This document shows positions 1-64,000 of a stretch of 64,000 nt of DNA, piece by piece (positions within the stretch are counted from its first letter, which is position 1; each line of letters starts with the position of its first letter). This stretch comes from Moorella sp. E308F (GTDB lineage Bacteria > Bacillota > DSM-521 > Neomoorellales > Neomoorellaceae), in the NCBI RefSeq assembly GCF_006538365.1, contig NZ_BJKN01000003.1:186432-250431 (forward strand), written 5' to 3'. Both the position numbers and the translations under genes were made by a program. The notes below the pieces were generated by a model. That model ran no database searches. It was not told where the DNA came from and saw nothing but the letters and a program-made list of their open reading frames with translations.

Positions 1-2
1 GC

Positions 3-527
3 TTTACCCTGGTAGGCTCGGCTACCCGGGAGGGGCAGAGCCTTATTGCCGTTGTTCTCGACGAGCCCAGTGCCCGGGCGGCCGAGGAGGACGTGGCTGC
101 CCTCCTGGACTACGGCTTTAAGGAGTTTCGTTCTTTTCAGCTGGTCCGGCAGGGTGAGATAGTAGCCGTAGTGGACACGGGCAACGGAAAAAAGATAGAA
201 CTGGCCGCCGCCGGTGACCTGGCTGTAGTCCGCAAAAATGATAACAGCAGCCCCCCTACCGGCCAGCTGGAGTTATCTTCCCTGAAAGGGCCTCTACCTG
301 CAGGTAAGCGAGTAGGGGAGATGGTTTTCCGGCAGGATGGGGAAGTAATAGGCCGCGTCGATATCATCAACCGCCAGCCCATCCCGGCCCGTTCCCTTAG
401 CCTCAGCGATTGGTGGCTGCGGCTGAGTCTGGTAATGGGGGCGTTCTTCCTTTTATACCGCCAGGCGCAGGTTAAGCGGCAGCGCCGGCGGGTCTTCCGG
501 AGCCGGGTTTTCAGCGATTACCCCTGA
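3..527 (+). CDS. D-alanyl-D-alanine carboxypeptidase (PBP5-type), C-terminal part, cut by window edge
   Basis: The frame is open from the first bases of the window and ends at TGA, so the start lies upstream. The visible 174 residues begin with the end of the serine peptidase S11 domain (TLVGSATREGQ, then VVLDEP), followed by a beta-rich PBP5_C-like domain. Near the end come one membrane-spanning segment (about WLRLSLVMGAFFLLY) and a very basic tail (KRQRRRVFRSR), the usual C-terminal anchor of these peptidoglycan-trimming enzymes. By family it removes the terminal D-Ala of pentapeptide stems outside the membrane. Catalytic SxxK and SxN motifs are outside the window, so activity cannot be judged. 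It could be a DacB- or DacF-type paralogue. Confidence 0.8.
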   Translation, partial: FTLVGSATREGQSLIAVVLDEPSARAAEEDVAALLDYGFKEFRSFQLVRQGEIVAVVDTGNGKKIELAAAGDLAVVRKNDNSSPPTGQLELSSLKGPLPAGKRVGEMVFRQDGEVIGRVDIINRQPIPARSLSLSDWWLRLSLVMGAFFLLYRQAQVKRQRRRVFRSRVFSDYP

Positions 528-587
528 GCCCATTAAGGCCGCCCGGCCGCAGCCAGCCCCTGCTGGACGTACTGCTACCCGGACATA

Positions 588-2006
588 TCAGGAGAGGAAG
601 TTGCTTCCGGGCCGGATAGCCAGGGGAATGCCCAGGGCTCTGGCCGATACCGGGTTCAGGGCAGCCAGGTCGGTCTTGTTGACCTGGCGGACGGATTTCT
701 TGCCCAGGGCCCGCACTCCTTCCATGATCTCGGCGTTGCACGCCCGTAAAAAATTGGCCAGATTATGGGCCGCCTTGTCTACATCCAGCCGGTCCTGATA
801 GCGCCCCCGGGCAAAAACCACCTCGACCGGAGGTTCCCAGGGCATGGCTTTCAAGACCTGGGTGTGGGTGAGGGCGAAGAGGGCGATGGTACCGATATAT
901 ACGGCGTCAGCCCCCAGGGCCAGGATTTTTAAAAAGTCGCCCGGGGTAACCAGCCCACCGCCGGCGATGAGGCTTACTTTGTCTTTTACCCCCTGTTTTT
1001 TTAGAAAAGTGGCCGCGCGGTTGACGGCGTAAACCGTGGGCACGCCAAAGTCATCCTGGACGATGGGCGGTGAGCCCTTGCTGGCCGCCCCGGCTCCATC
1101 GATGGCAATAAAGTCGACGCCTGCTTCCAGGAGGATGGCCAGGTCCTGCTCCAGGTCGTTGCCGGCACCGATTTTAGCGCCGATGGGGACACCGCCGGTC
1201 AGGTGGCGTAACCTGGTGACCAGGGGCGGCAGGTCTTTTTGCGGATCTTTAATGCCGGGCATACGGGCATGGGTAACAGCCGCCTGGCCGGGCTTGAGCC
1301 CCAGGAGGCGGTGTCCCCGGGGAGGTATCTCTTCATAATTGCTGCTGTGGCCCAGGCCGCCGATGGCTGCCTGGCCGAACTGGACCTCTATCATATCGGC
1401 CTGTTTTAGTATGTCCGGGTGATGATTCCAGCCGCCGCGGGTGTACTGGAGGATGAGGTGTCTGGCAGCCTCTCTCTCGGAAGGCAAGAAAGGCCCTTCC
1501 CCGGTATTGGTGGCTGTACCGGCCAGGCTGGCCCCCCTGGCCAGGGCTATCTTGGCCTTTTCGCTTAAGGCCAGCCCGTAGGCCATGCCGGAAACGATGA
1601 TGGGCATGCTTATTTTCAGGGGCCTGGCCGCCCGGGGCCCCAGGGTTACCTTTGTATCAACGGGAACGTTTTCCTCAACAGGAAGCCTGGCCAGCTGCGC
1701 CAGGTTAAAAATGAGGCCGTCCGTACCGGGGGAACGCCAGGGGCTGCCGAAAGGACGGTGGATGAGCTTCCCCTGCTGGGCGCGCAAATTGGTCTCCACA
1801 ATTTTCTGGAGACCGGTACGGGCGGCGGCCGAGACAAACTCCCAGAAATTTTCCTCATACGGATCGGTCATCACGATTTTAAGAAAAGAATCGTGCAGGC
1901 GGTTCAGGAGGGGACGGCTGAAAAGCCATAGCCCCAAAAAGGTGAGGCCCGCCGAACCCAGGGCCACTTTCCAGAGATCGGTACTTCCGGCTTTTCTATT
2001 ACCCAT
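588..2006 (-). CDS. FMN-binding glutamate synthase family protein
   Basis: A 472-residue protein with an N-terminal membrane-anchor-like helix (about residues 14-32). It then has a TIM-barrel domain like the FMN/glutamate-synthase domain of GltB (PIIVSGMAYG, GAKIGAGND, IDGAGAASKGSP, IAGGGLVTPGD, LGADAVYIGT). The glutaminase and FAD/NADPH parts of true glutamate synthase are absent, so the reaction is uncertain. Such stand-alone proteins are common in anaerobes and archaea and are only named by domain. It converges with the carboxypeptidase gene and starts opposite to splB. An ATG start directly precedes MGNRKAG. Confidence 0.85.
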   Translation of the reverse strand: MGNRKAGSTDLWKVALGSAGLTFLGLWLFSRPLLNRLHDSFLKIVMTDPYEENFWEFVSAAARTGLQKIVETNLRAQQGKLIHRPFGSPWRSPGTDGLIFNLAQLARLPVEENVPVDTKVTLGPRAARPLKISMPIIVSGMAYGLALSEKAKIALARGASLAGTATNTGEGPFLPSEREAARHLILQYTRGGWNHHPDILKQADMIEVQFGQAAIGGLGHSSNYEEIPPRGHRLLGLKPGQAAVTHARMPGIKDPQKDLPPLVTRLRHLTGGVPIGAKIGAGNDLEQDLAILLEAGVDFIAIDGAGAASKGSPPIVQDDFGVPTVYAVNRAATFLKKQGVKDKVSLIAGGGLVTPGDFLKILALGADAVYIGTIALFALTHTQVLKAMPWEPPVEVVFARGRYQDRLDVDKAAHNLANFLRACNAEIMEGVRALGKKSVRQVNKTDLAALNPVSARALGIPLAIRPGSNFLS

Positions 2007-2117
2007 CTGACGCTCCGTTCCCTTGTGGATAATGTATTATCAGTATCTCCTTAAAGGCGAAAAATATATTCTCCGCTCATTACCGCGCCTGGAACTGGAC
2101 AGACTAGGGCCAGGCAG

Positions 2118-3149
2118 GTGATAAAAACGAGCGCGGATATCAAACGGGTTGTTTTTGAGCCGGCAGCCCTCAATTATCCCCTGGGTAAAAAACTATATCA
2201 TGCTTTCCGTCAAAAAGGGCTCGAGATACTCTTTACTCCATCCCACAACCGGGTAACCTGCGTCCCGGGTAGATCAGTGCAAGAAAGTTTCATGGAAGCC
2301 AAACGAACCCTGGTGGTGGGGGTAAGACGAAGCAGGCATTTAGAAACCTGCAAACCTTCGGCCCACTACCAGTTGCCCCTGGCTACCAGCTGCCCGGCCA
2401 TGTGTGAGTACTGTTACCTGTTTACTCATTTTGGACGCAGGCCTTACCAGAGAGTTTATGTAAATCTGAGCGAGATTCTGGAACTGGCCGGGGAATATAT
2501 TGAGCGCAGAAAACCAGAGGTTACGGTTTTTGAAGCGGCAGCTACTTCAGACCCCCTTCCGGTAGAAAAATATACCGGTAACCTGGCCCGTACCATTGAA
2601 TTTATGGGTAATCAACCCCTGGGACGCTTGCGCGTTGTCACCAAATTTACCGATGTAGCCAACCTTTTGGGATTAGACCACCGGGGTCATACCCGCTTTC
2701 GTTTTAGTATTAACGCCGCAAATATAATTAAGCGTTTTGAGCATGGTACGCCGCCGCTGGCAGAGCGGCTGGCAGCAGCCCTTAAAATTGTAAAGGCCGG
2801 TTACCTTCCGGGTTTTATCATAGCCCCCATTTTTTACCTGGACGGCTGGCAAGAGCAATACCGGGCTCTTTTTCAAGAAATTGCCCGGCAACCTTTATTG
2901 GCAGAACAAAACGATCTGACCCTGGAATTGATAACCCATCGCTTCACAAAAAAGGCGAAGACCACGATAGAAACTTTATTTCCAAAGACAGAATTACCTC
3001 TCGATGAAGAGAACCGTACTTTCAAATACGGCCAGTTCGGTTACGGTAAATATGTTTACCCCGCCAAGGTAAAAACAGAGATTGAGTCGTTTTTTAAAGA
3101 GATAGTAGCTGCCTATCTACCCCGGGCGACTATTGAATACTTTATATAG
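2118..3149 (+). CDS. splB: Spore photoproduct lyase-like radical SAM protein
   Basis: 343 residues, the usual SplB length. The radical-SAM cluster motif CPAMCEYC sits at residues 92-99 and is flanked by two tyrosines in the pattern Y-C-Y (98-100), as in known SplB. The family uses a 5'-deoxyadenosyl radical to revert the thymine dimer of UV-treated spore DNA. The later motif reads EAAATSD (139-145). From memory, characterised SplB proteins read ..ACTSD there, with the cysteine acting as hydrogen donor, so the donor appears replaced by Ala142. Start is GTG. The base composition looks more AT-rich than the flanking genes. It stands alone, divergent from the upstream gene. It may be a functional variant or paralogue rather than the main repair enzyme. 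Confidence 0.85.
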   Translation: MIKTSADIKRVVFEPAALNYPLGKKLYHAFRQKGLEILFTPSHNRVTCVPGRSVQESFMEAKRTLVVGVRRSRHLETCKPSAHYQLPLATSCPAMCEYCYLFTHFGRRPYQRVYVNLSEILELAGEYIERRKPEVTVFEAAATSDPLPVEKYTGNLARTIEFMGNQPLGRLRVVTKFTDVANLLGLDHRGHTRFRFSINAANIIKRFEHGTPPLAERLAAALKIVKAGYLPGFIIAPIFYLDGWQEQYRALFQEIARQPLLAEQNDLTLELITHRFTKKAKTTIETLFPKTELPLDEENRTFKYGQFGYGKYVYPAKVKTEIESFFKEIVAAYLPRATIEYFI

Positions 3150-3163
3150 CTATGATTATTAGT

Positions 3164-3967
3164 TTACAAGGCGCGTATTTTTACTCCCCGGGCGAGGTCT
3201 GCGCCGGTTAAATTATAAAGCGTATCCAGGAGGGCTACCTGGAAGCTGGCCGGCCCCTGGCTAACTGCCGCCGCCCTTTCAGCCGCCAGCCCATAATAGG
3301 CGAGGGCCGCGGTACTGGCCGTTACACCATCATCTTCCACGGCCCGGAAAGCGGCGATTATCGCGGTGGCAGAACAGCCGGTACCGGTAACAAGAGTCAG
3401 CAGCGGGTGCCCGTTGTCCACTGCCAGCAAGCGTTCCCCGTCACTGATGTAATCGGTGGCTCCCGTAACCGCTACCACAGTATTTAAATCCCTGGCTACT
3501 TGCTTGACCATGTCTGCCACCTGGGCAGGAGCCCCTGCGGCATCTACTCCTTTTGTATGCCCGCCAAAACCACCTATGCTGGCTATCTCCGAGGCATTGC
3601 CGCGCAGGATATCGATATGCAGTTCCTTGATAATTTTTTGCGCCGTCCGGGTGCGGAAAGGCGTTGCCCCGGCTCCTACAGGATCGAAAATTACAGGGAT
3701 ACCGGCCTTATTGGCTGCTTTACCCGCCAGGAGCATGGCTTCTACTACCTCTCCCGTCAAGGTTCCCATATTCAGTACTACCGCCTGGGCCAGGCGGGCC
3801 ATATCAGCTACTTCTTCCCCGGCATAGGCCATGACCGGCGAGGCGCCAACCGCCAGCGTAACATTAGCCGTAAGATTAGTTACAACTAAATTGGTAATAT
3901 GATGTACTAACGGCCGTTGTTCATATACCCTTTGCCGTCTCGAAGCCACCTGTTCTCCCCAGTTCAT
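3164..3967 (-). CDS. thiM: Hydroxyethylthiazole kinase
   Basis: 267 residues, full length for ThiM of the ribokinase-like fold. Visible motifs are VIFDPVGAGATPFR, AVTGATDYISDG and the catalytic glycine-rich anion hole LVTGTGCSATAI. It phosphorylates 4-methyl-5-(2-hydroxyethyl)thiazole, the salvage route to the thiazole half of thiamine. ATG is preceded on its strand by AAGGAAGGG. It is a single gene here. The thiC gene for the pyrimidine half lies about 2.8 kb away on the other strand. I see no TPP riboswitch in the short space upstream of thiM. Confidence 0.93.
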   Translation of the reverse strand: MNWGEQVASRRQRVYEQRPLVHHITNLVVTNLTANVTLAVGASPVMAYAGEEVADMARLAQAVVLNMGTLTGEVVEAMLLAGKAANKAGIPVIFDPVGAGATPFRTRTAQKIIKELHIDILRGNASEIASIGGFGGHTKGVDAAGAPAQVADMVKQVARDLNTVVAVTGATDYISDGERLLAVDNGHPLLTLVTGTGCSATAIIAAFRAVEDDGVTASTAALAYYGLAAERAAAVSQGPASFQVALLDTLYNLTGADLARGVKIRAL

Positions 3968-4043
3968 AATACCCTTCCTTTCAAGGAACTTTTTACCTTG
4001 TTGAACTTTAGTATACCATAAAGTTCAAGCAATGGAACGATAA

Positions 4044-6482
<2,439 letters not shown>

Positions 6483-6606
6483 CGGTATTTACCTGGTTGC
6501 TAAAAAGAACCATGGAGTGCAGAAGGAAATAGTTAACTAAGGGCGAATATTTTATTGCAGCACCCTATCTTACCTGGTGCACAGGCAATAGCTGGAAAAC
6601 TGCATA

Positions 6607-6700
6607 CTCACCCCGGGGGTGCCCGTGAGGGCTGAGAGGTGCTAACCGTGCACTAACCCTTGGAACCTGATCTGGGTCATACCAGCGTAGGGAAGTGGGG
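6607..6700 (+). promoter_or_regulatory. TPP riboswitch (THI element)
   Basis: The leader of thiC carries the hallmark segments of the thiamine-pyrophosphate aptamer in order: GGGGTGCC, GGGCTGAGAG, ACCCTTGGAACCTGATCTGG, then ATACCAGCGTAGGGAAGTGG. Spacing fits a normal aptamer. An intrinsic terminator starts 19 bases downstream, which points to transcription termination when TPP is bound. Confidence 0.96.
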
Positions 6701-6718
6701 TCAAAGGTATGTCAAGAT

Positions 6719-6743
6719 CACCTGCTTGCCGCAGGTGTTTTTT
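6719..6743 (+). terminator. Riboswitch-controlled intrinsic terminator
   Basis: CACCTGC-TTGCC-GCAGGTG followed by six T residues forms a compact hairpin with U tract between the TPP aptamer and the thiC ribosome-binding site. It is the expected expression platform. Confidence 0.9.
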
Positions 6744-6765
6744 ATTAAAAAGGGGGTAAACGCAA

Positions 6766-8064
6766 ATGACGCAAATAGAGGCGGCCCGGGTGGGACAGGT
6801 AACGCGGGCCATGGAAAAGGTGGCGGCAAAGGAAGGCATCCGGGTAGAAGACCTGATGGCGGCGGTGGCGGCCGGCCGGGTGGTGATCCCGGCCAATAAA
6901 AATCACCGCAACCTGGAACCCTGCGGCATTGGCAAAGGTTTAAGGACCAAGGTCAATGCCAACCTGGGGACTTCCACGGCCTACCCGGATATTGAGCCGG
7001 AACTGGAAAAGCTTAGAGAAGCCCTGGACGCCGGGGCCGATGCCGTCATGGACTTAAGCACCGGCGGCGATATCGATGCGTGCCGGCGCCAGATTATTGC
7101 CCATTCCCCGGTTGCCGTCGGCACGGTGCCCATCTACCAGGCCACGGTGGAGGCCCAGGAAAAATACGGTGCCCTGGTGGAGATGACCGCCGAGGACTTA
7201 TTTAGAGTAATCGAAAAGCAGGCTGAAGACGGGGTGGACTTCATCACCGTCCACTGCGGCGTTACCCTGGAAGTAGTAGACCGCCTGCGGCGGGAGGGGC
7301 GCCTGGCTGACATTGTCAGCCGGGGTGGTTCTTTCCTGACAGGGTGGATGCTGCACCATGGGGAGGAGAATCCCCTCTATGCCCAGTACGACCGCCTGCT
7401 GGAGATCGCCCGCCGTTATGATGTCACCTTGAGCCTGGGCGACGGCCTCCGGCCCGGCTGCCTGGCCGATGCTACTGACCGGGCCCAGATCCAGGAATTG
7501 ATTATTCTGGGTGAACTGGTAGACCGGGCCCGCGAAGCTGGCGTCCAGGCCATGGTCGAGGGGCCGGGACACGTGCCCTTAAACCAGGTGCAGGCCAACA
7601 TCCTGCTGGAGAAGAGGCTGTGCCATGAGGCGCCCTTTTATGTCCTCGGTCCCCTGGTAACCGATGTCGCCCCGGGCTACGATCATATAACGGCGGCTAT
7701 TGGCGGTGCCCTGGCAGCAGCGGCGGGAGCGGACTTCATCTGTTATGTTACCCCGGCCGAGCACCTGGGCCTCCCCACCCTGGCTGACGTGCGGGAAGGG
7801 GTAATTGCCGCCCGTATTGCCGGTCATGCTGCCGACCTGGTCAAGGGTATTTCCGGGGCCTGGGAATGGGACCGGGAGATGGCCCGCGCCCGAAAAGCCC
7901 TGGATTGGGAGCGCCAGCTGGAGCTAGCCATTGACCCCAAAAAGGCGCGGCAGTACCGCCAGAACCGCAACGAAGCTGCCGCCGTTACCTGTTCTATGTG
8001 CGGCGATTTTTGTGCCATGCGCCTGGTGGGGGAGTACCTGGGCAAGCCGGTAGAAAAGTGCTAA
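6766..8064 (+). CDS. thiC: Phosphomethylpyrimidine synthase
   Basis: 432 residues, typical of the shorter ThiC proteins of anaerobes. It converts aminoimidazole ribotide to HMP phosphate, the pyrimidine half of thiamine, by radical SAM chemistry. The C-terminal cluster motif is visible as [10 protein letters not shown] (CxxCxxxxC, about residues 408-416). [12 protein letters not shown] and [11 protein letters not shown] are family blocks. AAAGGGGG precedes the ATG. It is under the TPP riboswitch and sits between comEC and holA, so it interrupts the usual order there. Confidence 0.97.
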
Positions 8065-8070
8065 AATGAA

Positions 8071-8114
8071 GGGAGAACCTTTTGGGGGCCAGCGCCCCTA
8101 GCAAAGGTTCCCCC
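8071..8114 (+). terminator. Strong hairpin after thiC
   Basis: GGGAGAACCTTT pairs with AAAGGTTCCCCC around an inner GGGGC..GCCCC stem. There is no long T tract, so it may be a weak terminator, or a processing or stabilising hairpin between thiC and holA. Confidence 0.5.
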
Positions 8115-8145
8115 ATAGGGACTCGTGCCAGGGAGGACTTATCAT

Positions 8146-9141
8146 TTGGACTGGCAGGAACTGGACAGGGAACTGGAACAAGGTAAGATAGCCCCGGTAT
8201 ATCTCTTTTATGGTAACGAAAGTTATCTCCTGGAACGGGCTTTAAAAACCCTCCAGGAAAAACTGGTCCCGGGGGAAGTAGCGGCCTTTGATTACCAGGA
8301 ATTGGACGGCCGGGAGCTGACAGCCGGAACGATAGTCCTCGTGGCCGCTACCCTGCCGGCCCTGGCGCCCAGACGGCTGGTGGTAGTAAAAGATCCAGCC
8401 CCGGAAATATTGCAGGCCGGGGCGGGAGAACTCTTGGCCTATCTGGAAAACCCGGCTCCGACAACCTGCCTGATCCTGGCAGTTAATGGTAGTATTGACA
8501 AACGCTTAAAGCTTGTCAGGCTAATCCAGCAGACCGGCCGGGTGGTAGAATTTTTACCCCTTAAGGCGGCGGACTTGGAAAAATGGCTGCAGCGTGAGGC
8601 CCGCGAGGAGGGTTATATATTACCTCCGGCGGCAGCCCGGGCCCTGGTCCAGGCCAGCGGGGGAGACCTGCGCCTGGCCATGAATGAATTATATAAAGTA
8701 ATGACCTTTACCGGGCAGCCGGGTACCATTACACCGGCAGATGTTGAGGTCCTGGTGCCGGCCGCGGCTGCGCAAACCACAATTTTCCAGTTAGTAGACG
8801 CCCTGGGGAACCGCAATGCCGCCCTGGCCATCAGCTCCCTGCGCCGACTGCTGGAAAAAGGCGAAGCCCCGTTAGGTATCCTGGCTATGCTGGCCCGGCA
8901 GCTGCGGCTAATTTACCAGTATCACCTGGCGGCGGATAAACGCGCGCTGGCCGCCAGGCTGGGAGTAAGGCCCTTTGTCGTGCAGAAAGTTGCTGCCCAG
9001 GCCCGCAATTTTTCCCTGTCTGCTGCCGCGCGGGCCCTGGAGGAATTATTAAAGGTAGATACCGGAATCAAAACCGGGCAGGGCGGAGCCGGTTCCCTGC
9101 TGGAAAAAGCCATCTGGACTATTATTAAAGGGGAGCATTAA
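8146..9141 (+). CDS. holA: DNA polymerase III subunit delta
   Basis: About 331 residues matching HolA: an N-terminal AAA-like fold beginning PVYLFYGNESYLLERAL, a middle KAADLEKWLQREA segment and the C-terminal clamp-loader helical domain (IFQLVDALGNRNAALAI). Delta opens the beta clamp during loading. The frame also allows GTG 8125, but TTG 8146 has a GGGAGG site 9 bases upstream and gives the normal N-terminus, so I chose it. It follows comEC (with thiC between) and precedes rpsT, as in other Firmicutes. Confidence 0.92.
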   Translation: MDWQELDRELEQGKIAPVYLFYGNESYLLERALKTLQEKLVPGEVAAFDYQELDGRELTAGTIVLVAATLPALAPRRLVVVKDPAPEILQAGAGELLAYLENPAPTTCLILAVNGSIDKRLKLVRLIQQTGRVVEFLPLKAADLEKWLQREAREEGYILPPAAARALVQASGGDLRLAMNELYKVMTFTGQPGTITPADVEVLVPAAAAQTTIFQLVDALGNRNAALAISSLRRLLEKGEAPLGILAMLARQLRLIYQYHLAADKRALAARLGVRPFVVQKVAAQARNFSLSAAARALEELLKVDTGIKTGQGGAGSLLEKAIWTIIKGEH

Positions 9142-9154
9142 TGCTCCCCCAGCT

Positions 9155-9358
9155 TTACTCTTCACCAGCGGGTCGCTTCTGGTCCCTTCCCCGGACTGCT
9201 CCGGCAGTACCCCTGGCAGTACCGGGTGTATTAGTACCGGGGGTCGCAATTTCGGTACCAAATTCATAGGCGGTACCGCGGGTACCTTCGGTAGCAAGGC
9301 CCTTCCGGGTGGCTTCTTTTTCCGGGCGCTCTTTGGCGGCACCAGGTTTTTCCGGCAT
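9155..9358 (-). CDS. Small Thr/Gly/Glu-rich protein, candidate gamma-type small acid-soluble spore protein
   Basis: 67 residues, low complexity, rich in T, G, E, A, K and R, with no predicted membrane segment. The ATG is preceded by GGGAGGGAC on its strand. The central YEFGTEIA resembles the site cut by the germination protease GPR in spore SASPs (pattern like TEFASE/TEFATE). Length and composition fit a gamma-type SASP, and it sits next to the sporulation gene spoIIP and to rpsT, where gpr lies in several Firmicutes. The identity is inference from one short motif; otherwise hypothetical. Confidence 0.55.
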   Translation of the reverse strand: MPEKPGAAKERPEKEATRKGLATEGTRGTAYEFGTEIATPGTNTPGTARGTAGAVRGRDQKRPAGEE

Positions 9359-9460
9359 AAATTAAAGTCCCTCCCTTCTTAAAGCCTGTTTTTATTATGG
9401 CATGTTGAAGGGGGGAAAATACCGGCCTGCAACTGGGACCATTCCCTTATGCTGTCAAAT

Positions 9461-9487
9461 TAAAAACCCCCTGTATAGGCGGGGGTT
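9461..9487 (-). terminator. Intrinsic terminator of rpsT
   Basis: On the minus strand AACCCCCGCC-TATAC-AGGGGGTT is followed by a T-rich run, placed just after the rpsT stop codon. Confidence 0.85.
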
Positions 9488-9512
9488 ATGCTGCTCAAAT
9501 TAAGCCGTAGGA

Positions 9513-9776
9513 TTAAGCAGATGTTTTGTTAAACAGGCGCTGTAGTCTTGATTTTTTCCGGGCGGCAGTGTTAGGGTGGAGAACGCCTTTGGTAACGGCT
9601 TTGTCGATGGTGCGAATGGCCTGGCGCAGTTTTTCAGCAGCGGTACTATCTCCCTGTTCCAGGGAGGCCCGGAATTTTTTGATGGCCGTTTTCACGCGGG
9701 ATTTGACGGCCTTGTTGCGTTCGGTACGAATGCGGGTCAGCTCTACGCGTTTGATGGCCGACTTAATGTTGGGCAT
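9513..9776 (-). CDS. rpsT: 30S ribosomal protein S20
   Basis: 87 residues, very basic, with the S20 signature MPNIKSAIKRVELTRIR at the N-terminus and HPNTAARKKSRLQRLFN near the end. It binds 16S rRNA as an early assembly protein. A GGGAGGTGAG site precedes the ATG. It is transcribed opposite to holA, with its own terminator. Confidence 0.98.
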   Translation of the reverse strand: MPNIKSAIKRVELTRIRTERNKAVKSRVKTAIKKFRASLEQGDSTAAEKLRQAIRTIDKAVTKGVLHPNTAARKKSRLQRLFNKTSA

Positions 9777-9828
9777 CCCAGCTCACCTCCCGCCTTATTT
9801 TATCATGGCAACCTGGTAAAAGCAATAT

Positions 9829-10908
9829 TTAACCAGATTGAGCCGGGTTTTCCCGCCGTAGCTCTTCGATAACTGCGGCCAGAACCCTGGCGACCAGGCG
9901 GGCGGAACGTTCAGCTTCTTCCAGGGTATTATTATCGCTGCCGATTTCGAAGAGCAGGGCACGGGGCAGGAGGTGCTGGTTGTAGCGTCCTTCCTGGACC
10001 CGGACACCCAGGCATAAACCGGGATAAAATTCGTCCATTTTTTTCGCCACCCGCTGGGCAAAGGCTTCATTCTGGCGCCAGTTGGGGTGTTCCAGGCGGG
10101 CATTGCTGCCTACGATAATGAGCACCTGGGCGACTTTCTGGTTGTTGATTTCCACTACCGGTGGTGCCGGCAGGCCGGCGTTGCGGTGGATATCCAGGGC
10201 TACCAGGACGGAAGGGTTTTCCGCCAGCATTCTTTTCAGGGTTTTTTCGGAATTGGCATAGGACCTGGTGAAGTCGGGATAATCGTGGATGGTAGTTGAA
10301 CGTACTACCGGGACACCGTAGTCTTTACTTAAAGCTTCGGCCAGGACCGCCGCCACCTGGCTGACGCCGCCGTTTTTCCCGGGAAATTTAGCCTGTCCCT
10401 CACTCGGCTGGTAGGATTCCGCATTGTGGGTGTTGTATATAGCTACCAGGGGGTTTCCGGCGCTGGGGAGCTCCATTTCTGATGGCGCTGGCGGTACACT
10501 TTCCTCCGGCAGGGGCTGGGGTAATACATACTCTTCTTCGGTGGTTAAGAGGCGTGTTGATTCAGCGCTACCGGGGAAAACTACCAGGGGTGAGGCCAGG
10601 ACCTGGACGGCAGCCGCCAGGGCTTCACTGGAATTATCCTGCGGGCTGCTGGCCGCGCGTAAAGCAAGGGTCGGCAGGCCCTCGCTTAAAATGCCTTCCA
10701 GCAGGGGCAGTGGTAACCAGGCAGAATAACCGGGTACTCCCAGGGATAGCTGGCGGCCGGCTTTAATCAAACGCCAGGTACCGGTAGCCAGGGAAAAAAT
10801 AACCACCACTGCCACGAGAACTTTTACCAGGCGGGATAGAAAGAGTCTGGCCTGCCAGCGGGTAATAACGTGAATCCGCAACCTTTCCGCCCCCTTGCTG
10901 GTAGCCAT
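9829..10908 (-). CDS. spoIIP: Stage II sporulation protein P
   Basis: 359 residues. An N-terminal transmembrane helix (about 27-48, VKVLVAVVVIFSLATG) precedes a linker and the SpoIIP amidase/endopeptidase domain with VAIYNTHNAESYQP, LDIHRNAGLP and LLFEIGSDNNTLEEAERSA. It degrades septal peptidoglycan with SpoIID and SpoIIM during engulfment of the forespore. The histidines of THNAE and DIHRN and the glutamate of FEIGS are the expected zinc and catalytic residues. It lies near rpsT as in Bacillus, though gpr is not next to it here. Confidence 0.93.
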   Translation of the reverse strand: MATSKGAERLRIHVITRWQARLFLSRLVKVLVAVVVIFSLATGTWRLIKAGRQLSLGVPGYSAWLPLPLLEGILSEGLPTLALRAASSPQDNSSEALAAAVQVLASPLVVFPGSAESTRLLTTEEEYVLPQPLPEESVPPAPSEMELPSAGNPLVAIYNTHNAESYQPSEGQAKFPGKNGGVSQVAAVLAEALSKDYGVPVVRSTTIHDYPDFTRSYANSEKTLKRMLAENPSVLVALDIHRNAGLPAPPVVEINNQKVAQVLIIVGSNARLEHPNWRQNEAFAQRVAKKMDEFYPGLCLGVRVQEGRYNQHLLPRALLFEIGSDNNTLEEAERSARLVARVLAAVIEELRRENPAQSG

Positions 10909-10968
10909 TTTATTCCTCCGCGGGATAATTTAGACCTGGGGAGGGACCACGAGGGGCAATGTTTAGGA

Positions 10969-11251
10969 GCCCCTCATGGCGGTACGCTGCCACCAGCGAG
11001 GGAATGAAAAATGCCTGGCTGGCATTTGTCGGAAGCGAGCGACTTGGCCCGAGTGGCGAAGCGGCCCAGGCGAAGCTGAGGAGCGAGGGCGGGGCCGAGG
11101 ACAGGATGTCCGAGGCCGGATTCTAAAGGCAAGGACGCCGAATAGGCCGGGAACCCCGCCCGAGCCCGAGGCTGAGCCGTAGGCCGCTCCACAAGGGCCA
11201 TGGAGCGAGCGTGACAATGCCAGCCTGCGATAGAGTTATTTCCGGAGGAGG
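10969..11251 (+). repeat. Large structured repeat, copy A (upstream of larB)
   Basis: Fills the whole divergent space between spoIIP and larB. It begins with a hairpin TGGCGG-TACG-CTGCCA followed by CCAGC. It then has a long stem GGCTGGCATTTGTC (11017-11030) pairing with GACAATGCCAGCC (11213-11225), enclosing about 180 bases with GAGCGAGCG near both ends. Inside, GGGCGGGG pairs with CCCCGCCC around GGCCGAGGAC..GTCCGAGGCC. The right end TTATTTCCGGAGGAGG contains the larB ribosome-binding site. Homologous to copies B, C and D; this copy lacks the nested palindrome. Confidence 0.85.
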
Positions 11252-11258
11252 CTGAGCA

Positions 11259-12014
11259 GTGACTGAGGCCCAACTCAAGGATCTTTTGCAGGCCTATAAA
11301 GCCGGACAGGTTGACCTGGACACGGTTATGGGGCATTTAAAAACTTTAAAGGAAGAAGACCTGGGCTTTGCCAAGGTCGATCATCACCGTGCCTTAAGGA
11401 ACGGCTTTCCGGAGGTTATTTTCGGCCAGGGAAAAACAAAGGAACATGTGGCGGCCATTGCCTCCCGCCTGGCGGCCGCCGGCTCAACGGTCCTGGTAAC
11501 CAGGACTACCAGGGAAGCATACCAGGAGGTTGCCGCCCGCCTGCCGGCGGCTGAATTTAACGAACTGGCCCGGACCATCGTGGTTGCTGCCGGGGAGATC
11601 AAGCCTACCGGTGGTAGAGTGGCGGTTTTAAGTGCCGGGACGGCCGACCTGCCTGTGGCTGAAGAAGCAGCGGTGACGGCGGCGGTAATGGGTAATGAGG
11701 TTGAGAGAATTTACGATGTCGGTGTGGCCGGCATTCACCGCCTGCTGGGGCGGGTGGAGCTGGTACGCCGGGCTGATGTGGTCATTGTCGTGGCAGGCAT
11801 GGAAGGCGCCCTGGCCAGCGTTGTGGCCGGCCTGGTGGACCGGCCGGTAATTGCCGTGCCGACAAGCATCGGTTACGGTGCGAGTTTCGGCGGGCTGGCC
11901 GCCCTGCTGACCATGCTCAACAGCTGTGCTGCCGGCATCGGCGTCGTTAATATTGACAACGGTTTTGGCGCTGCCGCCCTGGCCACGGCCATTACCCGCC
12001 TGAAAAAAGTATAA
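11259..12014 (+). CDS. larB: Nickel-pincer cofactor biosynthesis protein LarB
   Basis: 251 residues. It has the LarB-type N-terminus (LKDLLQAYKAGQ) and an AIR-carboxylase (PurE-like) domain with VLSAGTADLPVAEEAA, DVGVAGIHRLL, GMEGALASVVAGL and PTSIGYGASFGG. The family carboxylates and hydrolyses nicotinic acid adenine dinucleotide in synthesis of the nickel-pincer nucleotide used by lactate racemase and relatives. The start is GTG with GGAGGAGG 9 bases upstream, the site lying in repeat copy A. No larA, larC or larE gene is adjacent, so partners must be elsewhere. Confidence 0.92.
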   Translation: MTEAQLKDLLQAYKAGQVDLDTVMGHLKTLKEEDLGFAKVDHHRALRNGFPEVIFGQGKTKEHVAAIASRLAAAGSTVLVTRTTREAYQEVAARLPAAEFNELARTIVVAAGEIKPTGGRVAVLSAGTADLPVAEEAAVTAAVMGNEVERIYDVGVAGIHRLLGRVELVRRADVVIVVAGMEGALASVVAGLVDRPVIAVPTSIGYGASFGGLAALLTMLNSCAAGIGVVNIDNGFGAAALATAITRLKKV

Positions 12015-12066
12015 TTTACCTCCTTTTTGGGCAATGCTATAGGCGAACCCGAAGGAGGTGATAAAT

Positions 12067-12405
12067 ATGACCAATTGGGTGGGTACTGTTGTCCGCTTTG
12101 TTGTCTCGGCCCTGGTACTGATGCTGGTAGGTTTTATCCTTCCCGGCATTAGAGTAGCAGGTTTCACCGGTGCCCTGATTGCAGCTGTGGTTATAGCCAT
12201 CCTGGGCTGGCTGGCAGAAGCCGTCCTTGGCAAACGGATTTCCCCCCATGGTCGCGGCATTGTCGGCTTTATCGTCGCGGCAATTGTAATCTATCTTGCT
12301 CAATTTATTGTCCCCGCCTACTTAAGCGTGAACATCTTGGGTGCTTTACTGGCGGCTCTAGTTATCGGTGTAATTGATGCCTTTGTTCCTACCGAGCTGC
12401 GCTAG
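12067..12405 (+). CDS. Phage holin superfamily IV-like membrane protein
   Basis: 112 residues with four hydrophobic segments and the family pattern VRFVVSALVLMLVGFILPGI near the N-terminus and NILGALLAALVIGVIDAFV near the end. These small proteins are named for resemblance to mycobacteriophage holins but are widespread chromosomal genes of unknown role. ATG 12067 has AAGGAGG 9 bases upstream; a GTG three codons earlier overlaps that site and is unlikely. A strong terminator follows. Confidence 0.85.
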   Translation: MTNWVGTVVRFVVSALVLMLVGFILPGIRVAGFTGALIAAVVIAILGWLAEAVLGKRISPHGRGIVGFIVAAIVIYLAQFIVPAYLSVNILGALLAALVIGVIDAFVPTELR

Positions 12406-12421
12406 GAAATAGACTGCCGGG

Positions 12422-12453
12422 GCGGGCCGGGCTTTTAGCCCGGCCCGCTTTCT
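12422..12453 (+). terminator. Intrinsic terminator after holin-like gene
   Basis: GCGGGCCGGGC-TTTTA-GCCCGGCCCGC followed by TTTCT, a perfect 11-bp stem. Confidence 0.92.
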
Positions 12454-12558
12454 GCTATAATAGAGCCGGTTCTAGTGGAGTTACTCATGTTCCCGTATAG
12501 ATGACAGGATGGCACTTCCTGCTTCTGACTTCCATTTTGTGGGGGAGGAAGTTGTTTA

Positions 12559-14364
12559 GTGACGGAGCTGAAAAATATCCGTAATTTCTGCATCATTGCC
12601 CATATTGACCACGGCAAGTCTACCCTGGCCGACCGCCTCCTGGAGTATACCGGCGCTTTGAGCAAGCGGGAGATGGTGGATCAGGTCCTGGATACTCTGG
12701 AATTGGAACGGGAGCGAGGCATCACCATCAAGCTCCAGGCGGTCCGCCTGAATTATCGCGCCCGGGACGGCCAGGAATATGTGCTAAACTTGATTGACAC
12801 TCCGGGGCACGTGGACTTTACCTATGAAGTATCCCGGAGCCTGGCTGCCTGTGAAGGAGCGCTGCTCGTAATTGACGCGGCCCAGGGCATTGAGGCCCAG
12901 ACCCTGGCCAATGTTTACCTCGCCCTGGAACACAACCTGGAAATTATCCCGGTCATCAATAAAATCGACCTGCCTAATGCCGAGCCGGAACGGGTACGCC
13001 GCGAGATAGAGGACGTCATCGGCCTGGACGCCGGTGAAGCCATCCTGGCCTCGGCCAAGACCGGGGTGGGGACGGAAGAGATCCTGGAGGCCATTGTCCG
13101 GCGCATTCCCCCGCCCCGGGGCGACAGAGAAGCGCCGCTGAAGGCGCTGATTTTTGATTCCATCTTTGACAGCTACCGGGGGGCTATCCCCTATATCAGG
13201 GTTGTCGAGGGCCGGGTGCAGAAAGGCGACCGCATCCGTTTCATGGCCACGGGGGCCGAATTTGAAGTCAATGAGGTGGGCATTTTCACCCCGGCGCCGC
13301 GGCAGGTTACAGCACTAGCCGCCGGGGAGGTAGGCTTTCTTTCCGCCAGTATAAAAAATGTCAAGGATACCCGCGTCGGCGACACCATTACCAGCGCTAC
13401 CCGGCCGGCCGGGGAGCCCCTGCCGGGCTACCGCAGGGTAATGCCCATGGTTTACTGCGGCCTGTTCCCGGTGGACTCGGAACAATTTGACAGCCTGCGG
13501 GACGCCCTGGAAAAGCTGCAGTTAAATGACGCCTCACTAAGTTTTGAGCCGGAAACATCGGTGGCCTTAGGATTCGGCTTTCGCTGCGGTTTCCTGGGAC
13601 TCCTGCACATGGAGATTATTCAGGAGCGGTTGGAAAGGGAGTACGGCCTGGAACTCATAACTACCGCGCCCAGCGTAGTCTACCGGGTGGTGCGCACTGA
13701 CGGGCGGGTGGAGATGGTTGACAATCCCACCGCCCTGCCGGCACCTAACCTGATAGACCATATTGAAGAACCCTACGTCGAGGCCACCATTATGACACCC
13801 AAAGAATATGTAGGTCCGGTAATGGAACTCTGCCAGGAGAAACGCGGCACTTTCCTTAATATGGATTACCTTTCGGAGAAAAGGGTGGCTTTAAAGTACG
13901 ACCTGCCCCTGGCGGAAATAATCTATGACTTCTTTGACCAGCTTAAAAGCCGGACGCGGGGTTACGCTTCCCTGGATTATGAAGTCAAGGGCTACCGGCC
14001 GGCGGAACTGGTAAAGATGGATATCCTTATTAATAATGAAGTGGTGGATGCCCTGTCGGTGATCACCCACCGGGACCAGGCCTACCACCGCGGCCGCGCC
14101 CTGGTGGAACGCCTGCGCCAGCTGATACCCCGCCAGCTCTTTGACGTGCCCATCCAGGCCGCCATCGGCAGCCGGGTCATCGCCCGGGAAACCATCCCGG
14201 CGCTGCGCAAAAACGTCCTGGCCAAGTGTTATGGCGGTGATGTGACGCGGAAGCGCAAGCTCCTGGAGAAACAAAAGGAAGGTAAAAAGCGCATGAAACA
14301 GGTGGGCACGGTGGACATCCCCCAGGAGGCCTTTATGGCCGTGCTGAAGGTAGGGAAGTCGTAG
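12559..14364 (+). CDS. lepA: Elongation factor 4 (LepA back-translocase)
   Basis: 601 residues, full length. G-domain motifs are all present: AHIDHGKST (G1), DTPGHVDF (G3), NKIDLP (G4). Domains II, III and V follow, then the LepA-specific C-terminal domain ([20 protein letters not shown]). This ribosomal GTPase acts on stalled or mistranslocated ribosomes. The GTG start has GGGGGAGGAAG upstream. The stop lies 22 bases before repeat copy B, which separates it from hemW in what is normally a lepA-hemW-hrcA order. Confidence 0.98.
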
Positions 14365-14386
14365 GCTTTGATGATAGTATCTGAGA

Positions 14387-14682
14387 CTGGCTTTAGTTTG
14401 GAGCGAGCGAGCTTCTCCGAGCGGCGAATTGGCCTTGGTGAAGCCGAAGAGCGAAGGCGGGGCCGAGGACAGGAGGTCCGAGGCCGGCCTTTGAGGCAAG
14501 GACGCCGAATAGGCCGCCCAGCACTCACAGTAACCAAGTTACAGTAACCAGTTCTTCGGTTTATGCAGTCGCACTACCTTTGGAGGCACCTGAGTTTAGT
14601 GAGTGCTGGGCGCCTTAAGCCTTACGGCTGGAACCGTAGGCCAATCCGCAAGGGCCAGGGAGCGAGCGAAAACAAAGCCAGC
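14387..14682 (+). repeat. Large structured repeat, copy B (carries hemW 5' end)
   Basis: Outer stem CTGGCTTTAGTTT (14387-14399) pairs with AAAACAAAGCCAG (14669-14681). Copies A, C and D have ATT/AAT where B has TTT/AAA, so paired positions change together. GGAGCGAGCG follows the left arm and precedes the right arm. The inner stem AAGGCG/CGCCTT replaces the GC-rich equivalent of copy A. A 96-bp palindromic insert sits in an internal loop. The 5' hairpin and right flank of the other copies are missing. The final part is in frame with, and translated as, the beginning of HemW. Confidence 0.85.
14516..14611 (+). repeat. Small palindromic insert nested in copy B
   Basis: Ends are GCCCAGCACTCAC (14516-14528) and GTGAGTGCTGGGC (14599-14611), a perfect 13-bp inverted repeat around 70 unrelated bases. 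It replaces the loop that reads GGGAACCCC in copy A. The insert contains TGGAGG (14581-14586), and its right arm begins with the GTG codon that is the best start for hemW. Confidence 0.88.
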
Positions 14683-15807
14683 TCCATTTACATCCATATC
14701 CCCTTCTGTGTCCGCAAGTGCCATTACTGCGATTTCGTCTCCTATCCCGGCCGGCCGCCGGAGGAAATGGCCGCCTACTGCCGCGCCCTGGAGCGGGAAA
14801 TGGACCTGGTTGCCGGGAAATGGCAGCCGGGACCGGCGGCCACCGTTTATATCGGCGGCGGTACCCCGACCCTGCTCCCGGCCCGTAATTTGGAGCAGGT
14901 CCTGGACGCCGTGGACCGCTTCTTCGGCCGGCAGCCGGGGGCGGAGGTCACCGTAGAAGCCAACCCCGGCACAGTGGACGGGAGGAAGCTTAAGATTCTT
15001 AAGGCCGCCGGGGTTAACCGCCTTTCCCTGGGGGTCCAATCCCTCGACGACGACCTACTGGCGGCCATGGGCCGCATCCACCGGCGCCGGGACATCTACG
15101 AGGCCTTTGATCAGGCGCGCCGGGCTGGCTTTAGCAACATCAACCTGGACCTCATCTTCGGCCTGCCGGGCCAGACCCTGGACGGCTGGCGGGCTACCTT
15201 AAAGGAAGCCATTGCCCTGCAGCCCGAGCATATTGCCGCTTACAGCCTCCAGGTGGAGGAAGGTACGCCCTGGGGAAAACTGGCGGCTGCCGGCGAGTTA
15301 CCCCTGCCCGGGGAAGAACTGGAACTGGCCATGTACCAGGAAGCCCGGCAAATGCTCGCCGCCGTCGGTTATCAGCAATATGAAATATCCAACTTCGCTC
15401 GGCCGGGGTACCAGTGCCGCCACAACCTCACTTACTGGTTAAACCAGCCCTATCTGGGCCTTGGGGCGGCGGCGGCCTCTTACTGGCGGGGCCGGCGCTG
15501 GCAAAATTATAGCGAGCTGCACCGGTACCGGCACGTCTTATCCCGCGGCCGGCTGCCCCGGGCGGAAATAGAAACCTTAACGCCCCACCAGCAGATGGCC
15601 GAAACCATGTTCATGGGCCTGCGCCTGATGGCCGGTGTAGACTTGGAGGACTTCCGGCGGCGTTTCGGCGTTGACGCCCGGGAAGTTTATGCCCGGGAAC
15701 TGGCTGGTCTTTACCGGGCGGGACTGGTGGAGGAAAAGGACGGCCATTTAAGGCTCACCGAAAAGGGTTTACCCCTGGCCAATGAAGTTTTTATGCAGTT
15801 TGTCTAG
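14599..15807 (+). CDS. hemW: Radical SAM haem chaperone HemW (formerly coproporphyrinogen oxidase-like)
   Basis: About 402 residues. The radical SAM motif CVRKCHYC comes in the N-terminal IYIHIPFC block, followed by YIGGGTPTLL, NLDLIFGLPGQT and the C-terminal HemN-like domain (HQMAETMFMGLRL as the typical run). HemW is thought to hand haem to acceptor proteins. The usual start just before IYIHIPFC is absent. The nearest in-frame start is GTG 14599 (TGGAGG 12 bases upstream), with ATG 14563 as the alternative. Either way the first ~28 or more residues, up to ENKAS, are encoded by repeat copy B. This lineage-specific N-terminal extension was created by a mobile element. Confidence 0.92.
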   Translation: MSAGRLKPYGWNRRPIRKGQGASENKASSIYIHIPFCVRKCHYCDFVSYPGRPPEEMAAYCRALEREMDLVAGKWQPGPAATVYIGGGTPTLLPARNLEQVLDAVDRFFGRQPGAEVTVEANPGTVDGRKLKILKAAGVNRLSLGVQSLDDDLLAAMGRIHRRRDIYEAFDQARRAGFSNINLDLIFGLPGQTLDGWRATLKEAIALQPEHIAAYSLQVEEGTPWGKLAAAGELPLPGEELELAMYQEARQMLAAVGYQQYEISNFARPGYQCRHNLTYWLNQPYLGLGAAAASYWRGRRWQNYSELHRYRHVLSRGRLPRAEIETLTPHQQMAETMFMGLRLMAGVDLEDFRRRFGVDAREVYARELAGLYRAGLVEEKDGHLRLTEKGLPLANEVFMQFV

Positions 15808-15820
15808 CCTTTACTTTCCC

Positions 15821-15849
15821 TTGACAAAACGAAAGGCCGGTGGTATGTT
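15821..15849 (+). promoter_or_regulatory. Sigma-A promoter of the hrcA-grpE-dnaK-dnaJ operon
   Basis: TTGACA at 15821-15826 and TATGTT at 15844-15849 with a 17-bp spacer, directly upstream of the CIRCE operator. Confidence 0.88.
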
Positions 15850-15861
15850 TTAAGTAAGCTC

Positions 15862-15888
15862 TTAGCACTCTTACCTTAAGAGTGCTAA
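15862..15888 (+). promoter_or_regulatory. CIRCE operator (HrcA binding site)
   Basis: TTAGCACTC, nine bases, GAGTGCTAA: an exact match to the CIRCE inverted repeat. It lies between the promoter and the hrcA start, so HrcA represses its own operon; heat inactivates HrcA and relieves repression. Confidence 0.97.
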
Positions 15889-15903
15889 TAAGAGGGTGAG
15901 ATC

Positions 15904-16938
15904 ATGCGGATGGATGAGCGGAAAAAAAAGGTCCTGGCCGCCGTTGTTCAGGATTATATCCTTACTGGCGAACCGGTAGGCTCACGCACCATTGCCCGGC
16001 GGTACAACCTGGGAGTAAGTCCAGCCACCATCCGGAATGAGATGGCCGACCTGGAAGAAATGGGCTTGCTGGAGCAACCCCATACCTCGGCCGGCCGTAT
16101 ACCTTCGGATTACGGTTACCGTTACTACGTTGACTGCCTCATGGCGCCGGAAAAATTAACCCCGGCAGAAGAGGAATACGTGCGCCGGCGTTACAACCAA
16201 AAAATGCTGGAAATTGAGCAGGTCCTGGAGGAAACGGCCCGTTTACTGTCCGAGATGACCGCCTATACGGCAGTAGCCCTGGGTCCCTATCAAAATAATG
16301 CCATTCTGGAACAGGTGCAAATTCTACCTGTCCATTCAGCCAACAAGGCCCTGCTGGTAGCAATCACCAGTACCGGTATGGTCGAACACCGGATTTTTGT
16401 CATTCCGGAAGACGTAACGCCGGAGGATCTAACCCGTATCTCCAGGGTTCTCAATGCCAGTCTGCAGGGTATAGCTCTGGAAGAGCTGCGTCAGGCGGTA
16501 TTGAGGGATATTTACCGGGAAGTAGCCGAGCACCGGGGTTTAATCAAACAGGTGATTGACCTTTTACAGCAAATTCTGGCCCTGGAAGGCGGGGAGAAAG
16601 TTTACCTGGAAGGCATCCTCAATATTCTAAGCCAGCCAGAGTTTAAAAATTTAGAGAAGGTCAAGGATATCTTGGCTTTTCTTGAGCGGGAAGAGGCGTT
16701 GAGGCGTATTTTTAATGCTGCTCCTGGAAGCGGCCTTACTATAAGGATCGGGCAGGAGAATAAAGAAGAAGGTATTGATAAATGCAGCGTAGTAACCATT
16801 AGCTATGCCGTTGAAGGGAAAATAATGGGGAAAGTGGGCTTACTCGGACCAACGCGGATGCACTATTCCCGGGTTATATCGGTTCTCCAGTGTGTAGCTG
16901 ATAGTTTGTCCCGCGCTTTGGAGCAATTTTACCGCTAA
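15904..16938 (+). CDS. hrcA: Heat-inducible transcription repressor HrcA
   Basis: 344 residues. An N-terminal winged helix (RKKKVLAAVVQDYILTGEPV, SPATIRNEMADLEEMGLL) and the inserted dimerisation and GAF-like domains match the family throughout, ending SRALEQFY. It binds CIRCE with help from GroEL. First gene of the chaperone operon. The ATG follows AGAGGGTGAG. A hairpin terminator directly after the gene probably lowers readthrough into grpE. Confidence 0.97.
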   Translation: MRMDERKKKVLAAVVQDYILTGEPVGSRTIARRYNLGVSPATIRNEMADLEEMGLLEQPHTSAGRIPSDYGYRYYVDCLMAPEKLTPAEEEYVRRRYNQKMLEIEQVLEETARLLSEMTAYTAVALGPYQNNAILEQVQILPVHSANKALLVAITSTGMVEHRIFVIPEDVTPEDLTRISRVLNASLQGIALEELRQAVLRDIYREVAEHRGLIKQVIDLLQQILALEGGEKVYLEGILNILSQPEFKNLEKVKDILAFLEREEALRRIFNAAPGSGLTIRIGQENKEEGIDKCSVVTISYAVEGKIMGKVGLLGPTRMHYSRVISVLQCVADSLSRALEQFYR

Positions 16939-16960
16939 AGTTAGAGGGCCACCTGGACAA

Positions 16961-16990
16961 GGCCGGTGCCTTTAGGTGCTGGCCTTTTTT
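16961..16990 (+). terminator. Terminator or attenuator between hrcA and grpE
   Basis: GGCCGGTGCC-TTTA-GGTGCTGGCC followed by six T residues; ten pairs including G-U. Its position inside the operon suggests partial termination rather than a transcript end. Confidence 0.8.
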
Positions 16991-17016
16991 ACGAAAGGGA
17001 GTGACCATAAGAAGTT

Positions 17017-17745
17017 ATGGATGCCAGTCAGGACAATAAAATGAATAATGGAACGGCAAGTGGGGAAATGGAAGAAAGGCTGACCAGCCCGGGAGAAGCG
17101 CCTGCCGGAGAGGCAGGGGAAGGAACAGGGCAGGAAACTAGCAGCCCGGCCGGGGCTGGAGCAGAGCCGGTCGAGGAAAGTAACGAAACGGTCGGAGAAG
17201 CCAGCCAGGAAGTATTAAACCGCCTTCAGGGGGAGCTGGCCGCTAAAACGGAGGCTTTAGCGGAGCTGCAGCAACGCTATTTGCGCCTGCAGGCCGATTT
17301 TGACAACTACCGCAAGCGTACCCGCCGCGAGTACGAGGAACTGACCAGGCTGGCCAATGCCCGGCTCATTGAGAGCCTCTTGCCCATCCTGGATAACCTG
17401 GAACTGGCCCTGGCAGCAGCTGCGGGGGCAGAAAAGCAGGCCCTGGAGACGGGGGTAGAAATGACTCTGCGGCAATTACAGGAAATCTTGGCCCGGGAAG
17501 GGTTAATGCCCGTAGCTGCTTTGGGTCAGCCCTTTAACCCTGAGCTCCATGAAGCAGTGGCGCGGGAAGAAACACCGGAGCCGGATAAAATAAACCTGGT
17601 GGTGGAAGAATTGCGCCGGGGTTATACTTTACATGGCAAGCTCCTGCGGCCGGCCATGGTCAAAGTGGCGGTAGCGGCCGGTGCCACCGAACAGGAAAAC
17701 AAACAAGACCCTCATGCCGCTAACTCGGCACCAGCAGAAGAATGA
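17017..17745 (+). CDS. grpE: Nucleotide exchange factor GrpE
   Basis: 242 residues. A long acidic, disordered N-terminus (first ~65 residues) is followed by the coiled coil (LQRYLRLQADFDNYRKRT) and the C-terminal beta domain (VVEELRRGYTLHGKLLRPAMVKVA). It releases ADP from DnaK. The start is uncertain: ATG 17017 is about 12 bases from a GGGAGTGA stretch, and ATG 17041 is possible. The last residues (about DPHAANSAPAEE) and the stop codon lie in the left part of repeat copy C, so the C-terminus was supplied or altered by the element. Confidence 0.95.
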   Translation: MDASQDNKMNNGTASGEMEERLTSPGEAPAGEAGEGTGQETSSPAGAGAEPVEESNETVGEASQEVLNRLQGELAAKTEALAELQQRYLRLQADFDNYRKRTRREYEELTRLANARLIESLLPILDNLELALAAAAGAEKQALETGVEMTLRQLQEILAREGLMPVAALGQPFNPELHEAVAREETPEPDKINLVVEELRRGYTLHGKLLRPAMVKVAVAAGATEQENKQDPHAANSAPAEE

Positions 17746-17819
17746 AAATAAGTGGCTGGCATTTGTTTGGAGCGAGCAAAAACAATGCCAGCCTTGAGCG
17801 AAGTTATTTTCAGGGTAGA
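17708..17819 (+). repeat. Large structured repeat, copy C, minimal form (grpE end to dnaK leader)
   Basis: The 5' hairpin TGCCG-CTAACT-CGGCA is followed by ACCAGCAG. An outer stem TGAAAATAA pairs exactly with TTATTTTCA. The inner stem GGCTGGCATTTGTTT (17754-17768) pairs with AAAAACAATGCCAGCC (17778-17793), closed by the loop GGAGCGAGC. The ~180-base interior of copies A and D is absent, so this is the core structure. The grpE stop codon is the TGA of the outer stem. The right end GTTATTTTCAGGGTAGA also occurs in copy D. Confidence 0.85.
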
Positions 17820-17845
17820 AGCTGGAGAACAGGAGGTAGATCACA

Positions 17846-19687
17846 ATGGGTAAAGTAATCGGTATCGATCTGGGTACAACTAACTCCTGCGTAGCCGTCA
17901 TGGAAGGCGGGGAAGCAGTAGTCATCCCCAATGCGGAAGGCGGCCGTACCACACCTTCCGTTGTAGCTTTTACCAAAGACGGGGAGCGGGTTGTCGGCCA
18001 GGTGGCCAAACGCCAGGCCATCACCAATCCCGACCGGACCGTCATGTCCATTAAACGCCATATGGGCACCAATTATAAAGTAAAAATCGATGATAAGGAA
18101 TACACGCCGCAGGAAATATCGGCCATGATCCTGCAAAAGCTGAAGGCCGACGCAGAGGCCTACCTGGGCGAAAAGGTGACCCAGGCGGTCATAACGGTAC
18201 CGGCCTACTTTACTGACAGCCAGCGCCAGGCTACTAAAGACGCCGGCCGCATTGCCGGCCTGGAGGTTTTAAGGATTATCAACGAGCCTACGGCCGCGTC
18301 CCTGGCCTACGGCCTGGACAAAGAAGAAGACCAGACCATCCTTGTTTATGACCTGGGCGGCGGCACTTTTGACGTTTCCATCCTGGAACTGGGGGATGGC
18401 GTCTTTGAAGTCAAAGCTACCAGCGGTAATAACCGCCTGGGCGGTGATGACTTTGACCAGCGGATTATGGACTATCTGGTAGACATCTGCCGCCGGGAGC
18501 ACGGGGTGGACCTGAGGCAGGATAAAATGGCCATGCAGCGCCTGAAGGAAGCGGCGGAAAAAGCTAAGATCGAGCTTTCCAGCATGACCAGCACCAACAT
18601 TAACCTGCCCTTCATCTCAGCGACGCCTAACGGTCCCATCCACCTGGATGTCAACTTAACCCGGGCCAAGTTTGAAGAACTGATAGCCGACCTGGTAGAA
18701 AAGACCGTCGGTCCCACCAGGCAGGCCCTGGCCGACGCCGGGCTGGAGCCCAAGGATATTGACAAGGTGTTACTGGTAGGCGGCTCCACCAGGGTGCCCC
18801 TGGTCCAGGAGACGGTGCGCAAGATCCTGGGCAAAGAGCCTCACAAGGGCATCAACCCGGATGAGTGCGTTGCCCTGGGTGCCGCCATCCAGGCCGGGGT
18901 CCTGGCCGGCGAGGTCAAGGACGTCCTGCTCCTGGATGTTACCCCGCTGTCCCTCGGCATTGAAACCCTGGGCGGCGTGTTCACGAAGATAATTGAACGC
19001 AACACCACTATCCCGACGTCCAAGAGCCAGATCTTTTCCACCGCCGCCGACAACCAGACCACGGTGGAAATTCACGTCCTCCAGGGCGAGCGGGCCATGG
19101 CCGCCGACAATAAAACCCTGGGCCGCTTCCAGCTGACGGGTATCCCACCGGCGCCCCGGGGCGTGCCCCAGATCGAAGTCAAATTTGATATCGACGCCAA
19201 CGGCATCGTCCACGTCTCGGCCAAAGACCTGGCCACCGGCAAACAGCAGGCCATAACCATTACTTCATCCAGCGGCCTCACGGAAGAAGAGATCCAGCGT
19301 ATGGTAAAGGACGCCGAAGCATATGCCGAGAGCGACCGCAAGCGCAAGGAGGAAATTGAAACCAGGAACCAGGCGGACTCCCTCATCTACCAGGCCGACC
19401 GCACCTTGAAGGAATTTAAAGACAAAGCCGACAAGGCCGATGTGGACCGCATCGAACAGGCCAAGAAAGAACTCCAGGACGTCATGGACAGCAAGAATAC
19501 GGCTAAGATCAAAGAAAAGATGGAAGCCCTTTCCCAGGCCCTCTATACCCTGACTACGAAGGTGTACCAGCAGGCCGGTGCCCAGGCCGGCGGGGCCCAA
19601 GGTGGCAGCGGTTCTACCGGCGAGGCCAAACAGGACGGCAATGTCTACGATGCCGACTACAAAATCGTCGATGACGACAAGAAATAA
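17846..19687 (+). CDS. dnaK: Chaperone protein DnaK (Hsp70)
   Basis: 613 residues, full length: ATPase domain ([17 protein letters not shown] at the N-terminus, [31 protein letters not shown]), linker [14 protein letters not shown], peptide-binding domain and helical lid, ending in a G/Q-rich tail and KIVDDDKK. It folds and protects client proteins with DnaJ and GrpE. ATG is preceded by AGGAGGT. Repeat copy C forms its immediate leader. Confidence 0.98.
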
Positions 19688-19697
19688 AAGCCGGTGA

Positions 19698-20852
<1,155 letters not shown>

Positions 20853-20913
20853 AGCCCTGTCCCTGGTGGCTGGTAAGGTTATGTTCAGCTACCCTGTGGG
20901 AGGGTGAGCCGAT

Positions 20914-21654
20914 ATGGCCCACCATTTTTTTCTGCCCGGGCCTGTTGTTCCCGGCGAACCGGCCGTCCTGGAAGGGGAAAACGCCCATCACGCCCTCCGC
21001 GTCCTGCGCCTGCGGGTGGGAGAGACCATCTCCCTGGCCGACAGCCAGGGTCAGGGGTACCTGGCGGAAATCATCGCCATCCACAAAGACCGGGTGGTCG
21101 CTGCCGTCAAAGCCCCCCTGGAGAGCTCCGAGCCGCGGGTAAAAGTCACCCTCTACCAGGGCTGGCCCAAGGGCGATAAAATGGATTTTATCATCGAAAA
21201 ATGTACAGAATTAGGGGTAGCCAGGATTGTCGTCCTCAATACGGAACGTTCCATCCCCCGGCCGGACCAGGTGGCCTGTGCCCGGCGGCGGGAACGCTGG
21301 CAGCAGAAGGCCCGGGCAGCAGCCAGCCAGAGCCGCCGGCACCTGATCCCCGCGGTGGACGGCCCCCTGGAGCTACAGGCAGCCCTGGCAGGGCTTAAAC
21401 CCGGCACCTTGTTGCTGGTCCCCTGGGAAGAAGAACGCTCCTGTGACCTCAAGTCCATACTCACCGCAGTCCCGGAAGAACAGGAACTGGCCTTGCTTAT
21501 TGGCCCCGAAGGGGGCTTGAGCCGGGCGGAAGTCGAACTGGCCCGTAAATTTGGTGGTTTACCCGTAACCCTCGGCCCCCGCATCTTGAGGACGGAAACG
21601 GCCGGCCTGGTCTGCCTGGCTGCCATCATGTATGCCCTTGGGGAACTGTCATAA
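20914..21654 (+). CDS. rsmE: 16S rRNA (uracil(1498)-N(3))-methyltransferase
   Basis: 246 residues. An N-terminal PUA-like part (HHFFLPGPVVPGEPAVL) is followed by a SPOUT (trefoil knot) methyltransferase domain with KMDFIIEKCTELGV and the SAM-binding IGPEGGLSRAEVELA and LGPRILRTETA. It methylates U1498 of 16S rRNA in the 30S subunit. prmA, often between dnaJ and rsmE in Firmicutes, is missing here. A GGGAGGGTGAG site precedes the ATG. Confidence 0.95.
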   Translation: MAHHFFLPGPVVPGEPAVLEGENAHHALRVLRLRVGETISLADSQGQGYLAEIIAIHKDRVVAAVKAPLESSEPRVKVTLYQGWPKGDKMDFIIEKCTELGVARIVVLNTERSIPRPDQVACARRRERWQQKARAAASQSRRHLIPAVDGPLELQAALAGLKPGTLLLVPWEEERSCDLKSILTAVPEEQELALLIGPEGGLSRAEVELARKFGGLPVTLGPRILRTETAGLVCLAAIMYALGELS

Positions 21655-21681
21655 ACCCCGCTATTGAGGCAAGCAAGACAA

Positions 21682-22029
21682 GATACCTGTGCCGCTGGCG
21701 CGGCACCAGCAGATGGCTGAAAACAACAAGCTGGCATTTGTCGGGAGCGAGCGAGCTTCTACCGAGTGGTGAAGCGGCCCAGGCGAAGCTGAGGGATGGA
21801 TGATAAGCGGGGCCGAGGACAGCGAGGCCTTCGGCCGGATTCTAAAGGCAAGGATGCCCAATAGGTCGGGAACCCCGCCTTAAGCCCTGGCTGACCCAGC
21901 ACTCAACTCGCAACGGTTTTGTTCGCGAAGAGACACCTATTACAAACGAGTTGAGTGCTGGGCGCTCCACAAGGGCCATGGAGCGAGCGAGACAATGCCA
22001 GCCTGCGATAAAATTATTTTCAGGGTAGA
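21682..22029 (+). repeat. Large structured repeat, copy D (leader of mtaB)
   Basis: 5' hairpin TGCCGC-TGGC-GCGGCA and ACCAGCAG. The outer stem CTGAAAA pairs with TTTTCAG, and GCTGGCATTTGTC (21730-21742) pairs with GACAATGCCAGC (21991-22002). The interior resembles copy A; AAGCGGGG pairs with CCCCGCCTT where copy A has a G-C-only stem. A 68-bp palindromic insert replaces the loop after GGCTGA. The right end ATTATTTTCAGGGTAGA is shared with copy C and ends just before the mtaB ribosome-binding site. Confidence 0.85.
21895..21962 (+). repeat. Small palindromic insert nested in copy D
   Basis: CCCAGCACTCAACTCG and CGAGTTGAGTGCTGGG, a perfect 16-bp inverted repeat around 36 bases. The first 16 bases of each arm are identical to those of the insert in rnpB; the loop sequence is different. 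Confidence 0.9.
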
Positions 22030-22044
22030 TCAGAGGTGAAACTC

Positions 22045-23415
22045 GTGCCCTCATCCCGAGTGGCCCTGGTGAGCCTGGGCTGCAAAGTCAACCAGAACGA
22101 ACTGGAAGCCATGAAGCACCTCTTCCGGGAGGCCGGCTACGAGATCGTACCCTTCCCGGAAAAGGCCGACGTCTACGTCGTTCACACCTGCACGGTCACC
22201 CACATCAGCGACCGCAAGTCGCGGCAGCTTATCCGCCGCGCCCTCCGGGCCAACCCGGAAGCAGTAGTGGCCGTTACCGGCTGCTATGCCCAGGTAGCTC
22301 CGGGGGAGGTGCTGGCTATCCCCGGCGTCGATGTAATAGTCGGTACCCGGGATCGGCACCGGCTGGTAGAATTAGTAGAAAAAGCACGCGAAGAAGGTGC
22401 TCCGATTAACGCCGTCCGCGCCCATGAGCCCGGCGAAGCCTTTGAGGAATTGCCTCTGGTAGAGGTGAGCAGGGCGCGGGCTTTCCTGAAGATTCAGGAA
22501 GGTTGCGAGGAATTCTGTACATACTGCATTGTCCCTTATGCCCGCGGGCCCTTACGCAGCCGGGCACCAGAAGCGATTCTGGCCGAGGTGGAGCGCCTGG
22601 TAGCTGAGGGTTACCTGGAAATAGTCCTCACCGGCGTCCACACCGGCGCCTATGGCCGCGACCTTCCCGGAGGGATAGACCTGGCCAGCCTTCTGAAAAA
22701 AATCGTCCAGATCCCCGGGCTGCAACGCCTTCGCATCAGCTCCATTGATCCCCTGGATTTTACCCCCGAATTGAAGGCCGTGCTGACAGGGGAAGAGGTC
22801 ATCTGTCCCCATTACCATATCCCCCTCCAGAGTGGGGATGATACCATCCTGCAAAGAATGGGACGCCGTTACAGCAGCCGTTACTACCTGGAGTTAATCG
22901 CTTCCCTGCGCTCCAGGCGGCCCCGGGCGGCCTTTACCAGCGACGTCATGGTCGGCTTTCCAGGGGAAACAGAAGAGCAGTTTCAAAATACCATGGCGTT
23001 AGTCAAGGAGGCAGCCCTGGCTGCGATCCATGTTTTTCCTTATTCCCCGCGCCGGGGTACGCCGGCGGCGGCCATGCCTGATCAAGTAGCCCCTGAGGTA
23101 AAAAAGGAGCGGGAACGGCGGCTCCTGCAGCTGGGGCGCCGCCTGGCCCGCCAGTATGCCCGGGAGTTTTTAAACGAAACCATGGCGGTCCTGGTGGAAA
23201 GACCTTTGCCCGGTCAACCGGGGGTTTATGAAGGCCATACCGACAATTACCTGAACGTAGCCTTTCCGGCGGAAAGGGATTTGACGGGACAACTTGTCAC
23301 GGTAAGGCTTAAGGAATTACAGGGAGGTTTAATCTGGGGCAGATTAGAAAAAGATGTTAAGGAGAAGCAGGAAAATGGCCCTGGAGAGAGAAATAAAGAT
23401 TTAGTACAGCATTGA
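22045..23415 (+). CDS. mtaB: tRNA t6A37 methylthiotransferase MtaB
   Basis: About 456 residues: N-terminal UPF0004 domain with cluster cysteines (LGCKVNQNE, HTCTVTHISD, VTGCYAQ), radical SAM domain with CEEFCTYC and ARGPLRSR, and a C-terminal TRAM domain. It adds a methylthio group to t6A37 of tRNAs reading ANN codons. GTG 22045 is preferred over GTG 22036, because the latter abuts the only ribosome-binding site (AGAGG). The product tail NGPGERNKDLVQH is lineage specific. Copy D is its immediate leader. Confidence 0.95.
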   Translation: MPSSRVALVSLGCKVNQNELEAMKHLFREAGYEIVPFPEKADVYVVHTCTVTHISDRKSRQLIRRALRANPEAVVAVTGCYAQVAPGEVLAIPGVDVIVGTRDRHRLVELVEKAREEGAPINAVRAHEPGEAFEELPLVEVSRARAFLKIQEGCEEFCTYCIVPYARGPLRSRAPEAILAEVERLVAEGYLEIVLTGVHTGAYGRDLPGGIDLASLLKKIVQIPGLQRLRISSIDPLDFTPELKAVLTGEEVICPHYHIPLQSGDDTILQRMGRRYSSRYYLELIASLRSRRPRAAFTSDVMVGFPGETEEQFQNTMALVKEAALAAIHVFPYSPRRGTPAAAMPDQVAPEVKKERERRLLQLGRRLARQYAREFLNETMAVLVERPLPGQPGVYEGHTDNYLNVAFPAERDLTGQLVTVRLKELQGGLIWGRLEKDVKEKQENGPGERNKDLVQH

Positions 23416-23431
23416 GAAGGGAGTAAATCAC

Positions 23432-23776
23432 GTGGCCGAGGAATGTATCTTTTGTAAAATAGCCGGGGGTCAGCTCCCGGCCGAGGTGGTTTACCAGGAT
23501 GAGCAGGTGGTAGCCTTTAAAGACATCCGACCGGTAGCCCCGGTACATATTTTAATTATCCCCAGGAAGCATATACCCGATCTCACGGCCATTACCCCGG
23601 AAGATAAAGAACTGCTCGGCCACATCCACCTGGTGGCGGTGCAAATTGCCCGCGAGCTGGGCCTGGCCGAGCGCGGTTTCCGCCTGGTAAATAATTGTAA
23701 AGAAGAGGGCGGGCAGGTTATTTACCACCTCCATTTCCATCTTCTGGGAGGCCGGCAGCTGAGAATCCTGGGTTGA
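23432..23776 (+). CDS. HIT family nucleotide-binding protein
   Basis: 114 residues. The histidine triad HLHFHLLGG is near the C-terminus, and the N-terminus CIFCKIAGGQLPAEVVYQDE with DIRPVAPVHILIIPRKHI is typical of the HINT branch. The family hydrolyses purine nucleoside phosphoramidates and adenylates. Located between mtaB and rpsU, as in many clostridia. The GTG start follows GAAGGGAG. Confidence 0.95.
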   Translation: MAEECIFCKIAGGQLPAEVVYQDEQVVAFKDIRPVAPVHILIIPRKHIPDLTAITPEDKELLGHIHLVAVQIARELGLAERGFRLVNNCKEEGGQVIYHLHFHLLGGRQLRILG

Positions 23777-23863
23777 CGCCCAAAAAAGGATAGAGTATAA
23801 TTAAAATCATGCTGAGCTTTTGAGGGTAGCATCCACCGGGTGGCGGGGGGAGGGAAGCAAGGG

Positions 23864-24040
23864 TTGAGCGAGGTTAGAATTGGCAAAAATGAATCCATTG
23901 ATGCCGCTTTAAAGCGGTTCAAGCGTATCTGTCAGAAGGCAGGTATTCTTTCAGAAGCCCGGCGCCGGGAACACTACGAAAAACCCAGCGTCAGGCGCAA
24001 AAAAAAATCCGAAGCGGCTCGCAAACGTCGCTGGCACTGA
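23864..24040 (+). CDS. rpsU: 30S ribosomal protein S21
   Basis: 58 residues: [20 protein letters not shown] and the basic tail [18 protein letters not shown] 23864 is the likely start. It has GGGGGAGGG about 10 bases upstream and gives the normal N-terminus, whereas the in-frame GTG 23840 would translate through the ribosome-binding site. A terminator follows. Confidence 0.95.
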
Positions 24041-24108
24041 TGAAACAGAGTATGTTGCCTCCCTCTGGCGAATAATTTTCCCGGTGGCCAGCTTTCCTGG
24101 AAATACAG

Positions 24109-24136
24109 GCCCGGTCCGGCAGGACCGGGCTTTTTT
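24109..24136 (+). terminator. Intrinsic terminator after rpsU
   Basis: GCCCGGTCC-GGCA-GGACCGGGC followed by six T residues. Confidence 0.93.
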
Positions 24137-24187
24137 ACGGTCTTTTTTGCCCTGCCTTTGCATAAAGTATTGGCAGGAGGGGACAGG

Positions 24188-24490
24188 ATGGGGAAAAATC
24201 GTTCCCGGCGCAATGTAATGGACAGAGCACGGCGGCTGGAAAAGGCTGTTACCGAATATTTAGAGTTACCGGCAGACGCCGTCCTGGATCTGCCGCGCCT
24301 GACCCTGGTAGGCAACAGCCGGCTGGTAGTGGAAAACCATCGGGGCATCAGCGAGTACCAGCCGGACCTGGTACGCCTGAGACTCAGTACCGGCGAGCTG
24401 GAGATCAAGGGGACAGGCATAATCCTGCGGGAAATCAAGCCGGATGCCATCGCCCTGGAAGGTACCATCCAGTCCCTAAGATTTTTGTAA
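24188..24490 (+). CDS. yqfC: Sporulation protein YqfC
   Basis: 100 residues with the family block VTEYLELPADAVLDLPRLTL and the end LEGTIQSLRFL. It is a small protein paired with YqfD in endospore formers. The exact function is unknown; in Bacillus the genes are under sporulation control. ATG 24188 has AGGAGGGGA 5-8 bases upstream; an in-frame TTG 30 bases earlier precedes that site and is rejected. First gene of the conserved yqfC-yqfD-phoH block. Confidence 0.9.
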   Translation: MGKNRSRRNVMDRARRLEKAVTEYLELPADAVLDLPRLTLVGNSRLVVENHRGISEYQPDLVRLRLSTGELEIKGTGIILREIKPDAIALEGTIQSLRFL

Positions 24491-24517
24491 TTATTTCCAC
24501 AGGGGAGGAAGAAACCG

Positions 24518-25774
24518 GTGGCCTGGCGCAGCTGGCTGACTTACGTGGAGGGCTATCTGGTACTTACCATCAGCGGTGACGACCCGGAAGGCTTTCTCAA
24601 TCTGGCCCTGGCCAGGAACATCAGCTTCTGGGATATTACCATTAACAGGAACGGCAGTATCCAGGCTAAAATGAAGGCCGGCGAATACCGCGCCCTGCGC
24701 TCCCTGGCCCGGCAGAGCCACTGCCGGGTCCGTATTGTGGACAAGCGGGGCTGGCCCTTTTTCAGCCGCCGCCTGCGGGGGCGGCAGGTGCTGCTCCTGG
24801 GTAGTATTTTCTTTTTACTGGCTATCTACCTCCTGTCCACCTTTATCTGGGTGGTGGAAGTCAGGCCGGAAAGCGGGCCGCTACGCCGGGTAACGCCGGC
24901 CCAGGTCCTGGCCGCGGCTAGGGCGGAAGGCTTAAAGCCCGGTGCCAGGAAAAGCGCTCTCGATATCCGCGTCCTGGAGCACGCCCTGGAGCGCCGTCTG
25001 CCTCAGGTAGCCTGGGTAGGTATCCGCTTCCAGGGTACCAGGGCCGAGATCACCGTGGTAGAAAAGGCAGCCCCTCCCGGGGAGGAAGCCTCTGACCGGC
25101 CGGCCAGTATTATTGCCGCCAAAGACGGGGTAATAAAGGATATCTTGGTCATCAACGGCGAGGGCAGGGTAAAGGCCGGTGATACGGTCCGACAGGGAGA
25201 AATACTGATTTCAGGCCTCATTTTACCCCCCCCGCCGGAAAAAAAGCCGGGCGAGGCAGCTTCTCCTGAGCAGCCCCTCTCCCCACCTCGGCTGGTTCGG
25301 GCGCGGGGTATTGTGCGCGCCCGGGTCTGGTATGAAGGGGAAAAAGAGATCAGTCGCCGGCAGGTCCAGGAAGTGCCAACCGGCCGGCAGCAAACGACGA
25401 TAATGGTGCAGGTTCCCGGCCACCGCTATATCTTGAAAGGACCGGAACGGCCTTCCTATACCAATTACCGCAAGGAAAATAAAGTTATGGCTTTGCCATC
25501 CTGGAGGAATTTTACCCTGCCCGTCGAACTCATTATTACGACCTATTATGAAGTCCAGGTCCGGTACCGGCAGCTTTCTTTTGAAGATGCAGTAAGGGCT
25601 GCCGGCGAACAGGCCCTGGCGGAACTCAAGGAAAAATTACCACCGGGAGCCGGCATTACGGGTCAGAAGATAGTTCCCTTAAGCAAACCCGAAGATGAGG
25701 TAGTGCGTGTCCGGGCCTGGGTGGAAACGGAAGAGGACATCGGGCAAGTTGTTCCCCTTAGCGGCAATGGTTAA
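24518..25774 (+). CDS. yqfD: Sporulation protein YqfD (SpoIV-type membrane protein)
   Basis: 418 residues. An N-terminal soluble part (GYLVLTISGDDPEGFLNLALARNI) is followed by one strong membrane helix (about residues 91-111, VLLLGSIFFLLAIYLLSTFIWVV region) and a large extracytoplasmic region with FtsQ/POTRA-like and lipoyl-like features (VIKDILVINGEGRVKAGDTV). The YqfD family is required for efficient sporulation. The GTG start has GGGGAGGAAG upstream and follows yqfC by 27 bases. Confidence 0.92.
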   Translation: MAWRSWLTYVEGYLVLTISGDDPEGFLNLALARNISFWDITINRNGSIQAKMKAGEYRALRSLARQSHCRVRIVDKRGWPFFSRRLRGRQVLLLGSIFFLLAIYLLSTFIWVVEVRPESGPLRRVTPAQVLAAARAEGLKPGARKSALDIRVLEHALERRLPQVAWVGIRFQGTRAEITVVEKAAPPGEEASDRPASIIAAKDGVIKDILVINGEGRVKAGDTVRQGEILISGLILPPPPEKKPGEAASPEQPLSPPRLVRARGIVRARVWYEGEKEISRRQVQEVPTGRQQTTIMVQVPGHRYILKGPERPSYTNYRKENKVMALPSWRNFTLPVELIITTYYEVQVRYRQLSFEDAVRAAGEQALAELKEKLPPGAGITGQKIVPLSKPEDEVVRVRAWVETEEDIGQVVPLSGNG

Positions 25775-25854
25775 GAGGCCGAAACAAGGCGGCGGCATTT
25801 ACCCTGGCTGCTGTATATGCTAAAATAAAATGATTAAGATTATACAAGGAGCTG

Positions 25855-26856
25855 ATGGATAAAACCTTGACCAACAATTACGAAACCCGGCTGACAGTTG
25901 GCAGCAACGGCGAGGCTGTCAATCTTTTCGGTCATCAGGATGAAAACCTGAAATTTATTGAGAGCCATACTTCAGCCCGGATCGTAGCGCGCGGGAATGA
26001 ACTGACTTTAAGCGGGACGCGCCAGGAAGTCGAGGAACTGGAAAGACTTTTCCGACAGTTGATTAAACTGGCCCATTCCGGCATGACCATTAATACAGCA
26101 ATCATTAACTACACGTGGAACCTGGTCCGGCACCAGAATGACATGGCGGGCCAGACCGACCTGGCCCAGGCCCTGGGGGAAGTACTTTACGTTACTCCCC
26201 GGGGTAAACAGATTCGCCCCAAAACCCTGGGGCAGCTACGCTATGTCCAGGCTATGCGCCGTTATGATATTGTCTTTGGCATTGGCCCGGCCGGGACAGG
26301 GAAAACCTACCTGGCCGTAGTTATGGCCGTCAATGCCCTCCGGTCCCGCAGTGTGGAACGGATAATACTCGCCCGGCCGGCAGTTGAGGCCGGGGAAAAG
26401 CTGGGCTTCCTGCCCGGCGACCTGCAGGAAAAGGTTAACCCCTATCTACGGCCCCTTTATGACGGCCTTTATGATATTTTAGGTATGGAAACGGCACAAA
26501 AGTATATGGAAAAAAATATTATAGAAGTAGCGCCTCTGGCCTATATGCGGGGGCGTACCCTGGATGACGCCTTCATTATCCTGGATGAAGCCCAAAACAC
26601 TACTTCCGAACAGATGAAGATGTTCCTCACCCGTATAGGCTTTGGCTCCCGGGCCGTCATTACCGGCGACGTTACCCAGGTGGACCTGCCCCGGGATACG
26701 ACTTCCGGCCTGGTAGAAGCCCAGCAAATCTTAAGGGGTATTGAGGGCATTGCCATCGAGTATCTAACCGAGGCTGACGTTGTCCGCCATCCCCTCGTCC
26801 AGGAGATCATCAAGGCCTATGAGAGGAGTGACCGGATGTGCCATGGCAGCGGCTAA
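25855..26856 (+). CDS. phoH: PhoH family ATPase
   Basis: 333 residues. An N-terminal KH-like region ([26 protein letters not shown]) precedes the PhoH ATPase domain with Walker [13 protein letters not shown] near residue 143, Walker [12 protein letters not shown] and [12 protein letters not shown]. The family is linked to RNA metabolism and ribosome quality functions, often beside ybeY as here. The ATG follows AAGGAG at close spacing. It overlaps pgpH by 19 bases, suggesting translational coupling. Confidence 0.95.
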
Positions 26857-29003
26857 AAGGGTTAATGCACCCGCTGCTGGCCCGGCTTGGTCCTAAATTT
26901 TTGCGAACCAGGGTCATCTGTGGAATGGCCCTGTTTGCCGTTGCCGTAACCATTATGGCCCTGGATTACCTGCCGCAAAAGCTGGATTTAAAGGTGGGGC
27001 AGCCCAGCCCCCAGGATTTCAAGGCGCCCCAGGGCATTGTTTACGAAAGTGAGGTTTTAACCCAAAAGGCCAGGGAAGAAGCGGCCCGGCAGGTAACTCC
27101 CGTTTACCGGGTGGACAGCTCGGTAGTAACTACTTTAACAGATCAGGTAGATAATATTTTCCAGGCGATAAGGGAGATTAATAATAGTACAGGTAACAGC
27201 AGCGAACGGGTGGCACGTTTAAAGGACCGGTTAAGCCAGTTAAAATTAACTGCTCCCACCCTCCAGGCCCTGGCGGCAGCCGATGCCACTACCCTCAATA
27301 ACCTGGCCGGCATGACCAAGAATATTGTCAGCCAGGTAATGAATGAGGCCGTACCCCAGGATGCCGTGAGTACCGCCAGGGACAAGATGCTGGCAGCCGT
27401 TGAGACGGCGGGAATAGAGGCCAGGTATAAACCTGCAGTGGTAGCCATTATCCAGAACCTGGAATTAAAGCCCAATCTCATCTATGACGTTGCCGCCACC
27501 ATGCAAAAGCGGGAGAAAGCTGCCGCCGAGGTGAGCCCGGTCCAGGTAACCATCCGCCAGAATGAAAAAATCGTCAGCGACGGGGAACTGGTAACGGCGG
27601 AAGATATCGAAGCCCTGCAAAAACTGGGCCTCCTGCGCTCCGGGGCTTCCTGGGGAGCGCTATTTGGCCTTATCTTTTTCCAGGCCCTTCTGGTAGCCCT
27701 GCTGCTCCTGTATTTACGCTTTTTTAAACCGGATATTTATAACAGCAACCAACTGTTACTGTTGCTGGGTCTATTATGGTTGATTTTCCTTATTTTTTCC
27801 CGGGTTGTGGCCGCCATCAGCCTGGGTGGCCGGGCAGAATTTACCCGCCTGGTAGGATATCTCATGCCGGTAGCCGCCGGTTCCATGCTGGTAGCCATCC
27901 TCATGGATGCCCAGGTGGCTGTAATTTTTACCGTCTTCCTGGCCCTGGAGGCCGGGATCATCGGCGGTAATCTCTACCAGTTTACGGCCATGGGTGCCGT
28001 CAGCGGCCTGGTGGGTATTTACTGTGTCACCCATTTAAGTCAACGTTCGGATCTCGCCCGGTCCAGCCTCTTTTTAATGCTGGCCAACCTGTTAAGTGTT
28101 ATCGCGCTGGGACTGATGCTCAAGTCCACTCTGTCCCAGCTGAGCGTCGCCGCGGTCCTGGCCCTGGCCAACGGACTGCTTTCCACGGTCTTAACCATCG
28201 GCTTTTTGCCCTTTCTGGAGAACAGTTTCGGTATAACCACGGCGGTAAAGCTCCTGGAGCTTTCCAATCCCAATCACCCTTTGTTAAAGCGCCTGCTTCT
28301 GGAAGCTCCGGGCACCTACCACCACAGCATCCTGGTGGGGAACCTGGCCGAGGCGGCGGCCGATGCCGTGGGGGCCGATTCCCTCCTGGCCCGGGTAGGA
28401 GCCTATTACCATGATATCGGGAAGCTAAAGCGGCCCTACTTTTTCATTGAAAACCAGGTGACGGCCGAAAACCCCCATGACCGGCTGGCCCCGACTTTAA
28501 GTACCCTCATCATTTCCTGCCATGTCAAAGACGGCCTGGAAATGGCGCGGGAATATCGCCTGCCCCAGGTAATCCAGGATATTATTGCCCAGCACCACGG
28601 GGCTACTTTGATGACCTATTTCTACCACAAAGCCCGGGAAAACAGTCGGGGCGACAGTGTAAATGAAAACGACTTTCGCTATGAAGGGCCGATCCCCCGG
28701 AGCAAAGAAGCTGCCATAGTCATGCTGGCCGACAGCGTCGAAGCCGGCATCCGTTCCCTGCCCAGGCCCACACCCGGCCGCATGGAGGGTTTTGTGCGCA
28801 AGATTATCCGGGAAAAGCTGGATGACGGCCAGCTGGAAGCCAGCGATTTAACGTTTAGGGAACTGGCTGTTATCGCTGAGGCCTTTATGCGCGTCTTAAA
28901 CGGCATCTTTCACACCCGGGTGGAGTACCCGGAAGTTGTCCTCAAGGAAATGGAAAGGAGAAAAAACCGTAATGGAGTGCTCCATAAACAATCAGCAGGA
29001 TGA
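26838..29003 (+). CDS. pgpH: 7TM-HD cyclic-di-AMP phosphodiesterase PgpH
   Basis: 721 residues. It has an N-terminal membrane helix, a large extracellular 7TMR-HDED domain, then about seven membrane segments (residues ~270-470). A cytoplasmic HD domain follows with [30 protein letters not shown] and [17 protein letters not shown]. The HD motif (YHDIGK) is intact. In Bacillus and Listeria this protein degrades c-di-AMP to pApA. The GTG start is used, with GAGAGGAG about 8 bases upstream inside phoH. The neighbours phoH and ybeY match the B. subtilis yqfF locus. Confidence 0.93.
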
Positions 29004-29442
29004 TTACCCTCTGGGGGAGGAACTGATATCCTTACTGGAAAAGGTCCTCCAGGAGGCCGCTGCTGTGGAGGGAGTGGACCCGGGAGCCGAAGTGGGCCTG
29101 ACCCTGGTCGATGACGCTGCCATCCGGGACCTCAACCGGACCTACCGGGGTATTGATGCCCCTACCGACGTCCTTTCCTTTGCTTTAGAAGAAACAAGTC
29201 CCGGGGAACCTGCTCATTTTGACCCGCGGGTGGACAGGCTCCTGGGGGATATCGTTGTTTCGGTACCCACGGCCGCCCGCCAGGCGCAAAACTACGGCCA
29301 CTCCCTGGCCAGGGAACTGGCTTTTCTTACCGTCCACGGTTTCCTGCACCTCCTCGGCTATGACCACGGCACGGAAGATGCAGCCGCCAGGATGGAGGCG
29401 CGCCAGGAAGATATACTTGCCCGGGTGGGGCTGAAGCGGTAA
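28972..29442 (+). CDS. ybeY: Endoribonuclease/rRNA maturation factor YbeY
   Basis: About 156 residues with the zinc motif HGFLHLLGYDH near residue 122 and LNRTYRGIDAPTDVLSFAL. A metalloprotein for 16S rRNA 3' end maturation and ribosome quality control. ATG 28972 has GGAAAGGAG about 13 bases upstream and is preferred over an earlier in-frame TTG. It overlaps the end of pgpH by 32 bases, and its stop overlaps the next start (TAATG). Confidence 0.94.
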   Translation: MECSINNQQDDYPLGEELISLLEKVLQEAAAVEGVDPGAEVGLTLVDDAAIRDLNRTYRGIDAPTDVLSFALEETSPGEPAHFDPRVDRLLGDIVVSVPTAARQAQNYGHSLARELAFLTVHGFLHLLGYDHGTEDAAARMEARQEDILARVGLKR

Positions 29443-29783
29443 TGCCGGCCAAATTCCGGGCCGCTCTGGCCGGGGTTGTCTACTGCCTGCGGACGCAGAT
29501 CAATATGGTCATTCACCTGGCAGCAATGATGGCCGTCATAGGGGCCGGCTGGTATTTCCACGTGCGGCCATGGGAATGGGTAGCGCTGGCCATAGCCATC
29601 ACCATGGTCCTGGCTGCTGAAGCCTTCAATACAGCTCTAGAAGTAACCGTAAACCTTTATACGAGTAAATACCATCCCCTGGCGCGCATCGCCAAAGACG
29701 TCGCCGCCGGGGCCGTTTTAATTACTGCCCTGGGGGCGGTAGCCGTGGCGTACATCATTTTTGGCCCGCGCCTGGGTTTTTAG
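29442..29783 (+). CDS. dgkA: Diacylglycerol/undecaprenol kinase family protein
   Basis: 113 residues with three hydrophobic segments and the catalytic block AEAFNTALEVTVNLYTSKYHPLARIAKDVAAGAVL. In Gram-positives this enzyme phosphorylates undecaprenol, recycling the lipid carrier for cell-wall synthesis. The start overlaps the ybeY stop. The order ybeY-dgkA-cdd-era is conserved, except that a NUDIX gene on the other strand intervenes here. Confidence 0.93.
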   Translation: MPAKFRAALAGVVYCLRTQINMVIHLAAMMAVIGAGWYFHVRPWEWVALAIAITMVLAAEAFNTALEVTVNLYTSKYHPLARIAKDVAAGAVLITALGAVAVAYIIFGPRLGF

Positions 29784-29808
29784 GCGGCTTACCCGGGCGC
29801 AGCATATT

Positions 29809-30291
29809 TTAAAAAGCCTGGTGGTGGATGGTGCGGTAGAGGATTCCGGCCGGCGGGGTACCATCAAGTAGATTCCAGGCAGCCAGGAGTTCCTTTAACC
29901 CCCTGCTGAGGGGATAAGCAGTTACTTCATGCAGGGGTATCCAGCCGGCGGCAGCAGCATCGGTGGCCGGGCATAAGCTCCCACCCCGGTATTCCGCCCA
30001 GAAATCAATCAGGACGTAATGGTACTTAATCCGGCCGTTGTCATCGGTATGGATGCTGTCCAGGACGGCGATGGGCGGTCCGGCAGCCACCTTGATGCCA
30101 CACTCTTCGAAAACTTCACGTTCCACAGCCTCCCGGGCCGTTTCCCCTGTTTCCTGGGCGCCGCCGGGCAGGCTCCATAAACCTGCCGCCGGCGGCGTCC
30201 CCCGGCGGACCAGCAGGATGTTCCCTTCCTTGATGACCACCGCCCCTACCCCTACAATTGGGTGGAGGGGATAACTCCGTTCCATAGGCAT
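29809..30291 (-). CDS. NUDIX hydrolase
   Basis: 160 residues. The Nudix box is complete: GGAQETGETAREAVEREVFEEC in outline (G-x5-E-x7-REVxEE-x-C). The N-terminal HPIVGVGAVVIKEGNILLVRRG and the C-terminal GWIPLHEVTAYPLSRGLKELL resemble ADP-ribose pyrophosphatase or 8-oxo-dGTPase-like members. The substrate cannot be told from sequence. It is on the minus strand inside an otherwise + strand conserved operon, so probably a later insertion. Confidence 0.9.
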   Translation of the reverse strand: MPMERSYPLHPIVGVGAVVIKEGNILLVRRGTPPAAGLWSLPGGAQETGETAREAVEREVFEECGIKVAAGPPIAVLDSIHTDDNGRIKYHYVLIDFWAEYRGGSLCPATDAAAAGWIPLHEVTAYPLSRGLKELLAAWNLLDGTPPAGILYRTIHHQAF

Positions 30292-30405
30292 GGCAAAACA
30301 CCCCCGCCAATATTATATCCCAGGGGTAGAGGACGGGGCCAGGGGGCGTTAAAATTGACCGCCTGCTTAACTGAATGGTAAAATTAGATCGGGGAGGTAC
30401 CTGCG

Positions 30406-30795
30406 GTGGCCTGTAATCCCGAAGATCTAATCGCAGCGGCGGCCGGAGCGAAAGAGAAAGCTTACGCGCCTTACTCTCGCTTTAAGGTGGGCGCGGCCCT
30501 GCTTACGGCCGGGGATAGGGTCTATACCGGCTGCAATATTGAAAATGCCTCCTACAGTTTGACCATCTGCGCCGAGCGGGTGGCCCTGTTTCAGGCCGTG
30601 GCTGCCGGCGAACGGGAGTTTGTCGCCCTGGCCGTAGTCGGCGGGGAACTCACAGCCTGTTTTCCCTGCGGCGCCTGCCGCCAGGTGCTGGCCGAATTTG
30701 CTCCCGGGCTGGAAATCATCACCGGCCAGCCCGGTGGACCCGTTCATCGCCGCTTTTTAAAGGAACTGTTACCGGATACCTTTACCTTGAAATGA
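30406..30795 (+). CDS. cdd: Cytidine deaminase
   Basis: 129 residues, the small tetrameric type. Zinc and catalytic motifs TICAERVAL (C-A-E, catalytic Glu) and PCGACRQVLAEF (PCxxC) are present, with three cysteine ligands. It deaminates cytidine and deoxycytidine for pyrimidine salvage. It precedes era by 12 bases, as in Bacillus. The GTG start follows GGGGAGGT. Confidence 0.96.
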   Translation: MACNPEDLIAAAAGAKEKAYAPYSRFKVGAALLTAGDRVYTGCNIENASYSLTICAERVALFQAVAAGEREFVALAVVGGELTACFPCGACRQVLAEFAPGLEIITGQPGGPVHRRFLKELLPDTFTLK

Positions 30796-30807
30796 GGTGC
30801 CTGTTCC

Positions 30808-31713
30808 TTGGCCGAGGAGTATGTTTCCGGATTTGCCGGGCTTATAGGCCGGCCCAATGCCGGTAAATCGACCCTTTTAAACCAGCTGGTGGGCCGGAAA
30901 ATTGCTATCATGTCCGATAAGCCCCAGACGACGCGCAATAAGATTTTAGGGGTGCTGACGACAGATAGTTGCCAGATCGTTTTTTTAGATACCCCCGGTA
31001 TCCATAAGCCCCAGCACCAGCTGGGGGAGTATATGGTAGCTGTGGCCCGGAACACCCTGGCCGAAGTCGATGTCATCCTTTATGTGGTTGACGCTGCCGT
31101 CGCCCCGGGGGCCGGTGAGGAATATATCATTGAGCAATTAAAAGGGGTGGCTACCCCAGTAATCTTGATTCTCAATAAAATTGACCTGGTGGATGCCGCC
31201 ACCCTGCAGCAGCGGGAGGACTTTTTCCGGGCCCGCCTGGATTTTAAAGCTGTCCAGGCAGTGTCGGCCCTGGCAGGTACCAATGTGGCCGCCCTGCCCG
31301 ATTTAATCAGCCATTTCCTGCCACCGGGACCCCAGTATTACCCCCCGGAAATGGTCACCGACCAGCCGGAGAAATTTGTCATGGCCGAGCTCATCCGGGA
31401 ACAGGTCCTCCGGGTGACCCGGGAAGAAGTTCCCCATGCGGTGGCCGTGGTGGTGGAGGAAATAGCCGAGCGCCCCAATGACTACCTCTACGTCGACGCC
31501 GTGATTTACGTGGAAAGGGATTCCCAAAAAGGTATTATCATCGGCCAGGGAGGGCAGCGGCTGAAAGAGATTGGCACCGGGGCCCGCCTGGAAATGGAAG
31601 CCCTTTTGGGCAGCAAAATTTTTTTAAATTTAAGGGTGCGGGTAAAGAAAAACTGGCGCCAGCAGGAACTGGCTCTAAGGCAGCTGGGATATGACCGCCG
31701 GCTCATCCAGTAG
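30808..31713 (+). CDS. era: GTPase Era
   Basis: 301 residues. Motifs are GRPNAGKSTLLNQL (G1), DTPGIHKPQ (G3), NKIDLV (G4), then the C-terminal KH domain with GIIIGQGGQRLKEIG. It binds the 3' end of 16S rRNA during 30S assembly. The TTG start follows AGGTG. Followed by yqzL and recO. Confidence 0.97.
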   Translation: MAEEYVSGFAGLIGRPNAGKSTLLNQLVGRKIAIMSDKPQTTRNKILGVLTTDSCQIVFLDTPGIHKPQHQLGEYMVAVARNTLAEVDVILYVVDAAVAPGAGEEYIIEQLKGVATPVILILNKIDLVDAATLQQREDFFRARLDFKAVQAVSALAGTNVAALPDLISHFLPPGPQYYPPEMVTDQPEKFVMAELIREQVLRVTREEVPHAVAVVVEEIAERPNDYLYVDAVIYVERDSQKGIIIGQGGQRLKEIGTGARLEMEALLGSKIFLNLRVRVKKNWRQQELALRQLGYDRRLIQ

Positions 31714-31784
31714 AAACCTGGTATAAGACCCGGCATTCAGGCTAGCCTAATAAGTGCCTGACCAGTAGGAGAAACCCGGAAAGG

Positions 31785-31973
31785 ATGACACTTATGACAT
31801 TAAACGAAGCATGGTGGCACCTGTTTACCCTGACGGGCAGTATCGAGGCCTATCTCCTTTACCGTGGCATCCTGGAACCGGTTGAATCCTCCCCGCCGGC
31901 AGCCCGCAGCAAGGTTAGAGTTAGCTTCCGGCCGGGCAAGGGGCCGGCTGCGGGGCCGGGGATTAAAATTTAG
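31785..31973 (+). CDS. yqzL: YqzL family small protein
   Basis: 60-62 residues. The first half LNEAWWHLFTLTGSIEAYLLYR matches the YqzL family found between era and recO in Firmicutes; the proline- and lysine-rich tail is longer than in Bacillus. Function unknown. ATG 31785 and ATG 31794 are both possible starts; the latter leaves only the conserved part plus tail. Confidence 0.85.
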   Translation: MTLMTLNEAWWHLFTLTGSIEAYLLYRGILEPVESSPPAARSKVRVSFRPGKGPAAGPGIKI

Positions 31974-32005
31974 GCGGGAGGGAAATTTTTTCCGGAGGCA
32001 TAGAA

Positions 32006-32758
32006 ATGGCGGGTTATTTCCGGGCCGAAGGTATAGTCCTGAAAAGCAGGGACTATCAGGAAACGGACCAGCTGCTGACCATTCTGACCCCCAACCACGG
32101 CAAGATAGACGCCATCGTCAAAGGAGTGCGTAAACCCAAAAGCAGCTTGCGCAGCGGTACCCAGCAGCTCTGCCGGTCCCGCTTTTTATTTTACGCGGGC
32201 AAAAGCCTGGCCACCGTCACCCAGTGTGAGGTGCAATCGATCTTCGCCCCTTTACGCCAGGACTTGCGACGCCTGGCCTATGCCTGCTACCTGGTAGAGA
32301 TAGCCGACAGCGTCGTCATGCCCGGCCAGGTGAATCCCGCTATGTACAACCTTTTGAAGCAGGGGCTGGAGCAGCTGGCCGTGGCGCCGCCGGCTCTGGT
32401 GGCCCGCGCCTTTGAAGCCCGGACGTTAAAAATCCTGGGCCTGGAGCCGCGCCTGGACCGCTGCGCCTCATGCGGGGGGGCTTTAAGGAGTGTCGAGCGG
32501 GTAACCGTAGCCCCGGCGGCCGGCGGCACCATTTGCCCGCAATGCCGCGGGCGGGAGGGCCCGGAGTACCAGGTAAGGCCGGGTAGTATAAAGATCTGGC
32601 AACAGTTAAATCATATGAACTGGCGGCATCTCCGGCGACTACGGATTAGCCCTTACCTGGCCAGGGATCTGGAGGAAATTATGCCCGCCTTTTTGGAATA
32701 CTATTTAGACAGGAAACTTAAATCCCGTGCTTTGATTAATGAAATAGGGGGGCAATGA
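32006..32758 (+). CDS. recO: DNA repair protein RecO
   Basis: 250 residues: N-terminal OB fold (YFRAEGIVLKSRDYQETDQLL), helical domain and a zinc-binding four-cysteine site (CASCGG, later ICPQC). It loads RecA on SSB-coated DNA with RecR. ATG 32006 is preceded by TCCGGAGG. The stop overlaps the next start (ATGA-type coupling). Confidence 0.95.
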   Translation: MAGYFRAEGIVLKSRDYQETDQLLTILTPNHGKIDAIVKGVRKPKSSLRSGTQQLCRSRFLFYAGKSLATVTQCEVQSIFAPLRQDLRRLAYACYLVEIADSVVMPGQVNPAMYNLLKQGLEQLAVAPPALVARAFEARTLKILGLEPRLDRCASCGGALRSVERVTVAPAAGGTICPQCRGREGPEYQVRPGSIKIWQQLNHMNWRHLRRLRISPYLARDLEEIMPAFLEYYLDRKLKSRALINEIGGQ

Positions 32759-33195
32759 AGATGACGGAACTGGAAAAGATCGACCAGCTGCGCGAGCGCT
32801 TAGGGATTAGTTACCGTGAAGCAAGGGAGGCCCTGGAGCGGGCCGGCGGTGATGTCCTGGAGGCCCTCATCCAGTATGAAGAAAGCGCCAAGGAAGGCTT
32901 CCAGAAGGAACTGGCCGGCTGGAGCGAGAAACTCATGGAGCGCATTCGCAGCATCCTGCGCCATGGCAATGTGACGCGGATTAAAGTAAAAAAGGATGGC
33001 AAAACCGTGGCTGAAATACCGGCAACCGTCGGGGCCCTGGGGATCATGGGTATCCTGGCCAGCAGCGAGCTGGCCATTCTGGCCGGCTTAAGTACGGTGG
33101 CGGCCCTCTTTAACCGCTATACCCTGGAAGTAGAGCGGCCCGACGGCAGGGTGGAAGAACATACCCTGGATGTGGAGAACCAAGTTGACAAGTAG
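32755..33195 (+). CDS. DUF4342 domain-containing protein with UBA-like N-terminus
   Basis: 146 residues. Residues 1-45 form a UBA/TS-N-like helical bundle (IDQLRERLGISYREAREALERAGGDVLEALI). A DUF4342 region follows (NVTRIKVKKDGKTVAEIPATVGALG) and one probable membrane-inserting helix (AILAGLSTVAAL). Function unknown. Coupled to recO by a 4-base overlap and followed by a terminator. ATG 32761 is an alternative start. Confidence 0.88.
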   Translation: MKMTELEKIDQLRERLGISYREAREALERAGGDVLEALIQYEESAKEGFQKELAGWSEKLMERIRSILRHGNVTRIKVKKDGKTVAEIPATVGALGIMGILASSELAILAGLSTVAALFNRYTLEVERPDGRVEEHTLDVENQVDK

Positions 33196-33266
33196 AGGAG
33201 GTTTTTGCTAAATTATTGTTATGTGAGGCTGGCCAGGGGCCGGCCGCTATGTTGCCACGAAAAGTT

Positions 33267-33300
33267 AGCTCCCGTCCCTGGCAGGGCGGGGCTTCTTTTA
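33267..33300 (+). terminator. Terminator/attenuator before glyQ
   Basis: AGCTCCCG-TCCCTGGCAGGG-CGGGGCT, a two-part stem followed by TCTTTTATT. It ends the recO operon or attenuates glyQS; I find no T-box specifier and T-box core upstream. Confidence 0.8.
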
Positions 33301-33321
33301 TTAAGAGGGGAGTAATTGCAC

Positions 33322-34251
<930 letters not shown>

Positions 34252-34254
34252 CCC

Positions 34255-36339
34255 GTGGCCCGCGATCTTGTATTTGAAATAGGTACCGAAGAGATTCCCG
34301 CCCGCTTTATGCCCGGGGCATTAGAACAAATGGCGACCCTTGCCGGGCAGCTTTTAGAGGAATACCGCTTAAAATACCAGCAGGTGACAACCTACGGCAC
34401 CCCCCGGCGGCTGGCCCTTTACATAAGCGGCCTGGCCGAAGAGCAGGAGGAACTGGTGCAGGAAATCAAGGGACCGCCGGTAAAGGTAGCCTTTACTGCC
34501 GACGGCCAGCCCACGAAGGCCGCCCTGGGATTTGCCAGGAACAACGGCGTAAAGGTAGAGGAACTGGTCACCCGTAAAATTAACGGCGGGGAGTATGTCT
34601 TTGCCGTCAAGAAAGAAGCCGGGCGGCCGGCCCTGGAGGTCCTGCCGGACCTGCTTCTGGCCGTAGTCGATGGTTTAAGTTTTCCCAAGCCCATGCGTTG
34701 GGGATCCCTTGATATGCGTTTCGCCCGCCCCATTCGCTGGGTCCTGGCCCTCTTCGGGGAGGAAGTCGTTCCCCTGGAGCTGGCCGGCCTCGCTTCGGGC
34801 CGCCTAACCTACGGCCACCGTTTCCTGGCCCCCGGTCCCCATGAAGTACCGGCTGCTCCCGCCTACCTCCAGGTTCTGGAGAAAAACTACGTCCTAGCCG
34901 ACCAGCACCGCCGCCGGCGGCTCATCTGGGAGCAGGTTACACAACTTGCCGCCCGGGAAGGAGGCCGGGTGGAGGAAGACCCCGACTTACTGGAAGAGAT
35001 CAATTACCTGCTGGAATACCCCACGGCCCTAACCGGCCGTTTTAACCCGGAATACCTGAAGCTCCCCCGGGAAGTAGTCATTACCCCCATGCGCGACCAC
35101 CAGCGCTATTTTCCCGTGTGGAATGACCGGGGCGAGCTCCTTCCCCTGTTTATAACCGTCCACAATGGCACGGCCGCCCACCTGGATACCATCAGCCGCG
35201 GCAATGAAAGGGTGCTGGCCGCAAGGCTCGCCGACGCCGCTTTCTTTTACCGGGAAGACCGGAAAATTCCTCTTGCAGACAGGGTGAACAAACTGGAAGA
35301 GATTGTTTTCCAGGAGAGCCTGGGGACCATGCTGGCCAAGACCCGGCGCATCAAGCGATTGAGCCGGATGCTGGTCCAGGCCCTGGACCTGCCGGGGGAG
35401 CTGGTCCCGGTTGTCGAGCGCACGGCGGAGCTGGCCAAGGCCGACCTGGTAACCTCCATGGTTTATGAATTCCCCGAGCTCCAGGGGATTATGGGCTCCT
35501 ATTACGCCGCCCACGACGGCGAGGCCCCCGAAGTCTGCCAGGGCATCCGCCAGCACTACTGGCCGCGCTTTGCCGGCGACCGCCTGCCCGATTCCCTGAC
35601 GGGTATGGTCGTGGGCCTGGCCGACCGCCTGGACACCCTGGTGGGCTGCTTCGGCGCCGGGTTAATTCCTACCGGCTCCCAGGACCCCTACGCCCTGCGC
35701 CGCCAGGCCGCAGGTCTGGTAACCATGGCCGTGGAGCTCGATTTGCAATTTTCCCTGGCCGGGGTCATTGCCGCCGCCTATGAAGGCTATACGGAGGCCG
35801 GCATCCGGCTGGCCCAGGATTTAACCGCCGTCCGGGAGCAGCTGGCCGGGTTCTGCCGCCAGCGGCTGGAGCATCTCCTGGCCGAAAAGGGCATTCGTTT
35901 TGATGTCATCCAGGCCTGCCTGGCCGCCGGCAGCGACGACCTGGCCGGCGTCTTCCACCGCGCCCGGGATTTAAACGCCTTCCGGGAAGAAGAAGGTTTT
36001 GCCGCCCTGCAGACGGCCTTCACCCGCGCCTTCAACCTGGCCCGTAAGGCCGGGGAAAGGTATGTCCTGCAGCCGGATGCATTGAAAGAAAAAGTGGAAA
36101 TCGATCTTTACCGGGCCCTGGAAAAGGTACGACAGCAGGCGGAACCAAAGCTTAAGGCAGGCAATTACCTGGAAGCTTTAAAGGCCATGACCCCTCTGCG
36201 GGAACCCATTGACGCCTTCTTTGACGGCGTCCTGGTCATGGCTCCGGAAAAAGAAGTTCGCAACAACCGCCTGGCCCTGCTTCAGGAGGTAGTGGACCTG
36301 GTCTTCCAGGTGGCCGACTTTTCCCGCCTGGTATCCTAG
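34255..36339 (+). CDS. glyS: Glycine-tRNA ligase beta subunit
   Basis: 694 residues, full length: N-terminal LVFEIGTEEIPARFMPGAL, HD-like middle region (MRDHQRYFPVW, ELQGIMGSYYA) and C-terminal tRNA-binding helices (DALKEKVEIDLYRAL, DAFFDGVLVMAPEKEVRNNRL). It binds tRNA-Gly and supports the alpha subunit. GTG start, directly downstream of glyQ. Confidence 0.97.
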   Translation: MARDLVFEIGTEEIPARFMPGALEQMATLAGQLLEEYRLKYQQVTTYGTPRRLALYISGLAEEQEELVQEIKGPPVKVAFTADGQPTKAALGFARNNGVKVEELVTRKINGGEYVFAVKKEAGRPALEVLPDLLLAVVDGLSFPKPMRWGSLDMRFARPIRWVLALFGEEVVPLELAGLASGRLTYGHRFLAPGPHEVPAAPAYLQVLEKNYVLADQHRRRRLIWEQVTQLAAREGGRVEEDPDLLEEINYLLEYPTALTGRFNPEYLKLPREVVITPMRDHQRYFPVWNDRGELLPLFITVHNGTAAHLDTISRGNERVLAARLADAAFFYREDRKIPLADRVNKLEEIVFQESLGTMLAKTRRIKRLSRMLVQALDLPGELVPVVERTAELAKADLVTSMVYEFPELQGIMGSYYAAHDGEAPEVCQGIRQHYWPRFAGDRLPDSLTGMVVGLADRLDTLVGCFGAGLIPTGSQDPYALRRQAAGLVTMAVELDLQFSLAGVIAAAYEGYTEAGIRLAQDLTAVREQLAGFCRQRLEHLLAEKGIRFDVIQACLAAGSDDLAGVFHRARDLNAFREEEGFAALQTAFTRAFNLARKAGERYVLQPDALKEKVEIDLYRALEKVRQQAEPKLKAGNYLEALKAMTPLREPIDAFFDGVLVMAPEKEVRNNRLALLQEVVDLVFQVADFSRLVS

Positions 36340-36383
36340 CAAAAATTTTTAGATAAGCAAGAAGGAAAATGACCGGGCATGTG

Positions 36384-36403
36384 GTATACATTACAAAGTA
36401 TAC
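36384..36403 (+). promoter_or_regulatory. Candidate operator, two GTATAC half-sites
   Basis: GTATAC-ATTACAAA-GTATAC lies 30 bases upstream of the CcpN-like regulator gene. Each half is itself palindromic. Likely an autoregulatory or promoter element; inference from position and symmetry only. Confidence 0.5.
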
Positions 36404-36432
36404 AGGCTGGGGGCCGGGAGGAGGGGTAAAAG

Positions 36433-37068
36433 GTGCAGCTTTCCCCGCGGCAACAGCAGATAGTGGCCATAGTTAAACGTTCCGGGCCCATTACCAGCCA
36501 GCAGATTGCCGAGGAGTTAAACCTGACCCGCGCTGCCCTGCGTCCGGACCTGGCCGTCCTCACCATGTCCGGCATCCTGGAAGCCCGTCCGCGGGTAGGC
36601 TATTTTTTAAGTACTAAGCCTTCCCAGGCCCTGGTGGCTGAAGAGATCAAAAAGATTAAAGTGGGCGACGTCAAGGGGCTGCCGCGGGTCATCAGGGCCA
36701 ATGCCTCGGTCTATGATGCCATCGTAAACATGTTTATCGAAGACGTCGGTACCCTGATGGTGGTCGACGAAGAAGGTCACCTGGAGGGGGTCATCTCCCG
36801 CAAGGATTTGCTGAAAGCCGCCATTGGCGGCGGTGACCTGCAAAAGATGCCGGTCTCGGTAGTTATGACGCGGATGCCCAACATTATCTGCACCACACCG
36901 GAAGAAACCGTCCTGACAGCAGCTCGCAAAATAATTGAACATGAGGTCGATGCCCTGCCGGTGGTCCGCCCGGTGGATGGGCAGGGGAAAAAATTAGAGG
37001 TAATAGGCCGCCTGACCAAGACGACCATTACCAGGCTGTTTGTCGAACTGGGTGAAGGCGGCCGCTAG
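36433..37068 (+). CDS. CcpN-like regulator (winged helix plus tandem CBS domains)
   Basis: 211 residues. An N-terminal helix-turn-helix ([37 protein letters not shown]) is followed by two CBS domains ([45 protein letters not shown]). This is the architecture of CcpN/YqzB, which represses gluconeogenic genes in Bacillus and senses nucleotides by CBS. Position between glyS and the PPDK regulator is conserved. Here the next two genes control and encode PPDK, so regulation of pyruvate-PEP interconversion is a fair inference. The GTG start follows GGGAGGAGGGG. Confidence 0.9.
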
Positions 37069-37084
37069 GAAAGGAGGGTTTACC

Positions 37085-37897
37085 ATCGGCGTTATCTACG
37101 TCATTTCCGATTCGTTAGGGGAAACGGCCGAATATGTGGCCCGGGCGGCGGCCAGCCAGTTTGACGGCGGCGAGCTAGACATCCGCCGGGTACCCTATGT
37201 GACCGACGCCGAGCACCTGGAAGAGGTCATCAACGAAGCGGCACAGGAACAGGGCGTTATTGCCTTTACCCTGGTCCTGCCAGAACTGAAAAAGCGGCTG
37301 CTGGAACTGGCGGCAGAGCGGGGTCTGACGGCCGTAGACCTGCTCGGCCCCCTGATGGATGCCATTGCCCGGGCGACGGGGGTGCAGCCGCGGCTGGAGC
37401 CGGGCCTCATCCGTCGTCTGGACGAGGATTATTTCCGCAAGATGGAGGCCATCGATTTTGCTGTTAAATATGACAACGGCAAGGATACCCGGGGCCTCTG
37501 CCATGCCGACCTGGTGCTTATCGGCGTTTCCCGGACTTCCAAGACGCCGGTGTGTATGTACCTGGCCCACAAGCGCCTGCGGGCCGCCAATCTCGCCCTG
37601 GTGCCCGAGGTGCCCCTGCCCGAAGAATTGCTTTCCCTCCCAGCGGAAAAGATAATAGGGCTGACCATAGATGCCGAAAAACTGTACCAGATTCGCCAGG
37701 AACGCTTGAAAACCTTGGGTTTGCCGGGGCAGGCCGACTACGCCACCCGGAGTCGTATTGAACAGGAACTGGCCTATGCCCGTAAAGTCATGGACCAGCT
37801 GGGCTGCCCGGTGATTGATGTTACCAATAAGGCCGTTGAAGAGACGGCCGGTAAAATACTCCAAATTTATTATCGGAGGGAAGGTTATGGCAAGTAA
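37085..37897 (+). CDS. ppsR: Pyruvate, phosphate dikinase regulatory kinase/phosphorylase
   Basis: About 270 residues of the DUF299 family: [21 protein letters not shown]-loop-like [15 protein letters not shown] and [14 protein letters not shown]. It switches PPDK (the next gene) off by ADP-dependent phosphorylation of an active-site threonine and back on by phosphorolysis. The start is odd: AAGGAGGG (37071-37078) is followed 6 bases later by ATC in frame, with no ATG, GTG or TTG before the conserved domain. The nearest conventional in-frame starts (GTG 37052, TTG 37040) lie upstream of that site and overlap the preceding gene. I place the start at ATC with low certainty. Confidence 0.85.
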
Positions 37898-40538
37898 AAA
37901 GTATGTCTACCTGTTCAGCGAGGGTAGGGCCGACATGCGGCGCCTCCTCGGCGGTAAAGGCGCCAATCTCGCCGAGATGACCAACATCGGCCTGCCTGTG
38001 CCTCAGGGGATTACCATCACCTGCGAGGCCTGCAATGAATACAACCGCCTGGGCCAGCAGTTCCCGCCCGGTCTGGAGGAGGAAGTTGCCGCCCGCCTTA
38101 AAGACCTCGAGGCCATCAACGGCAAAAAGCTCGGCGACCCCGAGAATCCCCTGCTCGTCTCCGTCCGTTCCGGGGCGCCCGTATCCATGCCCGGCATGAT
38201 GGACACCATCCTGAATCTGGGTTTAAACGACGAGTCGGTTAAGGGCCTGGCCGCCCAGACGGGTGACGAGCGCTTTGCCCTGGACTGTTACCGCCGCTTC
38301 ATCCAGATGTTTGGCAATGTGGTTCTGGGAATCGAACATAACAATTTTGAAGCTGTCCTGGAAAAACATAAAGAGCGCCTGGGCGTCAAATTCGACAACG
38401 AGCTGACCCCGGAAGCGTTGCGGGGAGTTATTGCCGAGTACAAGGATGTCGTCAAGAGCCAAAGCGGCCGCGACTTCCCCCAGGACCCCCGGGAACAGCT
38501 CTACATGGCCATCCGTGCCGTCTTCAACTCCTGGAACAATCCGCGGGCCATCGTCTATCGCAAAATCAATAAGATTGCCGATGACCTGGGCACCGCCGTC
38601 AACATCCAGACCATGGTCTTCGGCAACATGGGTTCCACCAGCGGTACCGGCGTGGCCTTTACCCGCAACCCGGCCACGGGCGAGAAGGGCGTCTACGGCG
38701 AATACCTCATCAATGCCCAGGGCGAGGACGTGGTGGCCGGCATCCGCACTCCCAAACCCATCAGCACCCTGAAAGAAGAGATGCCGGAAGTTTACCGCCA
38801 GTTTGAAGATATCTGCCAGCTCCTGGAGAAACACTACCGCGACATGCAGGATATCGAATTTACCATTGAGAAAGGCAAGCTCTATATCCTCCAGACCCGC
38901 AACGGTAAGCGTACGGCGGCCGCGGCCGTTAAAATCGCCGTCGATATGGTGAACGAAGGCCTGATTACCAAAGAAGAAGCGGTCCTCCGCGTCGACGCCG
39001 ATCAATTAGGCCAGCTCATGCATCGCCGCATCGACCCGAAGGCGAAACTCGAAGTGGTGGCCAAAGGCCTGCCGGCTTCTCCTGGCGCCGCCTGCGGCCA
39101 AGTGGTCTTCGACGCCGATGAAGCCGAAAAGATGGGCCTCGACGGTCAGAAGGTCATCCTGGTGCGTACCGAAACCACCCCGGACGATATCCACGGCATC
39201 GTCCAGGCCCAGGGCGTGCTCACGGCCCGGGGCGGCATGACCAGCCATGCAGCCGTGGTGGCCCGGGGCATGGGCAAACCGGCCGTCACCGGCTGCGACG
39301 CTATTAAAATTGACGTAGAAAACAAGCGCTTCTTTATCGGCGACCTGGTGGTTAAAGAAGGCGATCTCATCTCCATCGACGGTTCCACCGGTAACGTCAT
39401 GCTGGGTGAGGTCCCCCTGATAGACCCGCAGCTGACCGGTGAATTTGAAACCATCCTGGAGTGGGCCGATTCTTTCCGCCGGCTCAAAGTTCGCGCCAAT
39501 GCCGACACGCCGGAAGACGCCAAGAGGGCCCGGGAGTTCGGCGCCGAGGGCATTGGCCTCACCCGTACCGAGCACATGTTCATGCAGGTCGACCGGCTGC
39601 CCGTTGTCCAGGAGATGATCCTGGCTAAGACCAAAGAAGAACGAGAAGCGGCCCTGGCCAAGCTCCTGCCCATGCAGCAGGGCGACTTCTACGGCATCTT
39701 GAAGGCCATGGAGGGCCTGCCGGTGACCATCCGGCTCCTCGACCCGCCCCTGCACGAGTTCCTGCCCAATATTGAAGAGCTGCTGGTGGATGTCACCCGG
39801 CTGCAAGCGACAAACGGCGATCCCAAAGAGCTGGAAGAAAAACAGGCCCTCCTGCGCGAGGTGCGGGCGCGGCACGAATTTAACCCCATGCTGGGCCACC
39901 GCGGCTGCCGCCTGGGGATCACCTACCCGGAAATCTACGCCATGCAGGCCCGGGCCATTTTCCAGGCTGTCGCCCAGCTGGTAAAGGAAGGGATCAAGGT
40001 TCTGCCGGAAGTGGAGATCCCCCTGGTCATCCATGTCAACGAGTTAAAGCGCCTCCACGAACTGGTGGATGAAGTGGCCGCGGCTGTCAAGAAGGAGACG
40101 GGCGTTGACTTCGAGTACAAGGTCGGCACCATGATCGAAATGCCGCGCGCCTGCGCCACAGCCGATGAAATCGCCAGGGAAGCCGAGTTCTTCTCCTTCG
40201 GCACCAACGACCTCACCCAGACCACCTTCGGCTTCAGCCGTGACGACGCCGAAGGCAAGTTCCTGCACCAGTATGTGGACGAGAAGATCCTGAAAGAGGA
40301 TCCCTTCATCGTCCTCGACTGCGACGGGGTGGGCAAATTCATGAAGATGGCCGTCGAACTGGGCCGCAGCACCAATCCCAAGCTGGAAGTCGGCATCTGC
40401 GGCGAGCACGGCGGCGAACCCAGCTCGGTGGAGTTCTGCCACCAGATCGGCCTGAACTACGTCAGCTGCTCACCCTTCCGGGTGCCGGTAGCGAGACTCG
40501 CCGCCGCTCAGGCCGCGTTGAAGGAAAAGAAGGACTAA
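37887..40538 (+). CDS. ppdK: Pyruvate, phosphate dikinase
   Basis: 883 residues, full length: ATP-grasp domain ([18 protein letters not shown]), central phosphohistidine domain with the catalytic histidine in [19 protein letters not shown] and the regulatory threonine two residues before it, and the C-terminal PEP/pyruvate barrel ([15 protein letters not shown]). It interconverts pyruvate, ATP and Pi with PEP, AMP and PPi; in acetogens it supports gluconeogenesis from acetyl-CoA-derived pyruvate. ATG 37887 has GGAGGGAAGG upstream and overlaps the ppsR stop by 11 bases, so the pair is coupled. Confidence 0.97.
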
Positions 40539-40586
40539 CTGGAACAAAAGGGAGAATAGTAGGAAAGGTAATATAGTAAAATTACA

Positions 40587-40622
40587 GGCTGCTGACTTTA
40601 CACCGGTCGGCAGCCTTTTTTC
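40587..40622 (+). terminator. Intrinsic terminator after ppdK
   Basis: GGCTGCTGAC-TTTACACCG-GTCGGCAGCC with a following run of T; marks the end of the conserved yqfC-to-ppdK block. Confidence 0.92.
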
Positions 40623-40748
40623 GCACCTTAGCCTGAGCCTAAATTTTTTAAAAAAAATTTTATGAACCAGCAGGAGATGTTCGAAGTTTGGCGAATATGT
40701 TATAACAAAAGAACGATATCAAACAAAATAGCACATCATGGAGGCTTT

Positions 40749-41513
40749 ATGATTTCCATCCAGCGCCGTAAAATCATTATCGATAAAATTAACTCAGGCA
40801 TGCCCTTAAGCGTAAGCGAGCTCAGCCGGGAACTGGGCGTATCGCCAATGACCATCCGCCGGGATCTTAGCAGCCTGGAAAAAGAGGGCCTCCTCACCCG
40901 CACCCATGGAGGGGCGGTACCTGTTCGTGGCGGAAGTGCTGAAGAACCTTCATTCATAGAGAAAGTCAATAAATTTCCGGCTGAAAAGTTAGCAATTGCC
41001 CGTAAAGCTGCTGAGCTTATTGTAGATGGGGATACTATTCTACTTAATGCAGGTACTACCATTACTGCCCTAGCTCAACTACTAAAAGATCGCCATAACC
41101 TTACTGTTGTAACCAATACTGTCAATATTGCTATGGAACTGGCGCATAGTGAGGGCATCAACCTTGTGCTAACAGGTGGGAATATGCGTACTAAATCTTA
41201 TGCCATGGTGGGTTCCCTCACTGAAAGAGTACTGCGTGAAATCCATGTCCAGAAGGCTTTTTTGGGTGTTAATGGCATAAGTATCGAGCATGGCCTTACA
41301 ACACCCAATATGACCGAGGCCCATACAAATAGCTTAATGGTTGCTGCTGCTGACCAGGTGATAGTACTGGCCGATCATTCAAAAATTGGCCGGGTAACTT
41401 TATCACGCTTTGCACCTATTTCTGCAGTTAATACTCTAATTACCGACAGTAATGCTCCTCGTGACTTTATAGAAGAACTCACCCGACGGGGCATCCAGGT
41501 AATTGTTGCTTAA
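40749..41513 (+). CDS. DeoR/GlpR family transcriptional regulator
   Basis: 254 residues. An N-terminal DeoR helix-turn-helix (RRKIIIDKINSGMPLSVSELSRELGVSPMTIRRDLSSLE) is followed by the sugar-phosphate-sensing DeoRC domain (GDTILLNAGTTITALAQLL, VLTGGNMRTKSYAMVG, LADHSKIGRVTLSRFAPI). Such proteins repress sugar-use operons. ATG 40749 has GGAGG 6 bases upstream; a frame extending to 40662 lacks the family signature. From about base 41000 the DNA is clearly more AT-rich than the genome average seen here. The presumed target operon is lost: only a permease fragment follows. Confidence 0.92.
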   Translation: MISIQRRKIIIDKINSGMPLSVSELSRELGVSPMTIRRDLSSLEKEGLLTRTHGGAVPVRGGSAEEPSFIEKVNKFPAEKLAIARKAAELIVDGDTILLNAGTTITALAQLLKDRHNLTVVTNTVNIAMELAHSEGINLVLTGGNMRTKSYAMVGSLTERVLREIHVQKAFLGVNGISIEHGLTTPNMTEAHTNSLMVAAADQVIVLADHSKIGRVTLSRFAPISAVNTLITDSNAPRDFIEELTRRGIQVIVA

Positions 41514-41514
41514 G

Positions 41515-42105
41515 GATGGTGCTGGCATTACGCTTGCTATGTTGAGTATAGCAAGGGGGTTTGCTTTCGTTTACACCCAGAGTAAACCTATTTTTGGCCT
41601 CCCTCAAAGTTTTAACTGGATTGGGCAGGGATATATTGGCCCTATCCCGGTTATCGTGTTGATTATGATTTTTTGTCTGGCTATAGCCCATATTGTCTTA
41701 TCAAAAACCTGTTTTGGACGTTATATTTATGCCATTGGTAGCAACGAAGAAGTTGCTAAATTATGCGGTATTAATGTTGCTCGGGTGAAGTTTATTGTTT
41801 ATGTAATCAGTGGCGTCCTTTCTTCCCTGGGCGGAGTTGTTCTGGCATCGCGTTTAGCAACAGGGCAACCAGCTGCTGCCAGCGGCTATGAATTAAATGC
41901 TATTGCAGCGGTTGTTCTGGGAGGTACCAGTCTTTCGGGAGGTAAAGGCGGTATTGGCAAAACCATTATCGGTATTATGACTATTGGTGTGATTAATAAC
42001 GGTTTAAGCCTGCTGCGCATATCTTCCTATTGGCAATCCATTACCATGGGTTTAATCATTATGATTGCCGTAATACTGGATAAAATAAATACCCGCAAGA
42101 AGTGA
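41515..42105 (+). pseudogene. Truncated ribose-type ABC transporter permease (RbsC-like), 5' half missing
   Basis: About 196 codons match the second half of RbsC-type permeases (LAMLSIARGFAFVYTQSKPI, LSKTCFGRYIYAIGSNEE, YELNAIAAVVLGGTSLSGGKG), where whole proteins have ~320 residues. The first membrane helices are absent, and the homologous sequence begins directly at the stop codon of the DeoR gene in a different frame. A deletion has apparently joined the regulator to the middle of the permease gene, removing any kinase, ATPase and binding-protein genes between. No start codon or ribosome-binding site of its own. Confidence 0.88.
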
Positions 42106-42189
42106 GGAATGAAGATGTGGCATGCTGGTAGATAGCTGCTACGGTACCGGCCCCGTCAGTCAAGACATAGAAACGTTGAAGTAATATCC

Positions 42190-42500
42190 CCGGTGGTCGA
42201 AGCCAGAAACCCCCAAAGGATTTCTCAAAAAGAGCGATTTCTAGATAGACCTAAAAGTCCAAACCTGCCCTGTCTGCCCGGGCATCAAGCCGTAAAAGTA
42301 CGCCGCAACCACAAAACCAATGAGCTCAAAGCCTTTGACTTCTCTAAAAGGCGAATACCGCCGGCATCGTCCGGCCATAGAACGAAAGCAAGCCTAGATG
42401 GTGCTCCATGGGGGTCCGTAAAGCCCGCTCCTTCGGTCTGGCTAAAGTCCGGCTACAAATACTCTTTGTAGCAGCTACTATTTTAACTACAAGCGTTTAA
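42190..42500 (+). pseudogene. Degraded transposase C-terminal remnant
   Basis: No intact frame. Broken frames give CLPGHQAVKVRRNHKTNEL-like and later VRKARSFGLAKVRLQILFVAA, resembling the C-terminal part of IS1182/IS5-type transposases (..GLAKVRLQ.LF.A..NLKR). Stops and frame changes separate the matches. I could not identify terminal inverted repeats. Confidence 0.5.
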
Positions 42501-42573
42501 TCAAAAATCTAGGAGAAGGCGGCAGGCGCCATAAAAACCAAAAATCAATGCCTAAGGTAATAACGGTTGGTGA

Positions 42574-43092
42574 GATCCTGCACCTGAAATTCCAGTTAAT
42601 AGAGACCTGGCTCTTCTTGAGTATACCAGGAAATTGATTCTTGAGGAAAAAGACATCAAACGGCGAGCCGACAGCCTGTCGGTAGCCATATCAGTCGCGG
42701 AACGTTATTTTGATAGGGAAATTTTGCTCAATATCTTCCGGGAGGAATTTAAAATGCTGCTCAAAGAATCCAGCTTTGTCCAGGAATGGTATAATGAAGG
42801 CTTACAAAAAGGCCTTAGGGATGGCATGGAAAAAGGTTTAGCAGAAGGCCTGGAAAGAGGGCTGGAAAGAGGCCTCGAAAAAGGATTGGTAAAGGGCCTG
42901 GAAAAGGGCAGGATTGAGGCATTAAGGGATAGTATCCTTGAGGTCCTGGAAGAACGTTTTGGCGTCCTGCGATCTGGTATTGGCAAGAAGCTGGAGGAAA
43001 TAGATGATTCGGCTGCACTGAAGTCATTATTCAAAATGAGCCTCAAGGTGAATTCCCTGGAGGAATTTGAAAAAATTCTTGGCCAGGTTTAG
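42574..43092 (+). pseudogene. C-terminal part of an Rpn-type (PD-(D/E)XK) recombination-promoting nuclease
   Basis: The open frame begins after a stop codon, without a proper start, and reads IPVNRDLALLEYTRKLILEEKD, then a coiled, repeat-rich region of EKGLxxGLERGLEKGL type, ending FEKILGQV. This is the C-terminal half of Rpn/YhgA-like proteins; the N-terminal nuclease domain is gone. A TTG at 42634 could produce a 152-residue stub, but a functional product is unlikely. Confidence 0.75.
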
Positions 43093-43104
43093 AAAAAGCG
43101 TCGG

Positions 43105-43500
43105 CAGGGCTCTTCCAGAATTCTGCTGCTGCTAACCGGTCAATTATCAAGTCTTCTACCCCGATTATATAAACCTCCAGGCCGTTTATTTCCACCGTCG
43201 TCAACTTATCTAAAGAACCGTCCAGGTATTCGTCGGGTATTTCCAGTGCCAGGTCCAGCTCTTCGTGATACCAGTGCCGCTCACCGGGCCGGTGTAAAAA
43301 CCCATTCTTGCAAGAACAGCCCTGGCCTGCTCCCTGCCGTTGATGACCAGGTCCATGTCTTTGGTTGCATATCTACCTAAAGTGTAAAATTCCAGCGCCC
43401 GCCCGCCTACCAGAATGGTTTTTATAACTAAAGGTTTAAGGGCTGCCGTTAAAACAGCCAGTACCCCCAGGATTTAAAGGGTCCAGCATTGCCGCTAAAT
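43105..43500 (-). pseudogene. Frameshifted nucleotidyltransferase-like gene (MNT/DUF6036 type)
   Basis: On the minus strand one frame gives PLVIKTILVGGRALEFYTLG, then RYATKDMDLVINGREQA, which contain the GG-x(9-12)-D-x-D nucleotidyltransferase pattern. After about GFYTGPVSGTG the match continues in another frame: HEELDLALEIPDEYLDGSLD, VEINGLEVYIIGVEDLIIDR. So the gene is broken by a frameshift and has no clear start. Such proteins are often antitoxin or toxin partners. It lies tail to tail with the Rpn remnant. Confidence 0.7.
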
Positions 43501-43756
43501 CTTTATCCATTCCATCTAAATTTTATGAATGCATATGGTAAATATTGTCAACCATTCTTGAACACATGCGTGAAAAAGTAACCCATAATGTGCAAATTTT
43601 AACAACTAACCGGTCTGACCGGGGCGATGAAAAGACGGATTTTGAGGATAAATTGTATTCCTTATACCCCTCCGTTCCCTTCCTGCCGCTTAAAGCAAGC
43701 CAGGCACGCTTTCAAACGGCCAGGATGACTTTTGGCGGCCAAAGCCTTTATTTTTT

Positions 43757-43768
43757 ATGGTATACCAT
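43757..43768 (+). promoter_or_regulatory. Candidate operator of the glyoxylate operon
   Basis: ATGGTATACCAT is a perfect 12-bp palindrome 48 bases upstream of gcl. It fits the pattern tGGTnnACCa bound by FadR-subfamily GntR regulators. The regulator gene is not in the window. Confidence 0.5.
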
Positions 43769-43816
43769 TTAAAATAGAGGCTCAAGAGGGTAGTATACGG
43801 ATGGGGGGTAAGTGTA

Positions 43817-45487
43817 ATGCTTGTGGCTGAAGTTCTCATAAAAATATTGGAAAGCGAAGGCGTTGAGGCCGCTTTTGGGATACCGGGTGCCAGCATTACG
43901 CCGGTGTATAAGTATTTGGCCCGGTCTGAAAAAATAAGGCATTACACGGCAAGACATGAAGAGGGTGCAGCCCATGCCGCCGACGGCTACACCAGGGCCA
44001 GCGGGAAGATCGCCTGCTGTATTGTTACCTCAGGACCCGGGGCGACCAACCTGGTTACAGGGCTGTACAACGCACAAATAGATTCCATACCCATGGTGGC
44101 GATCACCGGCCAGAATACCCGTTCCCAGCTTGGTAAAGAGGCTTTCCAGTGCGTCGATATAGTAAGTACGGTACGGCCTTATGTTAAAGGCGCCTGGTGC
44201 ATTACCGAACCGGCCAGGGCGCCGGGTATCATCAGAGAGGCTTTCCGCGTCGCCAGGTCGGGTAGGCCGGGTCCTGTCCTTATCGACTTACCCCTGGATG
44301 TTCAGACAACTGATATACCATATGATCCGGAGCTGGACGCTCCCCTGCCATGGGATAAGCCTAAACCGCATCCCAGACAGATTGAAAAGGCTGTAGAGAT
44401 GATTTTAGCCAGCAAATCCCCCATTATCCTTGCCGGCGGCGGGGTGATCATAGCAGGAGCTACCAGGGAGCTTTTAGAGTTAGCCGAGTACCTTTCTTTG
44501 CCAGTTGTAACTACCTATATGGGCAAGGGCAGCATGCCTCCGGACCACCCTCTTTACTGCGGCCAGGTAGGGATCCAGTGCAATACACCGTTCGGCAACA
44601 AAGCCTTCCTGGAATCTGACCTGGTTTTGGGCATCGGGTGCAGGTTTAATGACCGGCATACAGGTAACGTTGATATCTATACCCGGGGGCGAAAGTTTAT
44701 CCATATCGATATAGAACCAACCCAGATAGGGCGCATCGTCAGCACCGATCTGGGCATAGTCGCAGATGCCAGGTTGGCACTGGCGGCGCTGCTGGAAGTT
44801 GCGAAAGCGAAAACCAGGAAAAGAATTCCCCGGGGCTGGGTAGCCGGGATACCGGAGCTCAGGGCACAAACCGAGCGCCGGCTGCAATTCGATAATGTTC
44901 CCATTAAGCCTCAGAGGGTGTTTCACGAAATAAACGAATTGTTGGGCGAAGACACGATTTTTACGGTCGGCTGCGGCGTTGTTCAGATATGGTCGGGGCA
45001 ATTCCAGAAAATATGGCGGCCCAGGTACTACCTCCCCTCGGGGGGAGCGGGGACGCTGGGTTATGAAATCCCGGCGGCCGTAGGTGCCAAAATAGCGAAT
45101 CCTGATGCCCGGGTTTGTGCCATCGTAGGTGACGGCGGCTTTACCTTTCAGGGCGAAGCCCTGGCCATGGCCTGCCAGTATGGTGTTCCAATTATAGTCG
45201 TAATAGTGAACAACGGCTACCTGGGCCTTATCCGCCAGAACCAGGCCCAGAATTATGGCTATGAATATGCCGTAGACCTGTGGTACGGCGACGGGAAAAT
45301 AGATTTTGTCCGGGTTGCGGAAGGATACGGTGCCAGGGGAGAGAGGGTAACGCGACCGGAGGAGATAAAACCGGCGCTGGAAAGGGCAATGCACGCCGAC
45401 ATACCTTATGTGCTTGATATAATTGTAGAGAGAACAACACTTTGCTCCATGGGTACCAGCATTGACGCCATCCAGGAATACGAATAA
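43817..45487 (+). CDS. gcl: Glyoxylate carboligase-like thiamine-diphosphate enzyme
   Basis: 556 residues. Three ThDP domains are present: PYR (GIPGASITPVYKYL, TSGPGATNLVTGLYNAQ), central (HIDIEPTQIGRIVSTDLGIV) and PP (GDGGFTFQGEALAMA..VNNGYLGLIRQNQ as GDG-x25-NN). Blocks such as DSIP, HKE/GKEAFQ.VDI, FDNVPIKPQRV and YLGLIRQ match Gcl better than acetolactate synthase. It would join two glyoxylates to tartronate semialdehyde plus CO2. hyi and glxR follow, which supports that role. E. coli Gcl has Val51 in place of the usual catalytic Glu, but here the motif is ARHEEGA with Glu48 present. No regulatory partner subunit is adjacent. Confidence 0.88.
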   Translation: MLVAEVLIKILESEGVEAAFGIPGASITPVYKYLARSEKIRHYTARHEEGAAHAADGYTRASGKIACCIVTSGPGATNLVTGLYNAQIDSIPMVAITGQNTRSQLGKEAFQCVDIVSTVRPYVKGAWCITEPARAPGIIREAFRVARSGRPGPVLIDLPLDVQTTDIPYDPELDAPLPWDKPKPHPRQIEKAVEMILASKSPIILAGGGVIIAGATRELLELAEYLSLPVVTTYMGKGSMPPDHPLYCGQVGIQCNTPFGNKAFLESDLVLGIGCRFNDRHTGNVDIYTRGRKFIHIDIEPTQIGRIVSTDLGIVADARLALAALLEVAKAKTRKRIPRGWVAGIPELRAQTERRLQFDNVPIKPQRVFHEINELLGEDTIFTVGCGVVQIWSGQFQKIWRPRYYLPSGGAGTLGYEIPAAVGAKIANPDARVCAIVGDGGFTFQGEALAMACQYGVPIIVVIVNNGYLGLIRQNQAQNYGYEYAVDLWYGDGKIDFVRVAEGYGARGERVTRPEEIKPALERAMHADIPYVLDIIVERTTLCSMGTSIDAIQEYE

Positions 45488-45577
45488 TAAACAGCCGGGA
45501 GGTGATCGTCCGGGAAATAATACGGGTACACCGGCCGTTATATTGTAAAAGTTACTTTGCACAGGAGGAATGTTTTT

Positions 45578-46366
45578 ATGCCGAAGTTCGCCGCCAATTT
45601 AACGATGCTGTTTACCGAACTGCCCTTCCTGGAACGCTTTAATGCTGCCCGTAAAGCCGGGTTTAGAGCGGTGGAGTTCCTTTTCCCCTATGAATATGCC
45701 ATAAACGACATCAAAAGTTTACTTATCGAAAATAACCTCCAGGCGGTACTTTTCAACCTTCCCGCCGGCGATTGGGCAGCCGGGGAGCGGGGCATTGCCG
45801 CCGACCCCGGGCGCAAGGAAGAGTTCCGCGCCGGCGTCAGGCAGGCAGTCGAGTGGGCCGACCAACTCAATGTCCCGCGTTTGAACTGCCTGGCAGGCAA
45901 AATGAACCAGGCTTTTTCCCGGGAAGAGCACTGGCAGACGCTGATAGAAAACGTCCGCTATGCAGCGCAGGCCCTGGCCGGAAACGATTTAAAGCTGATG
46001 ATAGAACCCATCAATCATTATGACGTTCCAGGCTTTTTCCTTAATACCACGCGCCAGGCCCTGCAACTGATCAATGAAGTAAACATGCCCAATGTCTACC
46101 TGCAATATGACCTTTACCATGCTCAGAAGGAAGAAGGTAATTTAACGGTTACCTTGCGCGAAAACATTCAAAGGGTAGGACACATCCAGATAGCCGACAA
46201 TCCCGGCAGGCATCAACCCGGTACCGGCGAAATAAATTATCCATTCTTGCTGCGAGAAATTGATAACCTGGGGTATGAAGGCTACGTATCCCTGGAATAT
46301 ATTCCCGAGCCGGATACTCTAAATTCTTTAGGCTGGATCACAGCTTATGGGTACAACTTGGAGTAA
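45578..46366 (+). CDS. hyi: Hydroxypyruvate isomerase
   Basis: 262 residues, TIM-barrel (AP endonuclease 2-like). PKFAANLTMLFTELPFLERF and MIEPINHYDVPGFFLNTT, VYLQYDLYHAQKEEGNL, GHIQIADNPGRHQPGTGEI are diagnostic of Hyi. It interconverts hydroxypyruvate and tartronate semialdehyde. ATG 45578 has AGGAGG about 10 bases upstream. Second gene of the gcl operon. Confidence 0.93.
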   Translation: MPKFAANLTMLFTELPFLERFNAARKAGFRAVEFLFPYEYAINDIKSLLIENNLQAVLFNLPAGDWAAGERGIAADPGRKEEFRAGVRQAVEWADQLNVPRLNCLAGKMNQAFSREEHWQTLIENVRYAAQALAGNDLKLMIEPINHYDVPGFFLNTTRQALQLINEVNMPNVYLQYDLYHAQKEEGNLTVTLRENIQRVGHIQIADNPGRHQPGTGEINYPFLLREIDNLGYEGYVSLEYIPEPDTLNSLGWITAYGYNLE

Positions 46367-46392
46367 ATTTTTGAAAAAAGGGGTAGAGAGTA

Positions 46393-47307
46393 ATGAGCAA
46401 AATCGGGTTTATTGGTCTCGGTATAATGGGCAAGCCCATGAGCAAAAACCTCATCAGGGCAGGCTACCAGCTGGTTGTTTATGACATCGTTGAAGAGGCC
46501 GTCGCCGAGGTAGTTGCAGCCGGGGCGGAACCCGCCGGTTCTCCCCGGGAGGTAGCTGAACGCTGCGACAAATTTATTACCATGCTCCCTAATTCGCCCC
46601 AGGTAAAGGAAGTGGCCCTGGGAGACAACGGGATAATCGAAAGCGCGCGGCCGGGTTCTATCCTTATCGATATGAGCTCCATAGACCCCATGGTTACCAG
46701 GGAAATTGCCGCCAGGTTAAAGGAAAAAGGCATAAGGATGCTGGATGCACCGGTCAGCGGGGGCGAGCCGAAAGCCATAGACGGCACTTTGTCGATTATG
46801 GTGGGAGGACGGCAGGAAGATTTTGATGAATGCTATGATATTTTAAAGGCCATGGGGGCCTCGGTGGTAAGGGTCGGCGATATCGGCGCCGGTAATGTAA
46901 CCAAACTGGCCAACCAGATCATTGTTGCCCTGAACATTGCCGCCATGTCCGAGGCCCTGGTCCTGGCCACCAAAGCCGGAGTGGACCCGGACCTCGTCTA
47001 CCAGGCTATCCGCGGCGGGCTGGCGGGGAGTACCGTCCTGGATGCCAAAGCCCCCCTGGTAATGGCAAGAAAATTTAATCCCGGTTTCCGGATCAACCTG
47101 CACATCAAAGACCTGGCCAACGCCCTGGCTGCCGGGCACGAGGTCGGAGTACCCCTGCCCCTGACCGCGGCAGTCATGGAAATCCTCCAGGCCCTCAAGG
47201 TCGACGGCCTGGGTGATGCCGACCATGGCGCCATCATCCGCTTTTATGAGAAACTGGCCCAGGTGGAGTGTCACCCGTCCAATTCCACCATACGGCCGTC
47301 CAGGTAG
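46393..47307 (+). CDS. glxR: Tartronate semialdehyde reductase (2-hydroxy-3-oxopropionate reductase)
   Basis: 304 residues of the beta-hydroxyacid dehydrogenase family: N-terminal NAD(P) motif GFIGLGIMGKPMSKNL, substrate motif LDAPVSGGEPKAIDGTLSIMVGG, catalytic lysine in GNVTKLANQI. It reduces tartronate semialdehyde to glycerate, ending the route glyoxylate to glycerate. The C-terminal ~12 residues overlap the 3' end of the convergent carbonic anhydrase gene, giving an unusual tail. Third gene of the operon. Confidence 0.93.
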   Translation: MSKIGFIGLGIMGKPMSKNLIRAGYQLVVYDIVEEAVAEVVAAGAEPAGSPREVAERCDKFITMLPNSPQVKEVALGDNGIIESARPGSILIDMSSIDPMVTREIAARLKEKGIRMLDAPVSGGEPKAIDGTLSIMVGGRQEDFDECYDILKAMGASVVRVGDIGAGNVTKLANQIIVALNIAAMSEALVLATKAGVDPDLVYQAIRGGLAGSTVLDAKAPLVMARKFNPGFRINLHIKDLANALAAGHEVGVPLPLTAAVMEILQALKVDGLGDADHGAIIRFYEKLAQVECHPSNSTIRPSR

Positions 47308-47654
47308 AGAAAGGCAAGGTATACTTTCAGTTCCGGGTGGCGTTCTTTTAATATCCTGGCAGCCGCTTCCATATCCCGGCGCTGGCGGGCCAGCTGCTCT
47401 TCTACGGGCAGGTGGCCCAAATTGTAAGCGCCGCAGTCTTCATGGTGAATTAAATATACTTCTTTTATGTGATGGAGCCGGTAAGAATCCTCGACCAGAT
47501 TTATTTTACCCTCACTGAGGAAATTGCGGCTGGCGCCGGGAAGGGACAGATAATCATACTTCCCGGTCAACCCTTTTTCCCGCAACCAATCAGCAACAGC
47601 AGCCTGAATGCGGAAATCCATGCAGGTTAAAACACAGGCCTGGCAGCCAGCCAT
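47271..47654 (-). CDS. Small beta-carbonic anhydrase-like protein
   Basis: 127 residues, short for the beta class (usually 180-220). Zinc-site residues are visible: Cys11, Asp13 and Arg15 in TCMDFR, then His71 and Cys74 in HHEDCGAY. The fold core YDYLSLPGASRNF is present, but N- and C-terminal helices are reduced. It could interconvert CO2 and bicarbonate, useful next to a CO2-releasing carboligase and in an acetogen, or have lost that function. It converges on glxR with a 37-base overlap of coding ends. Confidence 0.8.
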   Translation of the reverse strand: MAGCQACVLTCMDFRIQAAVADWLREKGLTGKYDYLSLPGASRNFLSEGKINLVEDSYRLHHIKEVYLIHHEDCGAYNLGHLPVEEQLARQRRDMEAAARILKERHPELKVYLAFLYLDGRMVELDG

Positions 47655-47704
47655 GCTAGTATACCACCTACCCCTTCAATTATAAATCATGCTTCCAAAG
47701 CATA

Positions 47705-47850
47705 AAACCCCTTTGCCGTCCCCGGAACCCGGCCGGAAGATGTCCGGGTAGAGATCCGCCAGCAGGCCCTGGAAATTGAAGGCAAAGCTTCCCTGCCTGA
47801 TGGCGGCCGGTACGTCTACCGCAGCTCCCACGTCCCAACTCTCACTTCTC
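47705..47850 (+). pseudogene. Possible Hsp20 (alpha-crystallin) gene fragment
   Basis: One frame reads NPFAVPGTRPEDVRVEIRQQ, then ALEIEGKASLPDGGRYVYRS, resembling the core of small heat-shock proteins (PG..ED..V......L.I.G). There is no start or ribosome-binding site, and the match is short. A relic is the best explanation. Confidence 0.35.
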
Positions 47851-47857
47851 ACATTAT

Positions 47858-47902
47858 AAAAACAGCAGCAGCTGGTCTAAAAAGGCCAGCTGCTGCTGTT
47901 TT
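47858..47902. terminator. Bidirectional terminator
   Basis: AAAACAGCAGCAGCTGG pairs with CCAGCTGCTGCTGTTTT across a short A-rich loop. A/T runs on both sides allow use on either strand. The end of the small minus-strand gene lies inside it. Confidence 0.85.
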
Positions 47903-48071
47903 CCTGGTCGTCCCGGACGACCAGGTAGCTGTCTCCGGCAGGAGCCCCGAAGGCGGCCGGGTAAGCTGAAGAGGTCGTCAGGGCGCGGTAGGGATTGCGG
48001 GCCGGAATGAAGCGGATATTGGGGCGGGCCCGGATGGGCTCCGGGGAAGTTAAGGAATCTAGTCCGGCCAT
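47877..48071 (-). CDS. Small hypothetical protein downstream of the SDH protease gene
   Basis: 64 residues with no membrane segment. It contains RPNIRFIPARNPYRALTTSS and ends SSSWPF. The start lies 22 bases after the protease gene, with AAAGGAAG and GAAGAGG upstream. Its last codons and stop lie in the terminator stem, which is unusual but possible. Not recognised; it may simply be an open frame at the operon end. Confidence 0.5.
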   Translation of the reverse strand: MAGLDSLTSPEPIRARPNIRFIPARNPYRALTTSSAYPAAFGAPAGDSYLVVRDDQENSSSWPF

Positions 48072-48093
48072 TGCCTCTTCTTTACACTTCCTT

Positions 48094-49092
48094 TCAAATC
48101 AGCTGGCGCCAGCCCTGGCGGGAAAAGGTGACGTTGACCGGCGGTGCTCCTTCCCGGGGCTGGCTTTCCCTGGTGATGGTGCCGTTAAAAACGAAGGCAT
48201 CCAGGCAGGGGATACTTTCAATAATGCCGCCGGTGGCCTCAAACTCCACCGAGTATTCCTGGGGTTTTAAGAGGGCGGCCGGGTTAAAGGGTTCCAGGAG
48301 CTTTAAATCAGCTTCATAATCCAGGTAGAGCTGCCACATGAGCATTTCCAGCCCTGGCGAGGGCCGGGTGACATGAAGCTTAATGTCCTCTACGGCCTCC
48401 CGCCGGGAGATCATGTGGTTGTGGGCATAGAGCCTCTCCGTAAGGTTCTTGATGATATCCTCTACGCGGTCGCGCTCATCTACCGGCATGTGCAGCTCCA
48501 GCAGCTTCCTGGCCAGAGAGCGGATCAGGGCGTAGTTGCGGTGCACGTTGCCCAGGGCCAGGGGATGAACTTTGTCCACCAGGCGGTTAAATACCACAGA
48601 CAGGCTCCCTTCACTTTCCAGGCCGGCAATCTCCCGGGCCAGGGAAAAGTAGGCCATGACGTCTTCCACGCTGACCGGCAGGCGGGCGACCGGATTGGCC
48701 GGGTCCTCCGGGTTAAAGGCATTGGCCACGCTGGGGTCGATGGGTCCCAGCTCGCCCAGGGGCCCCATGAGAATCTCATCGGCCCCCAGGCAGAGGAGGG
48801 TGCCGGCGCTGGCGGCGCGGAAGGGCACCAGGACGCTAAGGTGGGGAGTAAACTCCCGCAGCAGGTTCACCAAGCGCCAGGGGGTCAGGACATCGCCGCC
48901 GCGGGTATAGAGGAAGAGATCAAGCCGGGGCCGCGGCCCCAGAGCCAGGAGGTGGCGGTAAAAAACCCGGATAACGTCGGGAGCTATGCGGGTGCCCAGG
49001 TTTTCCCGGTCGCCGGTAAAATAGCAGATAATGGCCGCCTGGCGCTCAGCTTCGATCTGTTCTAAAAGCGGCAGCCGCTCGGCCCTTCCCAT
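48094..49092 (-). CDS. SDH (serine dehydrogenase) family proteinase, ClpP class
   Basis: 332 residues with a ClpP/crotonase-like core: LDLFLYTRGGDVLTPWRLVNL, VLVPFRAASAGTLLCLGADEI (Ser in AASAGT as nucleophile) and GPLGELGPIDP. This matches the SDH protease family (soluble serine protease related to SppA), without a signal peptide. Substrate unknown. GTG/ATG choice: ATG at MGRAERLP is used. It probably forms a small operon with the 64-residue gene. Confidence 0.88.
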   Translation of the reverse strand: MGRAERLPLLEQIEAERQAAIICYFTGDRENLGTRIAPDVIRVFYRHLLALGPRPRLDLFLYTRGGDVLTPWRLVNLLREFTPHLSVLVPFRAASAGTLLCLGADEILMGPLGELGPIDPSVANAFNPEDPANPVARLPVSVEDVMAYFSLAREIAGLESEGSLSVVFNRLVDKVHPLALGNVHRNYALIRSLARKLLELHMPVDERDRVEDIIKNLTERLYAHNHMISRREAVEDIKLHVTRPSPGLEMLMWQLYLDYEADLKLLEPFNPAALLKPQEYSVEFEATGGIIESIPCLDAFVFNGTITRESQPREGAPPVNVTFSRQGWRQLI

Positions 49093-49217
49093 GGGTATCG
49101 CCCTCCCAAGGCGGGGTCAAAGATAGTATTTCCCGCCGGGAGATGAAAAACACCATCGTTGCTCCTTAACCCGTGAGTTGTTATACTATATGTAATACAA
49201 GAAAGGAGTGGTAGGTC

Positions 49218-49409
49218 ATGGATAGTATTTCCGGCAGGGTTTCCAAAATGACAGCTGTAAGATTACCTTTAAAGGTTATTCATAAAGGGTACTCTCTATC
49301 CATCGCCGACGTAACTAACGCTGCTCTGGCCATTTCGAGGAAGCTAGTTTTGGTTACGCGAAATACAAAACACTATCCCTTTGAACAACTCCTGATTAAG
49401 AGCTGGTAA
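49218..49409 (+). pseudogene. Remnant of a PIN-domain (VapC-like) toxin
   Basis: 63 codons after a good GGAGTGG site. Residues ~24-60 (YSLSIADVTNAALAISRKLV, then TRNTKHYPF) match the C-terminal part of PIN nucleases (aDxxIAaxA...lvTrNxkHF). The first ~23 residues do not, and the N-terminal acidic residues are absent, so an internal deletion has fused a start region to the toxin tail. No antitoxin gene is adjacent. The product is probably inactive. Confidence 0.65.
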
Positions 49410-49427
49410 AGGAAAAAGCTGTACCAG

Positions 49428-49919
49428 TCATGGAATAATGTCCCCACTACCGCATTTCTTAACTTTAGAAGCAAACTCCCCCTCACTGATCACCCTGAAC
49501 CCCTGCTCCCGGAGGAGCGCCGTTGTAACACCGGGGCCGGGACGGGTAGTGCCGGTAAAGGTGCCGTCATAGATTAATTTGCTGCCGCACGAGGGGCTCT
49601 TTTCTTTTAACACCACCAGTTCCGCCCCGATTTCCCGGGCCTTTGTCAGGGTGGCTGCCGCGCCGCGGAGGAAGGCAGCCGTCACATCCCGGCCCTCTTT
49701 ATCCACCACCCGAGCCCTGCCGGCCAGGACATCATACCCGTCACCGCCCCGGATTTCTGCCGGCGACCGGGGGATGGTTAAGCCTCCCAGGGCTTCCGGG
49801 CAGGCAGGCACGGCCTTGCCCCGGCGCACCAGCTCGGCGATGGCCGGGACCAGGTTGTGGCCGCCGCTGTATTTACACTTCTCGCCCGCCAGGCAGGCAC
49901 TGACCAGGATCTTTTCCAC
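49428..49919 (-). CDS. DUF523 family protein (2-thiouracil desulfurase-like)
   Basis: 163 residues: LVSACLAGEKCKYSGGHNLV at the N-terminus, CPEALGGLTIPRSPAEIRGG, and KEKSPSCGSKLIYDGTFTG. Conserved cysteines suit an Fe-S cluster. Some members desulfurate thiouracil; the role here is unknown. Single gene, tail to tail with the PIN remnant. Confidence 0.92.
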   Translation of the reverse strand: MEKILVSACLAGEKCKYSGGHNLVPAIAELVRRGKAVPACPEALGGLTIPRSPAEIRGGDGYDVLAGRARVVDKEGRDVTAAFLRGAAATLTKAREIGAELVVLKEKSPSCGSKLIYDGTFTGTTRPGPGVTTALLREQGFRVISEGEFASKVKKCGSGDIIP

Positions 49920-50035
49920 GAAACATCACCCGCTGTCAATTTTAACTGTATTCTAAGGTACAAGTCAAATTGCCGGCTTACACCATAAGCAATATATGGT
50001 AAAATGATATCAATGCCTGAAGGGAGGAAGCAGTT

Positions 50036-50350
50036 ATGATCATTACGACAACAAATACAATTGAAGGTCACCAGATTCGGGAATACTTGGGGATAGTGGC
50101 CGGCGAGGCCATTATGGGAGCCAATATCGTCCGCGATCTTTTTGCCAGCATTACCGATATTGTGGGCGGCCGCTCGGGAGCCTATGAAGAAAAGCTGGCC
50201 CAGGCCAGGGAAATCGCCTTAAGGGAAATGGCCGACAAGGCCAGACGCCTGGGCGGGGATGCCGTGGTGGGCGTCGACATCGACTATGAGGTAGTAAGGG
50301 AAGGTATGCTTATGGTTACCGCCGCCGGCACGGCCGTGAGGCTGGAGTAA
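50036..50350 (+). CDS. YbjQ family (DUF74) putative heavy-metal-binding protein
   Basis: 104 residues matching Ybj[26 protein letters not shown] and [17 protein letters not shown] pentameric small protein of unknown role. ATG is preceded by GAAGGGAGGAAG. rnhA follows after 21 bases. Confidence 0.93.
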
Positions 50351-50371
50351 TCCGTGAGGCTGAAATAATCA

Positions 50372-50827
50372 ATGAAAGAAGTTACCATCTACACCGACGG
50401 CGCCTGTTCCGGCAACCCCGGCCCCGGGGGATGGGGCGCCGTCCTGATCTACGGCGATAAACGTAAAGAGATTTCCGGGGCCGAGGCCCATACCACCAAC
50501 CAGCGCATGGAGATCAGCGCGGCCATCGCCGCTTTGAAGGCTCTAAAGGAGCCCTGCCGGGTGCTCCTTTACAGCGACAGCGCCTATCTCGTCAACGCCT
50601 TTCGCCAGGGGTGGCTGGATCGCTGGCAGAGGAACGGCTGGCTGACGGCCAAAAAAGAACCGGTGGAAAACCAGGACCTGTGGCGGGAGCTGCTGCAGCT
50701 GGCGTCCCGGCACCAGGTGGAATGGTTAAAGGTGAAGGGCCACAGCGACAATGCCGAAAACAACCGCTGCGACGAACTGGCCCGGGCCGCAATTAGGCGG
50801 CTACTGAAGCAGGAAATTCCATCTTGA
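50372..50827 (+). CDS. rnhA: Ribonuclease HI
   Basis: 151 residues. Active-site residues are in place: TDGACSGNPGPGGWG (Asp), MEISAAIAAL (Glu), YSDSAYLVN (Asp) and VKGHSDNAENNRCDELA (His, Asp). It removes RNA from RNA-DNA hybrids. Includes the basic handle region (WLDRWQRNGWLTAKKEPV). Confidence 0.97.
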   Translation: MKEVTIYTDGACSGNPGPGGWGAVLIYGDKRKEISGAEAHTTNQRMEISAAIAALKALKEPCRVLLYSDSAYLVNAFRQGWLDRWQRNGWLTAKKEPVENQDLWRELLQLASRHQVEWLKVKGHSDNAENNRCDELARAAIRRLLKQEIPS

Positions 50828-50948
50828 TAGCGAATAATAATAGTCATATTAATTCTCGCCGGCGCCCCTGGCGTTGCCTGTTCACTCCGGGCAAGGCGCC
50901 TGCTGGTCTTTTACCTGTGACTGCGAGTATATGAAAGGAGGGCCTCTA

Positions 50949-51107
50949 ATGGCCAAATGGTCCTGTTTAGCCTGCGGCTATGTCTATGACCCCCAGGAAG
51001 GGGACCCGGCCGGCGGCATTGCCCCGGGGACGGCCTTTGAAGACTTGCCGGGGGACTGGGCCTGCCCTAACTGCGGCCTGGGCAAAGAGAACTTTGAACC
51101 CCTGTAG
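50949..51107 (+). CDS. Rubredoxin
   Basis: 52 residues: two CxxC iron-binding knuckles, C6-C9 ([10 protein letters not shown]) and C39-C42 ([11 protein letters not shown]). An electron carrier used in anaerobes for oxidative-stress defence (to rubrerythrin or superoxide reductase) and other reductions. ATG 50949 has AAAGGAGGG 5-6 bases upstream; the upstream in-frame extension is rejected. Confidence 0.97.
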
Positions 51108-51309
51108 CAGGTTACGGGCGGCGCTGCCAGCGCCGCTTTAAATATATCAGGACGGCTTTATTGCCGTCCGCAAACACCGGGCTCCAGTTTTGGCACCAGA
51201 TTAAGCAGGAGAAGGGGCTTTGGCGGCGAACAAAATATAAACTGCCCGGGGTAGTGGAACTGAAGGAGCACACTAAGGCAAGGAATATCCAGCAAAGGGG
51301 AAATTGGTT
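51108..51309 (+). other. Intergenic region with two hairpins
   Basis: GGCGGCGCT-GCC-AGCGCCGC just after rubredoxin, and GGACGGC-TTTATT-GCCGTCC about 20 bases later. The first may stop the rubredoxin transcript although the T run is poor. No gene seen. Confidence 0.5.
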
Positions 51310-51915
51310 ATGTTAATTGTCGGTATTAACGGCAGCCCTAAGAAAGAAGGCAATACCGCCTTCCTGGTGCGGGAAGGGCTGGCGGCGGCCGCTGCCGCCG
51401 GGGCGGAGACGGCCCTTATCCACATTGCCGATGCCCTTGCCGACCAGAAAATCCCTTACTGCACCCAGTGCAGCAGCCCCTGCCAGGGAGCCTGTTCCCG
51501 CAATAACCGCCTGGGTGAAGCCTTCGACCTCCTGCGGCGGGCCGACGGGGTCCTCATAGGCAGCCCGGTTTACTTCGGCAGTGTCTCGGCCCAGCTCAAG
51601 GCCTTCTGGGATAAAGGCCGTATCTTACGCAAAGAAAAAGCCCTGTATAACGTCGTTGGCGCCGGGGTTACTGTGGGCGGCAGCCGCTTTGGCGGCCAGG
51701 AAACGACCCTCAAAGCCCTTTTTGACATGATGCTTATCCAGGGCATGATGATTGTCGGCGACGGCTTCTTCGAGGCCGACTGCGGCCATCAGGGCAGCTG
51801 CGGCCAGGCCCCGGCCGGGAACGACGATTTTGCCGTCGCCAGGGTCCGCCTCACGGGTAAGCGCCTGGCCGAGGTAGCTGCGGCCACCATGACCTTACGC
51901 CGTCACCGCGGTTAG
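51310..51915 (+). CDS. Flavodoxin-fold iron-sulfur flavoprotein / NAD(P)H-dependent FMN reductase-like protein
   Basis: About 201 residues. The N-terminus IVGINGSPKKEGNTAFLV is the FMN-binding P-loop of the family. It is followed by four cysteines, CTQCSSPCQGAC, comparable to the compact cluster motif of iron-sulfur flavoproteins of methanogens and acetogens. VLIGSPVYFGSVSAQLKAFWD is the second flavin motif. Possible role in O2 or peroxide reduction with rubredoxin-type partners; that link is inference. ATG 51310 is preferred over TTG 51304. Confidence 0.88.
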   Translation: MLIVGINGSPKKEGNTAFLVREGLAAAAAAGAETALIHIADALADQKIPYCTQCSSPCQGACSRNNRLGEAFDLLRRADGVLIGSPVYFGSVSAQLKAFWDKGRILRKEKALYNVVGAGVTVGGSRFGGQETTLKALFDMMLIQGMMIVGDGFFEADCGHQGSCGQAPAGNDDFAVARVRLTGKRLAEVAAATMTLRRHRG

Positions 51916-51926
51916 GGGGTGAGGGT

Positions 51927-52916
51927 ATGCTCCTGCGGGTAGAAGCTGAAAAGCGGGAAGAAGCTATCTTGAGTCCCCTGGCGAGTTTAAGCAGCCGTAC
52001 CAGGGGCCGTCAAGTACCGGAGGAGCCCTGCCCCATTCGTACCGAATACCAGCGTGACCGCGACCGGATTATCCACTCTAAAGCCTTCCGGCGCCTGAAG
52101 CATAAAACCCAGGTTTTTATCGCCCCGGAAGGGGACCATTACCGCACCCGCCTCACCCACACCCTGGAGGTAGCCCAGATCAGCCGTACCATTGCCCGTG
52201 CCCTGCGCCTCAATGAAGACCTGGCTGAGGCCATTGCCCTGGGCCACGACCTGGGCCATACCCCTTTCGGCCACTCCGGTGAGGAAGCCCTAAACGAAGT
52301 AGTGCCGGGGGGCTTTAAACACAACCTTCAGAGCCTGAGGGTAGTAGAAGTCCTGGAAGGCGGCCGCGGTCTTAACCTCACCTGGGAAGTCCGGGACGGC
52401 ATTGCCCACCATACCGGGCCGGTCAAACCCCAGACCCTGGAAGGCCAGATTATCTGTTATGCCGACCGCATCGCCTACATTAACCATGACATTGACGATG
52501 CCCTGCGGGCCGGCATCATTACCCCGGAGCAGCTTCCGGCTGATTGTTTAAAAATCCTGGGAAGCACCCACCGCCAGCGCATCGACACCATGGTGACGGA
52601 TATAATCCGCTACAGCTGGGAGCACGGCCGCATTGCCATGAGCCCGGCGGTCCAGCAGGCCACGGATAAATTACGCGAATTTCTTTTTAAAAATGTCTAT
52701 ATCGGCTCCCCGGCCAAGGTGGAGGAAGGCAAGGCCAAAAATCTCTTAAAACAGCTCTACTTTTACTACCTGGAGCACCCGAAAGCCCTGCCCCCGCCCG
52801 TCCACGCCGGTGACGACCTGGCCCGGCGGGCCTGTGACTATATTGCCGGGATGACCGACCGTTTTGCCATCCTCCAGTATGCCCGGATCTTTGTTCCCTC
52901 CGGTTTTCCTTCCTGA
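51927..52916 (+). CDS. dGTP triphosphohydrolase-like HD protein
   Basis: 329 residues. It has the dGTPase signature RIIHSKAFRRLKHKTQVF, HYRTRLTHTLEVAQISRTIA (His of HD), and LGHDLGHTPFGHSGEEAL (His-Asp). The family cleaves dNTPs to nucleoside plus triphosphate; it is the short form common in Firmicutes. It lies 11 bases after the flavoprotein gene. In clostridia this gene often precedes dnaG, and it does here, about 0.7 kb upstream. Confidence 0.93.
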   Translation: MLLRVEAEKREEAILSPLASLSSRTRGRQVPEEPCPIRTEYQRDRDRIIHSKAFRRLKHKTQVFIAPEGDHYRTRLTHTLEVAQISRTIARALRLNEDLAEAIALGHDLGHTPFGHSGEEALNEVVPGGFKHNLQSLRVVEVLEGGRGLNLTWEVRDGIAHHTGPVKPQTLEGQIICYADRIAYINHDIDDALRAGIITPEQLPADCLKILGSTHRQRIDTMVTDIIRYSWEHGRIAMSPAVQQATDKLREFLFKNVYIGSPAKVEEGKAKNLLKQLYFYYLEHPKALPPPVHAGDDLARRACDYIAGMTDRFAILQYARIFVPSGFPS

Positions 52917-53292
52917 AAGCAGGGAGAAAGCCGGGCGAGCCAAATAACTGGTTCTACCAAACGGCAAAGCGGCTTTCGGGGCATAAAAATGGGAAGGTGG
53001 CGGGAATCTCTTCGCTCGTCAGGCTATCCGCTCGTTGACGAAACGGCGGCAGGATTCCTTTCACCTTCCGGATAATATTATAACCGTGCCATGTGAACTA
53101 TATACAGGGCAAAAAAAGGAATACCTTCACGGTACTCCTTAAAGAAGAATAGTAAAAGGGAGGTTTAGAAAAGGATGAAGGTTGCCCTTCACCATATAGT
53201 ATAGCATACAAATATATAAAAGTCAGCACCCCGGTACCATGGCTGCACCGCAACAAAGATATAGCGCCAGGACACGCGCCGCTGCCGGGCAC
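52917..53292. other. Gene-free stretch downstream of the dGTPase gene
   Basis: I see no credible coding frame. It holds a GAAGGTGGCGGGAATC / GGCAGGATTCCTTTCACCTTCC imperfect inverted pair (about 52990-53072), which could form a long hairpin, and a terminator for the minus strand. The rest is unremarkable. Confidence 0.5.
53111..53140 (-). terminator. Intrinsic terminator, minus strand
   Basis: Read on the minus strand: AAGGAGTACC-GTGAA-GGTATTCCTT followed by further T residues (seven in total). It is placed downstream of the small membrane-protein frame at 53293-53409. Confidence 0.75.
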
Positions 53293-53409
53293 CTACTGCC
53301 GGGTTTTAAAATAGGGCTGGAAGATAGCCAGGATAACCCCCCGGTAAAGGACATAGAGGGCGCCGCCGCCAATGAGGGCGATTAAAATTAAAGCCACTGC
53401 CTTGCCCAC
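53293..53409 (-). CDS. Small single-pass membrane protein (38 residues)
   Basis: GTG start with an exceptional AGGAGGTGGGAAA site just upstream. The product begins VGKAVALILIALIGGGALYV, followed by LYRGVILAIFQPYFKTRQ. The first ~30 residues are strongly hydrophobic, with a short basic tail, suggesting a membrane microprotein. A terminator lies about 150 bases downstream on the same strand. No family recognised; function unknown. Confidence 0.6.
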   Translation of the reverse strand: MGKAVALILIALIGGGALYVLYRGVILAIFQPYFKTRQ

Positions 53410-53654
53410 TTTCCCACCTCCTGTTAATCTTATTTTGCGCCTGCCCTTTAGTTTATACAGGTTGGTGCGGAGTTCCGGTGCTCTTTATGTTTTCAGTTTA
53501 CCGCCTGCCATCAAGCTGTATGCAGCCCGGTCAAGGTATAATCTGGTAAAGCGGGACAAATAATAGGAAAAAGCGAAAATAAGGCCCCAAAAAGAGGATA
53601 TTTCATTCTAATAGCGAATTGTATTAGCACACGGGGTCCCGGGAGGTGGTGTCC

Positions 53655-55475
53655 ATGACAGCCGCCTTCAGCCAGGAAGTGATCGATGAGGTAAAGGACA
53701 GGGTAGACATCGTCGAAATCATCGGCAGCTATGTCCGGCTAAAAAAAAGCGGCCGCAATTACGTCGGTCTTTGCCCTTTTCATAAAGAAAAGACGCCCTC
53801 CTTCACCGTCAGCCCTGATAAGCAGATGTTTTACTGTTTTGGCTGCGGTGCGGGAGGCGATGTTCTCGCTTTTTTGATGAAGCAAGATGGCCTCAGCTTT
53901 CCCGAAGCAGTAAAAACCCTGGCCGCCAGGGTGGGGATTGACCTGGCCGGCGCTGAAGAATCGCCTGCTGCCAAGCGCCAGAGGGAATGGAAGGAACGCC
54001 TGTACCAGCTGGGGGCAATAGCTGCCAGCTTTTATTATCGCCTTCTCATGCGCCACCCCGTAGGAGCCGCGGCCCGCTTATATCTCCAGCAGCGGGGGGT
54101 AAAAGGAGAAACGGCGCGACTCTTTGAATTGGGATATGCCCCGGATACGGGGACGGCCCTGGTAGATTACCTGCGGCGCCAGGGTTTTACTCCTCGTGAC
54201 ATTGACCAGGCGGGCCTGAGCGCCTCCCGCCCCCCCCTGGGGACGGCCGACCGCTTCCGGGGGCGGCTCATGTTTCCCATAAAAGACAGCCGCGGCCGGG
54301 TGATTGGCTTTGGCGGCCGGACTTTAAGCGGGGGGCAGCCCAAGTATTTAAATTCCCCCGAAACAGTTTTATTTCACAAGGGCCGCCACCTTTACGGGCT
54401 GCACCTGGCCCTGCCGGGTATTCGCCGGAAAGGCCAGGCCATCCTCGTCGAAGGGTATATGGATATGATCGCCGCCTGGCAGCACGGTATTGATAATGTA
54501 GTCGCCTCCCTGGGGACGGCCTTAACTCCTGAGCAGGCCCGGGAGCTAAAAAAATACGCCCGGGAAGTGATCATTGCCTACGACGCCGACAGCGCGGGGG
54601 AAGCCGCCACTTTAAGGGGCCTGGACATCCTAGCCGCTGCCGGCCTCCAGGTGCGCGTCCTGCAGCTCCCGGAAGGAAAAGACCCTGATGAATTTTTGGC
54701 CGCCCGGGGAGCAGCGGCTTTTCAGGAGCTGGTAGAGACCAGCCAGAGCCTGATGGAATTTCGCATCAATAAAGCCGTAGCCGCCCATGACCCCACCCGG
54801 CCCCTGGGCAGGAAAGCCATTATGGCCGCAGTTCTTCCCAGCCTTCAACAAGTAAAGGACGTCGTCGAGCAGGAAGCCTATGTCCGGCTGTTGAGCCGTC
54901 ATACAGGGATATCCGAGGCCGCCATCCTGAAAGCCCTGAGCCAGCCGCCGGCCAGGCACGGGAGGACAGGAAAAGCCATAGAAAAAGCGGGCCGGAAAGA
55001 AGACCCCGCGCCGGGAAAACGGGCCGGGAACCCGGGAGAGCTATTTTTACTCCAGGCGTATTTAAGCAGCCCTGGGCTGGCTGCCGGCATTGACGGCGAG
55101 CTGGGGGAAGACTGGGGTGACAGCCCGGCGATCCAGAGCCTCACCGCCTTTGTCCGGGAAAAGCGCCGGGAAGCACCGGAACTGGCCGGCCCGTCCCTGG
55201 CCCGGGTTTTAACCGGCCGGGGGGTGCCGGAGTGGGATGCCCTTATTGCCCGGCTTACCCTGGCCGATGGCCTGGGGCCCGTCCAGGAGCAGGCCGTCAA
55301 GAAAGCAATCCTCCTCTACAAGCTCCAGCGCCTGCAAAAACAGGAAAGGGAAATAAGAATTGCTTTGGCCCGGGCGGAAAACAGCGGCGCCACCGGCCGG
55401 GTCCAGGAACTCCAGGAGCAAATCTTTCACCTGCAGCAAACGATAAAAGCGATAAAATCCGGAAGGGGGGAGTAG
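53655..55475 (+). CDS. dnaG: DNA primase
   Basis: About 606 residues: CHC2 zinc finger ([24 protein letters not shown]), RNA-polymerase core with [19 protein letters not shown] domain ([24 protein letters not shown]) and a C-terminal helicase-binding domain. It makes RNA primers for replication. ATG 53655 has GGGAGG 8 bases upstream; GTG 53646 would sit on that site. The stop is 2 bases before the rpoD start. Confidence 0.97.
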
Positions 55476-55477
55476 CG

Positions 55478-56563
55478 GTGAAAGAAGAACAGCAAAGGCA
55501 AAAAGTCAAGGAGCTGATTGAAAAGGGCAAGAGCCAGGGCGCCTTAACCTATCGCGAGATTATGGATGCCCTTGAGGGAATCGAACTCTCCCCCGAACAG
55601 ATTGACGATATTTACGAGCAGCTCAACCAAATGGGGATTGAGGTCGTGCCCGAATCGGTAGAACTGGAAGCCCTGGAAAAAGAAGAGGGCGAAACCGTCG
55701 ATACCGACCTCGATCTTTCGATTCCTGAAAACGTGGCCATTGACGACCCGGTGCGCATGTACCTTAAGGAGATTGGCCGGGTGCCCCTGCTGACGCCGGA
55801 AGAAGAAATCGAGCTGGCCAAGAGGATGGAGCAGGGCGACGAAGAAGCCAAACGCCGCCTGGCCGAAGCAAACTTACGCCTGGTGGTCAGCATCGCCAAA
55901 CGCTATGTCGGCCGCGGTATGCTGTTTTTGGACCTTATCCAGGAAGGCAACCTGGGTTTAATCAAGGCGGTAGAGAAATTCGATTACCGTAAGGGCTACA
56001 AGTTCAGCACCTACGCCACCTGGTGGATCCGCCAGGCCATTACCCGCGCCATTGCCGACCAGGCGCGGACCATCAGGATCCCGGTGCACATGGTGGAGAC
56101 CATCAACAAATTGATCCGGGTGCAGCGCCAGCTGCTTCAAGAACTGGGCCGGGACCCGACGCCCGAAGAAATCGCCAAGGAAATGGATGTCCCCGTAGAG
56201 CGGGTACGGGAGATCATGAAGATCGCCCAGGAACCGGTATCCCTGGAGACGCCGATCGGGGAAGAAGAAGACAGCCACCTGGGGGACTTCATCGAAGACG
56301 AGGATGCCCAGGCGCCGGCCGAGGCCGCTTCCTTTATGCTCCTCCGGGAGCAGCTGGAGGAAGTCCTGGATTCCCTGACACCCAGGGAAAAGCGGGTTTT
56401 ACGCCTGCGTTTCGGCCTGGATGACGGGCGGGCACGCACCCTGGAAGAAGTGGGCCAGGAATTTGGCGTCACCAGGGAACGCATTCGCCAGATCGAAGCC
56501 AAGGCGCTGAGAAAGCTGCGCCATCCCAGCCGCAGCAAGAAACTGAAGGACTACCTGGAATAG
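55478..56563 (+). CDS. rpoD: RNA polymerase primary sigma factor (SigA/RpoD)
   Basis: 361 residues: region 1.1 ([20 protein letters not shown]), region 1.2 ([16 protein letters not shown]), region 2 ([37 protein letters not shown]), region 3, and region 4 with helix-turn-helix ([23 protein letters not shown]). GTG 55478 has GGGGGGAG 8-13 bases upstream; the frame upstream of it overlaps dnaG and is not sigma-like. dnaG-rpoD is the conserved macromolecular synthesis operon, here without rpsU. Confidence 0.98.
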
Positions 56564-56595
56564 CGGGAGTCGGTTCCCGATTTAGCATCTGACTG

Positions 56596-56624
56596 TTGAC
56601 CGGGGCGGCATTTCTGGGTATAAT
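56596..56624 (+). promoter_or_regulatory. Strong promoter of the tRNA pair
   Basis: TTGACC (56596-56601), 17-bp spacer, TATAAT (56619-56624), 14 bases before the first tRNA. Confidence 0.9.
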
Positions 56625-56638
56625 ATAATCGTTGGCTT

Positions 56639-56713
56639 TCCTCGGTAGCTCAATGGTAGAGCGCCCGGCTGTTAACCGGGTGGTTGCAGGTTCGAGTCCT
56701 GCCCGGGGAGCCA
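56639..56713 (+). tRNA. tRNA-Asn (GTT)
   Basis: Cloverleaf with acceptor TCCTCGG/CCGGGGA, D arm AGCTCAATGGTAGAGC, anticodon loop CTGTTAA (anticodon GTT), T arm GCAGGTTCGAGTCCTGC, and encoded CCA. Confidence 0.96.
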
Positions 56714-56717
56714 GAAA

Positions 56718-56792
56718 GGGCCCATAGCTCAACGGTAGAGCTGCCGGCTCATAACCGGTTGGTTCCTGGTTCGAATCCGGGTGGGCCCACCA
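56718..56792 (+). tRNA. tRNA with CAT anticodon (elongator Met or lysidine-modified Ile2)
   Basis: Acceptor GGGCCCA/TGGGCCC, D arm AGCTCAACGGTAGAGC, loop CTCATAA, T arm CCTGGTTCGAATCCGGG, encoded CCA. It is not the initiator, because position 1 pairs with 72. Acceptor pairs C4-G69 and C5-G68 are known recognition features for the lysidine synthetase TilS, so tRNA-Ile2 is possible; sequence alone does not settle it. Confidence 0.9.
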
Positions 56793-56805
56793 AAAAAGAA
56801 AATAA

Positions 56806-56853
56806 GGCCAGCAGCGGAGGTCAGGAGGTGACCGTGAAGTGCTGGCCTTTTTT
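56806..56853 (+). terminator. tRNA-operon terminator that overlaps the trmK start site
   Basis: GGCCAGCA (56806-56813) pairs with TGCTGGCC (56840-56847), followed by six T residues. The 26-base loop holds AGGAGGTGACC and the start region of trmK; inside it GGTCA-GGAGG-TGACC makes a second hairpin with the Shine-Dalgarno in the loop. Confidence 0.75.
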
Positions 56854-57615
56854 AATTACCGCCAAGACGCATATAGCGGCAGGGCGGCAGCCGGGAAGGC
56901 CGCCGGTATCAGGCTCCCGGCCCGCCTGCAGGCCGTAGCCGGCATGGTGCCGCCGGGCAGCCGTGTTGCCGATATCGGCACCGACCACGCCTATCTTCCC
57001 CTGTACCTGGCCGGCAGCGGCCGCTGCCCGCGGGTGATTGCCGTGGAAGCGGCGCCGGGTCCTTACCGGCGCGCCGTGGCCGCCGTGGCGGCCGCCGGCC
57101 TCCAGGAGCGGGTGGAAGTGCGCCTGGGAGAAGGCCTTGCGCCCCTGCAGCCGGGGGAAGTAGACACAGTAACCATGGCCGGCCTGGGCGCCCTGACCCA
57201 GCAGGGGATCCTGGAGGCGGGGCGGGAGGTGCGGCAGGAGTTAAAACGCCTGATCCTCCAGCCCCAGGGGGAAGCCGGGCCTTTGCGCCGCTATCTCGCC
57301 GCCACCGGCTGGTATTTATATAACGAAGATCTGGTTTACGAGGCTGGCCACTATTATATCATCCTGGCCGCCAGCCAGGGTACAAGCCCGACTTACAGCG
57401 ACCTGGAGTGGAGGATAGGGCCCCTCCTGCTGCAGCGCCGTCACCCCCTGCTGCGGGATTATCTCCTGCACAAGATGGAAAAGCTAACAGCAGCCGTCCG
57501 GCAGCTGGCCGCCGGCCGGGGAGAGCGCGCGAAAGAAAGGCTCATGGATTTAAGCCGGCAGCTGGAAGAGATACGGGAGGTGCTAGCATGGTTGCCAGGT
57601 GCAGCGAAATCATAG
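56839..57615 (+). CDS. trmK: tRNA (adenine(22)-N(1))-methyltransferase
   Basis: 258 residues. The N-terminal half is a Rossmann methyltransferase (RLQAVAGMVPPGSRVADIGTDHAYLPLYL, EAAPGPYRRAVAAV, TVTMAGLGALTQQGIL); a coiled C-terminal region follows (LHKMEKLTAAVRQLAAG). It methylates A22 of tRNA in Gram-positives. Order rpoD-trmK-nif3 is conserved. The GTG start is the first codon after AGGAGGTG and lies in the terminator hairpin of the tRNA transcript. A downstream GTG or TTG start is possible. Confidence 0.92.
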   Translation: MLAFFNYRQDAYSGRAAAGKAAGIRLPARLQAVAGMVPPGSRVADIGTDHAYLPLYLAGSGRCPRVIAVEAAPGPYRRAVAAVAAAGLQERVEVRLGEGLAPLQPGEVDTVTMAGLGALTQQGILEAGREVRQELKRLILQPQGEAGPLRRYLAATGWYLYNEDLVYEAGHYYIILAASQGTSPTYSDLEWRIGPLLLQRRHPLLRDYLLHKMEKLTAAVRQLAAGRGERAKERLMDLSRQLEEIREVLAWLPGAAKS

Positions 57616-58700
57616 CCGTTATGGAAGCCCTGGCCCCGCCGGAACTGGCGGCGGAATGGGATAACGTCGGCCTCATGCTGGGTTCGCCGGAAGCGGAAGT
57701 CCGCCGGATCCTGGTCTGCCTGGACGTTACCATGGCGGTAGCCGCGGAAGCTGCCGCCCGGGGGGCCAATCTCATCATCAGCCATCACCCCTTATTTTTT
57801 CGCCCCCTTAAATCCTTACGTTTTGACAAAGCCCCGGGCGATCTGGTCCGGCGCCTCATCCAGGACAACATCATGGTCTACTCGGCCCATACCAATTTAG
57901 ACAGCGCCGATTTGGGCGTCAGCTATCACCTGGCGGTAAAGCTGGAACTGGAAGATATCCAGGTCCTCCTTCCCACCCGCCGGGAGAAGTATTATAAGCT
58001 GGTGACCTTTGTGCCGGAAGACCATGAAAAGGTCGTGCGGGAAGCCATTACCCGCGCCGGGGCCGGCTGGATCGGCAATTATTCCGACTGCACATTCCGG
58101 GTGGCCGGCACCGGTACCTTCCTGCCCCTGGCCGGCACCCGGCCCTATATAGGCCAGGAAGGGGAGGTTACAGAGGTCAAAGAATACCGCCTGGAGACCA
58201 TTGTCCCCACCGGCAGGCTGAAAGAAGTCCTCCAGGCCCTGCTGCAGGCCCACCCTTACGAGGAAGTAGCTTACGACATCTACCCCCTGGCCAACGAAGG
58301 CCCGGCTTCAGGTATCGGCCGCCTGGGGGTTTTATCCCAGGCCGTGCCCCTGCAGGAATTTGCCCTGCAGGTGAAGGAAACCCTGGGGGCGGCCCGGGTC
58401 AACGTGGTGGGGGACAGGGAACGCAAGGTAAAGAAGGTGGCCGTCTGCGGCGGTGCCGGCAGCGATGTCATGACCACCGCCCGGGCTGCCGGGGCCGACG
58501 TTCTGGTCACCGGGGATTTAAAGTTCCACGAAGCCCGGGCCGCCGAGAGTTTAGGCCTGGCAGTAATCGACGCCGGCCACTTTGCCACCGAGAGGCTGAT
58601 CGTCCCGGCCCTGGTGACCTACCTGCAGGACCAATTGCAGGAGCGGGAAGTGATGGTCCTGGCCTCCCAGAAAGAGCAGGAACCGTGGTACGTACTCTAA
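57588..58700 (+). CDS. Nif3-like dinuclear metal centre protein
   Basis: 370 residues: an N-terminal Nif3 half (MEALAPPELAAEWDNVGLML, ANLIISHHPLFFRPLK, VYSAHTNLDSADLGVS), an inserted PII-like domain in the middle (YKLVTFVPEDHEKVVREAI) and the second Nif3 half (VAVCGGAGSDVM, VIDAGHFATERLIVPAL). Metal-binding histidines (HH, H of AHTNLD, H of GHFATE) are present. Function is unclear; the name GTP cyclohydrolase I type 2 is used in databases. ATG 57588 follows GGGAGGTG and overlaps trmK by 28 bases. Confidence 0.95.
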   Translation: MVARCSEIIAVMEALAPPELAAEWDNVGLMLGSPEAEVRRILVCLDVTMAVAAEAAARGANLIISHHPLFFRPLKSLRFDKAPGDLVRRLIQDNIMVYSAHTNLDSADLGVSYHLAVKLELEDIQVLLPTRREKYYKLVTFVPEDHEKVVREAITRAGAGWIGNYSDCTFRVAGTGTFLPLAGTRPYIGQEGEVTEVKEYRLETIVPTGRLKEVLQALLQAHPYEEVAYDIYPLANEGPASGIGRLGVLSQAVPLQEFALQVKETLGAARVNVVGDRERKVKKVAVCGGAGSDVMTTARAAGADVLVTGDLKFHEARAAESLGLAVIDAGHFATERLIVPALVTYLQDQLQEREVMVLASQKEQEPWYVL

Positions 58701-58795
58701 ATAAACATGGGGATTACCCGTCCTCCTTGACAGATTGCTATAAAGGGTGTTATATTTAAATCCGCTGAAGAAAAGTGGATAAGTGCTTTTGAGTA

Positions 58796-59236
58796 AACCG
58801 GATGGTCGCGGGCGATAAGCGCCTGGCGCGCCTATCGCCTGAGGAAAGTCCGAGCTCCGCAGGGCAGGGTGCTGGATAACGTCCAGTGGAGGCGACTCCA
58901 AGGAAAGTGCCACAGAAACAGACCGCCCAGCACTCAACTCGACAGTTGGACCTCTTTCACTATAAGCGAACCTGATGTTTTAAATTCAGGTTTGTATATA
59001 AAAGTTTTCATCTGTCGAGTTGAGTGCTGGGCAAGGGTGGAAAGGTGAGGTAAGAGCTCACCAGCGGTTAGGCGACTAACCGGCTCGGTAAACCCCACCT
59101 GGAGCAAGACCGAATAGGGGGACAAAAGGGGTGGCCCGCCCCGTCCCCGGGTAAGGTCGCTGGAGGCGCCAGGCAACTGGCGTCCTAGATAGATGACCAT
59201 CCAAGACAGAACTCGGCTTACAGGTTTACTCAAAAG
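58796..59236 (+). ncRNA. rnpB: RNase P RNA (class A) with palindromic insert in the P12 arm
   Basis: P1 is formed by CTTTTGAGTAAACC and GGTTTACTCAAAAG at the two ends. Universal blocks in order are GAGGAAAGTCCGAGCTCC, CAGGGTGCTGGATAAC, GGAAAGTGCCACAGAAA, AAGGTGAGGTAAGAGCTCACC, GTAAACCCCACCTGGAGCAA, GAATAGG, and AGATAGATGACCATC with ACAGAACTCGGCTTA. This is the catalytic RNA that matures tRNA 5' ends. Between GACCGCC and AAGGGTGG, where the P12 arm belongs, lies a 108-base palindrome related to inserts elsewhere in the window. The core is intact, so the RNA is probably functional. Confidence 0.96.
58925..59032 (+). repeat. Palindromic insert forming P12 of RNase P RNA
   Basis: Perfect 21-bp inverted repeat: arms 58925-58945 (GCCCAGCACTCAACTCGACA plus G) and 59012-59032. 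The 66-base loop contains a second hairpin AACCTGA/TCAGGTT. The outer 16 bases of each arm are identical to the insert in copy D at 21895-21962, and the outer 12 to that in copy B. Confidence 0.9.
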
Positions 59237-59255
59237 ACCTTTTACTGGACTTATG

Positions 59256-59316
59256 GGTTATCACCTCTTCTTAGGGGTCACATTTTTAGACCCAGGAAGA
59301 GGTGATAATCTTTTTT
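59256..59316 (+). terminator. Terminator after rnpB
   Basis: GGTTATCACCTCTTC and GAAGAGGTGATAATC form a long stem with an inner GGGTC/GACCC, followed by six T residues. Confidence 0.93.
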
Positions 59317-59319
59317 AAC

Positions 59320-59599
59320 GGGCTGTAATAAAAAACTCCCTCAGATAATCATAATAACAGGAACGCATTCTAAAGCCAAAGCCGGTTTAAAGGAGCAAGA
59401 GCCTTCTATCTGGCTGTAACTATTATCAGTGGAGCGGATTAATCAATTTTTCGGCCAAAATAATACATATGGGTTATTCTGGGTATACTATAATTAAATT
59501 TATAGTTCTATAGGAGAAAAGGGTATGGTTATCTGACAAAGGTTTTGTAAGCGTAAAATACCCCCCACCTATTATCTAAGGTGGGGCAAAAACAAGCTT
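59320..59599. other. AT-rich region without a recognisable gene
   Basis: No convincing coding frame. It contains a hairpin CCCCACCT/AGGTGGGG near 59565-59588 and several TATA-rich patches. The cas6 remnant begins at its right end, so this may be where the rest of a cas locus was lost. Confidence 0.5.
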
Positions 59600-59959
59600 A
59601 ACTATTCATACGGCAAACAGGAGGCAGAGTTTCAGACATTCCACCCTGCAGGCACCTGATGGAAAAAAGAAGACATATTACTATCATCCTATAGAAAAAA
59701 ATTCCGCCAGCAGATAAAAAATAATCTTCTCAAGAAGGCTGCAGTCCTGGGAATAAACTTGCCGCCGGATATACCCCTAGAATTACATAACGTAAAGGGG
59801 AGCGACATGAAAGTAGTTTATTATAAGGATACAGTAATCAAAGGCTGGTTGGGTAAATATATGCTAACAGGTGATCTGCAGTTAATTCGCCTGGTCTTTA
59901 GTGTGGGTATCGGCGCCAAAAATTCCCAGGGTTTTGGTATGCTGGAACCTGTAATTTAA
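59600..59959 (+). pseudogene. cas6: Truncated CRISPR endoribonuclease gene, C-terminal part
   Basis: Open without a start codon from about 59582. It reads DGKKEDILLSSYRKKFRQQI, LLKKAAVLGINLPPDIPLEL and finally GIGAKNSQGFGMLEPVI. The last is the glycine-rich RAMP motif at the Cas6 C-terminus, and KDTVIKGWLGKYMLTGD is the preceding family block. Complete Cas6 proteins have ~220-250 residues, so the N-terminal half with the catalytic histidine is missing. It lies just upstream of the CRISPR leader, the usual place for cas6 in type I-B or III loci. A TTG at 59759 could only yield a short stub. Confidence 0.82.
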
Positions 59960-60063
59960 GCAGGAAAAATGTCGTCGACCTTGAATAATGTAAAAATCCC
60001 TGGGGATCGACGACAGTGAAGATATCAAAAAATCCTTGAATTTACTGTATCCTTTACTTTAGA

Positions 60064-60092
60064 TTAAGTTTTTGCTGGAAATATGCTATAAT
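60064..60092 (+). promoter_or_regulatory. Candidate CRISPR leader promoter
   Basis: TTAAGT, 17 bases, TATAAT, ending 30 bases before the first repeat in an AT-rich leader. It would transcribe the array rightward. Confidence 0.65.
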
Positions 60093-60122
60093 AAAAAAGC
60101 AGCCAAACTAGTATATAAATGG

Positions 60123-63100
60123 GTTCGCAGCCTACCTATGAGGAATTGAAACGGCGGACCAGGAAGCGGACGGCGTCCGCGGCCGATCGTTCGCAGCCTA
60201 CCTATGAGGAATTGAAACAAACTCCCTGTCGGCCTGACCTACCGGAAATTACTTGTTCGCAGCCTACCTATGAGGAATTGAAACAAAGATAAGATTCCTT
60301 CTCTGGCATTTTGCAGTTGGTTCGCAGCCTACCTATGAGGAATTGAAACTCCTGGCCCTGGTCCTGGCGATGGGGGTGGCCCTGATGTTCGCAGCCTACC
60401 TATGAGGAATTGAAACCCGCTACAAAACGGGCCACCCACTGCCGTCCTGAAGGTTCGCAGCCTACCTATGAGGAATTGAAACACAGTATGGAAGAACTAA
60501 TAAGGACGGCAAAAGTGTGTTCGCAGCCTACCTATGAGGAATTGAAACAGGTAATGGCAGCATTATCCGCGCTGCCGGTCAGGGTTCGCAGCCTACCTAT
60601 GAGGAATTGAAACTAGGGTCGCAGGAGAGCAGCTACTGTAGGCGGTATGTGTTCGCAGCCTACCTATGAGGAATTGAAACCTTGATACTCCCACTTGTTG
60701 TAGAATAGAGAACGGGGTTCGCAGCCTACCTATGAGGAATTGAAACCAAGGCGAGGAAGGCACTGACTGGGAACCGAGCAGGCTTGTTCGCAGCCTACCT
60801 ATGAGGAATTGAAACGAGGTTCCTGCTGTGCTGGCAACGCCGTCATCTATAGTTCGCAGCCTACCTATGAGGAATTGAAACATAACATATTACCACAGTT
60901 TTCTCCAAAGAAGTGTGTTCGCAGCCTACCTATGAGGAATTGAAACCTCCTCGCTCATGATAATTACCTCGGTTCTCTCTTCCCCGTTCGCAGCCTACCT
61001 ATGAGGAATTGAAACGTAAGTAAAGTCAAAGACGTATAAGCCATTAGGCAAGTTCGCAGCCTACCTATGAGGAATTGAAACACCGCTGATTTGAGGTTGT
61101 TCCCCGCCTCCTTGAGGTTCGCAGCCTACCTATGAGGAATTGAAACTCGTCCTCCCAGACTACACCGTTGAGGCCGTCCAAGTTCGCAGCCTACCTATGA
61201 GGAATTGAAACAATACTCATTCAAAAGAATACTAACCGCCATCCGATCGTTCGCAGCCTACCTATGAGGAATTGAAACGTGGCCGCCAGTTTATTGCCAA
61301 CCCATACTTGACCCGTTCGCAGCCTACCTATGAGGAATTGAAACCAATAGAGCAGGCTATTCCTTACTGTAAACGTGACGTTCGCAGCCTACCTATGAGG
61401 AATTGAAACCTGTGCCATAGCTGATAACATAGCCTGTTCTTGTTCGTTCGCAGCCTACCTATGAGGAATTGAAACCCATTTTTTCCCAATTTGCCCATTT
61501 TTCATCTTCGGTTCGCAGCCTACCTATGAGGAATTGAAACTATCTTTACAACCGGACCCGGCTTAACGCCGATGCTTGTTCGCAGCCTACCTATGAGGAA
61601 TTGAAACCCGGCGGGAGCAAACAATATAGGCAAGGTAGACGTGAGTTCGCAGCCTACCTATGAGGAATTGAAACACCTATATGCTTCATGCACAATAGTC
61701 GCCCATTTATTTAGTTCGCAGCCTACCTATGAGGAATTGAAACACTTGCTCTCTGCATATCCAGGCCGCGTCACCTCGGGTTCGCAGCCTACCTATGAGG
61801 AATTGAAACGACTCATTTCACCTGTATATTCTTCCTCCATTTCCACGTTCGCAGCCTACCTATGAGGAATTGAAACCGGTATTCGCCTTTAAGGTTATCG
61901 TCCTTTCTACCCGTTCGCAGCCTACCTATGAGGAATTGAAACGGGGCGTAGTGAAAAGAGTATATGCATGGAATATACGTTCGCAGCCTACCTATGAGGA
62001 ATTGAAACGACCGGATGCTCATTCACCTTAATTACGCGTCCCGGCTGTTCGCAGCCTACCTATGAGGAATTGAAACACGAAACCGGAAAAAATAATTTAT
62101 TACCGCATCATGAGTTCGCAGCCTACCTATGAGGAATTGAAACCAGCCTTCATTAGAAAGGAGGACCTGGCAAATATGCGTTCGCAGCCTACCTATGAGG
62201 AATTGAAACACAGTTGGATAATACGGTCTGTCTATTCCTACTACATAGTTCGCAGCCTACCTATGAGGAATTGAAACTCAAGTAAAATGCCTTGACAGGT
62301 TTGGTGCATCAGTAAGTTCGCAGCCTACCTATGAGGAATTGAAACAAATAAGGCCCTTCCTAAATCATCATCCGTTACCTCGTTCGCAGCCTACCTATGA
62401 GGAATTGAAACATATGCGGCTGCGAGAGCATCTTCTTTATTGTATCCTGTTCGCAGCCTACCTATGAGGAATTGAAACAGCGTGTTTTATAAAGTCATAT
62501 TTTGGATTATACCCGTTCGCAGCCTACCTATGAGGAATTGAAACCCTTAATGAATATAGCTTTATCGCTAAGGGCGATGGCGTTCGCAGCCTACCTATGA
62601 GGAATTGAAACTTTTAATTTTAATTTCCGGGCTATCTCTAATCTACGTTCGCAGCCTACCTATGAGGAATTGAAACGGATATTTATAATTTCTTGCACTT
62701 GTAAAACCTCCTTGTTCGCAGCCTACCTATGAGGAATTGAAACACATCATTCATATGGTATGGTATGATATATACAGAATAGTTCGCAGCCTACCTATGA
62801 GGAATTGAAACCATGCGTAGTCGCGCCAGCCGTCCTTGTGGATAAGGGGTTCGCAGCCTACCTATGAGGAATTGAAACAGGATATTTTTCAGGCAATCAG
62901 GAGAGATAATGCCAGGTTCGCAGCCTACCTATGAGGAATTGAAACCAGATAGCCGAATAGAGGCGGTTGCTAAGGCACTCTTATGTTCGCAGCCTACCTA
63001 TGAGGAATTGAAACAGGTTTTCGGCGGCCTCGGGAGTGAGTTTTACTTCTGTTCGCAGCCTACCTATGAGGAATTGAAACCAAAAACCTGCCCGCCAGTT

Positions 63101-63603
63101 TTTTACTGCCATTACTCCGTTCGCAGCCTACCTATGAGGAATTGAAACCTCTCCGCACAACGATTTAAAAGGATCTGCTTCTTTAGTTTGCAGCCTACCT
63201 ATGAGGAATTGAAACGAAGCAGAGAAGGTGCGGCGCATCATATCATCAAACTCGTTCGCAGCCTACCTATGAGGAATTGAAACCTGAGTAGCGACCCGGA
63301 AATATGGAAGAAGGGAATATACGTTCGCAGCCTACCTATGAGGAATTGAAACTCATGGCTTTCCTCCGCTTTCTTGCGTAGCTGTTCTAAGTTCGCAGCC
63401 TACCTATGAGGAATTGAAACTCGTCGTAGGTGGTGGCCAGGCGCTCGACAACCGTTGTTCGCAGCCTACCTATGAGGAATTGAAACACTCCTCACCGCCA
63501 ACAACTATAGTGTTACGATAAAGTTCGCAGCCTACCTATGAGGAATTGAAACCCTCTACAGCAGTATATATCTGCTCGCTGCTATATCTCGTTCGCAGCC
63601 TAC
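60123..63603 (+). CRISPR. CRISPR array: 52 full 30-bp repeats plus a 13-bp terminal stub
   Basis: The repeat begins GTTCGCAGCCTACCTATG and ends AGGAATTGAAAC (30 bases). I count 52 complete copies, the first at 60123 and the last full one at 63523, with spacers of about 35-38 bases. The ATTGAAAC end is the usual 5' handle of type I-B/III crRNAs, so transcription is + and the leader is on the left. One repeat near the far end (63186) has GTTTGCAG. The last repeat is cut after GTTCGCAGCCTAC at 63603. No cas1, cas2, cas3 or effector gene is in the window; the array depends on genes elsewhere. Confidence 0.98.
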
Positions 63604-63666
63604 AACAAATAGCCACAGTACGCGAGCGCCTCATGAAAGAGCTTTATGGTGAGAACCAAAGTCCAT
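63604..63666 (+). other. Junction sequence after the truncated CRISPR repeat
   Basis: Directly after the cut repeat a short + frame reads QQIATVRERLMKELYGENQ and ends at TAA (63680). It has no start and looks like the C-terminal end of some protein gene fused to the array by deletion. I cannot name the source. Confidence 0.4.
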
Positions 63667-64000
63667 TTAGTCAATAATCAGGTCCACAAATTTAAACTCC
63701 AGGGTGTCCACCAGGCCGCGGTTGGTCAGGCGCAGTTCCGGGAGGACCGGCAGAGAGAGGAGGGCCATGGTCATAAAAGGCGATACCAGGCAGCAGCCAA
63801 GCTCCTGCCAGGCCCGCTGGACGGCGGTAAGCTCTCCGGCTACTTCTTCCACCGGCCGGTCTGACATGAGCCCGGCGATGGGCAGAGGCAGGAGGGCCAG
63901 GATTTTGCCGTCCCGAACGGCTACCATACCGCCGCCGCATTGGGCCAGGGTATTACCGGCCAGGGCCATGTCGGCATCGTTCATGCCGACAATGAGGAGA
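63667..64000 (-). CDS. ade: Adenine deaminase, C-terminal part, cut by window edge
   Basis: The minus-strand frame is open at the window end and stops at 63667. The visible ~110 residues read IVGMNDADMALAGNTLAQCG, GGMVAVRDGKILALLPLPIA and GLMSDRPVEEVAGEL, then FMTMALLSLPVLPELRLTNRG and VDTLEFKFVDL. These are characteristic of the C-terminal domain of bacterial adenine deaminase (amidohydrolase family), which turns adenine into hypoxanthine. The metal-site residues lie outside the window. Confidence 0.92.
   Translation of the reverse strand, partial: LLIVGMNDADMALAGNTLAQCGGGMVAVRDGKILALLPLPIAGLMSDRPVEEVAGELTAVQRAWQELGCCLVSPFMTMALLSLPVLPELRLTNRGLVDTLEFKFVDLIID

Follow-up and report, generated by a model that had tools for sequence, protein, structure and literature searches.

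Nested palindromic repeats at the 5′ end of hemW in Moorella and a probable shift of its translation start

In-frame palindromic repeats within conserved genes have been described in Rickettsia as the Rickettsia palindromic elements (RPE, from Ogata et al. 2000 in the summary given by PMC10969869), and in the enterobacteria ERIC-like repeats are occasionally fused to ORFs, at the N-terminus among other places (Delihas 2007, PMC2759123). Here we describe a locus in a genome of Moorella (G000; 3.06 Mb in 10 contigs), a genus which includes the named relatives M. mulderi, M. stamsii and M. sulfitireducens, where a mobile-looking palindromic element and a second, nested palindrome occupy the 5′ end of hemW. 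The analysed stretch of DNA, referred to as the window, is 64,000 nucleotides in length, and its positions are used as coordinates below. We consider it probable that the element was inserted in frame, that the smaller palindrome was subsequently nested within it, and that HemW translation restarts at a GTG codon at position 14599.

On the forward strand, lepA (12559-14364) is followed by hemW, which ends at 15807, and by a further gene at 15904. The lepA assignment is supported by the ORF and its translation, the C-terminus of which is matched in relatives, and the ORF ends in a TAG stop codon (14362-14364). The gene at 15904 is preceded by an inverted repeat (TTAGCACTCTTA/TAAGAGTGCTAA), and we take these to be hrcA and the CIRCE element, with grpE and dnaK following. 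The conserved body of hemW (14686-15807, forward strand) encodes the radical SAM heme chaperone HemW (TIGR00539; Bitscore: 333.6, above the equivalog cut-off of 205.4). Its translated product is matched by the Radical_SAM and HemN_C domains and contains the IYIHIPFC block and the CxxxCxxC radical SAM motif, present as CVRKCHYC, of which the cysteines are invariant. Judging from dN/dS values of 0.22-0.26 against sister species, the hemW body is under constraint, which alone is no proof of expression after the nested insertion. A search of the genome for a second hemW yielded none, the other match scoring only 19.8 bits.

The gap between the lepA stop (14364) and the IYIHIPFC block (14686) is filled by a repeat of 294 bp (14388-14681, forward strand; boundaries from nhmmer), which corresponds to a palindromic element of approximately 204 bp (ends TGGCTTT...AAAGCCAG) once the nested insert is discounted. 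The latter is a small palindrome (14516-14611, forward strand), whose arms (14516-14528 and 14599-14611) form a perfect 13-bp inverted repeat. The preliminary description had claimed that no start codon exists just before IYIHIPFC, and both direct reading and the ORF listing for hemW (14563-15807) confirm that no ATG, GTG or TTG is found between the GTG at 14599 and the body at 14686. As this condition is common to the genus, it does not represent an error. A non-canonical start right before the block was considered and rejected; ATT could serve in this genome, yet the codon at that place is CTC or CTA in several relatives, and it is as such not a shared solution. It had further been claimed that the hemW frame is open back through the right part of the repeat. 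This is correct, the frame being closed upstream by a TAA codon (14545-14547), and only this right part of the element is open in the hemW frame in this genome. Only two in-frame start codons lead uninterrupted into the hemW body, namely a GTG (14599-14601) with an upstream GGAGG (14582-14586), both recognized previously within the small palindromic insert, and an additional ATG (14563-14565), likewise located in the nested palindrome. Counting from the GTG, 29 residues precede the I of IYIHIPFC, 28 of which are encoded by repeat DNA, in agreement with the approximately 28 extra residues first described. The in-frame ATG at 14371, where sister species start hemW, is still present. It is cut off from the body by the TAA of the nested insert and heads a leader ORF of 58 codons (14371-14547, forward strand), in frame with hemW.

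At present, the most likely start of HemW translation is GTG 14599, which opens the right arm of the nested stem and would use the Shine-Dalgarno-like GGAGG. The predicted duplex energy of this site is -9.3 kcal/mol, compared to about -4.8 to -9.5 kcal/mol for the native starts of relatives, and comes close to, without reaching, the 5% tail of random sites in the window (-9.8). Counting against this start codon are its spacing of 12 nt from the GGAGG, which is long, and its strong pairing unless the leader ORF is translated, with a predicted probability of being unpaired of 0.003 in the full folded leader and of 0.5-0.8 once the left arm is removed. Since the codon sits in the 13-bp stem, initiation probably depends on the melting of this stem. 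Ribosomes finishing the leader ORF would displace the left arm, making a leader-ORF-dependent start at GTG 14599 plausible. Initiation would thus probably require ribosomes arriving from lepA and the leader ORF to melt the left arm before stopping at 14547, the part of lepA in this coupling being suggested only by its position.

A second possibility, although an unlikely one, is that HemW is produced from ATG 14563 through termination-reinitiation after the leader-ORF TAA and without a Shine-Dalgarno sequence, giving 41 residues before IYIHIPFC. This codon is in frame, lies close behind the stop, 15 nt past the TAA, and is less paired than GTG 14599, with a probability of being unpaired of 0.39 in the full leader; its predicted Shine-Dalgarno duplex, however, amounts to just -1.1 kcal/mol, and the sole strong site lies downstream of it.

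The repeat is not confined to this genome. It is present at the same hemW site, right after the lepA stop and first start codon, in seven of the eleven Moorella genomes, while two more (G004 and G005) contain only the two element ends, joined in frame as a 22-bp stub (CTGGCTTTGTAAACAAAGCCAG or one mismatch to it), and G007 and G009 have neither element nor stub at hemW. The stub was ruled out as a general footprint of the element, being found among the eleven genomes only at hemW in G004 and G005. The hemW element lies in the forward orientation in the genome under study, M. stamsii, G008 and UBA4076, and is inverted in M. mulderi, M. sulfitireducens and G010. Both flanks are approximately 96% identical between M. 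mulderi and M. stamsii, with the element in opposite orientations. Out of 65 copies, the seven from hemW group together in a single clade irrespective of orientation (97/89; recovered in 96% of bootstrap trees, with no shuffle as low), which favours a single insertion and a later inversion over separate insertions. Orientation also differs between species at two further sites (L039/L124 versus L112/L118/L126, and L122/L127 versus L123/L154). Private bases are shared by the forward hemW copies and likewise by the inverted copies, a pattern which suggests an old inversion and an exchange of alleles among species. Recent or constant flipping in each species fits this pattern less well, and we reject it. 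The hemW elements of L003 and L007 are approximately 94% alike, compared to 82-84% in the flanks, and between L002 and L005 synonymous divergence is 0.034 in the tail and 0.41 in the body. That the element should be more alike between species than its flanks points to conversion among copies, to exchange, or to the hairpin being constrained.

In five of the seven genomes, namely M. stamsii, UBA4076, M. mulderi, M. sulfitireducens and G010, an open frame extends from the ATG behind lepA, homologous to ATG 14371, across the entire element and into hemW. This indicates that the element is normally an in-frame insertion behind the native start. The tails encoded by the full element comprise approximately 75 residues, for example MAGFSLERATWPERRIG...NKASSIYIHIPFC or MVAGFVFARSLALAEWP...TKASHALYIHIPFC. 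Five of the six uninterrupted hemW copies are passable in their present orientation, compared to 6/39 (forward) and 9/39 (reverse) complete copies elsewhere when read in the hemW phase (Fisher p 0.0025 for hemW copies versus others, which is indicative, as the copies are related and not independent). A variant longer by one base is common to M. stamsii and G008, and two further bases nearby restore the frame in M. stamsii only. In the AlphaFold2 model of a 414-residue form (mean pLDDT 90), residues 1-37 score below 50 and the core above 90, and the predicted fold begins at the SIYIHIP strand. The repeat-encoded residues thus probably form a tail that is disordered and does not disturb the fold. 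Selection on the element-encoded tail at the amino acid level was considered and rejected, dN being approximately equal to dS between M. mulderi and M. sulfitireducens, where only eight changes are available.

Most sister species read through the element in frame from a native ATG that has been kept. The proposal that a mobile element took over the beginning of the gene holds to the extent that, on the best reading of the sequence, repeats here supply the start region and N-terminus. It does not hold for the large element itself, which did not replace the start, since most sister species retain the native ATG after lepA and its loss here occurred only via the TAA of the nested palindrome. We suggest that the element of approximately 204 bp entered the 5′ end of hemW right behind the start codon in the ancestor of most Moorella, and that most species retained an open frame through it in whichever orientation it lies, whereby HemW would have gained a dispensable N-terminal tail. 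In the genome under study, the smaller palindrome would then have inserted into the element, keeping the net frame and introducing the TAA that splits it into leader ORF and hemW, with the putative restart at GTG 14599 adding the 29 residues. A more speculative extension, which we hold to be quite improbable, is that the element at hemW functions as an invertible coding cassette, with both strands encoding a stop-free N-terminal tail. The element, having inverted at hemW and at the two further sites noted above, would then tune HemW production through the tail or the start that is chosen, and the nested palindrome would add a leader-ORF switch in this genome.

The outer element, with termini TGGC...GCCAG and terminal inverted repeats, occurs in approximately 100 copies in the genus. 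One BLAST search gave 21 matches in this genome; in a second, across the genus, there were 16 here, 12-32 in each of the nearly complete Moorella genomes that are likewise rich in the element, and few or none in G004, G005, G007 and G009. The RNA of an uninterrupted copy is predicted to fold into a single long hairpin (-122 kcal/mol; z -9.2), and in an alignment of 31 copies both-sided changes that keep the pairing are observed at 15 of the 58 predicted pairs, which suggests that the hairpin as such is being maintained. The inspected copies are almost all intergenic, and among the approximately 80 inspected, hemW is the only clear intragenic case, in which no start follows the element while the frame reads into the gene. 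Other in-frame copies (valS, leuC-like, purM-like and glmM-like frames) were discarded, as the recognizable downstream genes have their own start codon behind the element. Further copies are located upstream of genes in the window (11020-11223 and 21732-22005), the second of which holds a different type of nested palindrome (CCCAGCACTCAACTCG...CGAGTTGAGTGCTGGG; 21895-21962) at another point of the element. Sequence related to positions 15-190, the inner portion of the element, recurs in G012 and G016, which represent two other genera in the family, with at least 31-40 copies in each genome. Comparison of positions 10800-22300 against the Rfam families returned only sub-threshold matches, located outside the element, and no matching family, and no paper describing the Moorella element was found among the literature searched.

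The nested palindrome has 20 matches across five Moorella genomes. Wherever the flanks are matched as well, its place within the outer element is the same (positions 129/137), and one copy, in G008, is 100% identical. The same TAA is present in most of these copies, with CAA in its place in some. The stop thus most likely arrived with the insert, and a sequencing error as its source was rejected on the same evidence. The presence of CAA in some copies, and the fact that the TAA is the only break in the frame from ATG 14371, could be taken to mean that HemW is still made from this ancestral start, through read-through or only in cells lacking the TAA, with an extension of approximately 105 residues before IYIHIPFC. 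We regard this as very unlikely, given that most nested copies, the identical one in G008 included, carry the TAA. Read-through of UAA outside of a special context is usually inefficient, which further speaks against the use of ATG 14371. A palindrome of 108 nt (58925-59032; GCCCAGCACTCAACTCGACAGTTG...) is also observed in the window within rnpB (58790-59236; RNase P RNA, RF00010), in a helix which is presumably P12. This helix is extended by varied palindromic sequence in seven of the ten readable Moorella genes and short in the remaining three. The ends of the rnpB palindrome (GCCCAGCACTCA) are matched by the arms of nested repeats, both at hemW and at other sites; the nested repeats may derive from rnpB or may have been inserted into it.

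In G008 (L004, 1260-1510), the start after lepA is one base out of frame with hemW through the element and the Shine-Dalgarno sites of the in-frame starts that remain are weak, so that the native start has been broken independently for a second time. The loss of the native frame there also, without a good alternative start, cautions that expression may be poor for one or both of the genes. It is nevertheless highly improbable that hemW is weakly expressed or becoming a pseudogene in the genome under study and in G008. The native frame has been broken twice, independently and differently, but the body is intact, with the low dN/dS and the conserved CxxxCxxC motif noted above, and no second hemW was found in the genome under study. 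An assembly or sequencing artefact at this junction, where nested repeats are error-prone for assemblies, can practically be dismissed, as the element is found at hemW in seven independent Moorella assemblies and the nested palindrome recurs in five genomes at the same place in the element.

The restart at GTG 14599 within a nested repeat would make hemW a rare and testable case of repeat DNA probably becoming the front end of a housekeeping protein. The genus offers a natural series at one conserved gene, comprising empty site, stub, forward, inverted, frame-shifted and nested states, through which the conversion of a repeat into translated protein, the keeping of the frame in both orientations and the recovery of a start after the original was cut off become testable. 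Automatic start calling may, furthermore, give wrong HemW N-termini in Moorella.

Like MITEs and the ERIC, BOX and RUP repeats, the Moorella element is small, multi-copy and non-coding, with terminal inverted repeats and a strong hairpin, and is mostly located upstream of genes. No target-site duplication or transposase partner was identified, the empty sites of G007 and G009 being too diverged to show a duplication, and a search with its terminal inverted repeats matched many extra sites. Control by leader peptides or translational coupling involves a short ORF that terminates a little upstream of a start codon sequestered in a stem. The leader ORF of hemW similarly terminates a little upstream of the stem-held GTG, but this arrangement would be an accident of repeat insertion and any regulatory role is putative. 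We have not found described either two in-frame orientations of a repeat at one site or a nested repeat taking over a start. As in the RPE, according to the summary in PMC10969869, a short, multi-copy palindromic repeat lies in frame and stop-free in a conserved metabolic gene and would be translated. RPEs enter many ORFs, whereas the Moorella element is not frequently inserted into unrelated ORFs, hemW being the only one among approximately 80 copies; the hemW site differs further in lying at the extreme N-terminus, in being in frame in both orientations in sister species, and in the apparent replacement of its start by a nested repeat. By these comparisons, the Moorella element behaves like a family of intergenic palindromes that has a single intragenic site and is not classed as an RPE-type family, though it is RPE-like at hemW.

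Follow-up and report, generated by a model that had tools for sequence, protein, structure and literature searches.

The rnpB repeats of cyanobacteria and the Rickettsia palindromic elements are families of repeats by which RNA genes acquire longer variable arms. MITEs are short and non-coding, with conserved terminal inverted repeats, many copies and unrelated interiors. Desulfotomaculum is among the bacteria with insertions of about 100 bp in helix 6 of 16S rRNA. Such insertions of about 100 bp in the same helix have also been described for Pelosinus UFO1 (Ray et al. 2010, as cited in PMC6107796). According to PMC4990558, the 23S rRNA IVSs with an S23 ORF, for example that of Coxiella, have palindromic ends, occur sporadically and occupy a variable helix within an essential RNA; excision by RNase III is shown there for the Coxiella IVS.

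Here, we analyzed a window of 64,000 nucleotides from the heat-loving Moorella sp. E308F (contig NZ_BJKN01000003.1, positions 186,432 to 250,431 of the forward strand), and all positions below refer to this window unless another locus is named. Its rnpB gene carries a long palindrome in the P12 arm, which, like the 23S rRNA IVS, has palindromic ends, occupies a variable helix within an essential RNA and occurs sporadically. However, the Moorella element is only about 100 nt long, has other ends and contains no ORF, and no match to PF05635 was found in its genome (G000). Within the same phylum, one rnpB (G064) has a PF05635 ORF between inverted repeats in P12. The element is MITE-like in being short and non-coding, with conserved ends, many copies and unrelated interiors, but unlike a MITE it shows no target site duplication, and no autonomous partner was observed among 119 loci. 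In effect, it behaves as a protein-free IVS and is similar to a MITE that leaves no target duplication; the S23 ORF of the former and the duplication of the latter are the features that it lacks. Published helix 6 insertions affect the same helix and are similar in size to arms with GCACTCA ends in seven genera, and in the accessible text of the source they are not tied to a dispersed repeat or to rnpB. The cyanobacterial rnpB repeats and Rickettsia palindromic elements have other sequences and hosts, and the likeness to them is one of general description only. Our literature search, for which most subscription journals were out of reach, found no paper on palindromes in the rnpB P12 of these bacteria, and none in which insertions in helix 6 or P12 were connected with a dispersed repeat.

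On balance, we consider that the P12 arm is probably a short, protein-free and non-autonomous IVS-like mobile palindrome, belonging to a dispersed family marked by GCACTCA...TGAGTGC. This reading is based on the presence of the same ends in intergenic copies, in P12 of ten genera, in helix 6 and in one tRNA-Ser, as well as on the discordance between cassettes and rnpB cores and on apparent scars of insert loss.

The P12 arm of rnpB in Moorella sp. E308F

The rnpB gene for class A RNase P RNA is located at 58790-59236 (+), where positions 1-367 of the RF00010 model were matched with 324.8 bits (gathering score 100) and a large insertion was placed in P12. This full-length covariance-model match assigns the RNA to class A and bears out the earlier note, which had described the class A core as intact. 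It was also the sole match in a search of the genome, which thus has one rnpB copy. The P12 arm is a 108-base palindrome at 58925-59032 (+), recognized by inverted-repeat analysis, predicted folding and comparison with relatives, with the family core in the region 58930-59027 and GCACTCA and TGAGTGC as its ends. That the palindrome is perfect at its ends had also been claimed, and indeed the 5' arm (58925-58945, +) and the 3' arm (59012-59032, +) are perfect complements over 21 bases, with a 24-nt arm pair being 96% complementary. The predicted fold of the segment has -64.3 kcal/mol (z = -11.3, 200 shuffles). Two features of IVSs are therefore found here: an essential RNA gene carries the insertion in one of its variable helices (P12 of single-copy rnpB, and also 16S helix 6), and the termini are complementary and form a long stem (the 21 perfect pairs at this folding energy).

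Downstream of the gene, an inverted repeat forming a hairpin and followed by a T-run (59258-59308, +) is the likely rnpB terminator. A long CRISPR array with Rfam CRISPR-DR2 repeats is located less than 1 kb downstream of rnpB (60123-63552, -), and a TPP riboswitch was observed elsewhere in the window (6605-6710).

Family copies in the window and their host repeat

The sequence CCCAGCACTCAACTCG and its complement in the P12 arms are identical to those of an intergenic palindrome at 21895-21962 (site B), about 37 kb away, which agrees with the reported identity of 16 bases per arm. A second intergenic palindrome at 14517-14610 (site A) has the same 11-bp ends and a different interior. Within the window, four inverted repeats had exact arms of at least 11 bases and a gap of 30-110 bases, and three of them belonged to the GCACTCA family. 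The whole genome contained six palindromes of the form CCCAGCACTCA...TGAGTGCTGGG and none of the same pattern read backwards, and no intergenic copy in it had the interior of the P12 cassette. The proposal that a repeat sits in the rnpB arm thus held for the ends, which are common to the intergenic copies, but not for the interior, and the family core is GCACTCA/TGAGTGC rather than all 16 bases.

Both intergenic palindromes are embedded in copies of a larger dispersed repeat, which is GC-rich, measures about 200-300 bases and is present a dozen or more times in the genome. The copy hosting site B extends over 21730-22002, with its ends near GCTGGCATTTGTC ... GACAATGCCAGC, and the copy hosting site A over 14385-14682 (left end approximate). 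The host repeat gave no match in Rfam up to E = 1 in 401 bases. The intergenic palindromes examined in this genome lie inside the repeat at two different places of it. Because other copies, such as that at 11018-11224 (L019), have no palindrome, the palindrome is separable from its host.

Spread and features of the GCACTCA...TGAGTGC family

A scan of 84,980 species genomes with the pattern CCCAGCACTCAN{45,75}TGAGTGCTGGG gave at least 119 stretches. Those listed came mostly from Desulfofundulus, Desulfovirgula, Moorella, Pelotomaculum, Desulforudis, Ammonifex and other Clostridia; the few in other phyla may partly be due to chance. Two Pyrinomonadaceae MAGs outside Firmicutes (G414 and G415, found via L081 and L119) contained 11 and 9 palindromes with GCACTCA ends, with extra CACTCAAC/GTTGAGTG motifs inside, and their membership of the family is unsure. 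A viral collection contained no exact match to the pattern with a gap of 45-75.

Among the 131 palindromes compared, the 11-bp ends, which correspond to the terminal inverted repeats of MITEs, were constant and the interiors widely different; comparison of relatives reduced the conserved part to the 7-bp end GCACTCA...TGAGTGC around unrelated interiors. The base before the palindrome was a purine in 121 of 130 distinct contexts and the base after it a pyrimidine in 119 of 130. With regard to target site duplication, a 9-bp repeat was present in one of the 130 contexts, and the others had at most 3 bp, as in shuffled pairs. The sole copy with a clear flanking direct repeat (9 bp, CATGAATTG) was from a Peptostreptococcaceae MAG (L086, 4080-4165). 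No transposase-bearing or longer member was found in 119 loci (869 kb), and the ends paired at short range only. We also considered that copies might sit in pre-existing hairpins, as judged from the complementarity of their flanks; there was no general signal over the 130 contexts. Flank positions 7 and 10 deviated (z = 3.9 and 3.0, respectively), which we attribute to common host repeats.

Copy numbers were compared by a pattern with 9-base ends. Fifteen genomes picked for an rnpB or 16S match had 1, 1, 1, 2, 2, 4, 6, 7, 9, 10, 15, 16, 54, 56 and 63 copies, where a value of 1 means no further copy since the genomes had been picked by one copy of the same ends. Twelve of fifteen genomes not picked in this way had none and the other three had 1, 1 and 2, and the reversed control was zero in all 30 genomes. 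In Desulfofundulus G404, a palindrome was found within a second one, close to the base of the latter (G404:C14:6643-6721). The 11-bp end CCCAGCACTCA was repeated in tandem beside a palindrome, as if ends had been added repeatedly, at G405:C3:19559-19670 and in L150, L176, L135, L157 and L182.

P12 cassettes across rnpB genes

When the ends were anchored to the conserved rnpB flank, GCACTCA...TGAGTGC formed P12 in 16 of 398 sampled genomes of the phylum, representing 10 genera, and the reversed control gave none. Cassette interiors were unrelated between genera. Within the genus, the cassette of E308F and that of G006, which we infer to be Moorella mulderi (DSM 14980) from where two adjacent copies lie and how far apart they are, agreed at all 99 positions from one 7-bp end through the other. 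The next pair outwards differed between the two on both sides (A-T vs C-G), and their rnpB cores were 96.8% identical. The genomes nearest to G006 by rnpB core (G010 and G004, 98%) had cassettes only about 64% like that of G006. The cassette thus behaves as a unit between rnpB genes, as shown by this boundary set against the relationships of the cores. Along supported branches of a tree built from the rnpB core together with its 5' flank, in which G006 and G004 filled under half of the kept columns, at least two changes in insert presence were counted; a tree of rnpB only was poorly resolved.

Three genus members lacked the insert (G005, G009 and G011), and their P12 read GCAC-ATTT-GTGC, GCAC-TCTA-GTGC and GCAC-TTCA-GTGC, respectively. 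GCAC was present at the base of P12 in all three, whereas outside the genus it occurred in none of 26 other distinct short P12s. On the latter count, CCCAGCAC was rejected as a native P12 stem. Because no other short P12 shows GCAC, these remnants in three genomes appear to be scars of insert loss, and the insert was therefore likely ancestral or early in the genus. In 17 distinct P12s, the pair just outside the core was G-C in eight, A-T in five, C-G in three and a C/T mismatch in one, and this variation favours a helix that is kept paired in the RNA, at least at its base.

The proposal that rnpB had taken up a repeat is therefore upheld in that the arm belongs to a dispersed family by its ends and moves as a unit; the direction from repeat to rnpB, rather than the reverse, is likely but short of proven.

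Family members in 16S rRNA helix 6 and in a tRNA gene

Helix 6 of 16S rRNA started with GCACTCA in 8 of 388 genomes from seven genera (reversed control, none). Both helix 6 arms were present on an unbroken contig in L223, L224, L226, L227, L230, L232, L233 and L234. A whole-16S search for the family gave 0 of 12 genomes, apparently for technical reasons, and the 16S start pattern matched 7 of the same 12. In Pelotomaculum, the 5' arm of helix 6 was of the GCACTCA family; in Desulfofundulus, the helix 6 arms resembled by eye those of a second family instead (see below). In G100 and G134, GCACTCA ends were present in 16S helix 6 and not in rnpB.

In a Spirochaetales MAG (L095, about 306-450), the variable arm of tRNA-Ser(CGA) was a palindrome of 67 nt that had the 11-bp ends of the family (22 of 22 end bases), and the tRNA was called by ARAGORN once this arm had been shortened. 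ARAGORN on joined flanks printed nothing even for L095, so a blank result in that run is no evidence. The tRNA-Ser case stands alone, since this genome has one copy only.

Alternative explanations

The ends might not mark a mobile element at all. The 7-bp end could be a motif at the RNA level, such as a site for a nuclease or another protein where extended arms begin, which selection produced repeatedly, with the rnpB and 16S arms being convergent. It would fit this idea that the ends alone are common around unrelated interiors, that they stay at the arm base in several RNAs, and that near-variant ends (GCACTTA, GCACTAA and GTACTCA) occur in P12 with matching partners. However, the same ends are carried by dozens of intergenic copies per genome, with the bias for a purine on the left and a pyrimidine on the right, and are also found in nested copies. 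In addition, 12 long P12s among at least 30 listed rnpBs of 400 nt or more end otherwise, showing that a long P12 can do without the motif, and the cassette boundary between E308F and G006 is exact. We therefore regard a reselected RNA motif as unlikely.

The repeats could also derive from rnpB, if an enlarged P12 arm had been copied out and then spread. The earlier note had taken sister species with the same P12 but without the repeat family as a sign of this origin, and such species were found in part: the rnpB copy was the sole strict-pattern match in G008 and G012, and G013, with a P12 arm of the type CCCG..., had no strict match in its genome. Moreover, a single copy was present in 3 of 10 rnpB-positive genomes outside the genus (G288, G394 and G062), and the listed positions suggest that this copy is rnpB itself. 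These findings are countered by the helix 6 members in G100 and G134, where rnpB is without the ends, and by the 26 distinct short P12s of other genera, none of which has a GCAC stem. Furthermore, up to 76 copies were present in one Desulfofundulus record that was retrieved through intergenic matches, and the copies examined carry no rnpB sequence beyond the P12 tip. An origin in rnpB is thus rather improbable. Vertical inheritance of a P12 arm from the ancestor of the phylum, with loss in most lineages, is very unlikely: loss could account for the patchy presence in 10 genera and for the three uninserted genus members, but all 26 distinct short P12s of other genera lack a GCAC remnant, the interiors are unrelated and the same ends occur at other loci.

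Possible mechanism and cellular consequences

The preferred reading of a mobile hairpin has points against it as well. First, the P12 interiors are not copies of the intergenic ones, and the ends alone agree. Second, there is no target duplication (the 9-bp case in one of 130 contexts) and no transposase-bearing version in 119 loci. Finally, some genomes with a P12 cassette have no other strict copy, and the scars come from three genomes.

If mobile, the copies would settle at the tips of hairpins, where structured RNA tolerates a longer arm, and movement would take place at the DNA level with an enzyme encoded elsewhere. Because target duplication is lacking, insertion would probably proceed via a single-stranded or hairpin form of the DNA, and the interiors would drift quickly while the ends stay. 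An insert may be tolerated at these sites because P12, 16S helix 6 and the variable arm of a tRNA all lie at the periphery of their RNAs. In the cell, the insert most likely forms a lengthened P12 of the mature RNase P RNA, judging from the sequence; by analogy with 23S rRNA IVSs, nicking of the long P12 stem by RNase III, or its removal, is possible. Since rnpB is single-copy here, whichever RNA form results must work. Movement without target duplication becomes a testable question in culturable Moorella species.

Long rnpB genes and a second repeat family

A search of 199 genomes listed at least 30 rnpBs of 400 nt or more. Among these, nine had exact GCACTCA ends, five had near-variants, ten belonged to a second family, two had other long P12s, and four were long elsewhere or unparsed. 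Twenty long rnpBs were fetched, of which three (L278, L280 and L281) were unparsed and one (L266) was long elsewhere than in P12. Eight of the ten second-family P12s were flagged by a regular expression and two (L272 and L277) by eye.

This second family has purine-rich arms like GGAGGTCAGAAGTC. Arms of the GAGGTGAGAGGTTAGAAGTGAG or GGAGGTCAGAAGTC type were found in L211, L212, L215, L264, L270, L273 and L274, where they occupy helix 6 of 16S rRNA if the genome is of the Desulfofundulus type and P12 of rnpB in the others. In one case (G064, L279 299-655, -; G064:C1:403522-404396), the P12 insert was 453 nt long and contained a complete ORF of 118 aa, which matched PF05635 (23S_rRNA_IVP, S23) at 3.1e-33 and also TIGR02436. 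The ORF lies between purine-rich inverted repeats of the second family and thus represents an IVS with a protein gene inside RNase P RNA.

Tentatively, and with less confidence than for the Moorella arm itself, we suggest that mobile DNA hairpins with GCACTCA...TGAGTGC ends form an undescribed class that targets hairpin tips and has repeatedly colonised P12 of RNase P RNA, 16S helix 6 and a tRNA-Ser arm across thermophilic Firmicutes. Together with the S23-linked second family, this would add rnpB to the genes that bear IVSs, and in some of these bacteria RNase P may work with an RNA that is nicked or greatly lengthened. Known IVSs are those of rRNA; if this view is true, elements of this sort also occur in the ribozyme of RNase P, where they belong to two repeat families and are found in several lineages. 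This would explain why P12 and 16S helix 6 vary so oddly in length among these bacteria, and variable arms of essential RNAs would be common landing sites for small mobile hairpins, a role in which these vital RNAs appear here.

The IVP/S23 protein was also considered as a partner of the GCACTCA family and rejected, as any PF05635 match was present in only 8 of 25 genomes, and GCACTCA or its complement occurred within 400 bp of a PF05635 match in 0 of 13 loci. The latter result indicates that the two families are different; both use P12. In G114 (L284), PF05635 genes inside 23S rRNA were flanked by the same kind of arms as those of the second family.
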